Origin: Cafeteria roenbergensis
Lineage: Eukaryota > Sar > Bigyra > Bicosoecida > Cafeteriaceae
NCBI GenBank assembly: GCA_008330645.1
Contig: VLTN01000019.1
Location: forward strand, 62,001 to 126,000
Reading direction: 5' to 3'
Length of the DNA: 64,000 nt
Under the pieces are notes generated by a model. It made no database searches. It saw only the letters and a list, made by a program, of their open reading frames with translations, and was not told the origin of the DNA. Below are positions 1 to 64,000 of the stretch, one piece after another. Made by a program: the position numbers and the translations under genes. Position 1 is the stretch's first letter, and every line of letters begins with the position of its first letter.

Positions 1-713
1 GCGACTACCTGACCGGCGAAGACGTCCTCTCGCGCTTCATGCGCCTCAAGGCGGACGATGGCACCATGGCCGTGCTTCACGACGACAAGTACCTGCGTGA
101 CGTGGTCATGAACTTCATCATCGCCGGGCGGGACACGACGGCGCAAGCCCTCTCCTGGGCCGTCTATATGCTTGCGCAGCACCCTGAGATTGAGGCCCGC
201 ATGCTGGCCGAGGTGGAGGAGTTCTTCCCGGTCGGGACGGTGCCCTCGCAGGCGGCGCTCAAGTCGCTCAAGTTCACGCGCGCCGTTGTGCTCGAGACGC
301 TCCGCCTCTGGCCCTCCGTGCCCAAGGACAGCAAGCAAGCCGTTGCCGACGACGTGCTGCCCGACGGCACCAAGATCCGCGCGGGGTGGCTCGTCGTGTA
401 CGTGCCGTTCGTGATGGGGCGGGATGAGGCAATCTGGGGGAAGGACGCCGGCGAGTTCAAGCCGACGCGCTTCCTCGGCTCGGCCGACCCCGACCCGTAC
501 AGGTACCCAGTGTTCAACGCCGGCGACAGGCAGTGCCTCGGCAAGAACATGGCCCTGCTGGAGGCAGTCATGGCCCTCGCGTGCATCTACCGCCGCTTCC
601 ACCTGGAGCTCGTGCCGGGGCAGGATATCCAGCCGCTCAACTCCCTCACCATGCCCCAGGTCAAGGGCGTCCGGGTGCGTGCGGTGCCTCGCACGGCCGT
701 GACAAGCGCTTGA
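1..713 (+). CDS. cytochrome P450, C-terminal part (5' end outside window)
   Basis: Haem-thiolate mono-oxygenase; the frame is open from base 3 to the TGA at 711-713, and the start lies upstream of the window. The visible ~236 residues hold the whole catalytic half: the I-helix oxygen-activation motif AGRDTTA (near base 123), the K-helix ETLR (ExxR, near 294), and the Cys-ligand loop FNAGDRQCLG (near 513). The wording of the haem loop and the following GKNMALLEAVM resembles CYP86/CYP704-type fatty-acid omega-hydroxylases, so hydroxylation of fatty acids or similar lipids on the ER membrane is a reasonable inference, not proven. The loop has Asp where most family members have Pro or Arg (GDRQC). 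No intron is seen in this part. The stop codon sits inside the first copy of a tandem repeat. Confidence 0.93.
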   Translation, partial: DYLTGEDVLSRFMRLKADDGTMAVLHDDKYLRDVVMNFIIAGRDTTAQALSWAVYMLAQHPEIEARMLAEVEEFFPVGTVPSQAALKSLKFTRAVVLETLRLWPSVPKDSKQAVADDVLPDGTKIRAGWLVVYVPFVMGRDEAIWGKDAGEFKPTRFLGSADPDPYRYPVFNAGDRQCLGKNMALLEAVMALACIYRRFHLELVPGQDIQPLNSLTMPQVKGVRVRAVPRTAVTSA

Positions 714-828
714 GTGCAATCCGCAAGCGCTTGAGTGCAATCCGCAAGCGCTTGAGTGCAATTCGCAAGCGCTTGATTGCAAGCGGCAAGCGCTTGAGTA
801 CAAGCGGCAAGCGCATGAGAGCAAACGG
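703..828 (+). repeat. six tandem copies of a 21-bp repeat overlapping the P450 stop
   Basis: Unit CAAGCGCTTGAGTGCAATCC plus one G, at 703, 724, 745, 766, 787 and 808. The first two copies are identical and later copies drift (ATTCG, AAGCG and AAACG ends). Each unit contains the self-complementary AAGCGCTT. The length is a multiple of three, so all copies share reading frames; in the P450 frame every unit carries a TGA, so only the first matters for the protein. It therefore forms the beginning of the 3' UTR. Confidence 0.95.
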
Positions 829-932
829 CAACCGCAGCCGAGTCGAATCGCCAACGCCCATTGCTCGCTCTGCCGCGCGTTGGCGCAGGCACTCGCTCCG
901 ATCACAAGAGTTGCAGCGCCTGGAGCCTCGCC

Positions 933-2022
933 ATGACGACTGTAGTGCGGGTGGGCCTGGTGGCCCTGCTCGCTGCGGTGGCCGCCCGGGCGGCCGGCAA
1001 CTGCACAGACGGGGTGCTCAACAACAACGAAACGCAGGTGGACTGCGGCGGTGAGTCAACCGGCCGCGCCAGTCCGAGAAAGCCGGGCAGTCGCCGCAGC
1101 CTCGGCCATGTGGCGGCCCTCGCGACGGCCCGTGCGCGTGCTCGGCCAGGGGCGCGTCGATGAGGCACTGCCTGCAGCGGGCGGCCCGCAGTGAATGTCT
1201 GCGGCGCGAGCTTCCATCGGTCTGCACACTCGCTTGCGCGCCGCAATGCCCACGAACCGCGCCCGCAGGCCCGTCCTGCCCTGCTTGCGCTGCTGCGTCG
1301 ACCATGCCAACTCCGTCGCCGTCGCCCAGGTCGGAGCAGGTGACAGTCGGCCAGGCTTCGGCGCTCTTCCAGGACACCGGGTTTCTGGCCGGCGCCGGCG
1401 TCGGCAGCGTGATCATCAGCTTGGTGTTCCACATCGTCCTGCTCCGCTGCACGGCCGAGGCCAAGAGCCGGTCCGTGAGCCTCGTGGGCCGCGGGAACAA
1501 CCACGGCAAGCAGTCTGGGGGGCGAGGGTCGAGGCGACGCGCGAGCGTGACGGAACTCCAAAGCAACCGCCGAGGCCACGCCGGCTCGTCCTCCACGATG
1601 AGCAGCAAGACAGGGTTTGCTTCGAGGCACAACCAAAGCGGCATGAGCGCCGCTGCAACTCCGTCGCACATGCACCGGCTCCAGGTTACCGATGAGTGAG
1701 CGCCGACGGCGTCAAGCCCGCCGTTTCCCCGCCGGCCCAAGCCCCTGGGCTTGCCCCGTGCCTGTCGATGTTCTGGGATGCGCGTGCCTGCTTCGTGTGC
1801 GCTCGCGCCTGGCAAAAAAGAGTGCTGTGCGTCTGCTTCAGCGGGCCGCTCGCTGCCAACGGCCAGCGGCTGGTGGCTTCCGCCCATCCCCCACCCCCCG
1901 CACGCACGACCCCTCATTCGCTCGCTCTCTCTCCGTCTCTCTCTAGGGCACGTGCGCGGTGCATGCAGCGGCCCGTGAGAGTGCAGTCGAGGCAGCATCA
2001 GTTCCCAGCCCAGCCGAGATGA
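933..2022 (+). CDS. small type I membrane protein with DCGG cysteine motif
   Basis: Exons 933-1050, 1269-1695 and, less surely, 1947-2022; about 206 residues. A signal peptide (residues 1-21, hydrophobic, ends AARAAG) is followed by NCTDGVLNNNETQVDCGG and, across intron 1, PSCPAC. Joining at phase 1 restores the DGxxNxxETxVDCGGxxCxxC motif found in many secreted and surface proteins of protists and animals. A Pro/Ser linker, one membrane segment (FLAGAGVGSVIISLVFHIVLL, near residue 75) and a basic Ser-rich cytoplasmic tail follow. The apparent stop at 1697 lies inside GTGAGC, a perfect donor, and a pyrimidine tract ending in TAG at 1946 restores frame, so I prefer a third exon ending at 2022; the unspliced end at 1699 is the alternative. 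Function unknown; a receptor or surface anchor is possible. Confidence 0.7.
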
Positions 2023-2202
2023 GCCCAGTGAAACGCACGACGAAACCACACTCAACGGCTCAAGCGCTCAGCCGAAGGCCTACACGACGGCTAGCCCCGG
2101 CGCCTCCCCCCCACCGGCCTCCTTGCACACACCCCTTCCCCTTCACCCCCCCCCCCCTCCATACACACGCACACGCGCCCTGCAAGCTCCTCAGTCGCAG
2201 AG

Positions 2203-3825
2203 TCAGAGGCCGAGGTCGTTGTCGCCCTGGTCGTCGTCGGGCCCAATGCCGAACTGCCCTGGCTGCTGCGCGATGGGCGCAGGGATGCCGGCGGTGTGCG
2301 CCGCCGCCCCGCGCAGCAGAAAGCGCCCGCCGCCGGTGCCGCTGGTGGAGTCGGTCAGGCTAACCTGTGACAGCCTGGACGGGGCCTGTGAGAGGTCCAT
2401 TGAGGGCCCCAGTTGCTGCCGTCCGACCGCGCTCCCCAGGCCCATCGCCGCGACGTCGGCGCCCAGTCCCACGGGTGCGCCGTGAATGGGGCCCGCGCTG
2501 CTGCGCAGGGGCGTGCCGACGAGAGAGGGCAGCCCATCGGACCCCACGGTGAGGTCGTCTCTGTCCAGCGGGAGGGGGGCAGCCCCGTCGGGCGCTGCAG
2601 GGGCCGACAGGCCGGGCGAGACGGGGCCACCGGCTGGCGCCCCGGCTGCGGCTCCTGTGCCACCCGTGCCGAGGAGCGGGGTGGCGTCGGCGCGAGCGCT
2701 GGAGCCTCCTGCGGCCGGACGACCCTGGCGGACTGAGGAGGAGGAGGAGGAGGAGGAGGAGGAGGACGAGGAGGACGACGACGAGGACGCCGATGAAGAG
2801 GAGGAAGAGGAGGAAGAGGAGGAGGGCTCTGCCTTGGGGGCAGACCGCCCACCCGGGATCGACTGGGCGGGGGCGGCGGGCTTCCGAGCGGATGCCTTGC
2901 TGCCAGGTGCTGCGGTGGCTGACGATGACGATGACGACGATGACGATGACGATGACGAGGATGGCGAAGGCTTGCCTGCAGCAGCTGGATGCGCCTTGGC
3001 GTGCGCCGCTGCGCCGGGCTTGGTCCCCTGGCCCGCGGCGGGCGACTGCGCCGCCCCTGCGCCCGCCGGCTTGTCGCTTTGCTGAATCTCCTCAGCGGGC
3101 TTGAGGCTCGACGCGCGGCTGGACTCGGAGTCGAGCCGCACCGGCGCGGCGCCGCCCAGCGACACAGGGACGTCGCGCGCGGCCTGCAGCCCGCTGAGCG
3201 GCGGCGCGGGCGTCTCCGGGTCGTCGTAGTGAAGCGCTTGGCCGGAGTAGCGCGGTCCGGCCTCTGCCAGCGTGGCAGCGGTCACAGGCGCCGGCGGAGG
3301 GGCAAGCGTGTCCACGACAGCAAGACCAACGCCGTGGGGGCCCGCAGTGAGGCCGTGCGCCGCAAAGTCGTACGCGTTGGGCTCTGGCTCGGGCGCTGCA
3401 AAGTTGCGCCGCCTCTTGGGCTTGTTCGGCCCTCCCCCGCGCGAAATCGCCATGACCGGCGGCGGCGCCTCGAGCGGCGGCACGAGGGGGGTGTGCTCAA
3501 CAGGAACAGGGGGCACGGGGACGCTCTTGCCCCGCACGTCCACCTCCTCGTAGCCCTCGACCTGGACCACAGGCAGCGCGCTCAGCATGGCGATTTGCGC
3601 CTTGAGAAGCGCCACGCGCACCTTGGCCTGGATGATCTCCGGCGAGTCGTCCTTCATCACGTCGAGTTCCACTCCGTGGTCCGTCAGGCGCGGCTCCCAC
3701 ACGGCCCACATGGCCTGCGGCGAGTCCTCCTCGGTTGCCTTGGCTTCCGCCGCCCCGGCCCCTCCGACCGCAGGAGTGCCTCCGCCGGCACCAGGCGCCT
3801 CTGTGTCGGTGTCCACGTCGGACAT
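2203..3825 (-). CDS. poly-serine disordered protein of unknown function
   Basis: Single open frame of about 540 residues from the ATG at 3825; an in-frame start further upstream (3975) is possible but would nearly reach the divergent neighbour at 3993. The N-terminal third has a short ordered stretch (PQAMWAVWEPRLTDHGVELD, then a helix with EIIQAKVRVALLKAQIAML) and a basic patch KPKRRR that could be a nuclear signal. The middle is low complexity, with two long Ser runs encoded by GAG/GAC-type repeats on the plus strand at 2733-2830 and 2926-2962. The C-terminus is acidic (GPDDDQGDNDL). I recognise no family. It converges on the preceding gene, whose last exon ends about 180 bases away. Confidence 0.65.
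   Translation of the reverse strand: MSDVDTDTEAPGAGGGTPAVGGAGAAEAKATEEDSPQAMWAVWEPRLTDHGVELDVMKDDSPEIIQAKVRVALLKAQIAMLSALPVVQVEGYEEVDVRGKSVPVPPVPVEHTPLVPPLEAPPPVMAISRGGGPNKPKRRRNFAAPEPEPNAYDFAAHGLTAGPHGVGLAVVDTLAPPPAPVTAATLAEAGPRYSGQALHYDDPETPAPPLSGLQAARDVPVSLGGAAPVRLDSESSRASSLKPAEEIQQSDKPAGAGAAQSPAAGQGTKPGAAAHAKAHPAAAGKPSPSSSSSSSSSSSSSSATAAPGSKASARKPAAPAQSIPGGRSAPKAEPSSSSSSSSSSSASSSSSSSSSSSSSSSSSSVRQGRPAAGGSSARADATPLLGTGGTGAAAGAPAGGPVSPGLSAPAAPDGAAPLPLDRDDLTVGSDGLPSLVGTPLRSSAGPIHGAPVGLGADVAAMGLGSAVGRQQLGPSMDLSQAPSRLSQVSLTDSTSGTGGGRFLLRGAAAHTAGIPAPIAQQPGQFGIGPDDDQGDNDLGL
2733..2962. repeat. trinucleotide tracts coding poly-Ser
   Basis: GAG/GAC-rich runs at about 2733-2822 and alternating GAC/GAT at about 2924-2962. 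Read on the minus strand they give the two Ser blocks of the disordered protein; the mixture of synonymous triplets suggests selection on the amino acid rather than recent slippage alone. Confidence 0.85.
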
Positions 3826-3992
3826 TGGCGGCCGAGTCGTGCCGCGCCGCGAGTGGGGCCGCAGCGGGTCGGCGACACTCCCCACTGGCGTTCGAACCGG
3901 CCCAGAGTCGGAGCGCAGAGTCCTCCGCGAGCGCTCTGCTGTAGTTCGCGCAAGGGAGGGCGTCATTGCACCCAACCCGAGCGGGGGGCGCC

Positions 3993-4717
3993 ATGCGGTT
4001 CGGCGGCTTCAGCCTCGAGAGCTTCAAGTTCGGTGTCTACATTGTCGGTGAGCGCGTGCGGGGCGCAGGGCGCTGACAGCTCCTCGCGTGCGTCAGCGGC
4101 AGCGTCAGCCACGGCGGCTTCGACGGACGCAGGGGCTCGACGGCTTGCGCCCTCGCCGGGGGTGCCCGCCACCGCGCCCCCTGTGCCCTCTCTCCCCCGT
4201 GGTGCCAACCTCCTGGCGCAGCGCCTCTTGTGGCGGTGTACGTCTTCAGTGTGCCGGAGGTCTTCACTGGCGTGATCACGAACGTGAGCGCGAAAAATGG
4301 CTGTCAGCTGCAAGTCGTCGCCCGGTGCGCGCGACAGACGCGCCCAAGGTACCGCCGCACGTGTCCTCGGGCGATGAATGCGTGCGCCGGTGAGACGCTG
4401 GGCTGCTGGCACCGTTGGCCTGCTGAGCCGAGGCTCGCTCCGAGTGTGCCCATGCTCCTTCGCAGCGGTCTTACATCACTTACCGCCCGCAAGTCGTCAT
4501 TGACGACGACGACGACGAGGATGAGGACGAGCGCGAGGACGTGGACGCAACCGAGGCCGACCTCGACGAGGCAACTGCGCGGCGCATTGAGGCGTACGTG
4601 CGCGTGGGCCAGGAGGAGCAGCGCGCTCAGCTGCAGGAGATGAAGAAGCGCCTGCAAGCCGACCTGGCGGCCGAGGCAGCCGACCAGGCTGCGGAAGAGG
4701 ACCAAAGCCGCGCGTGA
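3993..4717 (+). CDS. PET100-like mitochondrial cytochrome c oxidase assembly protein
   Basis: Three exons, 3993-4047, 4222-4283 and 4466-4717, give 122 residues with all joins in frame. The start MRFGGFSLESFKFGVYIV runs across intron 1 into APLVAVYVFSVPEVF, a single N-terminal membrane span beginning a few residues after the Met, with a Pro in its middle. After it comes YITYRP, an acidic stretch (DDDDDEDEDERED) and a charged helix, DEATARRIEAYVRVGQEEQR, that runs on to the C-terminus. A short Lx-[LV]E-xF-[RK] start, one span with internal Pro and a basic/acidic helical tail is the layout of PET100, the inner-membrane chaperone for complex IV assembly. Identity is low, so another small mitochondrial membrane protein remains possible. 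The acidic insert is unusual. It is divergent from the poly-Ser gene, 167 bases away. Confidence 0.55.
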
Positions 4718-5183
4718 CGGGACAGCGCCGGGCCGCCGTGCCCAGTCTCGCCGGGGAAAGCGGGGCCAAGGGAGTCGAACGGCGGTGCGTGCGTCCGCCT
4801 CCCCAGCAGGTGTTTTTCTTCTTCCTGCTCGTTTTGCGTGTGCATTGCGCCGGCACAGCGGGGTGCGTGGCTTGAAAGTGGCCAGGGGCGCTTGATGCGG
4901 TGCCATTGGTCCCCGGCTGAGCCGGCGCGCGGCGCCTCAAAGCCGATTTCCTGTTGATTCCATGAGCGCGGCTCGCGAGCGGGGCACCGGCTCCCGCCCC
5001 CATGCGCACACACTCGAAACAGGAACAACACCCGCAGTTGCGCCAGGCAGCCGGGCGGCGGGATTCGCTCCCGGCGGCGGCGTGCCCACGGCCCTCTCGC
5101 TGGTCCGAGGCAGCGGCTGACGCTGCGCTGCGCTGCCCCAGGCCCGGACCGCCCCCAATGCCAGGGCGGCCGCCAGCCGGAGC
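4718..5183. other. intergenic, convergent 3' ends
   Basis: Gap between the PET100-like gene and the RNase H gene. It has a T-rich patch near 4810-4835 but no frame with recognisable protein content and no RNA gene that I can support. The RNase H stop overlaps a GTGAGC donor-like sequence, so a further small exon of that gene could lie here. Confidence 0.5.
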
Positions 5184-6740
5184 TCACGCGCGAGGCAGCC
5201 CCATGCCCGACTCGAACCCCGGGCGGAGCTCGCCGCTCAGGCCCGCGTCGACGCCCGAGGAGGCGAGGCTGTCCGCCTCCGCGTTGCGGCCCCGCAGCAC
5301 GTGCTCCAGCTTCACAGCCACGCCCCTGGCCTCAAGAGCCCGCTTGGCCGCCAGGGCGGCGCCCCGGAGGGCCGCCATCCGCGGGTCGCGCGCCTGCCAC
5401 CGCCCCGCCACCTGGCTCAGCGCCAGCTTGCTGTCGCCCCGCACCAGCAGCCGGCTGCCCCCCACCAGCAGCCGGCCGCTCATCTCCAGGCCCCGGATCA
5501 GGCCCGTGTACTCGGCCTCGTTATTCGTCGCCTCGCCCATGAAACCGTGGCCAGAGAAGCACAGCCGGCCCGATGGGTCGCCCGTGCCCGCCCGCAGGAC
5601 GCTGCCCCACGCGGCAGGCCCGGGGTTGCTCCTCGACGCTCCGTCGAACCACAGCGTGTAGTCCCCGGGGGGCTCCACCTCCTCGCCCTCCGCCCCGCCG
5701 GCTGGGGGTTCAAGCGCATACCCGCCCGGCGCCCCAGCCACGCCGCTGCCGCTGCCGCTGCCGCTGCCGCTGCCACCAGCAGCCGCGCCGTGTACGGGCG
5801 GAGCCACGGACGAGGTCCTGCTGCTGCCGGCAGCGCGCGCGACTGCTGGCGGCGCCCGCCTATCGCCGGCGGCGGCGAGCGAGGCGTGGCCCAGCTCCCG
5901 GCTGCAAGCTCCGGAGGCGCCACCGTGCCCACCGCGCAGCGCTTTCGACGGCAACCTCGCTGCTGCGGCATCCGCCCCTGCAGCCGGCGCTGCTGCCGTC
6001 GAAAGCGCTGCTGCCGCCCCGCTGGCGGCAGCGGCCGTCGCAGGCTCGTCCCAGCACCGGATCAGCTCCGCACCGGCGTCGGTGGGGGAGTCCAGCCCGG
6101 CCAAGACACGAGCCGCGCGCAGCGTCGCCGGCGTCACCAAGCGGCACGGCCCGTCGCTGCCGCTGGAGACCCAGCTCCGTGCCTCCTGCTCTGTGCGCCA
6201 CTTTTTGAACACGGCGGCGCTGTGGCCGCGCACGAACGGCTCCACCTCCGCCCACGCTAGCCCCACGAACACGCCGCGAAACCGGCCTTGGCGCACGCCG
6301 TAGATGTTTGGGCTTGTCTTGGGACCGCGGCCCTTGCTGACGCGCAGCTGGCCCTCGCTTGCGGCCGCGATTCCGGCAAGCTGCCCTGCGTCGGCAAACA
6401 CGAACGTGCTTGCCCAGCCCGTTTCCTGCACGTTGCGAGCATGCTCGCGGAGCGCCGGCGAGCCCGCGGGGATGGCGTCCCCGAGCCCCGCTTCTTCCCA
6501 CTGTTGCACGAAGCCCGGCGACTTGCGAAGCTGCTGCACCGACCGGGCTGCGCTGAGCAGCGCCGCAGCCGGGGCGCCCCTGCCCGAGCCCGACATGCCC
6601 CTCGTGTCCGAGACGCGCCTCACGATTTCCGACGGGCTCAGCCGGCGGAACATGTCGTCCAGGTCGTAAGCTTTCAAAACCGCGTTGGCGTGGCCTGGCA
6701 GCGATGTTTCGGAAACCGGACGCCGCCTACTGCGGGGCAT
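5184..6740 (-). CDS. RNase H1 with viroplasmin-like hybrid-binding domain
   Basis: About 518 residues from the ATG at 6740 (MPRSRRR); the frame is open upstream to an ATG at 7175, which would add a Pro/Ala-rich, possibly targeting, segment, and I cannot decide between them. Middle: a hybrid-binding (viroplasmin-like) domain with NIYGVRQGRFRGVFVGLAWA and AVFKKWRTEQEARSWV. A Gly-Ser linker follows (GSGSGSGSG, near 5755). C-terminal type 1 RNase H fold, with all four metal ligands visible: Asp in LWFDGASRSNPG, Glu in TNNEAEYTGL, Asp in RGDSKLAL, Asp in NAEADSLAS. It should cut RNA in RNA/DNA hybrids in nucleus or organelle. No reverse transcriptase or integrase neighbours it, so it is a host RNase H1. 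The TGA stop is part of GTGAGC, so a spliced C-terminus is possible. Confidence 0.88.
   Translation of the reverse strand: MPRSRRRPVSETSLPGHANAVLKAYDLDDMFRRLSPSEIVRRVSDTRGMSGSGRGAPAAALLSAARSVQQLRKSPGFVQQWEEAGLGDAIPAGSPALREHARNVQETGWASTFVFADAGQLAGIAAASEGQLRVSKGRGPKTSPNIYGVRQGRFRGVFVGLAWAEVEPFVRGHSAAVFKKWRTEQEARSWVSSGSDGPCRLVTPATLRAARVLAGLDSPTDAGAELIRCWDEPATAAAASGAAAALSTAAAPAAGADAAAARLPSKALRGGHGGASGACSRELGHASLAAAGDRRAPPAVARAAGSSRTSSVAPPVHGAAAGGSGSGSGSGSGVAGAPGGYALEPPAGGAEGEEVEPPGDYTLWFDGASRSNPGPAAWGSVLRAGTGDPSGRLCFSGHGFMGEATNNEAEYTGLIRGLEMSGRLLVGGSRLLVRGDSKLALSQVAGRWQARDPRMAALRGAALAAKRALEARGVAVKLEHVLRGRNAEADSLASSGVDAGLSGELRPGFESGMGLPRA
5745..5778. repeat. GCCGCT hexamer run coding a Gly-Ser linker
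   Basis: Repeated CCGCTG/GCCGCT units that read Gly-Ser on the minus strand between the two RNase H1 domains. Confidence 0.8.
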
Positions 6741-7395
6741 AGACACGGGTGGTGCTGCGGCGCTAGCGAAGGCCCGAAATCCGGGCGCGCCACAGTTCCA
6801 AGGCCGCCGAGTGCGCTCGTGGTGGGCCGCGCAGGCGCTGTGTGTCCCGGGGCAGAGCACGACAGGACACACGACATCGGCTTCGGCGAGGCGAGGCAGG
6901 GCAGGCAGCGCGGCGCAAGCACAGGCCAGGAGGGATGCAATCACAAGTGGGGACGGCCGGTGCCTTGTGGGCGGCGGCGGCCGCGGAAGAGCACAGCCGG
7001 GTGCCGTTCCCGCAGCCGCCGCGCACCAGCACCGGCGCTCCCCGGCGCGGCCCGCGGCTGGCCAGACGGTGCCAGGAAAAGCTTCACCAAATCCCACCGT
7101 CTGGCGTTGAGCTGCCGCGGGCCTGCCGAATCCTTGTTGCCTCGGGTCCGGGGGCTCGGCGGGGCGCTCGCGCACCCGCGCCTGTGATGCCCCGCGTCCG
7201 TCACAGGCTGCAATCGACTTCCCGCCTGCGCGCGCGCGCGAGCGGCAGCGGCCCTTTTCCGCGCAAACGCCATCACATCAATCACAAGGCCCGCCCCCGA
7301 AGGGAGGGGAGGGGGGCACGCAAGGGCGGGGCGGTGCAGGCGCGCCAGCAAAAGCACGAGGCTTGCCAGCTCGCAGTGCCAGCGCCAGCGCCAGC
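6741..7395 (-). other. 3' region of selD; expected place of a SECIS element
   Basis: Lies between the selD stop and the preferred RNase H start. A eukaryotic selenoprotein mRNA needs a SECIS in this region. GTGA words occur on the minus strand near 7274-7284, followed by an A-run (GGAAAAGG) at about 7253-7260, the right kind of parts, but I could not fold them into a convincing quartet-plus-helix. Nothing else is seen. If the upstream RNase H start (7175) is used, the two genes nearly abut. Confidence 0.4.
7181..7207 (-). other. perfect 7-bp hairpin in the selD 3' region
   Basis: CCTGTGA at 7181-7187 and TCACAGG at 7201-7207 are exact reverse complements around a 13-base GC-rich loop. It is about 190 bases past the selD stop. 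It lacks the AA loop of a SECIS, so its role is open. Confidence 0.5.
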
Positions 7396-9074
7396 TCACG
7401 AGGGGCGCAGGGGAGGCAGATGCGGCACCTCCACGAAGGCGAAGGAGTCAGAGAACACGACGAGCGGGGTCGCGGCAGGCTCAGCCGCCGCCGTGGTCGC
7501 GGCTCCGCTGGCAGCGGCATCGGCGGCGGCGGCGCAATCGGCGCACCCCGCTGCGACAGAGGCCCCGCCGGCGGCACCCTCGGCCGCGGCCGCGGCGGCG
7601 TCACCGGCGGACCCTGGAAGCGCCTCCGCTCGACCCACCACTGTCACCTCCCACCCCAGCTCGTCCTCGCGCGCCATGGCCGCAACGAATCCTTCCACCC
7701 GCTCTTCCGGCAGAGCCACGAAGAGGCCGCCCGACGTTTCGGCGCTGAGCCCTTCCCGAAGCTTGAACATGCCGCCGACGGCGTCGTCGATCGCGAGCGC
7801 GCCCTCCAGCACGGGCAGGCGGTCCAGCACGATGCGCACCGGCACCCCGCCGTCCGAGGCGGCGGCGTGCTCTGCCAGGTTCGTGAGGTGGCCCACGGGC
7901 CCAAAGCCGGTCACGTCCGTGGCCGCGGTGGCGCCGTGCTCGGCCATGAGGCGAGCCGCGGTGCGGGAGAGGTGTGCCATGGACCGACACGCGGCCCGGT
8001 ACATGCCTGCCACCTGGTCGCGCGAAACCGCCGCCTTGATCTTGGCCCAGTTCTTCTCCTCGCCGAGCCACTGCTGGGCGTTGACCGCCAGCTGGGTGCC
8101 GAGGGGTTTGGTGAGCACGATGACGTGGCCGGGCCTGATGCCGCCGGGTCGCACGAGGGAGGCTTCCTTGACCACGGCGGTGGCCGTGCCGCCGATGATG
8201 GGCCAGGGGTTCTTGACGGTCTGGCCGCCCGTGACGGAGGTGGCGGCCTCCTCGGCGCAGTCGTTGAAGCCTCGCATCATCATGGCAGTGACCACGTCGC
8301 GCTCTGCCGGCTGCATTTGCGTGGACACCGAGAGAAGCATAAGCATGGTGTCGCAGTCGGGCACGCCCATGGCGAAGAGGTCCGAGAGGACGTTGCAGCA
8401 GGCGATGCGGCCCTGCAGGTAGGGGTCCTCGACGAGGGGATAGAAGAAGTCGGTGGTCGACACCAGCATCAGGCCGGCGTGGCCCAGGCGGACCACGGAG
8501 GCGTCCATGCCTGGAGTCTCGTTCGGCCGGGCGGAGGACCCGATGGCCGAGAGGTACGAAAGAAGCTTTTCCTGGGAGACCTTGCAGCCTCAGCCCTTCA
8601 GCTGCGCAGGCAGCGGCGCGGCAGCCACGAGGGGGAAGCGCTGGCGCGAGCGTTGACGAAGCCGCCGGGGCCGCAGCCTGTGGGCGCCACGAGGCAATGC
8701 CAGGCCGGCTGGCATCGCCGCGGGCCGCGCTCGCTGGCGCGCCCGGGCACTCGCATAGCGGGGAGTGCCGCAGCAGAACGCCGCGAGAGGGGGCCGTGGC
8801 AGGCGCCTCACCTTGCTGAAGTCCGTGAGCCTGAAGTTGGCCCTGAGCCCGTGCTCGACGGGGTTGAACACGTGCGCAAGCGCGGCATCCAGTCCCTGCG
8901 GCGCCACGCGGGTTGAGGCAGGGCGCGGCGGGGAGTGGCAGGCTGCCAGGCGCGCAAGGAGAAACGACAGCATTTTGCGCTTCCGGCACTCACCGACGCG
9001 GGGCGAGCGCGCTTGCTCGCTGGGTCGGTGGGACCATCCCCCGCCTCCTCGCGCGGCCTTCTGGCCGCTGCCAT
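7396..9074 (-). CDS. selD: selenophosphate synthetase, selenocysteine-containing
   Basis: Makes selenophosphate from selenide and ATP, the Se donor for selenocysteine. Exons 8994-9074, 8812-8895 and 7396-8601, all phase 0, 456 residues if the TGA at 8590-8592 is read through. Across intron 2 the protein reads FRLTDFSK-LKG-U-GCKVSQEKLL; the TGA falls exactly where other SPS2 proteins have Sec or Cys in the catalytic GUGCK loop. Downstream features match the AIRS fold: STTDFFYPLVEDPYLQGRIA, CNVLSDLFAMGV, TGGQTVKNPWPIIGG, ATDVTGFGPVGHL and LSAETSGGLFVAL. A Cys/Ala-rich insert precedes the last strand (FAFVEVP). If translation began after the TGA (Met at 8508), the catalytic loop would be lost. 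The final stop is part of GTGAGC, so the last few residues could be spliced differently. Confidence 0.93.
8590..8592 (-). other. selD: in-frame TGA read as selenocysteine in selD
   Basis: Residue 59 of the spliced protein, 9 bases into exon 3, in the context Leu-Lys-Gly-TGA-Gly-Cys-Lys-Val. Protein similarity continues in frame on both sides, so this is a recoded codon rather than a stop or a damaged gene. Confidence 0.88.
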
Positions 9075-9473
9075 AGCGGTGTCCCGGCGAGAACCGGCGA
9101 CCAAAGTGCGCCATGACTTCATCCCCAGCGGATGTCGGGCTGCGCAACAATATTGTGCGCTGCGCATGTGGATTGCCGGCGCAGCGCAACTGGTTGCACC
9201 CTGGCCCCAAGGCAGCGCGCGGGAGAAGCAGCTGTTTGGGGTGTGTTGTTGGGGGGGGCGCGGTGCTCAGGGAGATGGCTTGCGCGCCCCCTACGGCTCC
9301 GCGCACCGCTGCGTCTCGCCGCCAGCTGACATGCCTTGCCCAGACGCAGTATTCAAGCACTTGCCAGACACACACAACGCAAGCATGCACCGCGCCCCAG
9401 GTGCCCGCCGGCCAGTGGTCAGCGGGCTGCTGCCGCCTCTCACGCCTGTTGTCGCGCCGCGCGGCCTTCCCGA
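9075..9473. other. intergenic upstream of selD
   Basis: Probable selD promoter and 3' flank of the next minus-strand gene. It includes a G-rich run (near 9243-9250) and a comparatively AT-rich patch around 9140-9165. I see no protein or RNA gene. Confidence 0.5.
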
Positions 9474-10515
9474 TCAGAACCCGCCGAGCGAGAAGGCGCT
9501 GCCCCCCTCGGCAGAGGCGTCTCCGAACGACACGGCGGCAGCGGCCGGCCCACCAGCGCTCCCCGCAAGCATGGCGGCCGAGGCGGCCGAGGCCGCGCGC
9601 GCCTTGGCAGCCGGGCCGGGCGCGGAGGACGCCCCCGATCCGTCTGCGGCGGCCGCGGCGCTGCGCTCACTGGCCACCATCTCGGACAGACGGAGGGCCG
9701 CGCTGCTGGACGCGCCCCGCGGCACGTCGCTGGCAAAGCCGGCCGGCCGCCTGCCGGCCCCGGGCCCGGTGAAGGGGCGTGCGAGCGAGTCGTCGGCGTC
9801 GTCGCCGTCGCCGGCCGCCTCCCCGCCCTCGCGGCGGCGCCGGCGCGCTTCGGCCGTGGCACGGATCTGACGGTCGGTGTCGCGCTCCATGCCCATGGAG
9901 CGCATGGCGAAGGCGGTGTCCTCGTCGTCAGACTCGTCGTCCTTCGTCGTGCCCTTGAGCCGGCGAGTGCGCTTCCCGGTGCGCGCCGGCTCGTGCTTGG
10001 CCATGGCCTTGCGCACCATCTTGTTTTGCTCGCGCCCAGCGCGGCGCAGGTCGCCGAGGCGCAGCGTGGAGCCCGACTGCAGCAGCTTGCCCGCCACCAT
10101 CATCTCGAAGTTCCGAGTCATGCGGCCGAGGCTGGCGTGAAACTCCTCGTGGCAGCTGGCGCGGCCCAGGTCGGTCTTGGGCTTGGACACGGCCACTGCG
10201 CGATTCGACCACGGGGAATCGGGGCCAGGCAGCGGCTGAGCGTCGATGCTGTCTCGTGCAAAGGGCGCTCCCCGAACCCTTGCTGGCCACGCGCACGCCT
10301 CTGGAGACGAGCGCCTCGCCGCAGCATTGGCGCAACAAGCGCACGCGAACTCGCACGCCTGCAGCCGCGCGAGGTGCTGGCCCAACAGAGAGGGCGCGCC
10401 CGAAGGTCAGACTCTTCTCACTGTTTCTCTTGGTCTTGCCCAGGTGCTTGCGCGTGTACTCCCGGCGGTCCCGCAGGGAGTCCAGCATCTCAGTGGCCTT
10501 CTTATTCTGCGGCAT
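9474..10515 (-). CDS. unrecognised basic protein, two exons
   Basis: Exons 10422-10515 and 9474-10195, joined at phase 1, 271 residues. The start MPQNKKATEMLDSLRDRREY is helical and highly charged; across the intron it reads KRN-M-AVSKPKTDLGRASC, then a well-ordered-looking helical region (EEFHASLGRMTRNFEMMVAG, LRLGDLRRAGREQNKMVRK) and a basic cluster TGKRTRRLKG. The second half is acidic then Ala/Gly/Ser-rich and probably disordered. The charge pattern and basic clusters suggest a nuclear or nucleic-acid-associated protein, but I recognise no family. The conserved-looking part is about residues 1-125. Confidence 0.7.
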
Positions 10516-10796
10516 GGCGGGCCCTGGACACACCGCGGGGTGCGATGCAGCCGGGGGCGCACAAGTTCCATTCCGCCAGAGTCGCGGCTCTGCACGGCGT
10601 CGCAGGGCCGCCACTGTGGTTGAGGCCTCGGCCCGCGCTCACCTCGAGCCGCGAGAGCCCCGCGCCCGCGGGCCTCGGCCAGGCCACCGCAGCACGCGCA
10701 CGCGAGGCAGGCTGAGGACTCGGCATCGCCGCGCACGCTCTCCGTTCCAGTGCCCGAGGGCTCGGCACTCTGCGCGCGAGCAACGGGCCAGGCGCG

Positions 10797-13700
10797 ATGG
10801 ATGACGCGAGGCGCTGGCACGCGCCCGCCGACCCGCAGGACGGGGATCTCAGCGGGGATGAGTCTCTTTCAAACTCCGAATCAGACGGGTCGCCGTCGAG
10901 GGGTTCGTCCTCAAGGGACGGGCGCCAGTTTCTCGAGTCGCCAGGTCCGCCTCGCGACTCTCCAAGGCGGGCCGCGCAGCGAGAGGCGCCCAAGATGTCG
11001 CCCAAGTCGGCGGCGCTGCTCGCGCTCGGCGGTGAGCCCTAGCCGCCACCCGCGGCGCATCCGGCCGTGCGCAAGCGCCTGCAGCGCTCGCGCGCAAACT
11101 GAAGCGGCTGCGAGCCGCCACGCCGCCCACACCTCGCCCCGCTCCCGAGTTGCCTGTTCCTTGCTTATTGCCTACCCGGCCCGCAGTTCTGCCAGAGCCC
11201 CCCGCGCGCGCGCACGCCGCGCCCCCGCGAGCCCTGGCGCCAGCCCCCGGACCAGCGGCCGGTGCCGCCAGCGCCGGCTTGGCCCGACAGGTGTCGCGAC
11301 CCCCACCGCCGCCAGCCCGGTCCGCCTCAACACAGACCCCTGGCGAGGACGACGGCTCCAAGTACTCCTCCCCTCCGGCGCTGCCCGCGGCGGGTCGTCA
11401 GCGGTCCGGCGGGCAGCTAGCCAAGCCAGCACCACCTGCACCAGCACCAGCACCAGCACCAGCACCAGCACCAGCACCAGCGCCGGCGGGTGACGCGGCC
11501 GCACCGCCTTCGCTCGGCCCCGCCGCCCTCGCCCTCCTCGCCACCGTCGGATACTCGGAGCGCAGCCGCCCCCCCAGCGCCAGCGCGCCCCCGCCGCTGC
11601 CCGCCGCCTCCATGACGGCGGGCCCAGCGCCCCCTGAAGATGGCTCTGCCGGAAGCGGCCACCGCCGCGGCTTGGCTGCGACGCCCTCGTCACAGTCCTC
11701 GGCCGGCGGCTCCGCCACCACAGCCTCGGAGACCGCCCCGTCCGCCGCGGCGGAAGCAAGTTCGGCCGTCGTGGCGTCTGACCCCTCCTATCCGTTTTCG
11801 CACGACGTCGTGCTCGCAGTCAAGCTGGCCGCCACCGGCCAGATCGAACGACTCTGCAGCCACTTGTCGGCCGTTGGAGAGCTCTGCCGGCGCATGCGGG
11901 GCGAGAACAGGGTATTGCACGCCATGGTGGAGCGGGTGCGGGTGGCGAGCATGCAGCGGCAGCGGCAGGCGGCAGAGGCGCTGGCGGCGGCGGACAGGGA
12001 GCGAAGGGGTGCCATCGCTGAGGCGTCGGACCTGCGGCGGCGGCTGGGACGCGCTGAGGAGGCGGCCAGGACGGCTAGGGGCGAGGCCGTTCGTCTTCAC
12101 GCGGCGGCTGCGGCGGCCGCGGCCGCGGCGAGACGGGCGGGCGTGGCGGTTTCGCCGCCTTCGGAGCCCTGCTTCGAGGCGCAGCCGGGCTATGTGGGGT
12201 CGGGGACGCCCTCAGAGGCCTGGGGGCCGGCTTCCGACGGGGAGCAAAGAGGCGACAGGGGGAGGGTAGCGCCCGCCGCCGCCGCCGCATGGTCGGCGCC
12301 GACGGCGCCGTCCACCGCCGCCCGCGGGCCAACGCGCGCTGCGGCTGCAACGGCGACGACAGCCGGTGCCGGTGCCGGCGCCGGTGCCGGTGCCGGTGCC
12401 GGTGCCGGTGCCGCGGCAGCTGCGGCAGCGGTTCTCGCCGCCGCCGCGTCCGGCTCTGGCGCCCTTCCACGGGGTGCCCCGGACACCCGCCGCCGGCTGC
12501 GGCGCCAGCACACCACCCTGCCGCCATCGCATGCCTTGTCGGCCGAGCACGGGGGCCGCGACGGGGCTGCAGGGGCGCTGCCCGGCAGACGGGCCAGCGC
12601 GTTTTCCGCCGCTCGGCGAAACGTTTCGCCGAGCGGCGGGGCGATGTCCGGGCACCTGACTCGAGGGCGCGGCGAGCAGCCCGATGCGGCGCCGGCGCTG
12701 CGCGACGCGGAAGGCGGGGAGGGAGGAACCCTCCGAGGCGCCAGCGCGGCGGGGGGGCTCGCCTCATCATCGCCTGGCCGCCGACCGCCCCGATCGCCGG
12801 GGCGACAGCACCCCCCCCGAGGCGCCAGCCCACCGGCAGCCTCGCGAAACCGCTCGCAGAGCCGCTGGGTGTCGCCTCTGCCAGTCCGCTCCGACCTGGC
12901 CCCGGCAGAGCCCAACCTTTCCCCAAGTCGCTCCATTCTCACGGCCGACGTCGCCCGCATGTCGCTTGCAAGGCTCGCAGAGTCGGCTGACCCGGGCAGA
13001 GCCGCGCGCAGCCCCCGCGCGCACCCACCGCAGACGGGCGCAAGCGCGGCCCGCCAGCTGCTAGCGGCGCACACTGCGTCGCTCTCCCAGCGGCGGGGGA
13101 CCTCGGGCGACGAAGGCCGCGCCGCGCCGGCGGGCGGTCACGCCGGCGGCCGTGGCGGAGGCGCCGAGCGCAGCGCTGACGGCAGCGCTGCCGGCCCAAC
13201 GGCGGTCAGCCCGCCAGCGAGGGGGGCTCGCCATGGGCCGAGCTCAGGCCGCGAAGGCGCCGGCAGAGCCCGGCCATCGCTCGGAGGGAGCGGGCTGCAG
13301 CAGGGAGGCAAGCCCTCGTCGAGCAGGGTGGCGGGTCGGGCCGGCTCAAGCGGCAGGGCACCGGGGCCCGGCGACCGCCCGAGGCGCGCGCTCGCCCGCG
13401 CAGCCACCGGCCTCGACCGCCCCCTGGCAGGGCGGGCCGGTGGACTGAGGCGGGCGAGCCTCTCTCCTGGGAGGGGCGGGCGGGGGGGGGGCGCCGCGCC
13501 GCGGGCCAGGCAGGGCCGAGCAGCCGGCTCCCGCACGCCGGGCCCGCCTGCCGGCGCCCGCAGCGCGATGGCGGCGGCCGCCACTCGAAGGCTGCGGCAA
13601 CCCGTGACGTCCAACTTTGGCCGGGCGCAAAGCCGCGGCCGGGACCAGCAGCAGCACCAGCAGCAGAAGCAGCAGGTGGCGAGGGGGCCACGGGTCGCCG

Positions 13701-13885
13701 CTGGTAGGACCCCCGGTGCAGCGCGTGGCGCAGGCTCGCGGCAGCGCAGCGGGTCTGCGAGGCGGGGAGCTGGAGGCGCAGATGGGTCGCAGCAGCGCGG
13801 CCAGCCGGGGGGCGCCGTTGCGGGGATGAGGATGCCCCGCCCGCCCTCTCTGGCGTCCTTCGGGAACCCAGGGGGCGCCCTGTGA
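10797..13885 (+). CDS. large disordered protein with central coiled coil
   Basis: Exons 10797-11031 and 11187-13885 (phase 1 join), 977 residues. The N-terminus is acidic and Ser-rich (DGDLSGDESLSNSESDGSPS), then Pro/Ala repeats (PAPAPAP, 11438-11485). Around residues 285-400 is the only ordered region: HDVVLAVKLAATGQIERLCS leading into a coiled coil (LCRRMRGENRVLHAMVERVR and onward). An Ala-Gly alternating run follows (12363-12420), then a long Ser/Arg/Pro-rich tail with several SPxR and RSxSP-like motifs and a Gln run (DQQQHQQQKQQ). Such a layout fits a cytoskeleton- or centrosome-associated scaffold, but that is a guess. No family recognised. It carries a 34-bp perfect palindrome at 12606-12639. 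Confidence 0.72.
11430..11485. repeat. CACCAG hexamer repeat coding Pro-Ala
   Basis: About nine copies of a CAGCAC/CACCAG hexamer in frame, giving alternating Pro-Ala in the disordered protein. Confidence 0.88.
12363..12412. repeat. GGTGCC hexamer repeat coding Gly-Ala
   Basis: About eight near-identical GGTGCC units in frame, giving alternating Gly-Ala in the disordered protein. Confidence 0.88.
12606..12639. repeat. 34-bp perfect palindrome inside coding sequence
   Basis: Left arm 12606-12622 (CCGCCGCTCGGCGAAAC) and right arm 12623-12639 (GTTTCGCCGAGCGGCGG) are exact reverse complements with no spacer. It lies in exon 2 of the 977-residue protein and reads ARRNVSPSGG in its region. The flanking bases stop matching at once. 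Confidence 0.97.
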
Positions 13886-14277
13886 TGCCTGGGCGCGGTG
13901 TGCCGTGCCGTGACAGCGCTGCGCGCCGGGAGAAGGGCGTCAGGCGGCCCGCTTGCGAGCCGTCCGGGGCGGACGCTGCGCGGGGTCGCTTCCGTGCGCG
14001 CGCGTGAGTGCGTGTCGGTGTGAGCCCGTTGTTTGATCATAGGCATGTGGTTGGGCGGGGGGCAAGGCAAGCAGCGCGTGGCCAGGGGAGTCACATTATC
14101 GGTGCAGGCACGAAAGCACGCAGTCGCTGGGGCAAGGGGAGGTGGCGAGAGAGACAGAGTCGTTGGCAGCGGCAGGGCAGGCTTGGCGAGGGCGGACGGC
14201 GCTGGTACCTGGGCCGCCCTGGGGGCGGGCCGGTCAGTGCCAGGGAGCGACCGCCCTGCGCTGCTCTGCTGGCAGGC
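13886..14277. other. intergenic, convergent 3' ends
   Basis: Between the disordered plus-strand gene and the PH-WW minus-strand gene. It has a short less GC-rich stretch near 14030-14045 (TTGTTTGATCATAGG). No further gene is seen. Confidence 0.5.
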
Positions 14278-15501
14278 TCAGGACTCCGGCTCGCGCGTGA
14301 AGCCCTCGGGCTTCTCCCATACGCTGTCACCGGTGGCCCGGTTCACGTAGTAGATGTCGCCCTCTTCGTCCGCGTAGGAGCGCCACAGGCTGTTGGGGTC
14401 CGACTCGTCCACTTCGTCTTCGTCGGCGGCCTCTGCTTCGGGCTCTGCCTCTGCCTCTGCCTCTGGTTCGGGCTCGGGCTCTGCCTCTGGTTCGGGCTCC
14501 GGCTCGGGCTCGGCAGCGGGCTCCGGCTCGGGTTCCGGCTCGGGCTCGGGGCGAGCTGGCGCCGAGGGGGCGCGCTTCGGGGGGCCTGGGGCGGCACCGG
14601 CGACCGTGGACGTGGTGGGGGGCGATGATGCGTCTGCCGACTCGGGTGCGGCGGCCGCCGCTGCAGGGGTGGGGGCAGCGGCAGCGGCAGCAGCAGCGGC
14701 AGCAGCAGCGGCAGCAGCAGCGGCAGCGGGCGCGGCTTCCGTGTGGCCGCCAGCAGAGGCTGCCGTCTTGGCCGCCGGGTCTGTGCTTTGCGCTAGGCTC
14801 TTGAGCTGCTCGAGCAGCTCCTTGGGTGCAGCAGCCTCGAGGGCCTCGTTCTGGAGGCGCTCGCTGTCGAGGGCGTCGGCGCCGACCTCGAAGCACCCGT
14901 TCACGCGGAACACCTTGGCCCAGCCCTCGAGGTCGTCGCGATCGTGGACCCTGAACTCGTACTTCTCGCGAAGCTTGCTGCGGATCGGTTTGGCGGGGGG
15001 GGGGCGGACCTTGGGGAGCTTGGTCGGCGAAACTCCGATTTTGAGCTACTCGAGGGCGAGACCTCTGAGCTCGCCGGTTCGGCAGGCGCGAGGCGTGACT
15101 CACGGCGACGTCAAGAGCTTCTTGTCCTTGGCGATGATTGCAAACGAAAAGTACTTTCCGTCGCCCTTGGTATCCACCTCGAGGTGGTACTGCTTCAGCG
15201 GAACGCGGGCGTCCTTTTGTGGCGCCGCTCCGGTTGAAGCGTCGTTCTTCGACTTCCACCACGACAGCTCACCGCTCTGCGAGGGGCGCTCAGCAGCGAG
15301 AGGTGGGCCGGTCCTTCGCGTGGTGCGGGGGGCGCTCGGCCGTCACGCGCCTGTGGCGGCGCGACGCGCGGCTGCAGACAGCTGCTTGCCCGAGCCGCGC
15401 CTCACCTCGATGCGGACGTACCGCTGGCTCCAGCCCTTGCTGCCCAAGAGCGAGGTACCTCCGCCCTTCTTTTGCAAAAATCCTGCAAGCAACACCGCCA
15501 T
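14278..15501 (-). CDS. PH-domain protein with C-terminal WW domain
   Basis: Exons 15406-15501, 15104-15276 and 14278-14977 give 322 residues with consistent phases (0, 2). Residues 1-32 are the first PH strands (GFLQKKGGGTSLLGSKGW, RYVRIE), exon 2 supplies ELSWWKSKND and YFSFAIIAKDKK, and exon 3 opens with the closing PH strand and helix (KYEFRVHDRDDLEGWAKVF). An Ala run and a Glu-Pro/Glu-Ala run form a flexible spacer. The last 40 residues are a WW domain: LWRSYADEEGDIYYVNRATG, then DSVWEKPEGF. PH domains bind phosphoinositides or proteins, and WW domains bind Pro-rich peptides, so this should be a membrane-linked adaptor. The paralogue next door (16428-17622) has the same PH sequence and intron positions but lacks the WW. 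Confidence 0.85.
14690..14735. repeat. GCAGCAGCG repeat coding poly-Ala
   Basis: Repeated GCAGCAGCGGCA units; the minus strand reads them as the Ala run between PH and WW domains. Confidence 0.85.
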
Positions 15502-16427
15502 GGAGCCGGGGCGGGCAGCGCAAAGGGACTGAGGGGCCGCAGCGCATCCCGAGACGACGAGCAACTGGCTTGCGATCATGAGCCTGGCCGGGAAAACCTG
15601 CGAGGCCTCCGACGCTGCCTGCCCCGCCCTGACCCTCTCGGATGCAGCACCAGCGCCGGAAACGGAGCTTGTTCGCCCCGCCGGGCGCAAGGCCCGTGGC
15701 CGACAGCGCGCCCGTGCCGGGCAGCTGGTTGTGGCCACCGGTGTCGGTGGCGCGCAACGTGCTCGGGCCTCCAGGTCGCCACCACAGGCTTGCCGCACGG
15801 CGGGCCTCGCGCTGCCTCCTATCCACCCCCGTGGCCCAGCTCGGGACCCGGGAAGGGGCAGGCAGAGGCGGGGGCGCCCCCAACCCAGCGGCGCGGCGGG
15901 CGGGCAAGCACTTGGTTGCACGGACCACGCTCGCGCTCGGACGCCGGATCCTCACCCTCGACAGGGGGGAACTGCCCGGCTGCGGCCATAGGACTCCCGG
16001 AGCACGACTTTCGGCTTCTTGCGAGCCGGGCACAAGTGGTGCGCCCGCCAGGGTCGTCTGCCAGGGCGCGGCCCGTCTGCGCTGTGGCGCGACCTGGCTC
16101 TGCTGGCGATGCGGTCGTGTTGCGGCGAGTGCAAGTCACGGTCCCGCAGGCCCCGCCCCGTGGGCCCTTTCCCGCGCGGGGGCTTCCACGGGTGGTGGTT
16201 CCTTCGTGGATAGGCCTGCCGGGGAGGAGCACAGCCCGTGGGCTGCCCCGGTTTGTCTCGTCCGGGGTGGGCGTGGCAATGTGAGTGCAATTCTCGAGTG
16301 CCGCATTCGCTTGCATCAGGCCAACGGCGCGTGGAAAGGCGGCATTCACAAAGAGCGCGCATCACAATCAGCGTTCGCAAAGCTGCGGCCAGCAAGCCTG
16401 CGAGTCCAATCGTTGCTGCAGTCAGGT
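15502..16427. other. intergenic between the two PH genes
   Basis: About 930 bases, the longest gene-free gap in the first half apart from promoters. Long open frames cross it on both strands but read as low-complexity translations without domain content, as expected in DNA this rich in GC. It includes the promoter of the PH-WW gene and the 3' flank of the second PH gene. A perfect or near-perfect decayed copy of a PH exon is not visible. Confidence 0.5.
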
Positions 16428-17622
16428 TCAGGCCGAGCTCTCGGTGGCCTCCGCGGCCTCCGCGGCCTCCTCGGCCTCCTCGGCCTTCTCGGCGGCTGCG
16501 CCCTCAGCAGGGGCGCTCTCCTCGGGAGGAACGGGTGCAGTCTCAGAGCTGCCGTGCTCGTGCATCACCTTGAGCCAGGCCTCGGCGTCGGCCTTCTTCT
16601 CGGCGCGGAAGTGGTACTCACTCCGGAGCTTGCTGCGGCGGCAGGCAACGAGTCGTACCGGCAATCACGAGTGGGCGAGAGTACCAACGACCATCGCTTC
16701 CGCGGGAGCACGCGTTCCGGGTGTGCTCCTACGCCGCCATGGGGGCTGCCACAACTGGCGCCGGCTTGCTGCCGGGCATTCGCAAGTCCGCTCACCGGTC
16801 TTCCAGTGCGCTCTTGTCCAGCGCGATGAGCGAAAAGTTCGTGTACTCCTCTGCAGCGGGCCCCTCTGCGGCGGCTCCGTCATCTTTGGCAGCCGGCTGC
16901 ATCACCGCGGCGTATTTGCTCAGCGGCACCGACAGGTTCTTGCGTGGCGGGCGGCCCACCTCGGCGTCCTTGGACGTCTTCCACCATGAGATTTGGCCCT
17001 CCTGCGGAGCAGACGGGCACAACGCGAGGTGTCTTTGGGGCACAGTCGAGGGCAGCCACTATTGCGCAGAGGTGGGGCCTGGGGGCAGAGGGGCGCCAAA
17101 TTTGCTACGCAAGGACCCGGTGAGCGGATGCACGAATCCGGGCGGGAGCTCACAACAACGCGCACGAACCGAGTGGTCCAGCCCTTGCTACCGAGCAAAG
17201 AAGTGCCGCCCCCCTGCTTCTGGAGGATCCCTGCGCGGCTCGGTTGGGGAGTCGGGTGGGGCGTTTGCAAGGTCTATCGGGATCGAGAGCAGCTGGTCGC
17301 GCGAATCCACGAGCTGATCGGCTCGCGCGGTTTTGCCAAGCTCGTCCGCAGCGTTTGCCTTCAACTGCACCGCGCTTTGCGGCGGAGGAACGCAAAGCCG
17401 GACGCAACATGCGGGCGCTGTGGCATATGCTGCTCGCGGGGTCGCGACGCGCTGCTTGCGGTGAGGCGCTGGGCGGGGCGCAGGGTTTGTCCCAGCCCGT
17501 TTGACCTCGACTGGCTTGGGTAGGGAAGACCCGGCTCCGCTTGCCCCAGCCAGGCCAGGCTCGGGCGCCCGCGAGTGCAGCTCACCCTCGAAGGCACCAG
17601 ACACTGCTTCGGCGTCAGCCAT
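16428..17622 (-). CDS. PH-domain protein, paralogue of the neighbouring PH-WW gene
   Basis: Exons 17586-17622, 17154-17230, 16796-17001 and 16428-16632, 174 residues, phases 1, 0, 2. After a 12-residue leader the PH domain starts with GILQKQGGGTSLLGSKGW, nearly identical to the neighbour, then RFVRVV, ISWWKTSKDAEVGRP, NFSLIALDKSALED and the closing KLRSEYHFRAEKKADAEAWL helix. A short Glu/Ala coiled tail ends the protein. The introns after the first PH strands and before the KLR segment sit at the same places and phases as in the PH-WW gene, so the two arose by duplication. It lacks the WW domain and long spacer. Likely role: phosphoinositide or protein binding at membranes. An extra 5' intron of 355 bases separates the leader. 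Confidence 0.85.
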
Positions 17623-17895
17623 TGTCGCTGTTCTCCGCCGAGCTTGCTGCGTTGTGTGGGTGCCGTGGCGCAACGGTGAGGTCGGTCGCGTGCTCTGCTG
17701 GCTCCGCTGCGGGGCACGTGTTCAAATCGAGTGACCGCGCTCTGAGCGGCACAGGGGTCCAGAGCGGCCAGTGGCTGTATGCATGCCGCGAGCAACCTAT
17801 GTGCGCCAGTTCCGAATACGACGTGCGCGTTGATAGAAAGGCGGGAGCGAGACACAGGGCATTCGCGGACATGCACGACCGCATTTCGGCCCGGT

Positions 17896-19488
17896 TCACG
17901 CCACCTGTCCGTAGCCGCTGCCCTTGCCCACCGAGGTGGAGCCTCCAAAGGCAGGGGCGCCACCAGAGGCGGCCAGGCTGGCAGATGCGCTGCCGCCGCG
18001 GTTGCCGCAAGTGGGGAGCGCCCGGCTGCGACCAGGGAGCGTCGACGAAGCCAACCATCTCAGCGATCACAAGGGGTGGTGGGGCTGACGCAGGGTCGAG
18101 GGGCGGGGGCACGACATCGTGGGCCAAGCGGGAGGACCGCGCCGGCCAAGGGGGCGAGCGCAGCGCGCAAACTCACGTGCGAGCGTAGGTGACACCCATC
18201 CAGACAGCGATGGCGATGGCCACGCCGGCGATGATGCAGCCGAAGGATTCGCCGCCGGTGAGGCCGATGAACTGGTTCGGGTCGCCAGTGTCCGCGCCAG
18301 AGGCGTCGGGGCCCCTGTAGCGAGAGGCGCATGCAAAGCGGGAGCGGCCGTAGATGTTGTAGAAGCAGGTGGGCGACTCCTCCACGCCCTGCACAGCCAC
18401 GCCGTCGACGGTGGGGTCGCAGGTCAGGCGGAGAACGGACGAGCGGCCGGCATCGGTGTCGGTGTCCTTGTTGGCGGGGCAGGGGTTGGGGCTGCGGGGC
18501 CGGGCGGGAGGCGGGGGGAAGAGGGGGGGGGGCGGCAGCAAACTGGCATCGCTTTGGCGCAGGAGCCGCTGCGAGGCGCCGGTGGGCCGACGGCTTGGGC
18601 AGCGCACAGGCGACTGGCGGGGGCATCGAGGACGGCACACGGCTCACTCGTAGACATCAGGGGGCACGCCGTTGAAGGTGATGTTGATGCCGTTGGGCGG
18701 CGAGTTCGGGTTGGGGGCATCCCAAGGCTGGTAGATGGGGTAGCCGGAGCCCAGCACCTCGCACTCCAGGCCCTTGGTAGCGGCATCCCACACCTGCACC
18801 ACAGAGCCCGAGGAAAGGAGCTCGGTGGTGGCGCAGTCGTACGTGGTGGTGCCGCAAATCTGGAACAGGTACTTCATGTGGTCGCCGCGGTTCGTGTTGT
18901 ACACGAACTCGGAGCCCTCCTTGCACGAGTCCGTAAAGTCGAAGAGCCACAGGTGGGTCGCCGTCTCTGCGGAGCGCACGGAGCGAGGCCTCAGCGCGGG
19001 GGGAGGGGCGGGGCAAGTTGGCGCAAGTCGCCGGGCTCGCATCAAGCTTGCGCCTGGGGCAGCCAGCAGGGCCGAGCGCGCCGTCCTCACCATAGTGGTA
19101 CTTGCACTCGTACCTGCGGTAGCAAACGCGGCAGCCGGCAGGGACGGGGCGGGGCAGCGGGAGCGGTGGCCGGCGGCGGTCCTTGCAGCGATGGCCGCAG
19201 CATGCCGATGCTTCGTCGGGGACGAATCCTGCACGCAAGCGAGCGGCTGGCTGGCGCTCCCACGGCGCCGGGGGAGCTCCCCCGCGCCGCAAGGCAGCAG
19301 CGAAAGCCAACGCGACACCGAGTTCAGGAGCCGGCAAGCCCAGCGGCGTCGTGGCGGGGACCGGCGGGGCGCGAAATCGGCTGACGGCGCCGAAGAGGCA
19401 ACTTGAGGTTGGGGGCTCACTTGGGGTCGCAGTTTGACTTGGCGGCTGCCAAGCTGGCCCCAGCCAGGACGAGCAAGAGGGCAAGCAT
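17896..19488 (-). CDS. MRH-domain type I membrane receptor (ATG27/M6P-receptor-like), minus copy
   Basis: Exons 19421-19488 (signal peptide, MLALLLVLAGASLAAAKS), 19091-19113 (23-nt micro-exon), 18648-18966, 18177-18491 and 17896-17989 (or from 18025), about 272 residues. Lumenal part: WLFDFTDSCKEGSEFVYN, LFQICGTTTYDC, NGINITFNGVPP and LRLTCDPTVDG, the paired-Cys beta pattern of mannose-6-phosphate-receptor-homology domains. One span follows (SFGCIIAGVAIAIAVWMGVTY). The apparent stop just after it overlaps GTGAGT; splicing at phase 2 adds a Gly/Ser tail ending GSTSVGKGSGYGQVA, much like the tail of the head-to-head paralogue, so I accept it. Proteins of this type sort cargo between Golgi, endosomes and autophagosomes. 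Confidence 0.8.
19091..19113 (-). other. 23-nt micro-exon of the minus MRH gene
   Basis: Flanked by CAG on the acceptor side and GTGAGG on the donor side, it encodes (K)YECKYHY. The same exon, same length and phase, exists in the plus copy at 20006-20028. Confidence 0.9.
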
Positions 19489-19657
19489 ATCTCCTGTTCG
19501 CACAGGGGACGAGTGCCGGTGTGGGTGCGGCGACTACGACGTCGAGCGTGCGTCGGCGCGTCTGCCGTTGGGCTGGCAGATCGCGAGCGCAACAGGCAGA
19601 TGCGCCCGCAGCATCCACTCCCGCCTGCAAGCCCGGGCGCAGACACCCGAGCCAGCC
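19489..19657. promoter_or_regulatory. shared promoter region of two divergent MRH genes
   Basis: Only 169 bases separate the two start codons, so 5' UTRs and any bidirectional promoter must fit here. I see no TATA box. The positioning implies coordinated expression, which is inference. Confidence 0.6.
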
Positions 19658-21130
19658 ATGCTCCTCTCTCTTGCGGGCCTGGCCCTTGCTGCCACGCTGG
19701 CTGTGACCGAAGTCAAGGCCGGACCCGGCAGCCTCTGCGATGCGCGGTGAGATGGCTCCTTGGCCGGGTTGAAGTCGCCCCCCCCGCGCTCGTGCGAGAG
19801 CCAAGAGCGGCAGCCGCCTCTCTGAGTGCACGGTCGCGGCGCTACCTCTTTTGCTGGCCGCGGGGCGGCATCCATGGCCCGCTCCCGTCTGGCGGCGGGC
19901 CAAGATGGCCAAGCCCAGACTTCGCCGGCGCGCAGAATCACTCTCCTCTCTCCGCGCCGAGCCTTCCTTGTCCCGCCCCCTCGTCCCGTCGTGTTTCCTC
20001 TGCAGGTACGAGTGCAAGTACCACTTCCGTGAGTGTCTGGTCGGGTCCGGCGCGGCGTGGCTGGGCTGCTGGAGGCTGAGCCAGCGACACGTCCTCTTGA
20101 TCGCCGCGCTGTCGCCGCCCGAGCCGACCCCAGACGCGCGCATGCCGGGCACCTGCTGGCGCCTATCGCCACCTTGCCCGCGATGTTTCATGCTTTTGAG
20201 CTCCCCTTTGCACCGCAGAAACCGACACGGACTTGTGGTTCTTCGACTTTTCCAACCTGTGCCAGCCGAACGGGTACTACTCCGCGCTTCAGGACGGCCG
20301 CCCGGGCACCAACTTTACGTTTAACATCTGTGAGTTGGAGGCCGAGCCTGGCATCGATGCCGCAATGCGGCAAGACGACCAGCCTGCTGTCGCGCTGCTC
20401 TGGCAGGGGCAGGCCCCGCCAACTTGAAGGGCAACGCCTGCCGCTCTGCCTCCCCCCTCCCCCCCCTCCGTCCCCTCCCGCAGGCGGCAAGTCGTCGCAG
20501 GTCTGCCCCCAGTTCAACAACAACCCGTTCCTGCCAACCCAAGGCGTGGCCATCCAGAACTACGGCAGCACCTGCGTGCTCGCCGCCGAGGGCGCCCCGT
20601 TCTACCAGGTTCGCGACCCCAAGAACCCGGAGACTGGCGGCATCAACATCACCCACGACGCCGCCCCGGAGCAGATCGACGACCCCAACCGCTGCACCCC
20701 CCTGCCGGACGGGACCTCGGTGTTCCGCAGCACCACGTTCATGTTCACCTGCGACAAGTCAGTGCAGACCCTCCAGGCCACCGGGGCCTACGAGGAGAGC
20801 GAGTGCAAGTACGTCATCCGCATCCGCTCTGCGTTCGGCTGCGGCCGCATCTACGACGGACCCGACTCCAAGGCTGCGGAGGACAAGGAGGCCGGCGAGC
20901 GCGGCGCCGAGGCGGGCGCCGTCATCGGCTTCATGATCCTCGGCGGCATCCTCTTCGTCATCGTCTGGGCCGGCATCTTCTACTACTACCACCGCGAGAT
21001 CCCCTTCTCCATCCCCTTCGTCGGAAACCTTGCCCGCACTCCTGCGGCGCCCTCCGGTGGCGGCTTCGGGGCGTCTGGCAGCGGGTTCGGCGCCTCTGGC
21101 GCCGGGGGCAGCTATGCTCCGACTGCGTGA
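19658..21130 (+). CDS. MRH-domain type I membrane receptor, plus copy
   Basis: Exons 19658-19746, 20006-20028, 20219-20329 and 20484-21130 give 289 residues with phases 2, 1, 1. Signal peptide MLLSLAGLALAATLAVTEVK, then the micro-exon RYECKYHF, then WFFDFSNLCQPNGYYSAL, FTFNICG, VCPQFNNNPF, YGSTCVLAAEG, GINITHDAAPEQ, FMFTCDKS and ECKYVIRIRSAFGCGRI: an MRH domain with its disulphide pairs. One span (AVIGFMILGGILFVIVWAGI) is followed by YYYHREIPFSIPF and a Gly-Phe-Ser tail (GGGFGASGSGFGASG), probably a sorting tail with aromatic signals. Close to ATG27 and cation-dependent mannose-6-phosphate receptors in layout; ligand unknown. It pairs head to head with its paralogue. Confidence 0.85.
20006..20028 (+). 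other. 23-nt micro-exon of the plus MRH gene
   Basis: Bounded by TGCAG and GTGAGT; encodes (R)YECKYHF. It keeps frame only if included (phase 2 in, phase 1 out). Confidence 0.92.
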
Positions 21131-21380
21131 GTGGGAAGCCCTGTCCCTGCTCCCCAGCCCTTTCGCCCTTCGCGTTCTTGCGCGACCTTGCTTTCGCATC
21201 GCGCGTGTGACTCCCCCAGCTGACGCGCTTCAATCTATCTCCGAATCAGCCCGAGCCGGCGCCACGCATGCTCACAAGCGCCCCCTTTGCGGAGCCGCAC
21301 GCAGCCCCGAGCCGACCCCGGCCGCGGCAAACCCGCGCTCTCCCACTCATGCCCCCCGTCACGCGCTTGTCATGGGGACG

Positions 21381-24300
21381 TCAAGCTTTGCTCCGCTTGC
21401 GCTTGCTCTTCTTCACCAGGGCGCGCATGGATTCGCGCGTGTGCTCCAGCTCCCCCTCCAGCACCGTGGCGCGCGTCAGCGCCTCGATGGCCTCCTTCTG
21501 GCTCCGCTGCAGCTGCTCGAGCAGCGAGCCCTCCTCTGCCTCCACCGTCAGCTCTCGCGGCAGCGCCTCCAGGGCGGACATAGTCTTCTCCAGGCTTGCC
21601 ACCCGCAGCTCTGCAGCCTCTGCTCGTGCCTCCGCCTCCTCCAGCCGGGCCTGAAGCTCAGCCAGAGCAGGGCCATCCCTGGCCGACCTCGCCGCACCCG
21701 CCTGCTCTGCCGCCTGCTCTGCCGCCTGCTCTGCCGCCTGCTCTGCCGCCAGGCGAGCCGCCTTCTCCTTCGCAAGCGACTCGCGCAGCCCGTCTGCCTC
21801 GGCGCGCGCCGCCGCCAGCGCAGCGTCGTCGCCCGCCCGTGCACTGGCAGTGCTCTGAGGCGGCTCGGTCGGCTCCCGCGGCGGCGCTGCGGCTGCCTCC
21901 TTTAGCTCTGCCAGCTCGCGCTCCATCGCCTGCATCGCCCCTCTGAGCTGAGTCAGCTGGCTCTCCGCCTCCTCGGCCCTGCGGGTCGCAGCAGCCAGCT
22001 GGCCCTGGGACGGCGCAAGCCCCGCAGCGCCGTCGACTGATGCTGGGGTCGGCCCTCCTGTGGCCGGGAGCGACGCAGCCTGGTCCGCCAGGGCGTCGGA
22101 GCGGCCATGAGGCCTGGCCCGCGCTGCCGCTGCGGCGTCGGACCGCGCCCTGTCCAGCTCAGCAACCGCTCGGCGCAACTCCGCCTCCGCATCCTGCCGG
22201 CCCTGCTCAGCCGCCTGCAGAGCCCGCCGCAGCCCCGCGGCCGCCGCAGCAGCCTGCCCATCCGTCGCCGCCGCGCTTGCAGCCGCCGCGTCGCTCCGCT
22301 TGGCCGCCCCGGCAGCAGCGGCAGCCGCCGACTTCGCTGCCGCTGCCTCTGCTTCCGCGTCCTGGGCTCTGCGGCGAAACCGCGCCAGCTGGGCCTCCAG
22401 CTCCCTGACCTCGGCCCTGCCCTCCAACGCGCCCTCCCGCCCGCGACGAGCCTCCTCCTCCGCCCCGCGCAGGCGCGCCCGCGCCGCTGCCTCCGCCTCC
22501 TCCGCCCGCGCCGCCCGCGCCGCTGCCTCCGCCCGCCCCTCCTCCGCGCGCCGCGCAGCCCGCTGGGCGTCCTCCGCCTCCTCGACCGCCCGCCGCCGCT
22601 GGCGCCGCTCGGACTCGGCCTCCGCCTCCGCCTCCCGCAGCCGCCGCCCCAGCCGCGCCGCCTCCTCCTCGGCCATCGCCGCCCTGCCCGAGGCCCCCCC
22701 CGGGCCGATACCAAGGCTCGGAAGGCTGGGCTCTGTCGACCTGCGAGCCGCGGTTTCACGCCGCTGCGAGCCCGCTGACAAACCGGCGCCGGCGCCGCCA
22801 CCAGCGTCTCCACCTGCCGCGGCTGCGGCTGCGGCCGTGGCCGCCGCCACAGCCGCTGCGAGCGCCGTGGAGTCGTTCCAGGCGCCGGCTTCCGCCCTGC
22901 TGCCGCCCCCGAGGGCCCCAACAGTGTGCGCGTGACGGTGGGACGGTCCGTGGCTCTGCAGCGGTGGCAGCTCCCCTCGGACCCACGCCTTGAGCTCTGC
23001 CACTTCGTCCGCAAGGCGGCTCTGCTCAGAGCGGCTGTCCCACGCCCTGCCCGTCGCGCGAAACCGTCCGCGACGAGACCGCGACCGACGTCGGCCAGAG
23101 TCCCTCCTGCGCCCCGATGCGCTGCTGCTAACGTCGCTCCGTCCGGCAGAGCCGTCGGAGTCGCTGCGGCTTGGCGACTGACGCCGGCGAGGCCGACCCT
23201 GCCGCGTCCGACCCGCCTTGCCCGCACGAGATCGCGTGCTGGGTCCCGCAGCGGGCGCCGGAGCCGCGGGTGCCGGAGCCGCGGGTACCTGGGGCGGCGG
23301 GGGCGTGGGCGCGGCAGGTGCCTGCGCGGGATCGCTGGCCGCGCTGGGCAAGCTTCCAGCGCTTGCGTACGCGGCGTGCCCCGCAGCTGGCGGGGGCAGC
23401 GGCGCGGCGGAGGGCGGCTGTGCTGCGTGCGCAGGGTGATGGCCGGCTGACCTGGATATGACCTCGGCCTGGCGCTGGTGCAGGAGCCGCAGCCGCTGCA
23501 GCAGCGCAGCTCGCAGCCCCTCTGCCTCTGCCTGGGCCGCATCAGCACGACGTCGCTCGGCGAGCAGCGCTCCCACCAGCCTGGGGTCGTGAGCGGCCGA
23601 GGTGGTCGCGCCAGGGATGCTGCCCCTGCTGCGGGTACCGGGCCCTCCTACGGGAGGCAGCCTGCCGCGCACGGCTCGCGCGCCCGCGTCACCGCCCCGC
23701 CACTGGGCACTGCCGTCGCCGCTGTCCTCGTCCTCGTCCTCTTCGTCGTCCTCGTCCTCGTCCTCATCCTCGTCCTCGTCCTCATCCTCTTCGTCGTCCT
23801 CGTCCTCGTCCTCATCCTCATCCTCGTCCTCCTGCAGCGACGCCCGCCTTTCGGCACGAGGCTCCTCCTCCTCCTCCTCCTCCTCCTCCCCCTCCTCCTC
23901 CTCCTCCTCCTCCTCCTCCTCCTCCTCCTCCTCCCCCTCCTCCTCCTCCTCCTCCTCCTCCCTCAAGGGCCCCGACCTGTCCCCGCGCCCAGGCCTGCTC
24001 CGGCGCCCCTCCTCCCACGACCCGCTCGTTGCAGGGCTCTTCAGCGCAGGTGCACCTCTAGCAGAGCCGGCGTCACTGGAGCCGCCACGGCCGCTGCCCT
24101 TCCAGCTCGGAGCCCGGCGGCTCTGCCTCCGGACCCCGCCGCCGCTGGTCCGGCCGCCGCCCCTACTCGCCCCGCCCGAGGCGGCAGAGCGCGACATCGA
24201 GGCGGACCCCGTCGACGGCGCTAGGCCCTGCGTGGCCGTGCCCTGCCCGGATCGCAACTGCCCTTGGGCATCGCCTTGGGCAGCCGGCGGCGGACGCCCG

Positions 24301-24821
24301 GAGGAGGGTCGGCCAGAAGCAGGGGCAGCGCCCCCAGCAGCGCCTCCTGTGTCACTGGCGCGGGACGAAAGGCGCACGTCTGGCGTCGGTCCCTCTGACG
24401 TCGCACCATCGGCGCTGCTGGGGCGGCCATCGCTGCTCCGTTCGCTTGCGCCCGATGCCCGCACGGGCGCGAGGCCGCCATCGTGCGCCGACCCTGGCGG
24501 GCCCTGCGGGCTCGTGGGAGCTGGGGGCTTGCCGCTGTGCGAGGAGGGGGGAACAGGTCCCTGGTTTGGCCCTCCGGACACGGCGGCAGCGCCACTGTCC
24601 CCGGTCAGTTGCAGCGGCTCCGGGTGCCCCAGCGGCCGGTCGGGATGGGCCTTGGCTGGCGAGCCCTCGCTCGCGCTCGTGTGTGAAACCAAGCGCCCGC
24701 CGCCCCCACGCGCCCCGTCGTCGTCGCCTGTGCCCCGAGGCGAGGATGTGGCCGACTTGGAGTCGCCAACGCTCCTTGGAGTGTCTGGCGCGCTGACCGA
24801 CCTGGACGACCGCAACGCCAT
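21381..24821 (-). CDS. giant acidic coiled-coil protein
   Basis: Uninterrupted frame of 1,146 residues from the ATG at 24821 (MALRSSRSVSAPDTPRS); the frame is open to 24968, so a slightly longer start is possible. N-terminal third: Ser/Gly/Pro-rich and disordered with an SR-like start. Then a block of mixed Glu and Asp-Glu runs (coded 23724-23963), an SR/RR-rich patch (RRRQSPSRSDSDGS) and, from about residue 700 to the end, a nearly continuous Ala/Glu/Arg coiled coil (RLREAEAEAESERRQRRRAV and on). A four-fold AEQA repeat occurs at 21701-21748. The C-terminus KKSKRKRSKA is a strong basic, possibly nuclear, signal. Probably a long structural or scaffold protein; no family recognised. High GC and repeat content make exact length sensitive to assembly. 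Confidence 0.7.
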   Translation of the reverse strand: MALRSSRSVSAPDTPRSVGDSKSATSSPRGTGDDDGARGGGGRLVSHTSASEGSPAKAHPDRPLGHPEPLQLTGDSGAAAVSGGPNQGPVPPSSHSGKPPAPTSPQGPPGSAHDGGLAPVRASGASERSSDGRPSSADGATSEGPTPDVRLSSRASDTGGAAGGAAPASGRPSSGRPPPAAQGDAQGQLRSGQGTATQGLAPSTGSASMSRSAASGGASRGGGRTSGGGVRRQSRRAPSWKGSGRGGSSDAGSARGAPALKSPATSGSWEEGRRSRPGRGDRSGPLREEEEEEEEGEEEEEEEEEEEEEEGEEEEEEEEEPRAERRASLQEDEDEDEDEDEDDEEDEDEDEDEDEDEDDEEDEDEDSGDGSAQWRGGDAGARAVRGRLPPVGGPGTRSRGSIPGATTSAAHDPRLVGALLAERRRADAAQAEAEGLRAALLQRLRLLHQRQAEVISRSAGHHPAHAAQPPSAAPLPPPAAGHAAYASAGSLPSAASDPAQAPAAPTPPPPQVPAAPAPAAPAPAAGPSTRSRAGKAGRTRQGRPRRRQSPSRSDSDGSAGRSDVSSSASGRRRDSGRRRSRSRRGRFRATGRAWDSRSEQSRLADEVAELKAWVRGELPPLQSHGPSHRHAHTVGALGGGSRAEAGAWNDSTALAAAVAAATAAAAAAAGGDAGGGAGAGLSAGSQRRETAARRSTEPSLPSLGIGPGGASGRAAMAEEEAARLGRRLREAEAEAESERRQRRRAVEEAEDAQRAARRAEEGRAEAAARAARAEEAEAAARARLRGAEEEARRGREGALEGRAEVRELEAQLARFRRRAQDAEAEAAAAKSAAAAAAGAAKRSDAAAASAAATDGQAAAAAAGLRRALQAAEQGRQDAEAELRRAVAELDRARSDAAAAARARPHGRSDALADQAASLPATGGPTPASVDGAAGLAPSQGQLAAATRRAEEAESQLTQLRGAMQAMERELAELKEAAAAPPREPTEPPQSTASARAGDDAALAAARAEADGLRESLAKEKAARLAAEQAAEQAAEQAAEQAGAARSARDGPALAELQARLEEAEARAEAAELRVASLEKTMSALEALPRELTVEAEEGSLLEQLQRSQKEAIEALTRATVLEGELEHTRESMRALVKKSKRKRSKA
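21701..21748. repeat. four exact copies of a 12-bp repeat
   Basis: CCTGCTCTGCCG repeated at 21701, 21713, 21725 and 21737, read on the minus strand as Ala-Glu-Gln-Ala in the coiled coil. Identical copies suggest recent slippage. Confidence 0.95.
23724..23963. repeat. TCCTCG and TCC microsatellite coding poly-Asp/Glu
   Basis: First a mixed TCGTCC/TCATCC run (to about 23832), then, after about 30 other bases, a TCC run (from about 23864) broken by CCC. The minus strand reads alternating Asp-Glu and then long Glu blocks. Confidence 0.9.
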
Positions 24822-25237
24822 CGCCGCAGGTTGCCGCCCAGTGGCAGACACGGGGCGCTCCCGCGTGGCGAGGCCAAGCTTGGCCCGACGCTCGGTGTGG
24901 TCGGTCGGTTCGCCGCAGCAAGGGCGTGCAAATGCGGGACTCTGCACCGCCGCCGGCGAAAGGGTCAAACGGCTATTCGCAAGCCTCGCCCCGAGTTGTT
25001 GCAGCCAGCCAGCAGCTCACAAACGTTGCAAGCCGCCTCGGTTGAGCGTCTTGCCGGCGGCCTGTGGCTCGGCTCCCGGCCTGCGGGCGCGCACAAGTCC
25101 CTTGCTCGCCGGCCGTGGCACCAAACGCCGGCAGAGCCTCGAGTGGCGTTGTCAGGCAACTGCCCCGCGGCGCGGCAGCACGCGGCAACCGGGACCAGGT
25201 CCGAGGGCTGCAGCTGGCCAGGGGCCCGCTCGTTGCC
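24822..25237. promoter_or_regulatory. divergent intergenic region
   Basis: About 416 bases between the coiled-coil gene (minus) and EGF-like gene 1 (plus). It must hold both promoters. No TATA box or gene content is obvious. Confidence 0.45.
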
Positions 25238-28200
25238 ATGCGGCTCAGCAGCGGCGTCGTGGTGCTTGCGGCGCTGAGCGCCGTGCGACTGCGGGTCGCT
25301 CTGGCGGCGCCTTGCCCAAATGACTGCTCCGGCCACGGCTTGTGCGACTCACAGACGCGCAAGTGCAGCTGCTTCGACGGCTACAGGGGGTACGATTGCA
25401 GGTACCGTGAGCCCAGGCGGCGCCGCGGCTGCGTCCGACCTGTGCCGCCCACGCGAATGGCCTCCCCGGCCAGCCGCGTGGTGCGAGCGCAAGAGAGCGC
25501 CCGCCCGGCCTCCCCCGCTTCAGCCCCAACGCGGGCCGCTTTCCGCTCGGGGCTGCTGGGTTGCATACGCGGCATGCCTCTCGGGCAAGCCCTCCGACCC
25601 GTCCGCCTCGCGCGCCTGCCCCGCGCTCGCTGCCCGTGCCGCACGCGCAGGCAACTGCCCATTCGGGCCGCAATGGTTCGGCTACGCGCACGCCACCGAC
25701 CGCGTGCATGACGTCCAGACAGAGTGCTCCAGCTCAGTGAGTCGGGTCAGCGCGCTGGCTGTGCGGCACCGGTGCTGGCCTTGCGTGTATCAAGCAGCAC
25801 CTGTCGACAGCAGCTCGCACAGGGCCGCCGACTCGCGAGCGCTGCCAAGCGCGCTGCTTTCGGGGGGGGGGGGGGTGAAGGGGGGCCGCAGGCCCACGCA
25901 TCCTCCTCACTCGCCGCCGCTGTCCCCTTCCGCACTCTTTGCTCGGTGCGACCTATCTGACGCGCGCAGGGCGAGTGCAACAGGAACACCGGCGAGTGCG
26001 AGTGCCTGCCGCTCTTCGACGGGTTCGCATGCCAGTACCGTGAGCCCAGCCGCCCTGGCATGCGCGCTCCGGCCCAGAGCGCCGTGGCGCCAGCCCTGCG
26101 GCCGCCGCCCCGCGCCCGGCCTGCACCTGTCGCTCCGCCAGCGGCCGGCTTAGCGGCTCCCGCCCGCCCTCGCTCACCGGTCCTCGCCTCGCTGTCGCGC
26201 GCGCAGTCAAGTGTGCGAGCGACTGTAGCGGCCACGGGCGCTGCATGAGCATGCGGGAGGCCGCGGCAGAGGTTAACGGCTTCTCGCTCCTGCGCAAGGT
26301 TCTGTACGACGAGCCCTGGGACGCGGACGTGCTGCGGGGCTGCGTGTGTGACCCCGAGTGGGAGGGCTACGACTGCTCCCAGCGGCGGTGCCCCCGCGGC
26401 GACGACCCCTTGACGGCGGGGCAGTCTGACGAGGTCCAGCTGCTCTCCTGTTCCTGCCCCAACGACGAGTGCGTGGGGGACATGACGCTGTCCTTCTACG
26501 GGCAGGCCTCGCCTCGCATCAACGCCACCTCGGTGCTCTCCGTGGCTGCGGAGCAGCCCGACACGCTGGCCAGCGGCCTGGCCCGGGGCGAGAGCGTGGA
26601 GGCCAAGCTGGAGACCATCCGGCCGCTGGACGGCGTGCTGGTGGAGCCCAACGCGACGGACGGCCCGATCGGGTGGCACGGCTCGGCGCCGCTGTGCGCT
26701 CCGGCGTCGCAGGGAGGCGCAGTGTCGCGCATCACCTTCAACGAGCACGGCGGGGACGTGCCTGCGCTCGAGGTGACCTCCGCGGTGTTCGGCCGGGACA
26801 ACGTCACGGGGGCGCTCGTTGCCGCCAACGTGACGCTCATGCACGACGGGCAGGGCGGCAGCGTTCGCGGCTCCACCGAGTACGAAGTGTGCTCCGGCAG
26901 AGGCGTCTGCGACCACCTGCTCGGAGACTGCCTCTGCTTCGACAACTACTTCGCATCCGACGGCGACGGCCAGCCGGGTAGCAGGGCAGACTGCGGTTTC
27001 GCGTCGGTCAACATCAGCGACTGCCCCAACGTGCTGGACAGGTGCTCTGCCCGCGGGGTGTGCGACTCCCAGCGGGTGATCAACGGCAGCCTGCTTGTTG
27101 TGGACGACTACGCGCCGTTCGTGAACGAGACCTTCCTGTACAAGTGCAACTGCTACCACGGATACGAGGGGGGCGACTGCTCAATCCGTGAGTGTTGGCC
27201 TTGGCTGCCATGGCCGCTCTGCACGCCGCCCCCCGCGCTCCCTTCGCGCGCGCGTCCCGATCGCTCGCCGAGCTTCTCGCTGGAGTTCGCCGGGCCCATC
27301 CCGGCGCGAGCGCGGTGCGGTGTCCGAGCCCCGTCCAGACGCTCCCCGCGCGGTCGCCACGCCATCGGCCTTTGCCTCACCCTTGTTGCGCTCGCCCTCG
27401 CCGCCGTGCCGTGCCTCTCCGGCATCCTCGCTTGTCGGCCACCCCCCCCCCGCAGAGTCGTGCCCAATGGCACCAGCGTGGTTCGACGAGGCCTCGAGCG
27501 ACAACACGGCTCACGCCCTCGCGCCGTGCTCCAACATGGGCCACTGCGACGGCGTCACGGGGCAGTGCATCTGCCGCCCGGGCTTCACCGGCGAGGCTTG
27601 CGAGCGCATGGAGTGTCCCAAGGACCGCTCCGGGGTCGAGTGCGGTGGCAGGGGCCGGTGCCTCACGCTCCGAGAAGCCGCGTCCAAGGCAGTTCGCCAT
27701 GGCTGGCGGCAGGGCCAGGACGAGGTTCAGGTGGTCTCTTGTTCACTGAGCGACACCGAGTCCTTCGTCCTGGAGCTGAACCACCACCAGACCTTCCCGA
27801 TCCGGGCCAACGCGTCAGAGGCCAGCGTCCGGTCGCTGCTGGAAGAGCTGCCGACTGTGGGGTTTGTGCAGGTGACCTTCCGCCCTGGGCCGGTCGCCTG
27901 CCTCGCGACCGGCAATGAGATTCGAATCCAGTTCATCAGCCACGACGTCGACACGCCGCAGCTGGTGGCCACGTCCCCAGCCGGCGTGGCAAACGCCCAG
28001 TTGACCGTCGAGACGGTGCAAAACGGGAACAGGATCACGTACGGCGAGACGCAAGGCGACATGAAGCGGTGGGACGCGAACAAGATCACCCTGTGCGACT
28101 GCGACGGGCGCCCGAACTACAACATGACCCGTCCCATCGAAGCGACCTACGACGAAGCATCGGCCGGCACGGCCTTCACGGGGTACACGGGCGCGGGCTT

Positions 28201-29153
28201 CGACTCGGCCCTCGACCTTGGCAGGTTCGTGGGCCTGACTTGCAGCGAGCGGCCGTGCCCGCACGGCCCAGACCCGCTGGGGGGCACCGAAGCGCTTGGT
28301 CAGCTGGAGACGCAGACCATCAGCTGCACGTCTCCGACCCTCACGGGCGGGAACAACGTGTCCGTCATCACGCTCTCTCACATGGGCGTGAGCACGACGC
28401 CCCTGGCAATCAACACAACGCAGCCCGAGCTCAAGCTTGCTCTCGAGCGGCTCGCGTCCGTGGGCGTCGTCGACGTGGCCATGTCTGACGTGAGTCAACC
28501 CTGCTGCGAGCCAAGCCCAGTTTGCCGACCGGCCGCCGGCCTCGGGCGTCCGGAGACTCGGGCTCGTGGCCATGCAATGCCCCGAGACTGCCCCGCGCCC
28601 ACCGGGCAATGCCTCGTTCCCCGGCCCGCGCTGCTCGGTTTCTGGTTCGCAGGGAGCGCTTTGCACGGCCACGGGAGCGCAGACCAACGTCACATTCCTG
28701 ACGGAGTTCGGGGACCTGCCTCTGATCCGCGCCAGCGTCAGCTCCGGCGAGTTCGGCGAGATTGACATCGCGGAAGCTGTCAAGGGCACTCGCGAGAACG
28801 TCGAGTGCAACCGCCAGGGCATCTGCGGTGAGCCGCGCCGCGCCTCGGCTTGCAGCGTCTCTCCTGGCTCCCCAACGCCACTGGCAGCGCGCCTGCAAGC
28901 CGTTTGCCGGTTGCAGCGCGGCGGCGCGACGCACTTTGCAGGGGTTCGATTCGGCAGCTGCCGTCTCTCTCGGCGCCACTCCGCCTCCATTGCTGGCTCG
29001 CTTCCCGCCCTCTGCCAATCCCTTTTCCCCGCAGACAAAGCCACTGGGCTCTGCCAGTGCTTCTCCCACCGGGTCAGCGGGGACGGGGCGCAGTCGCCCG
29101 GGCGGCGCGGCGACTGCGGTGGACTGGACCACCTCTTCACAGATGGGGCCTGA
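25238..29153 (+). CDS. secreted EGF-like repeat protein 1
   Basis: Seven exons: 25238-25406, 25651-25736, 25970-26039, 26207-27187, 27456-28489, 28653-28827 and 29035-29153; 877 residues, all joins in frame. Signal peptide (VVVLAALSAVRLRVALA) and then EGF-like modules: NDCSGHGLCDSQTRKCSCFD, ECNRNTGECECLPLFDGF, DCSGHGRCMSMREAAAE, GRGVCDHLLGDCLCF, GHCDGVTGQCICRPGFTG and GLCQCFSHRV. Between them lie beta-rich units of about 100 residues, each with a hydrophobic strand, Leu-x-x-Leu-x-x-Leu (RSLLEELPTVGFVQVTF) and a later LCTATG or ACLATG Cys. The pattern W-F-D-E-A-x-x-D-N-T-A-H-A-L-A-x-C-S-N-M-G is typical of stramenopile surface proteins. No membrane anchor at the C-terminus, so it is probably secreted or cell-wall bound. 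A full paralogue lies at 41307-44519. Confidence 0.87.
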
Positions 29154-29592
29154 TTCGCGGGATGCGCTGCGCGGGCCATTGGGCGCTCGTCCTCTGGATG
29201 TCGGGGACAGGGGGAGGCGGTGCGACGGGCAGCGTCTGGGCGCGCGCCCAGGCGCTGCTGTGAGGGGAGGGGAGGTTGGGGTATCGGCGAGCTCAAGCAG
29301 GGCCGAGACTCGCGCGCTGAGGCCGGGATCGAGAGGAGGAGGAGGAGGAGGTCAAGGTGGCCCGAGCAGGAGGAGGAGGAAGAGGAGTGGGGGGGTTGTG
29401 GAAGGGGAGTGCGAGGGCGCCGAGCGGATGGGTTGCGATTTCCAGCGGTTCGAAACGTTTTGTGCTGCAGCCGCGGCGCCCGCCATCACGCACGCACACG
29501 GAAGCGAGGAACACTTTGCGGGCCGGCTCTGCGGCCGCCAGCAAGTGGGTGCGCTCACATAGCTGAGGCAGCGGCGGCGTAGCGCCGGCACG
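29154..29592. other. intergenic with purine-rich microsatellite
   Basis: Convergent gap. It has GAGGAGGAGG-type purine runs at about 29332-29400 and otherwise no recognisable gene. Confidence 0.55.
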
Positions 29593-31213
29593 TCAGGGCA
29601 CAACAGCGGAGTGCGCGCTGCCGCCGACCGTGGCCGGCCGAGCCGCAGCCGGCGCCGCAGCGCTCCCATCAGGACGCCGGTCGTCCCCGCCGGCTGCCCA
29701 TCCGGCTGGCAAGCACGCAGCCGCGTCTGGCTCGTCCGCCGCGTCCATGGAGCCCGCTCGCTCGCGCTGCCACCCGGCCGACGCCGGCGGGTCCCTCGAG
29801 GTGACGCCGCCGCAGGATATCGGCGCCACGGCGTCCAGTATCACCTGGATGGCCTGACTGCGCTGCGAGGGGGTGGCCATGGTGCTCGGCAGCAGAAGCA
29901 GGTCCACGGCCCGGAGCAGCTCGTCGCTCGGGTTGCGGTGCAGCTGGGCGGGCCCGCCGCCGCGCCGCGCGCGCTTCGCCTTGGCCGAATTTTTCATCGT
30001 CCCGCCCGAGTACGGCGGCCGGGGGTCACCGGGGTACGGCGCCGCTGCCATGATGTCTCGGACCTGCTTGGCGAGCTCTCGCTGTTTCGCGCCCCGCACC
30101 TTGGTTCGCCTCACACCGGGCACGTCGGGCAGCCCAAAGTCGGCAAGAACGAACCCGGCAGGGGAGAGGATGCGGTCCAGGGCAGCGGCGCGGCGGGCGC
30201 GGGCGGCCGGCATGGCCTCCCCGGTGCAGAGCACCAGCTCCATCGCGCACGCGGCAGCAGGGTCGCTCGGGTCTGTCGCGCGAGCGCGCAGCCCCGCCAT
30301 GGGGTCCACCAGCGCCGAGGGCACGGTGCCGGCCAGCGCGTCCCAGCAGCTGCCTGGTCCCGGCGGGCCCAGCCGCTCGGCCCCGTCGCCAACCTCCTCG
30401 TCCGCGGGCTCAGCCCTCCGTCTCTTGCTGCGCCGCCGCAAGCTGCCGGAAGACCTCGGGCGCGCAGCCGGCGGGGGGCCGGCTGGCAGCGGCAGGGGCG
30501 CGCACTCGTTGGGCATGAGGCAGGCGGCGGCGAAGGCCCGCGGGGCGCACCCGGTTGCGATCTCCTGAACCAGCGCCCGCCCCATCAGCTCGGTGGCGGC
30601 CTCCATATCGGCCTTGGCCTCCTCCTCCGCCGCCTGCCGCAGCCGCTCCTCGTGCCGCTGCTGCGCAAGCAGCGCCTCTTCCGGCAGAGCCTGCCCCATC
30701 ATGACGCGCAGGCGCGCAGCTGCGACGTCCGTCCTCCGACGCAGCGTGATCGCGCGGCGGCGCTGAGCGCCCCCGCCGCCGCTCCCCGCTTCAGCCGCGC
30801 CCTCGCCAGCGCCGGCCCCAGGCCCGTCCGTCGAGCCAAGCACCCTGTCCACAGCCCAGCGGCTCAGGTCCTGGTCCAGTGCGGCGTGGTACCCCTCCCA
30901 GCCGCGGGCCAGGACGTCAAGCACCCTGAGGAAGCACCGTGGCGGGCCGCTGTGCAGCGGGCTGGCGTCCACGTTGGCCTCCTCGTTCCCGTGCTGGAGC
31001 CGAGCGAGGCGCTCCGCACGCAGCTCCAGGCGAGCAGACCGCAGGCCCGGCTGCTGCAGGAGCTCCTGCCAGCGGGCATCGCTGGCCGCCTGCTCGCCTT
31101 GCCAGCCGGCTGCCGACGAGGACGATACCGCACGACCACGACCAGGCGCAGCGGCAGAGGCAGCAGCAGCAGCAGCAGCGGCAGCTGTTGTTGTTGCCTC
31201 AGCTGCGGCTAAA

Positions 31214-31246
<33 letters not shown>

Positions 31247-32565
31247 TCATTCGGGTTGCGGGGTCCATGCAAGGGCTGGCCGGCCCTGGCTGACCCGGCG
31301 CGGCCCCCACCGACACGCCCGCCGTTCGCCGTCGTCCCGACCTTGCCCGCCCCGTCCTCCGGCTCCTCCCCTCTGACCCTCGCCATCGCCGCCTCGTACG
31401 CAGGCTCCAAATCGTCCAGCGCGCCTGACACGACCCCCTCCGCCGCCGCCGCCCGCATCCGCTGCACAAGTCCGAGCGCGCTAGCCTGCCCTCGGCCCGG
31501 CACCGCCGCGCGCTTGCGATAGACGAAGGCCCTGTGCGCCTCAGCAGAGCCGATGAGCCGGCACGTGAGCGACGCGAGCAGCGAAACGTCGAAACCGAGC
31601 TCCTCCGCCGCGGCAGGCGGGCTGCGAGAAGCAGGTCAAACGGGGCAGGCGGCGGAGCGGGCGCAGGCGTGGACGGGAGGGCACCCGCGGCTGGGAGCGG
31701 AAACGGGCAGAGGCCGCCGAGCTGGCCACTCGCCCGGCGAGGCGGCAGCGCTGGCAGAGGCCAGGAGGAGGGGGGGGGGGGGGGGAGAGCGCGACGCGCT
31801 CCGCCGGCAAGAGGTGGGGCCCCGGGGGCGCGGCTGCGCAGGGCCGAGGGGCTGTGCGCCTCACCGGTAGCATACGAGGTAGTCTGTGGAGCTGGATGCC
31901 ATGAAGGTGGCTGCCACGTGCCGCATCAGCGGCGGCGGCATACCCACGTCGAACATGAACAGGTGCGTCGTGGGCTCAAGCGACCCCATCAGCCACGCGT
32001 CCTCGCAGCAGAACATCACCCGCGGCTCGCCCAGCTCGCGGAGGGGGCCCTGCGCCCGCGGGCCGTCGGCCGGCCGGCAGAGCCGCTTCAGGTTCGCCAC
32101 GCTGAGGTTGAAGCGGGTGGCCATGTACTCGACGCCGAGGGAGAAGCAGCCCACGGCAGCGGCAGCGTGGATGCTGGGCTTCCCCAGGCCCGAGCCGATG
32201 TCGAGGAACACGGAATCTGCGTTGAGGTCCGTCACCCGCACCATCAGCTCGATCAGCCGTTGCATGTTGGCACGCCCCATCTCTCCGTACACAGCGCCAC
32301 CGTGGGCCTCCCCACCAACATGGCCCGACACGCGCTTGATGTCCGCGTAGGCGCTGCGGACACGCTCCGAGGTGGCTCCAGGCAGCGAGCGCTCTGGCAC
32401 CAAGCGGTGGGCCACATTGTCGATGCCTGTCAGGCGAAGCGACGCGTGCAGGTCCTCGGGCCACAAGTCAGGGTGGACCTTGCCCCACCTCTTCTCGGGG
32501 CAGGGCGGTGCGTCCTCCGCGGGCTCAGGCTCGCCAGCTTCGCTTGGAGTGGCAGGCTCCGCCAT
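29593..32565 (-). CDS. DOT1-like SAM methyltransferase with long C-terminal extension
   Basis: Two exons, 31865-32565 and 29593-31621, joined at phase 2, 909 residues. The apparent stop at 31861-31863 is in fact GTGAGG, the donor; splicing turns DYLVCYR-stop into DYLVCYR-PPAAAEELGF and completes the methyltransferase sheet (LTCRLIGS, HRAFVYRKR). Motif I is VFLDIGSGLGKP (residues 119-130), motif II GVEYMATRF, then MFCCEDAWL and HLFMFDVGMPPPLM. The motif I region and the preceding helix (YGEMGRANMQRLIELM) resemble DOT1 histone H3K79 methyltransferases, so a chromatin substrate is likely but not shown. The ~600-residue tail has a Ser run (31214-31246), Ala/Gly spacers and helical blocks (LRRRTDVAAARLRVMMGQAL, a bipartite RRRSKRRRAEP nuclear signal) unknown to me. 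Confidence 0.72.
31214..31246. repeat. eleven GAC repeats
   Basis: Pure GAC run; the minus strand reads it as the Ser block of the DOT1-like protein. Confidence 0.95.
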
Positions 32566-32854
32566 GGTCTTTGGTTGTTGTTGTGTGCCTCAGTCGGACG
32601 AGCACCGACGACACCCGCTGAGCGCCCCCCGCCGCAGCAGCAACGCGCCTGCAGACGGCCACGCGCGCGACACGGCTCCCTGCGAGTCTGTGCGGCAGGC
32701 GCGCTCGGAGCCCAGCAGTTGCTGGCCGCGCAGCACTTGCTTGCATGGCCGCAAACATATCCCGCAGCTAGCCTCTGGCACAGCAAGCGCTCGCCAGGCA
32801 GACCCGCACAGGGCCGCAGCACTCCCCGCCGGTGCACAGGGCGCTGCGGCGACG
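32566..32854. promoter_or_regulatory. divergent promoter region
   Basis: 289 bases between the DOT1-like start (minus) and the galectin-like/RRM start (plus). It is less GC-rich near 32566-32585 (GGTTGTTGTTGTGTG). No core motif is recognisable. Confidence 0.45.
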
Positions 32855-35147
32855 ATGGCAGCCGCAGCTGGGAGCAGCGCGCCTCCCTTGTACGAGACGG
32901 TGGCGAACGCCGTGGACGCCCAGGCGATCGGAGACCTGCACGAGGCTGAGACCGCGCTGTTCCAGGCCCACCGCGAGCTGGCTGCTCTCAAGGCTGTGAG
33001 AGGGTGTGCTGTTGTAAAGTTTGCGCGCCCTTGCTGGGGCCAGCGCCGCGCCTGCAGGGCACGACTAGCGAAGCCGACTTGCATGAGCGCTTGCTCCCGC
33101 GCCCGTCTCCCCGCGCCCCCGCTTGCCACAGGCCTCCTCTCGGCGGCAAGCTGCCAAGAGGCCGCGCGAGGCGTCGCCGCCCGCCCCTTCTGGCCCCTCG
33201 TCGTCCTCGGGGGCAGCGGGTTCGGCTGCAGCCGCGGGCGCCGGCTCAGGCTCGGGGTCGTCCGCTGGAGGCCTTCTGGACAGCATGCTGAGCGCAGTGG
33301 ACGCAAGCGAGGTCACCTCTGGCGGGGCGCTCGCAGGTGCTTCGGCCAAGGGGGCGCTGTTCCTGGAGCAGAGCAACGACCCCATGCTGTTTGAGACGGA
33401 GCTGGTGGGCGCGGAGGGCTGGGACCCCGCGGACGGCAAGGACCTGGTCGTGACGGTGCCCAAGGGGTACTCGGAGGCCACGGGCAACACCCTGACGCTG
33501 AAGTGCACGTTCAAGTCCCTGCCTGTAAGGTCTGCGGGTCAGGCCGCGCGGGGCGGGCGGGCGGTCTCTTGGCCAGCGTCACCTTTGGCCAGGCAGGCGG
33601 GCACAGGCCCCTCGCAACGGTGGCGCGCTTCCCGCCTCGCAACGGTGGCGCGCTTCCCGCCTCGCGCCACTGTGGCGCGCTTCCCGCCTCGCGCCACTGT
33701 GGCGGATGCACCCCCACCGCGCACTCCCCGCCTCCCCGTCCCTCGCGCCATCCGTCCGCTTCGGCGCCGCTGCTGCGCCGGCGCTGGGCAGCCGCATTGG
33801 CCTGGGCCCGGTTTCCACTCCGCGCCCGCTAGCTCGCACGTGCCCCGGCCACCCGCAGGGCGTGAAGCGGACGTATGGCGGCGTGCTGGTTCTCAAGGAG
33901 GGGCAAGACCCCCTCGAAGCCTGCCTGGGCCACATCGCTCTGTGGCAGTTCACCGACAAGTCGCTGGGTCAGGATCAGTTTTACATCCTCGTGAGCGAGC
34001 GCAGCCCTCTTCCCCTGCCCCCCGTGGCCGCGGCGGTCGCGGGCGTCGAGTGCAGCGCTCTCCGCCCAGCCGGGCGAGGCAGCTGAGGCTCGCGCTGGCT
34101 CCAGCGCGCGCTGCCTGCACCGGCGACCAGCCTCCCGCTGAGTGCCGGGTCGGCCAGCCCTCCAAGCCCGATCGTGCCGGCACCCGGCCCCCGCCCCACC
34201 CCTTCCCTCCTTGCCTCCCTGCCTGGCCAACCCCCGCCTGTCCATGTCTGTCTCAGGGCTATCGCGAGGGCGAGTGGGTCACGAAGCGCATCAGCTACAA
34301 GACCTCCGACCCCGTCCCGGGACCCGTGACCTTTGGCAAGCAGTTTTGGCTCCGCTTTCTCATAACGCACAGGCACATGCTCATGTACATTGACGGCCGG
34401 CTTATCGCCGCGCACCCGCTGTCGCCCTCGCACCCCCTCAAGGAGGGCGATGCGCTCCGCATCAAGGTGAGCCCGCGGCCCCGCTGGCCCGCCCGCACCG
34501 CCGCATTGGCCCGCGCGGCCCCGCTGGCAGGCGTGGTTGCTGCCCGGCGCGACTAGCCGCCCCCCCCGCCTGCCGCCACCTCTGTGTGGCGCGTTCCCGA
34601 CTGTACCCGTGCCGCGAGCTTGCGCGCAGCTGCCGGTGGCAGCCGACTACGGCGAGCGGAGCTCCGTCTCGGTCTCGGGCATGTGGTGGGGCAGCGCGCC
34701 GCTGGACCAGGCTGGCACTTCGGCTATCAACAGACTGGTGCATGCCGCGGTCAAGCAAGCGGCGAGGCCTCAGGCTGCGTCCACGTCCGACCCGTGCAAG
34801 GTTCACGTCGGCGGCGTCCCGAGCAACGCACGCGAGGACACCCTGCTCACGCACTTCGCGGCCTTTGAGCCCCAGAAGGTATCGGTGAGTGATTGGACTC
34901 GGGCAGCGAGCGCGCAGCTCGGCCTCTTGGTCGGGTGGCTGCCCTTGAAGGGGTTGCACATCGCAGCGCTGGTCTCAGGCCCGGCTCCCACCTCGCGTTG
35001 TCTCGATGCTCGCAGCTCGCGGCGGGCAAGAGCTTCGCTTTCATCACCTTTGCCACCCCGGAGCTGGCCAAGCGGGCCATCCACGCTGCCCCGACGATGC
35101 CGTTCCACGGCCACACGCTTGCGCTGGAGCTGTCCAAGGCCCGGTAG
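32855..35147 (+). CDS. galectin-like fold joined to an RNA recognition motif
   Basis: Six exons, all phase 0: 32855-32995, 33132-33524, 33859-33990, 34257-34466, 34630-34884 and 35016-35147; 420 residues. Residues 1-47 are a helical start (ETVANAVDAQAIGDLHEAET), followed by a Ser/Ala/Gly linker with KRPRE. Exons 2-5 hold a beta-sandwich-like region: DLVVTVPKGYSEATGNTL, HIALWQFTDKSLGQDQFYIL, FGKQFWLRFLITHRHMLMYI, DGRLIAAHPLSP and LKEGDALRIKLPV. Order and spacing (strand, G-x-F-x-L-x-I, strand, N/D-G, H, G-D-x-L-x-I) match galectins, but the sugar-contact H-x-N-x-R is not evident. The C-terminal RRM has RNP2 KVHVGGVPS and RNP1 KSFAFITFA. A binding role in RNA metabolism is likely; the combination is unusual. 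Confidence 0.75.
33611..33705. repeat. 25/27-bp minisatellite in intron 2
   Basis: Two identical 25-bp units at 33611 and 33636 (CTCGCAACGGTGGCGCGCTT then CCCGC), one 27-bp variant at 33661 (CTCGCGCCACTGTGGCGCGC then TTCCCGC) and a partial fourth at 33688. It lies wholly within intron 2 of the galectin-like/RRM gene. Confidence 0.95.
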
Positions 35148-35238
35148 AGGCGACCGTTTGAACCCTGAAATCGCGTGCCGAGCGTGAGCGCAGGCCTCGA
35201 AGCAGCAACCGCCACTCGCCACGCTCGCACCCGTTGCA

Positions 35239-36721
35239 ATGGACCCAATCGCTGCCCTCGAGTGCGCGGCCAACTGGGTGGTTAAGGGGGACTACCTGCC
35301 GCTGGCCTTTGCGATCGTGACGCACATGATGCTCGGCATGGTTTGGTGAGGCTCCGGTTGACGACGGGATGTGCTGCGCGTTTGGTTGCATCTGCCTCCC
35401 GCCGGGCCAAGATGCCGCGCCCAGGTCTGCGCCGCTCGGCGGGCCGCTCGGCGCGCCGCGCTTTGGGGCGCAACGCGCAACCGGGCCGCACGCAGGGAAG
35501 GGCGTGGCGCCGGCAAGGCCTTGCGAGCCACGCTGACTCTCTCGCTCTCGCCCAGCCAGCGCCTGCCCCGTTCTGCCCCTGCTCGCCCGTCCGCGCAGGT
35601 ACGGCCCGCTCTTTGGCCGCCTCTTCATGGCCCTGGCCCACCCGGAGGGGATGTGAGCTCCTGCGCGAGCTCCCCGCGGGTTGCGCTTGCCGCGCTGCGC
35701 CGCCCTCGCAACGCTTTCGCTGAACGGACCCCGTTGCCTCCCCCGCCGCCCGCAGCGACCACTCCAAGGACGACAACCCATGGCTCTACATCTGCGCCAT
35801 GGCCGGCGCTGTCGTGTCCAACCTGTGCATCCACGCCGTCGTGGTGGCGACGCACGCGCAGAACGACATCGCCAGCATGACCGCCATCGCGCTGGCCGTC
35901 ATTCTGGTCGATTTCACCGCGAACATCCGCCAGCCGCTCTTCGAGCACCGCCCCGTGCAGATCACGCTCATCCACCAGCTGTACCACGCGTCTGCCGCCG
36001 CCATGGCCGTGTTCTACTTTGCATTCCTGTCCGGAACGTCGGCGGAGGCCAGCGGCGCGTCCCCTCTGATCGAGATGCCCGGCCTCGTCAGCTTCAACTG
36101 CTACCGCGTGGCCCTCGCCGCCCTGATCTGGAACGTCATGGGCATGCTGTGGTACGGCCTTCTCTGCCGCGAGGAGTTCGTCGTCCTCGCGTTCCCCAAC
36201 AAGACTCCGTGAGCGGTGCACAGGCGCGCCTGCCGCAGCCCGGTGCTTGTGGGGGGCTCTCGCACCCGGCCGCTCCGCGCCCGAGCGGCGCCTAGTTTGC
36301 TGCTTTGCGCAGGCGCCTTCTGTGCGCCAGGGCAGCGTCTCCCTCCCACCAGCCATCGCGCACACCACCGCCTCCTCCCGCCCGAGCCCGCAGGGACCAG
36401 CTCAAGCAGCTGGCGGCCAAGCCCAGCAGCGCCATGCTCGTGTCCAACCTGGGGTCCATCGTCGTCGGCCTCGTGCTCGACCGCACCGTCGCCGTCGCGT
36501 CCACGCTCGCTGCTGGCACGGCCGGGTCCGAGCTCAGCGTGGCCGTGCAGGCGGTGCTGCTCGTCGTCGGCTGGAGCGCCGCTGCCAACATCGCCCACCC
36601 CGGCTTCGAGCATCGGTCCCTCCGCCTCTGGCTCCTTCACCAGGCCCACCACCTGTCAGCCGGCGCCGCCATCGCGACCGCCCTGGTGGTCGGGCACGCC
36701 CAGCTCCCCTCCTTCTTCTGA
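35239..36721 (+). CDS. DUF1761 multi-pass membrane protein, two-fold repeat
   Basis: Exons 35239-35345, 35599-35652, 35756-36208 and 36394-36721, each intron phase 2, 313 residues. The motif LGMVWYGPLFGRLFM (made by joining exons 1 and 2) and the later MGMLWYGLLCREEF are the two copies of the W-Y-G-P/L-L-F signature of DUF1761. Each is followed by predicted spans (AMAGAVVSNLCIHAVVVATH, MTAIALAVILVDF, MLVSNLGSIVVGLVLDRTVA, VQAVLLVVGWSAAANIAHPG). Two halves of similar order suggest an internal duplication. Function of the family is unknown. Stretches such as FEHRP and FEHRS (preceded by ANIRQPL or ANIAHPG) recur in both halves at equivalent places. Confidence 0.85.
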
Positions 36722-37194
36722 GCACGGCCGGCCAGCCGGTGCGCTGCCCCCAGCCCGAAGCCCCCCCCCCCCCGCGCGCGCGCCTTTCCCCGCCACACGA
36801 CGGTGTGGTGACTGCTTGCTGTGAGAGGCACGGGCCTCGCATTCGGGGGTTGGCCCAGCGCGCCCCGTAGGCAGTTGCCAGCGACGCGGCCACGTGTGCT
36901 CGCATGCTAGTTGCGTGCTGTGTCGCCCGGCAGCGCCGCTGTTCGCCAGCCAAGACAAGAATCAGTTCTGCACACGTGGCTCGCGCTTGCTGGGCACGGA
37001 ACCTTAGCGGCACGCATCGCATCCCTGCCGGCAAGCGCGGGCACCCGGGTGTCCGCCATCGCCAAGCGCTGGACCCCCCTCGCTTCGCCCGCCCCGCTCC
37101 AACGGGCCCCAGCTCCCCAGGTCGCCGGCACCGGTTTCCCCTGCTTCGCATGCCGCGCGCGGGCAAAAAGTGAGCGAAGGCCCCCCAGACGCCG
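36722..37194. other. intergenic, convergent 3' ends
   Basis: 473 bases with a C-run at about 36762-36773 and a GC run after it. No gene content that I can support. Confidence 0.5.
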
Positions 37195-38835
37195 TCACGC
37201 GCCCTTGGGCGCTGGCAGCGGGTGCGGCAGCACAAAGGCGTACGACTCACCCCTGTACTCGGCCGTGGCGTCTTCAGCGCTCACTGTGCAGGGCTCCACA
37301 GCGCCGGCAAGGACTCCCTCGAGAAGGGCCCCTGCCTGCGCAACGGCAAGGCTCGCCGGCAGAGCCGGATCAACGTGACCGCAGGCGAGGGTGAGGACAG
37401 GCTCCGAGGGGGCGGGCGGCGCGGGCAGGCGCAGCGCCGCCCCCGGGCCAGACCCCGACGACGCGGTGCCAGCCGCTGGCGGGGACGAGGGACCGGCCCG
37501 AGCCGCGGGCGCGATGCCCAGGAGCCGCCTGACCTCGTCTGTCGACGTCGGCATGGCGTAGGACCCTGGCGGGGCGATCTCCCCGGCTGCGTCGCCCAAA
37601 TCCTGGATCGCTGTGGCGGCAGCGGCAACGTCCCACCCGCAAGCCTCCATGACGCCCCAGGGGTCAAAGCTTGCAGCGGCCTCATCCTCGGGGATGCCGA
37701 GCCACTCGTCGAGCAGCTGCTTGACCTTGCTCGCTTTCGCCTCGACCTCTGCGATGGCGGTGGAGGCTGCCTCCGACACTGCTGCGCCCTTGGCCGCCTC
37801 TGGACCGGGGGCCGCCGCCGCTGGTCCGGCCGGCCCTTGCGGCGCGGCGCCCGGGGAACATGCAGGCTTTCCGGCCGCTGGCGGATCGCCATCGATCTTG
37901 GGAGCGGCATGCGCCGCGCCCGTGCCGGCAGGTGCTGCGGGAATGCCGGCTGTTTCGGCACGCGAGGCCAGAGCCGCAATTTTGCCAAGGGTCGCTCGGT
38001 AGTCCGGCACGTTGCTGCCCATGTTCGCCAAGTCAATCGCCGTGAAAGGGTACAGCGTGTCCCCCACAAAAAGGCGCAACTCCCGCTCGAAGAACACGGC
38101 AATGTGGTCGAGAGCGTGGCCTGGCGTGAAGTGCACGGATAGGCGGTTGAACCGCGAGCGGTCTGAATCGTCCAGCCACACTTCGTCACCGTCCTCCAAC
38201 CACCGCGTCACCTCGAACGGCTTAACCCGCGCGCCGACCCCTGCAGCCAGCGACGTCACCTCCAGATTCTTTGAGTACGTGGGGTTTTGCTTGCCCATGC
38301 AGATCTCGGATCCAGCAAACCCAGCTGCACCCCCAACGTGGTCGAAGTGGTTGTGCGTGCAGATGACCACATAGCTGCGGTTGGGGCAAGTGCGCTGGGA
38401 GCGGGGTCGCAAAGCGGCAAGGTTGCAACATGCAGACTCCAGCGCCGTGCTCGCAGGCGCGCTCGGCTCGCTCTCCCTCTGTCGCTGACATTCCTCGCTC
38501 GCTTCCTCCCTGCTGACATTTCCCGCCCCCTCTCCTCCGTCTTGGGGCGTGACGACGAGGCAGGGGTGCATGGGCCCGCAACGCGCTCACGGCAACCTGC
38601 CCGGATTCAATTGCCTGTCGAGCACCTCGCGAAGGCTCGCTCCCGCTGCCCCGGTTCCCGTATCAACGACCACAACTTTGTCGCTGCCAATGATGGCGAA
38701 GCAGAATGGAGCCTGGCCGAAGGGGTCGGCTTCCACGAGCTTGAACAAGCAAGGAGAGAGCCGAGAAATGCAAAACGGGCCGTCGAAAACGGAGGCCTCG
38801 CCCGCTCCCGCAAAGGTGGAACTTGCGCTTGCCAT
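37195..38835 (-). CDS. metallo-beta-lactamase-fold hydrolase (MBLAC2-like) with UBA-like tail
   Basis: Exons 38591-38835 and 37195-38374, phase 2 join, 474 residues. Zinc motif THNHFDHVGG sits just after the splice, followed by HFTPGHALDHIAVFF (third His) and FVGDTLYPFTAIDLANMG (bridging Asp). The order D-T-G-T-G (VVVDTGTGAAG), H-x-H-x-D-H, H, D is the standard MBL chain. MBLAC2-like enzymes act on acyl thioesters; substrate here is not known. From about residue 240 the protein changes to Pro/Ala-rich, then a small helical block (FDPWGVMEACGWDVAAAATA, IQDLG) that looks like a UBA/CUE fold, and an acidic end. Start ATG 38835 (MASASSTFAGAGE) is the first in frame after a stop-free but low-quality stretch. 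Divergent from the PH-WW-like gene, 263 bases away. Confidence 0.82.
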
Positions 38836-39098
38836 CCTTTGGAGGAAAAAAAAAGTGCCGCGCGGTGCGGGCGCCGAGTGGGAGAGCCGCCAGCACGCGC
38901 CTCCAGGGTGCACGCTCGGGCAGCGCCGGGAGTTCTCCACAACTGCAGCTCTGCAACCGGATGGTTCGCCTCTGGCGTCCGCAAGCCCCTTGGACCAGAG
39001 CGCACGCAGTGCCCTCGCGTTCGAACCAGGCGGCCGGGCCCGCTCGTCTCGCTGGTGGCGCAAGCACCCCACCGGGCCGCTGCTTTCACGCCCAAAGG

Positions 39099-40980
39099 AT
39101 GGCGGCCACGCCGGGGCCTGCAGCAATCGCAGCATCTCCGGGGTCGCGTCTCACGGGCGGAGCCGAGCAGGCCAAGCAAGGGGATCTACTCAAGCTGCGT
39201 CAGGTGTCATCGTCGTGAGCGCGGGCCAAGCGACCGCGTGAAGCGCTGCTTCCGCGCCGCCCGCGCAGACTGCGTGCGGCAATCCCGGTTTCTCCGCCTG
39301 AGGCCCGGCAAAACGGCCGCTGTTGCTTCCCCCCCGCGCGCAGGGCGGCAGCCACCTCCCGGTGGTACCACCGATATGTGGTTGTTCGGGGCCAATTTCT
39401 GTTGTACTACAAGACGCGGGACGCGCAAAAGGTGGCCGGATGGGTGCGGCTGAGCCAGGTGACCAGAGTGGAGCCCATGGAGCCCGACTTCGTCGCGCCC
39501 GGCGCGCTGCTGCCCAGAAACCACGTGTTTCGTGTTGTCATTGTGCAGCGGACCCTCTACTTCTGCGGGGAGTCCGCAGCTGACGTGAGCCAAGGAGAGC
39601 AACCCGGCGAGGGCGCCGCCGTCGACGCTCGCACCACGGCCCCAGCTTGCGACCCAGCGAGGCCTCGAGAGTGAGCGTGCTGTACCGCAGGTTGAGGACT
39701 GGTGCAAGGCGATTCGGGCGGGCATGGCAGGCCCCCTTGGCACCCAGGCGCCGTCGATTCCCACGGCTCCATCGCCACCGGCGTGCCCGGCCCGCCCCGG
39801 CGATTCGCCTGCTGCCGCAGCAACTCCGCCGCGGGAGCCTGCACCACACGCCCTGCCAGACTCCCCGCGCCCTGCCAGCTCTGGCGGGACGAACCAGCGG
39901 GCACGCCACAACCGCACAGAGCTGGCGAGGAGGGCAGTCGCGCTTGCCGCTTCCATGCCCATCTCGCCCGCGTCAGCTGCATCCGCGGCGTCGTCTCCGG
40001 ACCGAAGGCGCAGCCCTGCGCCCGTCATGCCTGCGCTGCAATCGGTGACGGACAGCGCTTGGTCTGCACAGCGCCACAGGGCTCGCTACTTCAGCGCGAT
40101 GAGCGCAGCATCCAGCGTCGCCAGGCCGCGGACTGCCACGACGCGAGGAGCAATGAGCGGCACCGCCGACTTCTCCGAAGCCGGCGAGCTGCACGCCCTT
40201 AGCTTGCCGGGAATGCCCCAAATCGAGTGGCTCAGGCGCTGGGACGCTGATTCGGGTGCCGAGTTTTTCCAGCGAGTCAAGCCCGAGCCAGACGAGGAGT
40301 CCACAGTCTGGGAGCTGCCGCGCCTGACCAACTCCGGAGAGTGGGTCCCTGTGTGGGACACCGAGGCCTGCTCGATCGCCTACATCCACTCGGCCACCAA
40401 GGAGGCCCGCTGCGCCGCTCCCGGGGCCCGCCCAGGCTGCACCGCTTGCGAGGTGCCGTCGGCTGGGTCTTCCGGCTCCCCGCGACAGCTCGGGCCGGAC
40501 CCGGAGCAAGCGCCGGAGCGGCCACCTCAAATTACGCGGGCGCACCCGCGTGACGTCCTCTTGGAAGTTTGGGACGACAACGAAGGCGTCCCGTACTTTG
40601 TGAACGCGGCAACCGGTCGCTCGCAGTGGGACGAGCCCGCGTGGGAAGGGGCTATTGTGGTCGAAGGTGTTTCGGGCGAGGACAGCAGGTGGCTGGCGAC
40701 CATTATCGAGGCGGCGTCGCGGGCAGAGGCGCAAGATCAGGAGGCGGGAGCGCCCGGCGGCAGGTACGGCAGGGAGTCGCTGTACTCAAGCGGCCACGAC
40801 CCCAGCCCTGGCCTCGCGCCCGAGGGGGAGCTGTTCCCCTCGAGGTCCTCGTACTCGCTGAGCTCGGCCCGGGCCGCAAGCGACCACACGTTCCCGGAAG
40901 TCCGTGTTGGTCACCGCAACCTTTCGAACAGTGCACGTGGCGGCGCATCCGGGTTGCCCGTGTGGGGCGGCAGTCGATAG
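39099..40980 (+). CDS. PH-domain protein with WW-like repeats
   Basis: Exons 39099-39214, 39344-39584 and 39691-40980, phases 2 and 0, 548 residues. Exons 1-3 make a PH domain: GDLLKLRQ, RWYHRYVVVRGQFLLYYK, KVAGWVRLSQVTRVEPM, HVFRVVIVQRTLYFCGESA and the helix VEDWCKAIRAGM. A Pro/Ala/Ser-rich spacer follows. Then two, perhaps three, WW-like units: IEWLRRWDADSGAEFFQRV with TVWELP, WVPVWDTEACSIAYIHSATK, and LLEVWDDNEGVPYFVNAATG with RSQWDEPAW, the last closest to consensus. The tail is Ser-rich. Third PH protein of the window and, with 14278-15501, the second combining PH and WW, but its PH sequence is distant from that pair, so it is probably older. Likely an adaptor binding phosphoinositides and Pro-rich partners. 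Confidence 0.82.
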
Positions 40981-41306
40981 CCTCGCGGGAGCCGCAGGCT
41001 CGCATTGCGTGATTGACAATTGATGCATAGGGACGGAACACAAGCCAGAGCAGTAGCAGCCCGCAGCGTGCGCTCCACTCGCCGGGCTAGGCCTCGGCGG
41101 ACGGCCGCGCCCACTGCTGACTGACCCGTCGGTTCCGCCACCTGGCAGAGCATGCAGACACCCTCAAACTCGGCCTGTCCCCGCCCGAGTGCCATCCCAG
41201 GGATGGAGCTCCCACACCGGAGCTGAGGTGAACGAGACACAGGACGTTTTTGTGGCAGGCCAGGCCAGCAGCCAGAACCCGAGTCGAGCTTGCGTCGCTG
41301 CCGGAC
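40981..41306. other. intergenic, upstream of EGF-like gene 2
   Basis: 326 bases, probably the promoter of the EGF-like gene; an AT-richer segment occurs at 41005-41025 (TGCGTGATTGACAATTGATG). Confidence 0.5.
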
Positions 41307-44300
41307 ATGCCTGGCCGGCTTGCTGCTTCTGTTGCGCTTCTCGCTGTTGGTGCCCTCTCGGGACTGCCCTGCGACCGCAAGTGCAACGGCCGAGGCATTT
41401 GCGAGTTCGTGGGCTCCAAGCACGCAAGGAGACGGGCGTGCAAGTGCTTCGAGGGGTGGACAGGCAGCGACTGCTCGTTTCGTGAGTGCCAGGCTCCCTG
41501 GAACCGCGATGCGCCCAGTCCTCGCACAAAGGTGCACACCCTTGGGCCAGCTGAGCTTGGAAGCGCACGGCTCATTGATCTCTTTGCTCCATTTGCCCAG
41601 TGTCCTGCGTCCCCGAGTCGTTGCTTGCTGGCGCCGGCCGCCCGATTTCGCAGTTGCTTGTCCGAAGGCAAAGGCTTGGGCCGGCTACTCGCACACGACC
41701 GACGGCGCACACGAATTGGACGCAGAATGCGCAGGAGTTGGGACTTGCGACCGACTGACCGGCTATTGCACCTGCCCGGAGCTGTTCGAGGGCCTCGCGT
41801 GCGAGCGCAGTGAGACCGCCAGCGCTCGCCGCAGAATCGCCGCCGCAGCAAGCGCTTGCCTCCCTGCGGCTGCCCGCGCGCCGGACCTGATAGCCTTGGC
41901 TTCACTCCGTGGTGCTGCATTCGCAGTGAGGTGCCCCGGAACGCCTGCCTGCAGCGGAAACGGCAAGTGCATGAGCCTTCGCGAAGCGGCGAGCGTCATC
42001 GACGGCGTTTCGCTAAAGCGTCATGTGCGGTACGACTTGTGGGACGCCGACAGAATCTTTGGTTGCGCCTGCGATAGCGGGTTCACGGGCTACGATTGCT
42101 CGCTGCGCGACTGCCCGGCTGGAGTCGACCCCCTCGCTGTGCTCAACGACGGCGTCGTCCCAGAAATCCAGCAGATCGTGTGCACTTGCGCCGGGGTTTG
42201 CGACGGCTACATGCACCTGCTGCTGTTTGGCGCGATGTCCGGCCCGGTGTTTCACAACGCAACTGCCTCAGCGGCGGACGAGGACAGTTCGTCCTCATAC
42301 GGTGGAACCGGGCTGGGAGAGTCGCTGCACACGAAGCTATCTCCCCTGTTCCAAGGTCAGCAGGTCAAGTCAGTCACCATGGCCAGCGGCACGCTTTGCA
42401 GCGCTGCAGGAGCCACAACGACGATTGCATTCGTGGACGGGGCCGGCGACGTCCCCCTCCTGGAGGTGGACTATTCGAGCACGCTGACTTCCGACGGTCT
42501 GTCGAAGGACGCTGGCGGAGCTGTTTCAGTGGTCGTGTCCTCAGTGCAGGACTCCACTGGCGTTGCCCAGCCTTGCAGCGGGCGGGGCGCGTGCGACTAT
42601 TCAACGGGAACATGCCGCTGCAACGAAGACTTTGACCAGAGCGATGGAAGTGGCGGCTTTGGGGCCATTGGCGACTGCGGGTACGTGGCCGATCCTGGGG
42701 CGCTGACAGAATGCGGCTCTGTTGACACCGCAGTCTGCTCGGGCCACGGAACGTGCTCGGGGGCGCCGAACTACCGCTGCACGTGCGTGTCCGGCTACAC
42801 CGGCGGTGACTGCTCACTTCGCGAATGCCCAAAGGGCAGAGCCTGGTTCGACGAGGCGACTGTGGACAACATGGCGCACGTGCTCGCACTTTGCTCTAAC
42901 ATGGGGACCTGCGACTTTGCAACCGGGAACTGCGTCTGCAGAGCCGGCTTCAGCGGCGCGGCGTGCGACCGCAAAGACTGCCCAAAAGACCTGGACGGCT
43001 GGACATGCAACCGGAGAGGCCGCTGCCTGACGCTGCGGGAGCTAGCGCCACTCGGCAGGGTCATGGGAGACTTTCCCGGAGCAGGGCGCAACGAGGTGCA
43101 GCGGCTGCACTGCACGCTGGCGGCAGGCACGTTCGAGCTTGGCTTCCGCTACTCTTTGACTGCGCCTATCCCGTTTTCTGCCACTGCGGTTGAGCTGCGA
43201 GACGCGCTGGAGGAGCTCGCATCCTTGAAGTTCGTGGAAGTGACGCTCGTTCCCGACAACGGGCAGGTGTGCTCCGCGGCTGGCGAAACAGCGCGGATCG
43301 AATTCACCCACGACTTCGGCGACCTTCCGCTCCTGCAGACGTTTTCGCCGTCCGTCACGGCCTCCGAGGAACGGGCCGGCTCGAGAGTATCGTACGGGGA
43401 CACGGTGTCCAACCCCTCGACCTGGGACGCGGACCAAATGCGAGCTTGCCACTGCGACTCGTACCCAGACTTCAACCAAACGTTCGAGACAGGAGACCTG
43501 GGCAGGTACCAGGGCCCAATGTGCGAGTTTCGGACTTGCCCCAGCGGCACCGACCCCATGGGCGCAGTGCCGATTCGCTACAGCGTGTCGTGCGAAGCCG
43601 ACGGCGGCACAATGACGCTGTCGTTCAGCGGATCTACTTCGTCCCCGATGACGCCAGCCACGACCCCCTCTGAGCTTGTGACGCTTCTGGAAGCAATGGC
43701 TTCGGTGGATGGCGTTTTCGCCGTGGAGTTCGACGGACCGGCTCTGTGCAGCGTGCCGGCTGCTACGAGCCAAGTTTGGCTCAAAACAAAGGTTGAAGCG
43801 CACGCTGTGAGCGACCTAGAAGCCCAGGCCGGGTCTCTGACAGCCGGAGCAGGCGCGGCGACCGTGTCTGTGACTCGAGTTTCGTCGGTGCTGGGAAATG
43901 AAAACCAGACCATCTTCTGCAAGGCGGATGGGGGCAGCTTTGTGCTGGAGTTTCGCGGGCACAAGACAAGCCAGATCCCTGTGACTGCTGACCCCGCGGG
44001 AGTGAAAGAGGCCCTGGAAAGCCTGCCTACAATTGGGCAAGTCACAGTTGCAATGGAAGGCGTGGCTCCACGGACTGTGTGCTCGTCGGCCGGCGTGTCC
44101 ACCGTTGTTACATTCGACACCCAGCTGGGCGACCTCGCAACCATGGCCAGCGATCCAGTTCTCTTGACGCTGGTGGCAGGGGCTCCGGTACTCTCGGTCT
44201 CTGAGACGGACAAGGGCACAACAACGGTCGAAGTCTGCTCTGGGCGGGGCTTTTGCGGTGAGAGCGCACGCTGCGAGACGCGCCACTTGCGCACAGCAAT

Positions 44301-44519
44301 CTGCTTGCCTCCGACGCGTCTGTCACTGTGCTCGCCCCGAAAGTACCCATGTCCGAAGCGGTTGCCGCAGATACGCAATACGGACTCTGCCAATGCCTCG
44401 CGGGGTACGTCAGCGGCAACGGCAAGGGCGGCTACGGAGCAAGGGGGGACTGCGGCGCTGTCGACCCGCTCTTTGCCAACACGCACCCCGTCGAGTGGGC
44501 GCTGGCGAATGCGGCCTGA
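41307..44519 (+). CDS. secreted EGF-like repeat protein 2
   Basis: Four exons: 41307-41481, 41654-41809, 41927-44257 and 44371-44519; 936 residues, every join phase 1. Signal peptide (RLAASVALLAVGALSG), then CDRKCNGRGICEF, AGVGTCDRLTGYCTCPELF, CSGNGKCMSLREAASVIDG, GRGACDYSTGTCRCNEDFD, CSGHGTCSGAPNYRCTCVSG, NMGTCDFATGNCVCRAGFSG, NRRGRCLTLRELA and at the end GLCQCLAGYVSGNGKGGYG. Four beta-rich units lie between, each with ELRDALEELASLKFVEVTL-type strands and a conserved Cys plus AxxTTxxFxxxxGDLPLL. Module order matches gene 1 (25238-29153), with one beta unit more, and the large exon 3 spans what is exons 4-6 there. Extracellular or cell-coat adhesion is the likely role. Confidence 0.88.
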
Positions 44520-44769
44520 AAGCACTCGCCCGAACGCTGGTGGACATGTGGGTTGGGCAGCTGCTTCGCAGCAACGAACGTCCCATTCCCCTGCGGGTTC
44601 CGTCGCTCGTGCTGCGTTTGCCCCGCAGCCGGCAGAGGCAGGAGAGTCGATGTGGTGCACAAGCGCCCGCCCACCCCTCCCCTTCTTTTCACACACGCAA
44701 ACTCACACAAACGGTGGCGCCGGTGCGAGCCGCCCCGACACGACGCGGCCTTGGGCAATCCGGGAAGGC

Positions 44770-45514
44770 TCAATCGCGTTCGGTGAACTCCTTGAGTTCA
44801 GCCTCGCTGAACCGAGAGGCAGTCGCCTGCAGCAGGGCAGGAAGCGGCTGGAAGCCCACCAGCTTGCGGGGGGTGCCGTCAGGCCCAGCCTTGGCCAGAT
44901 GCCACGCCGGCACCGACGACACGCCCGCCGCCGAGCACTTTCCCGGCTCCCGGTTGCATTCCACGTAATTGACCGTCTCGAACGCGGGCCCAAACACGGT
45001 CTTCTGACGAACGGTCCAGGAGCATGACTCGCTCCCGTAGAGCGTCGCCTCCGCGCGTTTCAGGCCCTCGCTCACAAAGTCGGGCAGCGCAATGGCAGCG
45101 CGGATCGCCTTGGCGCTCTGGGCCCCAAGGTAGCCGACGCCAGCCACAACAGTGACCGGGGTCTCTGTGATCTGCGAGGAATGCCGGCATGCAAGCCAAA
45201 CAGCGGCGCGGCCGGAGCGTCGCACAGCTGCACCAGGTGTCGAGCGCGGCGGGGCTCGGGCCGCGGCGAGGCCGACTCACGCCAGCTTGCTTGCACACCG
45301 ACTGCTCCTCCTCGGAACCGTCGCAAGCGATGAAGAAGGGGCCGTCCTCCCTGGCCGTGCCATCCGCGGCGGCGGAGGCGCCGCCCTCGGAAGGCACGCG
45401 CAGCATGGCCCGCATTGTGGCGGACTCATCGCAGCCAGACTTGCGGCCGAACAAAATGGTGCCAAACGCAGCAAGCCTGTCCAGCTCCTTGTCGTTGAGC
45501 GGCTCCGAGGCCAT
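44770..45514 (-). CDS. twin thioredoxin-like domain protein
   Basis: Exons 45281-45514 and 44770-45171, phase 0, 211 residues. The two halves have the same order: FGTILFGRKSGCDESATMRA, then PFFIACDG and CKQAGITETPVTVV; and ATLYGSESCSWTVRQKTVFG, then VNYVECNREPGKCSAAGVSS with VPAW. This is strand - Cys-x-x-[ST/S] helix - strand with Cys - short Cys - cis-Pro strand, as in the thioredoxin-like partner domains of VKOR-type proteins. Each active site has a single Cys (CDES, CSWT) rather than CxxC, so a monothiol or purely structural role is possible. No signal peptide is evident from ATG 45514; an upstream in-frame segment without ATG exists. Function uncertain. It is divergent from the ABCC gene. 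Confidence 0.68.
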
Positions 45515-45837
45515 GGCGGCAGGCACCTTCCTTTTCGCTGCGAACACCGGAACAGCGGGCGTCGATGAAGAAGCGCGTCGAGCAGAGCGGCAGACAGCCG
45601 GGCGCCAGGGAGGCGCCGCGGCAGTCTCGCTGCTTGGCCTCGCTGGAATGCAGCTCACCCGGCTCGGTCCCACGCTTCGCGGGAGTGTGCGACCCGTGCG
45701 GCGTGCGCGGCATCTTTCGAGCGCACACAATACTGCAGCCCCCGCCGGGGGGCTCTGCCGCGCGTCACTGTGGCTGGCGGCGGCCGGGCAAGAGCCGCAC
45801 AGCACTGGGCGGGCGCAAGGGTGCAGCGCTGCTCAGC
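45515..45837. promoter_or_regulatory. divergent promoter region, thioredoxin-like/ABCC
   Basis: 323 bases between the two starts; no recognisable core element. If the ABCC first exon is elsewhere, part of this region may be transcribed. Confidence 0.4.
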
Positions 45838-48800
45838 ATGTGCGGTGGCAGGCCTGGCTCGGCTTTCACGCCCGGGGCTGCGTACGAAAAGGTCAGCCTC
45901 CGCGGCGCGCGACGCCTTGACGAGCTGGGTCCAGATGCGGGAAATGTCCGCGAGCGCAGCGTGGCCCGGGGCGCGCTTGTGCGCAACGGGGGCGCGCCCT
46001 GTGCCGGGTGCATCCTTGCTCACACTCCCCCCATGCTCGAGCCGTCCTTCTCTTGCAAGCGCAGTCGCCAGAGGCTGAGGCTGGGTGCTGTGCCCGCGTT
46101 TTCTTCACCTGGCCAAACCCCATCTTCGTCCGTGGCAATGCCAAGGTCGAGGGCGCCAAGGGCGAGAAGGTCAACTACCACCTGGACGAGAAGGACATGT
46201 TCCCTCTGCTCCCGACCGACCAGGCTGATCACCGTGAGGAGCACGGCGCAATCAGGTCCCGCCCGGCCGCGCTGCACCTTCCTTCATCGTTTCCCGCCTT
46301 GCCGTGACGTGTCAGCGACCTCGCCGCCAGCTTCAGCTTTTCGTCCTCGCTCTCGCTCAACCCCCCCACCCCCATCCACGAACCAATGGCTCCCCTCCCC
46401 ACGGCGCAGTCGTCAGCGAGTTTGAGAAGCAGTACGCTGAGAACGCCAAAAAGATGGACGCGTGAGCTCGCTGCCTCGCAGCGCGGTTGCCGCTGTGGCG
46501 CGACTTAACACGCCGCGAGCCGGCACAGAATCACGCTGCCCTCGCTTTGCTGCACGCCCCTCCTCCCCTGACGTCGCTGCAGGAATGCGGTGTACACCAC
46601 GCTCAAGAACATGTACTGGGGAGACTTTCTGATCCTCGGTGTGATCAAGTTTTTCAACTCCTCCCTTCAGTTTGCGCCCTCGATTCTGCTCAACATCTTC
46701 CTTGAGAACCTGGAGCTGCAGACGGACGGCATCGCAGGCAACGACCCGCCCGAGTGGCAGGCGTACGTCCTTGGCCTTGGTCTCTTCCTGGCGCTGTCGC
46801 TGCGCACTCTGACTGAGAACGCGTACTTCCACAACGGCACCCGCCTCGCGTTCCGAGTGCGCTCCGCCCTGACCACGAGCATCTATCGCAAGTCCCTGCG
46901 CCTCAGCCCTGCCGCCCGCCAGGGCACCAAGGAGGGCAGCATCGTGCAGCTGATGAACGTGGACGCCGAGCGCTTCAACCAGGTGGTTCCCCAGCTTCAC
47001 GTGATCTGGGACGGCATCTACCAGATCCTCGGCTACATGACCCTCCTGACCGTTTACATTGGGGCTTCGTCTTTCGCTGGCCTCGGTACCATGCTCCTCC
47101 TCATCCCCGTCAACGTCATCATCCACGGCCGTCTCACCAAGCTCCGAGGCAGCATCACCACCCTCACCGACGCGCGCGTGCACGCCACCAACGAGGCGCT
47201 GCAGGGCGTCCGCGCCATCAAGCTCTACGGCTGGGAGCGCGCCTTCGAGTCGAACGTGGCGGGCATCCGCAGCAAGGAGCTCGAGAAGGTGTCTGCCGCC
47301 GCTCACATGAACGCCTGGGCCACCACGTTCATGCAGAGCGCCCCCATCATTGTCGGCGTCGTGACCCTCATCACCTACGCCGCCGTTTCGCCCGTCTTCC
47401 GCCTGTCCACGGTGTTCACAGCCCTCACCATTCTCACCCAGCTCCGCTTCCCCCTCATGTTCTACCCCATGATTCTCATGCTCACCAGCGCCGCGAGCGT
47501 CTCCCTCGGCCGCATGGAGCGCTTCATGGCTGCGCCAGAGGTGGGCGCCGACGCGCGCTCTCGCTCCCCCTCCCTCCACGGCGAGCCCAGCGCCGCGAAA
47601 GACGACGCCGAGCTCGCCTCGGCCCAGCCCGCCGCTGCCGCCGACGCGCTGGCCGCCACCGCGACCCGCGTGGAGGCGGCGGGCGCCGCGCTGGCCAACG
47701 CTCCCGACGCCGTCATCCGCATGCGGAAGGGCACGTTCTGGTGGTCTGACCCCGCCAACCCCGTCGTCGACCTGCTGGAGGACAAGAAGGCCAAGGCCAA
47801 GGCCGCCAAGGCGCTGGCCGACAAGGAGAAGAAGGCCCACGACAAGGCGGCAAGCAGCGGGGCCGCAGAGGCAGGCGTTGCCAAGGACGGCGCCGCCACC
47901 GAGGTGGAGCTTGCCGCGGCCACGGTGCAGGACCTCGAGGCTGCTCCCTCCCAGGAGGTGCTCGCCTGCGCCGTGCTGGACAACGTCACGTTCGGCGTGC
48001 CCCGCGGCAAGCTGCTGGCGGTGGTCGGCGCCGTGGGCAGCGGCAAGTCCGCGCTCTGCTCCGCCCTCCTCGGCGAGCTCTACCGTGAGTCCGGCTCCTC
48101 CTCCGTGGACGGCACCGTGGCCTTTTGCGCCCAGCGCTCTTGGATCCTCAACGCCACGGTGGAGAAGAACATCACCTTCGCTGAGGAGATGGACCGCAAG
48201 CGCTACGAGTCCGTCCTCAAGGCATGCCAGCTCGAGACCGACCTCGCGACCCTCCCGGGCGGCGACCAGTGCGAGATCGGGGAGCGCGGCGTGAACCTCT
48301 CCGGGGGGCAGAAGCAGCGCGTGTCGGTGGCCCGCGCCGCCTACTCCGGCTCGGGCATCGTCATCCTCGACGACGTTCTCTCGGCGCTCGACCCTGAGGT
48401 CGGCTCCCGCCTCTTCGACGAGTGCGTCCTCGGCCTCATGGCGGGCCGCACTCGCGTCATGGTCACCAACCAGACGCACGTGCTTTCCAAGTGCGACTAC
48501 ATCGTCGAGCTGGAGCGCGGGGACGACGGCAAGGGCCGCGTCGCCCGCATCGGCACCTTCGGCGAGCTCATGGAGGACCCTGTCTTCCTCGAGCGCGTCG
48601 AGACCTACGCTGCGGCAGCTGCGGCCGCCCACGCTGCGGAGCTCGCCTCCAAGGCAGAGGGGGCAGACGAGGAGGGCGCCTCCTCCCCCAAGGCCCCCGC
48701 CGAGCCGAGCTCGCCGGTCGCTGTAGCGGCCAGCGGCGCCGCCAGCCCCAAGGCAGCCGAGGCCAGCGGCGATGCCGTGGCCGGCGCGCCGGATGGCAAG

Positions 48801-50771
48801 GCCGCCCCCGGGGAGGCCGCCAAGGAGGCCGCCGCGCCCAAGGCAGCGGACGGCAGCTCGCAGCTCACCAAGGCGGAGGAGAAGGAGCAGGGCGCTGTGA
48901 AGCTTCGCTTCTACACGGAGTGGCTGCGCGCCAGCAGCGGCAGCCTCTGGTGGGCGCTCGGCGCCTGGCTGGTGTTCATCTCGCTGATCAACCAGGTGGG
49001 CATGCTCGCCAGCAACCTGTGGGTCTCCTTCTGGGCGTCGGACCCCTTCTACGCCCTCCTGCCCATCGGCGGCTACATGGGCATCTTTGCGGGCATTGGC
49101 GTTGCGTCTGCTGTCATCTCCATGATCAGGCTGCTCTTCTTCGTCCGGGCTGGCATCACAGCCTCCAAGACCATGCACGACACCCTCTTCTCGAGCGTCA
49201 TCTACGCCCCGATGTCCTTCTTCGACACCACCCCGCTGGGCCGCGTCATGGCCCGCTTCTCCAAGGACATGGACGCCATTGACTTCAACCTCTCCTCTCA
49301 GCTGGGCATGCTCGCGATGACCCTGTTCCTCATTCTCGGCTCGCTCATCTCCATCATCATCGCCACGCCCTGGTTCGCCGTCGCCATCCTCCCCATCATG
49401 GTCGTCTACTGGATGATCTCGCAGTACTTCCGCAACGTATCCCGCGAGTGCAAGCGCGTCGACTCCGTCACCCGCTCGCCCATCTACGCGCACTTTGGAG
49501 AGACGCTCGGCGGCCTCTCCACCATTCGCGCCTACGGGCAGGCCGCACGCTTTGCCGGCCTCAACGAGAAGTACGTCGACGCCAACGCTGCCGCCTGGTA
49601 CACCCTGCGCAGCTGCGACCGCTGGCTCAGCGTCCGCCTCGAGATCCTTGGCAACCTCATCGTGCTCCTCTCCGCCGTTCTTGCCGCCGCGTCGGCAAGC
49701 GCCGAAGCTGACGCGGGCACCGTGGACCAGGCCGGGACCCTCGGCATCGCCGCCCTGGCGGGCTTCGCGCTCAGCTACAGTCTCACCATCACCAGCGTGA
49801 TGAACTGGGCCGTGCGCACCCTTGCCGAGACGGAGAACCTCCTCAACTCGGTCGAGCGCGTGGTGCTCACGGGCGAGACGACTCCTCAGGAGTCGCGCGC
49901 CGACCCTCCCGTGGACGACAAGTGGGCCTCGGCGGGCAGCATCGAGTTCAGCGACGTCCGCATGCGCTACCGCGAGGACAGCCCGGAGGTCCTCCACGGC
50001 GTGAGCTTCAAGATCAACCCGGGAGAGAAGGTGGGCGTGGTGGGCCGCTCGGGCAGCGGCAAGTCCACCATCATGCAGGTCATCTTCCGCATCCCGCTCG
50101 ACAACTGCGTCTCGGGCAAGGTGCTCGTGGACGGCAAGGACACCAAGGAGGTCGGCCTCCACACCCTCCGGCAGCGCCTCTCCATCATCCCCCAGGAGTG
50201 CGTCATGTTCTCCGGCGACCTCCGCGACAACCTTGACCCGGCCAGGGAGCTGCGCTCCGCCTGCTCCACCGCCGAGGAGGCCGACGCCAAGATGGTCGCC
50301 GCCCTCAAGGACGTTGGCCTCTACGAAGTGGCCATGGCCAAGGGCGGCCTGGGTGCCGAGGTGTCCGAGTTCGGCGAGAACTGGAGCGCAGGCCAACGCC
50401 AGCTCCTGTCGCTTGCCCGCGTGCTGCTCCGGCCCACGAAGATCCTCTGCCTCGACGAGGTGTCGTCCTCCGTGGACGCCGACACCGACAAGCTGATGCA
50501 CGAGACCATCCACCGCCGCTTCTCGGACCGCACCGTCGTCACCATCGCGCACCGCCTCGACACGATCATCAACTCCGATCGCGTCCTCTTCGTCAGCGCT
50601 GGCCGCGTGATGGAGTTTGACCACCCGCACACCCTTCTGCAAGACCCCACCAGCAACTTCTCTGCGTATGTCAGCGAGATGGGCGCGGCTGCCGACGGCC
50701 TGCGCCGCCGCGCAAAGGCCAGCTGGGACGCCCGAGCTGCGGCCGCTGGCGCCGCCAGCCCGCACGCCTGA
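45838..50771 (+). CDS. ABC transporter, subfamily C (MRP type)
   Basis: Exons 45838-45891 (less certain), 46065-46233, 46410-46461 and 46583-50771; 1,487 residues. Two copies of TMD-NBD. The start CCARVFFTWPNPIF and MFPLLPTDQAD are the usual ABCC opening. NBD1: Walker A GAVGSGKSAL (about residue 573), signature LSGGQKQRVS, Walker B IVILDDVLSALD. NBD2: Walker A GRSGSGKST (about 1245), signature SAGQRQLLSLARVLL, Walker B ILCLDEVSSSVD. Asp replaces the catalytic Glu in NBD1, as is normal in ABCC, so only NBD2 should cycle fully. A Lys/Ala-rich insert (KKAKAKAAKALADKEKKAHD) interrupts NBD1 before its Walker A, and a Pro/Ala/Ser linker joins the halves. Expected to export organic anions or conjugates across plasma or vacuolar membrane. 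The large last exon is intron-free. Confidence 0.93.
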
Positions 50772-51235
50772 GCCTTCTTCAGAGTGCATGCTCTGCGTGC
50801 CTTTTGGAGTCGCGCACGCCGGAGGTGCGCCACGCCTGGCCGCGGCCAACGCCGATCCGAGTTCACGCGGCGGTGCCCGGCCCTGAACAAATCGAAATGG
50901 AATTCCGTTGAGACCAGCGGCTGCCCCACTGGGCGCCGCCCGCCGTGGATTTCCCCCATGAATCCAATGCCCACGCCACGCACGCTTGCCTCTTGCCGCC
51001 GCTGTCCATGCTGCTGCCCGCGCTCGATCGATGGGCTGCTTGCCAGTGTTGAGTGTGCTTGCAAAGCGCAGCCCCTGCTTGTGCGTGCTCGCCCGGCACC
51101 GCGCGCGCGACAATTCGATGGGCACTACCACCCGCAGGCGCACGCCGCGCGCCGCGCGCCAACCGAATCCCACCGGCGGAACGGAGCGCCAGCAGCATTC
51201 ATGCAGCGTCGCCGCCCCTTCGCGCCTTGGCTGGC
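50772..51235. other. intergenic, convergent 3' ends
   Basis: 464 bases between the ABCC and sulfatase genes. An open minus-strand frame crosses it into the antisense of ABCC but has no domain content. Nothing else is seen. Confidence 0.5.
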
Positions 51236-53883
51236 TCATGCGCCTGGCCGGAACGCGTTCTCCGGGTTGCACACGCAGGCGTCCCAGAGGGCGAGGCCGG
51301 GCATGCCGCGTTCCAAGAACATGAGGGCCTCTGTCTCGTTGAAGGGCTTCCCGCAGCAGGGCACCACGTCGAAGGACACGTCCTCGTACTGGGAGACTCC
51401 GCGCGTGACCGTGGCGCGGTGGTTGGCAGCAGTCGCCTCGAGGTTCGCCAGCACGGTCGCGTACGGCTCCAGCGTTGTGTTGAGGGGGCGCGACTCGCCG
51501 TAGTCCCAGCGGAGGTCGAAGAGCAGGGGCGGGTCGTGCGGGGTCGCCGGCTCCAGGCCGAAGCCCGGCCGGGTGAAGAAGTGCGCCTTGTAGTCGCCCT
51601 GGCGGATGGCGTACAGCTTGTCTGCGCGCCAGAAGTAGATGGCCTCGTGGACCTGGGGGATGGGGGGCGGCACCTGCGGTTGGCCAAGCTCTGCCGGCCC
51701 GAGGCCGAGCCGCTGGCGGGCCTGCGTGGCGACGTCGTTCATGCTCAGCGGGGACTCAAGATACGTTCCGTTGACGTGAGCCCAGAAGCTGCGGCCGTCG
51801 AGGGTGACCCCGCCCGGGAGGCGCAGGCCGGCGGCCTCGGCAAAGGTCGGCATCACGTCCATGATTGTGGTGGGCGTGGAGACGACCTGCCCCGCGGGCA
51901 CCCGGCCGGGCGACACCACGATGGCGGGGTTCACCATGCCGCCCTGCCACGTGGAGCCCTTTCCGCCCTGCGGGTGGTGGCTTGGGAGGAGGGGAGGGGC
52001 GGGTGGGGGGGGGGGGGAACAAGTAAGGCGTCCGGGTGCAGCGCGGCGGCGTGCGCCGTCACTTGCGACCCACGACGGTGCGCGCACGAGCGCTGCTTCA
52101 GAGGCTGGCGCGAGAGCGCCGAACCCTTCCCGGAGGCAGGGCGACCAGCGAGGGCAGCTGCCCCGGCGGAGCAGAGTGGCCAACTCACCCTGAGAGGGCC
52201 GTTGGACCCGCCGTCCTGCGCCGTGCCTCGGGCGCCCGGGAGGCCGCTGGAAGGGTCGATCCAAGCGCCGTTGTCGGAGCTGAGAAGCACCATGGTGGAG
52301 TTCAAGAGGCCGTGGCGCTCCAGCGCCTCCATGATGATGGCTACGCTGCCGTCCATCTGCGCCGTCATGTCGCCGTACGCGCCGCGGGTGCTGGTGTTCT
52401 GGTAGCCTGGGGCGGCGAAGAGCGGCACGTGGCTCTCCTCGTAGTGCACGAACAGCGTGAAGGGCTGGCCGCGCAGGGGTGCCGGGGACAGGGGACCGAG
52501 TCCGGCAGGGTTGGGGGTGGTGGCGTTGCCCGTCGCCACAGTTTCGATGATCTGGAGCGCGCGCTGCGTGTAGCGAGGGGTGAGGGTCAGAAGGTCCGTG
52601 GGCTGCTCGACGATGCGAACGTTTTCGTGCAGGCTCATGGGGGGGAAGACGATGGATTCGGGGAAGGGACCGGGGAAGCCTGCGGGCGCGGCGGCCCGTT
52701 GGAGAGCGACGCAGGGAAAGGGGGGGTGAAGAGCAGGTGTGGCCACTCTGAACGCCGCGACAAAGGACCTGCTTGGAGGCGCGGCGCGGCGCCGGCCGAG
52801 TGATTCGGTGGCGCGCAGGTTCCGCCCCGCGCGCATGCCCCCTCCCGTGTGCGCAGAGCGGCACCGCGAGCATGAGCGCCGCCTGCTCGCGCGCCAGAGG
52901 CTGCTCCAGGCTCTCGCCGTGCCAGCGCGAGACTCACCCTCCTCGTGGCTGTTGAGCAGGCCGAAGTAGTAGTCGAACCCGCCCGCTTGCGTGGGCGTGC
53001 AGCCGCCCTTGACGTTCGAGCCGCAGTGGTACTTTCCCACCAGAGCAGAGTACGCGTGCGAGGCATTGCGCAGCCACTTGGGGATGGTAACCTCGGAGTT
53101 GGGGAGGCAGCCCACGGAGACAGGCATGAACACGCGGAAGATCTCGTCCAGGGGGAAGGACTCGTTGGTGTAGACTCCCGATCCTGTGGTGCAAACGGCG
53201 AAAGAGGGGCCCATGCTCGCGGGTGTGAGTGAGAGAGCAGCGGTGGGGAGCCTGAGGGGGGGGGGGAGAGGGGGGCAACTACGGAGACGCGTCGCGCGGA
53301 CTCACGAATCGGAAGGCGCGCAGTGAGCATGCTGGCACGAGACGGGGAGCACAGCGGCTGGGTGTGAAACTGGGTCAACTTGGCTCCTGCAACGGGGTTG
53401 CACGGGGAGGGAGAGCGCGCGGCGGGCGACGCTGGCGAAAGCTTCAGAGAGGGAAGCGAGAAAGTATCGGCACACGCCGAGGAGGCCGAGCACGACGGCT
53501 CCAGCTCGGCGGCAGCATCGCTTACCCATCTCGGCCAGCCTGTTGATTGCTGGAGTTTGCGTGTTGGGGGAGCCGAACGCTCCGAAGTCCCCGACTCCGA
53601 TGTCATCTGCAAGTTGAGCGGAGCAGCAGCGCGGTTGCGGTTCCCATCGGCCCGGCAGGCGCGCGGTCAGCGCGGGGGCGTGCCTTTGTCGCGCTCCCTC
53701 GAACTGAATCCCCACTGCCCTGAGCCCCGAGGCCGCACAGTGGGTGGGCTCGCTGCGAAGCCCAAGAGGTCAGCAGCGCTCACCACCAAGAATGACCACA
53801 AGGTTCCGCAAGGGCTCCAGGCCCGCAGCGCGGCCAGCCAGCGACGCCGCCAGTGCGGCGGCGAGCAGTGCTGTCACCCGCAT
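51236..53883 (-). CDS. secreted sulfatase (arylsulfatase type)
   Basis: Six exons: 53784-53883, 53526-53606, 53306-53386, 52938-53183, 52189-52679 and 51236-51967; 576 residues. A signal peptide (VTALLAAALAASLAGRAAG) precedes NLVVILGDDIGVGDFGAFG, the first metal-binding strand, made only by splicing. The formylglycine motif CSPSRASMLTARLP (Cys at residue 73) follows, then SGVYTNESFPLDEIFRV, YSALVGKYHCG (catalytic Lys-x-His), HYEESHVPLF, VLLSSDNGAW (metal Asp-Asn) and LRGGKGSTWQGGM. All steps of the type I sulfatase active site are present. For exon 4 I chose the acceptor giving RLP-IRSGVY, the family wording. The Cys needs a formylglycine-generating enzyme, encoded elsewhere. Likely extracellular or lysosomal hydrolysis of sulfate esters, possibly of polysaccharides. 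Confidence 0.92.
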
Positions 53884-54126
53884 CTGGTCTTCACGGCCCT
53901 CCTGGGGCGCGTGCGAGTGAGACAGGCTTGGGGCGCGTGCGGCAGAGCGCGAGCCAATTGCAGCGGCGCTTGTTGGACGGTCGGCGAGCACGTGCCGGCG
54001 GCGCCTCAGCAGAGGGGAGCTCGCACCGCGCACACACGCGCTCTCTCGCTCTCACACACCCGGTCCCATGCGTCACGCCGGCCCCCTCCCTTGCGCGTCT
54101 CTCCTTGCGCCCAGCTGCGGCCGCCG

Positions 54127-55247
54127 TCAGTCGCGCTTGGCCTTGACCGCCTGCGACTTGCGCCACTCGGCGGTGGAGCGCCAGTATGCGAGGAACTGGA
54201 CGAAGAGGGTGATGTTCAGCGCCGCGGAGACCACGAAGGAGCCGGTGACCACGATATCGTCCGTCTCGGCCATCGCCGTGAAGATGCGCGCGGAGGTGCC
54301 GGCGGCCTGCAGGAAGAGCGTGATGACCGACTGGGTTCCCATGTGCCCGTTGGCAAAGTTGGTCGCGATCTGGGGCACGCGGGCGCCGATGAAGAGCACC
54401 GTGTTTGCGATGTAGAGGCCGGTGAGGAGGGCGAGCGCCTGGCCCTCCGGCTTGTTCACGCCGATGTTGGCCCAGGCGTATGCCAGCGCGTCCTCCCAGT
54501 GAGCCAGCTCCTTGTAGTCCCCGCCCCGGGACTCAACGAAGGCGATGAGGGACACGGCCCAGGGGAGGGCCTGGCCCACCACGAAGATGAGGGCGTAGGC
54601 CGCGAGCCAGAGACCGCTGGGCCGAGGGTCCACCTGCTTGGCGGCCGCGGCCTTGCCCTTCTTGCCCGAAGCCGCGACCTTGGCCGCGCCGGCACCGAGG
54701 ACCAGGACGAGGGCGAGGATGACCGCGTTCTGGATGGCGATGAGGGGGGACTCGCCGTACGACGAGAGAGGGTTTCCCATCTGCGCGTTGTAGGCCGCTG
54801 CCCACGTGTTGCCAATGAGCTCCGTGAACGTGGCGCTGAAGCTGATGCCGCCCGCACTGCCCACCGCGACCATGTTCAGGATCTGGGGGATCTTCACGAT
54901 GGCGGCACCTGCGGTCGCGAAGCGGGCACGACAGGGCCCGTGCCGGGCGGGAGATTGCTTGCCAAGCAAGGCTGCGCCGGGCGAGGGATTGCGCACAAGG
55001 CCCGCGACACGGCGAGCTTACCGAGCGAGATGCCGTAGCCAACGGTCTTCGCCAGCGCCTTCTTGGCGCACGGCACGTCAAGCTGGTGCTCCACGGCCAG
55101 GGTCTGGAAGCACTCGGGCGTGAACACGAACCACACCATCTCGGGCGCCACCGCGTCGTCCGCCGCGGGAATGGCGGCGCTCCTCGCCTGAGACAGCGCA
55201 GCAGCCGCGACGAGGCACGCAGTCGCAATCGTGAACACTCCGCGCAT
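54127..55247 (-). CDS. MPDU1: MPDU1-like PQ-loop membrane protein
   Basis: Exons 55022-55247 and 54127-54908, phase 1, 335 residues. A signal-like N-terminus (FTIATACLVAAAALSQARS) precedes TPECFQTLAVEHQLDVPCAK, the MPDU1 opening with its two Cys. The first PQ loop IVKIPQILNMVAVGSAGGIS is formed next to the splice, followed by TFTELIGNTWAAAYN and SYGESPLIAIQNAVIL; the second PQ loop is GARVPQIATNFANGHMGTQS, then SARIFTAMAETDDIVVTGSF. MPDU1 is an ER protein needed for use of dolichol-phosphate mannose and glucose in N-glycan and GPI synthesis. A charged loop (KVAASGKKGKAAAAKQ) is longer than usual. The C-terminus is basic (KSQAVKAKRD), consistent with ER retention. Confidence 0.9.
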
Positions 55248-55546
55248 GCTTCCGGGGACGCCAAGTGCCCAGCCAAGCGGACAGGCAGCAAGGCAGCACC
55301 GCGCACGGGCTCTGCAGGGGGCCGTCGCGTGGGGATTGAGCCGGGGCCGCGCGCGAGTGCGTCCGCTCTGTGCGTGCGAGCGGCCCGGCGCGCAGTGTCT
55401 ATGCGGGCGATCCTCTCCGGCGGTGCAGCCTGGAAGTGGCGCGGTAGTCGTGCTGCAAAGCCATCGTCTGTGGCCATTGGCTGCCAGGACGCCGAGCAGA
55501 GCTTCGCCGAGCAACTCGGCCACAGCCACACCCGGAGTCCGACCCG
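55248..55546. promoter_or_regulatory. divergent promoter region
   Basis: 299 bases between the MPDU1-like gene and the secreted coiled-coil gene; no motif recognised. Confidence 0.4.
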
Positions 55547-56928
55547 ATGCGAGCGCTGTGGCTGGTCCTCGTGGCCGCGGTGGCGCTGGCATCCGCCAGG
55601 AGGTGCACCCCCGGGAGCTTGGCGGAGCTGGCTTCGACTCTCAAGCCCGTAGTGGCGGCGTGCGAGGACGCCGAGTGCTCGCCGGAGTGCCGCGAGCTCA
55701 TTGCCGCCCCTACGACCGTGACCAAGCAGGCAAAACGGTGCATCGGTGAGCCATTCGGGCCCTGCTTGGTCTAGCCCTGCCCGCTCCGCACCGGGCTGCG
55801 TCGGCCCGCTGGAGGAGGGATAGCGCACCGCTCCTGGGCACCGCTTGCGACTCCCCCGCTTCCGCCTTGACGCTCCCGCCGCTGCTTTGTGCGAGCCCCT
55901 GCGCTGCGCGTGCTGCAGTTGCCATCCGGGCAGGCCACGCGTCGGCCAGCGCCGTGGAGCCGGCAGTGCGAGACATTATCCTACGCGGGCAGGACATCGT
56001 CCAAGGTCAGTGCAATTCGCTTGCGCCGCCCCTCCGCCTGCCGGGCGCCATGCCGAGCGCTGGCCAAGCCCTCGCCGGTTTCCGGTGTCGATGGGCCACC
56101 CGCTCTCCCCGCCCCTCCCGTCGCAGGCTGCAAGGCACAGGCGGAGGAGCCGCCACAGCCCGCAGCGCGCTCACAGTCCGATGCGTCCCCGAGCCCTGCG
56201 CCAAGCGCTTCTCCGGCGCCCAGCGGGCCGCCCAAGGCGGACGCGGCCGAGCTCGCTGCGCTCAAGGCTGACCACGACGCGGCCAAGGCCAAAGTGCATG
56301 CCCTGGGCGGCCGTGTGGCGGCACTGGAGCGGGCGGCCGGGCGCAAGGACACCGGAACCGGCAAGGCCGCTCAGCAGACCCTGGCCGCCGTCGATGCCCA
56401 GACCGATGCTGTCGCCGACGCTGCTAATGCAGCCGTAGAGGAGGGCGTGAAGGACATCACGGCGCTCGCTGACGTAAGTTGTCCGGCTGCTCACGTGCTG
56501 CTGTTCAGGCCGCTCCCCGACCTGCTTTCGAGCGCCGCGCCAGTGGTTCGTTCGGCGGCCAGCCTGTCATAGTAGCTGCAGTTACACACTCCATGGTGCT
56601 GTCATAATTGACACTATGACACAGCCTTCCTAGCACCCAGTGCGCAGCTGCCTCTGCTCCCGACCGACCGCGCCCGATGTCCCCGCAGCAGATGGAGGAG
56701 GCCCAGCGCGTGGCCGTGCTGCAGCAGAAGCAGGTGAAGTCCAAGTCCACGCTTGCGCTGGAAAAGGCGCTGCAGGCAGACGAGATCACGGCGGGGAGCA
56801 TGCAGACGCAGGAGGCCTTTGTGAAGGATTCGCTTCGCAGGGCAGCTGAGCAAACCAAGGTGGTTGAGCAGCAGGTGGCGGACGCAACCAAGCTGATCGA
56901 GGACCAGCAGGCAGCGGGGCCCTCCTGA
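55547..56928 (+). CDS. secreted protein with Cys-rich head and coiled-coil tail
   Basis: Exons 55547-55745, 55919-56005, 56127-56473 and 56689-56928; 290 residues, phases 1, 1, 0. Signal peptide MRALWLVLVAAVALASA, then a short region with CEDAECSPECRE and two further Cys, likely a small disulphide fold; intron 2 uses the less common donor GTCAGT. A Pro/Ser/Ala linker follows. The rest is a coiled coil (ELAALKADHDAAKAKVHALG, QQTLAAVDAQTDAVADAANA) continued in exon 4 (KSTLALEKALQADEITAGSM, RRAAEQTKVVEQQV). No membrane anchor after the signal peptide. I recognise no family; an extracellular or vacuolar structural protein is possible. Its exon 3/4 intron includes an AT-richer segment at 56575-56635. 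Confidence 0.75.
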
Positions 56929-57139
56929 TCGCGGGGGGCATTCTGGCTGGTCTCGCGGCTGCGCCGTGACGTCGCGTGCATGCGTTCTCGCGCACCGCGA
57001 CGAGGTGCAAGTTTGTTGTTCAATGCCTTGGTTCGTGGTGGTCAAATTCACGCAGCGCCAAGCGCACAAGGTCTCAGCAAGGCACAGCGCAACGCTCTCT
57101 CGCCGAGCCACTCGACAGCACAGAAGCTGCCAGGACCGG

Positions 57140-60100
57140 CTACTGGTCTTCGGCTGCAGCCTCACGCGCGCCGCTCGCCGAGTCAGGCCCTCCCTCGTCC
57201 AGACGCGCCGGGCCGTCATCGCTTGGTGGAGCTGCCGGAGCGCGAGGTGGTCGCAATGATGCTGTCTTGGCAACGGCAAAGACGTCAGGCGGGCCCGCTT
57301 CTGCAGCGCGGGCACCCGAGGTCGGCGAGCGCTGCGCTTCCGACCGCTGCCGCCCGGCAGAGCCGAGAGACGAGGCTGCCTGTGGTGTTGAGACTTCCTC
57401 CACCGGGTGCAGGGTCCTTAGGCTGAACGACACTGACCGCGGCAGGCTTGAGAGCGCCGTGAGTACGGGCCCGGGAGCGCGGGCGGCCCCGTCCGCGGGA
57501 GCTGGCGCCCCCTCGGCCAGGAGGTGGCGGGTGTGTGGCAGAGCGAGGGAGTGCCTCGAAGCCACGGAGTGGCCCGTGCTGGCGCGGCCGGCGACGCCAG
57601 CCCACCGTTTCGGCTGGCTAGGCTGCGTCGGCCTGTCGGAGGGCGCGATCGCCAGCATCGAGCGTGCCCTGATCAGCTGGTTGGGAGTGATCATGGGGCG
57701 GGTGTACCTCGGAGGGGGTGCAGGCTTGTCGCGGCCGCTGAAGGACCCTCCTCTCCGGCGCCGGGGCGCAGTTGGGGCGTCTTCGTGGACCGAGCCGGAG
57801 CGCTGCCTGCGCCTGGGTCTGTCGGCGTCTTGAGGGCTGAGGGGCTGGTCAGGCATCTCAAGGCCCAGGGTGGAGAGCGTTGGGACCGAGTCCCATGCAG
57901 CCCTGCCGGTGACCGCAGCCATCGAGGACGCGTGCGCCGAGGGTGGCTCGCGCTCGTGGCTGCTCTCGCGCTCGATGGGGCTCTCGCTCTCCGATGACTC
58001 CGCAACTTCCTCGTCGCTCCAGGATTCCTCCTTGGGGCCGTCAGCGCCCTCGCCTGCTTGGCTTGTGCGGTCCGGAGACGAGGGCCCGCCAGTCTTCGGG
58101 GAGTGGCTCTCGTGGGCGTCGTGCGACGTCTGCTTGCTGGGTGACACGCCGCCTTGGCTCCCAACGCTTGCGTCCTCTGGGATGGCTGGCGGGGCTGCGG
58201 CTCCTCCGGGCAGAGCAACGCCCATGGCGAAGGGGCCGGTGCCAGGTGCGCTGGACCGCCGCATGGAGTGTCCGGCAGACGAGTGAAGCTGGCTATGCCC
58301 CATCGCGCTGGCTGATGCTACGGCCCTGAGATGCGAAGGGCCTTGCTGACGCCGGGCCGAGAAGAAGAACGGGACTCGGCTCCCTTGGGACGTCGGGGTG
58401 GACGCCGTTCCCTGCTGCCCCGAGGCCTCCCTTGGGAGCTGGAACGAGTCGGTACGGAAACTGTGTGCGCTTGCGCTGCCGCTGCTGGCGACGGGCTCGC
58501 GAGCAGCCGCCCCGGGTGGGCCGTCCCTCGCGCAAGCCAGGGAGCTTCGGCGAGACCGCACGGGCGATGGCGACTGGCCTCTCATCGGCGCCACGGCTGG
58601 GCTCCCGTCGTCGATGTACACATCGTCGTCGACCCAGTTCGAAACGTCGGGGTCCAGGATGTCGCTGTCCCGACGCCCGCGCAGCGACGGCCGCCGCTTC
58701 GTCCGCGCGGGACGCAGTGCCGGCGACCCGCCATGACTGGGCATTGGGGACATGTCCCATTCCTCGGAGTCCGGAAGGCGAACCATGGGAGGGAGCCGGC
58801 TGCTTTGCGCAGCCTCTTGCTCTTGCTGTGACCGCGCAATCGCTGCCCTTAGCACCGAGTCGTCCACCGTCCCGCGTCGCTTGCGGCTCCGCACTGCGAA
58901 CTCTTCCTGCGCGGTCGGGAACCGCTGCAGCCATCGCACACACTTCCTGGCGATGTCGCGCCTTCGGGCGCGAATGGACTTGTCCAGCGAAGACACAACC
59001 CGCTGGCGCATTCTTGGAAAGTGCAGCAGAGTGTCGTGCAGCGCCTCGAAGGTGAGCACCCGAACGTCGCAGTGCGTTCTAGCTCGGGCAGACACCAGTC
59101 GCACGCACGACCCAGGAGGGTCTGCGTTGACAAGGGCACGGAAGCGGGGGGGGGCAGGGAAGGGGAAGGAGGTTGCGCGCGGCGCACGTGGTAGGCGCTG
59201 CTTGCGCCAAGGCGCGCTTGCAGCGCCCGCTCGCCAGAGCGCGGATCTCACCAAGCAATGCTAGTTCGCCAAAGAAAGCGTCTTGGGACTTGCTCGTCAG
59301 GGTTTGCACACGAAACCGTCCCCACTTCAGAAGGTCAACGGAGCCTTGCGTGAGGATGAACAGCTTATCCGCCGGGTCTTCTTCCACCGCGACGTACTCT
59401 TCTGGCGGAAAGTGTTGGTGGCTCATGCTTAGAATGATGCGAGTGACGAACTCCGGCGTTGTATGCCATAGGAACCTGGTGCGCTTGAGGACGGCGCTGT
59501 TGATGACAATTGCCAGCTTTGCCTGCAGCTGCGGAGACAGGTCCGTCAGCAAGTCTCGCTCCTTCTCGTCCCACGATCTGCCTTTGGACGATCGTTCGGC
59601 CAGGTAGGTGCGAATGTTTGCTTGTAGCGACGCCGGGACGCCACGGAACGCCATGTACGAATTGATGTCGTCCATTTTCTCTTGAAACGCCGTCTTGTCG
59701 CGCTGCATCCCCACCGCGACGGTGATGATATTGGTGAGTCCGTAGGTGTACATCGTGGAGCCAATGATCATTGCGATGACGCTCAGCACGCGCTCTGACG
59801 GCGATACGGCTGCAATGTCGCCATAGCCGACTGCGAGGGAGGGAGCGCTCGAGGTCCCGGGCGAGGGTCAGTGTGCGGAGAGCAGCGCGCGCAGCGGCGC
59901 GGGGCCCGCGCTTGTGATTCAGCCATGCAGCAAGGATGACGGAAGGGCAGCGCGATGGGTGGGAGGAGGGCTCTGGCAGTGGCTCACCGGTCGTGACGGT
60001 TGTCAAGGCCCAGTAGAAGGAGGCCATGTACTGCTCGAACAGGGAAGCGCCTACCAGGTTCTGGTCTTCGATCCAGCTCAGGTGGCTTCCACTGGAAGCC

Positions 60101-61398
60101 TCCGAGCTGCCAACCAAGAAGAATGCGCACGCAATCCAATGGGCAGCGAAGAAGATGGCCACAAAGTAGCGCGTCACTGTCGATACCGCATGCTTCACGA
60201 CGAACGCCCTCTCCCATCGCGTGAACACCTGGCTCAGCCGCAGGATTCGGAGCATTTTGACAGCCTTGAAGATGCGGATCATCTGGCTGATGCGGAGCAT
60301 TGAAGGCGCTCGCATTCCCGCGGAAAGCTCTGGGTTGTAGGCGTCGGGGGCTGCAATGATGAAGAAGACCTCGTACGGAATGGCGCTTACAAAGTCGATC
60401 GCAAACCATCCCCGGAGGTAAGTCCACACTATTACCTCGGGATCCAGGACGACAGCGCCCGAATCCGTTACGATGCCGGTGCGGAAGTTAAGGAACAAGT
60501 CGGCGATGAACAGCAAATCCACGAACCTGTCGAACCAGAATAGCCCGTCGACTTCTTCGGAGACGTCAAACGCAATGCGAAAGCTGATGACGAACGCATT
60601 GTACGAAATGACGAGCACCAGCAGGACGTCCCACCGGGTGCGAAGCCAGCTGAAGGGATGAATCAGGTGCTGCTTGGATGCAACTCGGAGAGCGTGATTG
60701 CGTCGCCGGGTTTCCTCCTCGTCTGCTCGAAACGCGGACGACTCCAGCAAGGAAAAGACCTCGCGCATTTGACGCGTTTCCTTTCGCTCCAAGTCCGCGG
60801 GGTCGTCTTGGTCCGAGGAAGCGGCAGGGGGCCCTTGGTCGTCAGGACAGGCAGCTGCGCCTGCTTCTGCGGCGTCCGACTTGCGGAAGTCCACGTCTCC
60901 CTCGTCGTCGCCGCTGTCCTCCCCAGCGGCGCCATTCACCCTCTGCGTCTGCTCTAGGGCCGGCCAGACGCAAAAGCAGCGCGCCGCAGTCCCGACACAG
61001 CAGCGACGGAAGCGGCCTCCGCACAACCGAGGCGTCAGGCAACGGCAGCACGCCGAGCTTGCTCCGCTTTGCGCCGACGGGGAGCCGTCTCCGCTGCCCT
61101 CCTCGGCGTCTGATTCATTGTCCTCGAGACCAGGAGCCCTGCGGATCCCCCAGGCATTGCTGCTCGTCGAGTTGCTCCTCCGAGTGCGCGTCTGGGCCCA
61201 CGAGGCCAACGAGCCAATTGACACGTCGCCCGGGATCCCGCCGCCGCGCAGGCTGCTGGCCCGGGAGGCCACGTCCTTGCTGTCGGGGGAGGACTGCGAA
61301 GGGCCGATGCTGAGGGCGGGAACCTTGGGGCTGGGGCAGCGAGCGCTCAACCCCAACGGGCTGGCGCGCCGCGCCAGCTCGAGTTCTGCGTGCGCCAT
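57140..61398 (-). CDS. voltage-gated potassium channel with cyclic-nucleotide-binding domain
   Basis: Exons 59988-61398, 59252-59830 and 57140-59121 (phases 1, 1), 1,323 residues. The N-terminus is Ser/Glu-rich. S1 begins WDVLLVLVISYNAFVI; S4 is MLRISQMIRIFKAVKMLRIL with regularly spaced Arg/Lys; the selectivity filter TTVTTVGYGDI is made by splicing exons 1 and 2. S6 (VIAMIIGSTMYTYGLTNII) leads to a C-linker (FRGVPASLQANIRTYLAERS) and the CNBD: EEYVAVEEDPADKLFILTQG, DAFFGELALLG, HCDVRVLTFEAL. GYGD and the linker place it with KCNH/HCN/plant Shaker-type channels, passing K+. Phosphate-cassette wording (FGELALLGDPPGSCVR) lacks the R-T/A-A of good cAMP binders, so nucleotide control is uncertain. 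The ~600-residue Ser/Pro/Gly tail is unusual. Confidence 0.9.
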
Positions 61399-62381
61399 GC
61401 GAAGGTTTCTGGCAAGCTGCTTGCCGGAGGGCCGCCTTGCCCGTCACGCGGGTCGCTACGAGTGCCGGCTAGTGCCAGCTAGCCGTGTCGTGCCCGTGGG
61501 CGAGGGCTGGCACGCTCGAGGTCGGGAGCGAAGTTGAGCTTGGCAGGTGGCGCGGACCTGTGTCGCGAGCCAGTTCGGCGGCTCACGAAGCCGCACGCCG
61601 AGTCGCGGGTGCAGGCAAGTGCACTTGCGTCTCTGCTCGCTCGACAGCCAAGGGGATGCAGCCAGTTCGCAGCAAGGGCGCAAGGGGCGAGTGCGCGCGT
61701 TCGTTGAAGGAAGCAAAGGCCTCCGGTGAAATGCAGCTGATTGGTTGGCGTGGGCGGGTGGTCACACACCCCGCTGCTGGCCACGGGCGCCCTTGGCAAC
61801 CCAGAGCGAGTTCCCCGGCTGGAAGGGCCAGCCCACAGCGCAAGAAGACACTGTGTGCCCACTGTGTCCGCGTGTGACGTCCAGTGCGGGGAGGCTGTGC
61901 AGCGTTTCAGGCAGCGCGCATGGCGGCGCGTGCAAGGCCACTGGTGCAGAGGGCGAGGAGCCGCCTTTCGGTCGCTCCCACCAAAATCTGGGCGCAGGGG
62001 GCGGGCACGGAGCGTCGAGATCGTGCCGCTCGGAGGACGGCGTGCAAGACGTGGCTTTGCAGCGCTGCAAACGGCGGCGCAACCGAGCGTGGCTTGCCAG
62101 CTTGGTTGGTGGTCGGCCAAGGGTGCCGACTCGACGCACGGCAGGCCAGTTCGCCGCTTCGCAGACACATGCACGCACACGCGCACACTCCTGCAAAGGC
62201 CAGTGGCCAGCCGCCGATGCTGGTGCATCCTGCCGAGCGCGCAGGCTGTTGTTCCGGCCAGGCAGAGCTGCGGGCGCTGGCGACGCTCCACGGCGCTTGC
62301 GCAGAGAGTGGCCTCCACGCGCCGAGGGACGGCCGGAGGAGCAAGCTCCCTGGCCCTGCCCCCACGGCGGCGCTGTCTTCC
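61399..62381. other. intergenic or 5' region upstream of the last gene
   Basis: About 980 bases. Starts with the potassium channel promoter. From about 62223 the frame used by the last gene is open, and acceptor-like CAG sites occur (e.g. before GCAGAGCTG near 62271), so an upstream exon of that gene is possible. A CA/AC-rich stretch is at 62160-62190. No other gene is supported. Confidence 0.45.
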
Positions 62382-64000
62382 ATGCTCGGGGCGGATGCGC
62401 ACCGGCTGCGCTTGCAGGCCGAGCTCCATGAGCTGGAGCGAGAAATTGCTTTCCACGAGTCACGGGCGGCTGGCGTTTCTGGAAACGCAGCGGCGGCCCC
62501 AGCCCTCCCGGGGGCAGCATCCGCGACTGCCGCGTCGGCCAGAGACGGGAGGCCGGGCGAGAGCCAGCTGGGGCCGTCAGGGTGGGCCTCCGTGCCCTCC
62601 GCACTCCGTGGGCAGGCCGGCGACCCAGCTGCTGAAGCGAACGCCTCTGCGTTGCTCGGCGCCCTTGCGCTCGACCCACGCCGCGCGGTGTTCGCCCACC
62701 CGCTGGACGCGCTCCCCGCCGGAGAAGCTCGCAGGCTCCGCGGGCCCGGTGCGGGTGGGCACCCAGCTGGGTCCGCGTCCTCCTTCTCTGCCGGAGGCAC
62801 GTTGGCACAGCATTCGCTGCCTTCGCAAGCGCAGCGTGGGGCCGCTGATGACGCCCATCCCGCCAGCTGGGACGCGGTAGACGCCGAGCTGTACATGAGC
62901 CTGTTGCAGCGCGCGGCGCGGCCCGCAGGGGTGCAGCCAGCCACCGCCAGCCACCCGCTCTCCGGCCAGTCGATGAGCTCGCTGGGAGCGTCCGACAGCA
63001 GCTACCAGCACGCCGAGCTCCTGAGGCACTTTGGTTCCGAGCCAGCCTTGCCAATGCCCATCGGCCAGGCCTGGCAGGCCCGTCGCAGCGCCCGGCGCTC
63101 GCTCACGGCCCGGCCGGAGGGTGCTCGCAAACCTGCCGTCGCGAGCTCCTCGCGCAGAGGCGACACCGCGGACGCAGCCACGGCTGGCAGGAGCGGGGGC
63201 GCGGCAGCGAGGCGCACGACGGGCAGGAAGGCCAGTGGGGGCGTGCTGCCGGTGCGGCGCGGCGCAGGGGGCGGCGGGGCAGGCAAGCGGCGCAAGCGGA
63301 CGCTTCGGCACGACAGGGAGGGTCCCGTCGACAGCGCAGGGGCGAGCGGGGCTCGGCGACAGCAGCGCTCGTCGCCTGTTCACCGCTCGTCGCGGCGTAG
63401 CGCGCTGGACGTCGGGGCGGCCGCGGACGACGCCGCTTCGGGGTCTGACGCGGACCGCCCCAGGCTGCCGCGGCGAGCTGCTAGAAGGCGCGGCGGGCGG
63501 TCGCCGAGCCCGCACGACGCCCCGCGCGGCCGCAGAGCCCGGCATGCGGATGCTGATTCAGAGGAGGGCGTGGCCGAGGACAGGGTTCGTCGCGCCCCAG
63601 CGCGCGGCAGCCCGCCATCGCCCCTGCCCTGGCTCAAGGACGAGAGCGAGGATGACGAGGAGAAGCCCAGCGCCGACTTCCCCAAGCCAAGGGCGGGCAG
63701 GTCCGCCCGCCCCCCGAAGCAGCGCAGATCCTCTGCCTCGCGCCTCGCCAGCGAGGCCGTGGAATGGCTCAGCGACAGCGACGATGGCGGCGGCGGCGGC
63801 GACAGACGCGGCCAGCCGAGGTCGCGACGGGCAGAGCAGCCCCGCCGTGGCTCCGGCTGGCCCTCGCCGGCAGCGGATCCGCCTCGCGACCCCGCCCGAT
63901 CGCTGCGCACCACGTCTTCCAAGCGGACGCCCGGCAGCTTTGGCTCGGCAGCGGTCGGCAGCGGCGGCAGCGTCGCCCTTCCCCAGCTCTCACCGCCGCC
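62382..64000 (+). CDS. basic disordered protein, partial (3' end outside window)
   Basis: The frame is open from the ATG at 62382 to the end of the window (540 codons) and continues beyond it. The first 35 residues form a short coiled-coil-like helix (HRLRLQAELHELEREIAFHE); the helix-like character extends upstream in frame (ELRALATLHGACAES), so the true start may lie further 5' or in another exon. The rest is Ala/Ser/Arg-rich with many SRR, RRS and SPH motifs, a KRRKRTLRHDRE basic cluster (about residue 310), acidic patches (LKDESEDDEEKPS) and EAVEWLSDSDDG. It looks like a nuclear, perhaps chromatin- or RNA-associated, intrinsically disordered protein. No family recognised. Confidence 0.6.
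   Translation, partial: MLGADAHRLRLQAELHELEREIAFHESRAAGVSGNAAAAPALPGAASATAASARDGRPGESQLGPSGWASVPSALRGQAGDPAAEANASALLGALALDPRRAVFAHPLDALPAGEARRLRGPGAGGHPAGSASSFSAGGTLAQHSLPSQAQRGAADDAHPASWDAVDAELYMSLLQRAARPAGVQPATASHPLSGQSMSSLGASDSSYQHAELLRHFGSEPALPMPIGQAWQARRSARRSLTARPEGARKPAVASSSRRGDTADAATAGRSGGAAARRTTGRKASGGVLPVRRGAGGGGAGKRRKRTLRHDREGPVDSAGASGARRQQRSSPVHRSSRRSALDVGAAADDAASGSDADRPRLPRRAARRRGGRSPSPHDAPRGRRARHADADSEEGVAEDRVRRAPARGSPPSPLPWLKDESEDDEEKPSADFPKPRAGRSARPPKQRRSSASRLASEAVEWLSDSDDGGGGGDRRGQPRSRRAEQPRRGSGWPSPAADPPRDPARSLRTTSSKRTPGSFGSAAVGSGGSVALPQLSPP

Follow-up and report, generated by a model that had tools for sequence, protein, structure and literature searches.

Among the described selenophosphate synthetases (SPS), the selenocysteine (Sec) form of eukaryotic SPS2 (SEPHS2) carries its catalytic UGA within KGxGCK, which we take to be the SEPHS2 motif, has AIRS and AIRS_C domains without a fused partner, and is encoded in genomes with other Sec-type genes. 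Bacterial SelD belongs to the same enzyme family and has the same catalytic position. In PMC4561486, SPS2 is treated as a marker of Sec use that is scattered among stramenopiles, and the SPS1-UGA genes of Hymenoptera are described as having a UGA at the homologous position in species that lack most of the Sec machinery, with no SECIS. Our literature search, which covered few subscription papers, found no report of selenoproteins in Cafeteria or other bicosoecids; PMC7539508 deals with algae, and a Cafeteria passage of PMC5917014 concerns the virus. According to PMC6972860, the genome of Cafeteria roenbergensis BVI comprises 170 contigs and 36,327,047 bases with 70.1% GC, and UGA encodes Trp in the mitochondrion.

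Here we describe an SPS gene in a 64,000-nucleotide stretch of contig C19 of this assembly, hereafter the window, with a GC content of about 0.70 (0.63–0.79 in 2-kb steps). The organism is named C. burkhardae in later papers. We consider the gene to encode a eukaryotic-type, Sec-containing SPS2, with a probability of roughly 0.93. It resembles SEPHS2 in all of the features given above and differs in an alanine-rich segment (about 50 residues) close to the C-terminus, in an N-terminal exon that is not fixed, and in a SECIS that is only a candidate.

The gene is encoded on the minus strand, and from its splice signals and reading frame we infer that it is spliced from 8812 to 8601. The 3' part of the upstream exon (8812–8895, minus strand), placed by translation and splice positions, codes for GLDAALAHVFNPVEHGLRANFRLTDFSK. 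Its upstream boundary and the start are not fixed, with the frame open upstream of 8895 as far as 9666, and the later part of the exon corresponds, in the alignment, to the N-termini of the solved SPS chains 3fd5 and 5l16. A 210-nucleotide GT-AG intron in phase 0 follows (8602–8811, minus strand), bounded by the donor AAG/GTGAGG (first intron base 8811) and the acceptor GCAG/CTG (last intron base 8602). This intron is open in frame by chance, and its retention would add 70 residues within the conserved FRLTxFxxLKGxGCK block. The main exon (7396–8601, minus strand) runs from LKG-TGA-GCKV to the terminal TGA at 7398–7396 and is defined by its frame together with family and domain matches above cut-off. 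Joining 8812–8895 to 8601–7396 gives a product that reads ...FRLTDFSK-LKG-TGA-GCKVSQEK..., which is the phase-0 splice that the first-pass annotation had proposed and which the GT-AG signals and the long frame bear out.

The in-frame TGA, proposed here as the Sec codon at the catalytic residue, occupies window positions 8590–8592 (the plus strand reads TCA there, the minus strand TGA), as placed by the sequence, the spliced frame and the alignment. From GLDAALAH (8895) to the terminal TGA there are 430 codons including the terminator, and the only stops among them are two TGA, the terminator and codon 32, with neither TAA nor TAG. Approximately 0.007 TGA per codon are expected at the base composition of the second exon, so one TGA among 430 codons is not rare by chance. 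What chance would not account for is the position of the sole internal stop, which coincides with the family's catalytic codon and is flanked on both sides by strong family similarity. The codons directly after it are GGC TGC, then AAG. At the UGA itself the predicted RNA structure was nothing unusual (z 0.71), and no readthrough stem was found.

Family membership was examined with profile models and with solved structures. The unspliced frame, with Cys in place of the TGA, matched the selD model TIGR00476 with 220.3 bits against a cut-off of 125, and PF00586 and PF02769 (AIRS and AIRS_C) with 52.3 and 46.5 bits against cut-offs of 24 and 23.1; two other selD models stayed under their own cut-offs (198.6/291 and 128.4/299 bits). 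Pfam detected no fused domain in the scanned frame. In a phmmer search with the spliced protein and X at the TGA, the six sequences matched included 5l16 (2.8e-95), 3fd5 (4.9e-94) and 3u0o (2.1e-25), which we take to be the Leishmania enzyme, human SEPHS1 and the Escherichia coli enzyme, respectively. The X was aligned to C in 5l16, T in 3fd5 and C in 3u0o, and the alignment is strong on both sides of it, in agreement with the earlier claims that the TGA sits at the catalytic Sec position and is flanked by family similarity. The LKG-x-GCK block has equal spacing in 3fd5 and takes the form LKGxxCK in 5l16. The lysine of GCK follows the Cys/Sec position as in the family; both this lysine and the residue at the TGA are presumably catalytic. 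These similarities mark the protein as eukaryotic in type. Similarity to bacterial SelD is far lower (2.1e-25 for 3u0o versus about 1e-94 for the eukaryotic chains), which argues against a bacterial-like transferred SPS.

Only one SPS match was present in the whole assembly as searched (36,303,456 bases in 167 contigs), and this gene is therefore the expected source of selenophosphate. A search for relatives in viral contigs gave five pattern matches, none of which was confirmed, with a single-protein query that detects close relatives only.

We then consider the Sec machinery, which the first-pass annotation had expected in full. A tRNA-Sec with anticodon TCA scored 71.3 bits against a cut-off of 47; in the control for this search, all 14 control genomes gave matches and 5 of them rose above the cut-off. 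A second match of 35.8 bits, under the cut-off, was rejected as a mitochondrial tRNA-Ser. Domain IV of eEFSec reached 59.8 bits (cut-off 27; 0/14 control genomes), and the protein matched two eEFSec chains in the PDB at 6.8e-112 and 1e-111, ahead of SelB (7e-46) and EF-Tu (from 2.6e-26). SecS was identified by TIGR03531 with 513.7 bits over two pieces (cut-off 224.85; 1/14 control genomes). The joint absence of tRNA-Sec and eEFSec, which had been named as an argument against recoding, is thus not what the assembly shows, since both are in it.

The expectation of a full set held for these three components, and thus only in part, with PSTK uncertain. No SBP2 was recognized by eye among the six loci with an L7Ae domain, which appear to be Snu13, eL8, eS12 (twice), NHP2 and eL30, and an intron-split or divergent SBP2 could escape such a search. 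A search of the assembly with TIGR03575, the eukaryotic PSTK model, returned nothing. A PSTK candidate (C4:323157-323627, repeated at C157:9581-10051) scored 23.8 bits with PF08433 and looks somewhat PSTK-like by eye. Its best NCBIfam match, TIGR03574, was only 6.1e-6 and 25.9 bits against a cut-off of 290.5, and in the PDB it matched VCP-like ATPases at 0.005–0.01 and PSTK chains only at an E-value of 0.04. The best PF08433 locus (126.3 bits), on contig C27, looks Kti12-like by eye and is favored over the candidate by TIGR03574 as well (7.3e-11). The two copies of the candidate have equal score and frame length and are perhaps an unmerged second haplotype. This uncertainty leaves the odds of the Sec reading unaffected, since PSTK is not among its supports.

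Other genes in the assembly also have TGA at Sec positions. A thioredoxin-reductase-like gene (TrxR1; C67:56274-57806, minus strand) matched TIGR01438 with 560.2 bits (cut-off 475.85) and contains one TGA. A second such gene on contig C27 (TrxR2) was recovered in three pieces of 313, 80.7 and 42.4 bits, each under the cut-off and together covering most of TIGR01438, and its last part (C27:176327-176575, plus strand) also has one TGA. Both end in the C-terminal sequence SC-TGA-G-TAG. A GPx gene on contig C52 scored 44.7 bits against a cut-off of 27 in a match that spans two TGA codons. The first lies at the active site (NTATY-TGA-GLTVSNYEGL), and the second, at CCAGTGAGCC, is read from the sequence context as part of a splice donor. 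This gene stands head to tail with a Cys GPx (NTASKCGF) at approximately 3900–7290 of the C52 locus piece. Of the loci matching the Rdx family (PF10262), one has the Cys form CSSC, and the other exon (C41:49911-50108, minus strand) is without the N-terminal part where CxxC or CxxU would fall. The single PF13911 locus has no in-frame stop.

A SECIS element was sought downstream of these genes. For SPS the candidate lies at 7209–7286 on the minus strand, starting about 110 nucleotides past the stop, and combines a 10-bp helix I, the quartet TGAT/GGAA with a two-base offset, a 10-bp helix II and an AAAA apex. Its pattern score of 36.5 was reached by 2 of 400 control chunks of 900 nucleotides, by 2 of 1270 of 300 nucleotides and by 1 of 263 in an earlier control set, counts that give no unbiased p-value because the scoring was widened, with helix I added and the two-base offset allowed, after the candidate had been seen. 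With the narrower earlier scheme its score of 18.0 was reached by 5% of 120 chunks. The controls were genomic chunks from 27 sources, both strands and a few overlapping, rather than known 3' UTRs. From these, the listed duplicates were removed, together with mitochondrial pieces and any chunk that contained one of the three elements. In folding calculations helix II had a probability of 0.16 in contexts of 81 and 97 nucleotides and 0.00–0.02 in contexts of 117–297 nucleotides, and helix I fell from 0.97–0.95 to 0.00–0.12 in the longer contexts. The enforced fold lay 0.3 to 5.4 kcal/mol above the minimum, under an energy model that credits nothing to the non-standard SECIS quartet. As a separate 97-nucleotide stretch, the candidate was absent from the minimum-energy fold, with a z-score of +1.47, and 187 of 200 shuffles folded at least as well. 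Rfam gave no SECIS near SPS at gathering level, and up to an E-value of 10 only microRNA and other unrelated matches. Given this weak fold and the scheme adapted post hoc, we call the predicted SPS SECIS at 7286–7209 tentative.

The elements of the thioredoxin-reductase-like genes fold better. A SECIS-like hairpin lies 683 nucleotides past the TrxR1 stop, with the quartet TGAC/TGAG, 11 base pairs and a GAAA apex. Over five contexts, helix II had a probability of 0.99–1.00 in TrxR1 and 0.91–0.92 in TrxR2; the TrxR1 score, where the fold is robust, was reached by 9 of 400 control chunks and that of TrxR2 by 2 of 400. Scanned directly with Rfam SECIS_1, the TrxR1 locus gave 26.9 bits (E 0.14), under the cut-off of 35, whereas the same model run on the entire assembly returned nothing up to an E-value of 10 (121 candidates scored); the whole-assembly search was thus insensitive, since the direct scan did find the TrxR1 element. 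A first constraint-fold scan was over-strict, missing the good TrxR1 element and giving one poor TrxR2 candidate. For GPx, no SECIS was found in the 900 nucleotides after the TGA-containing gene, and the widened scheme gave no candidate. Scans for a CC apex in the SPS and GPx 3' UTRs and for a GGA quartet in GPx found nothing. Two hairpins from a scan for GGA/AGA quartets were rejected: GGAT/GGAG in SPS, with a helix probability of 0.62, above that of the main candidate, for its loop of about 60 nucleotides with no initial A, and GGAG/CGAC in GPx (helix probability 0.59) for having no A-rich apex.

Three other explanations of the SPS TGA were weighed. The best of them, which we nevertheless consider improbable, is that an ordinary tRNA reads the UGA, as proposed for insect SPS1-UGA, so that the residue is not Sec. 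This would agree with the failure to find a firm SECIS in the SPS 3' UTR, and the insect genes set a precedent, described in PMC4561486. The same paper, however, reports hymenopteran species without most of the Sec machinery, an absence not seen in this assembly with its tRNA-Sec, eEFSec, SecS and other TGA/Sec genes, and a readthrough hexamer GGG-TG[C/T] that is missing here, where GGC TGC follows the TGA. Moreover, the sole SPS match of the genome should supply selenophosphate. A still smaller chance is given to a main mRNA that uses an acceptor further downstream, for example, the CAAG before GTC TCC (exon from 8580, phase 0), and so removes the TGA. An AG does stand at a possible acceptor place just past GCK. 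Such an mRNA would lose the LKG-x-GCK block, including the conserved lysine, that 3fd5 and 5l16 possess, so that the enzyme could hardly work, with no second SPS found in the assembly to replace it. A sequencing error (true codon TGC or TGT) or a dead gene is comparably remote: the TGA is one base from the Cys codons, but no other internal stop interrupts the 430 codons, the family motifs are kept along the alignment, the genome, which has other TGA/Sec genes, yielded no second SPS match, and PMC6972860 states that both PacBio and Illumina reads were used to polish the assembly.

The SPS TGA is therefore very probably read as selenocysteine, as the first-pass annotation had suggested, a reading now backed by tRNA-Sec, eEFSec, SecS and the sister TGA genes. 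Translation of UGA as Sec in the cell, and the identity of the RNA element that would direct it, we infer from the genome. In such a system, the selenol at the SPS2 catalytic site would take part in selenophosphate formation, and SecS would use that selenophosphate to make further Sec-tRNA.

Nuclear TGA is not generally reassigned: it terminates the frames for SPS, GPx and eEFSec, and SPS uses TGG for each of its four Trp residues. Contig C167 (43,160 bases; 24–29% GC in five pieces) is a mitochondrial genome, and its frames of at least 80 codons increase from a total of 8,822 to 18,996 codons once TGA is taken as sense. It also contains a 73-nucleotide tRNA with anticodon TCA that ARAGORN labelled SeC. 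UGA would accordingly have three meanings in the cell: Trp in the mitochondrion, and Sec and stop in the cytosol.

In the neighborhood of the gene, a long frame lies just downstream of SPS (5184–7277, minus strand) with a stretch that looks RNase H-like by eye (DYTLWFDGASRSNPGPAAWG). A start of this frame at the ATG at 6740 would limit the SPS 3' UTR to about 650 nucleotides at most. Inside the span of this frame is an inverted repeat (5936–6011) with perfect outer arms of 18 bp (GCAGCGCTTTCGACGGCA...TGCCGTCGAAAGCGCTGC).

The SPS finding itself is right but ordinary, as Sec is what this enzyme normally has at its catalytic site. A wider proposal, which we hold to be possible but rather unlikely, is that bicosoecids gain here, in Cafeteria, their first described selenoprotein system, with strongly GC-rich SECIS elements missed by standard models, an SBP2 too divergent for recognition and a UGA with three meanings. 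Ordinary gene callers take TGA as a stop and are expected to truncate SPS and both thioredoxin-reductase-like genes; therefore, the annotation needs checking. The combination of a weak SECIS and an unrecognized SBP2 offers a concrete test of how far SECIS recognition can drift in eukaryotes. At the level of the genome, the analysis provides evidence for selenoprotein production in this protist.
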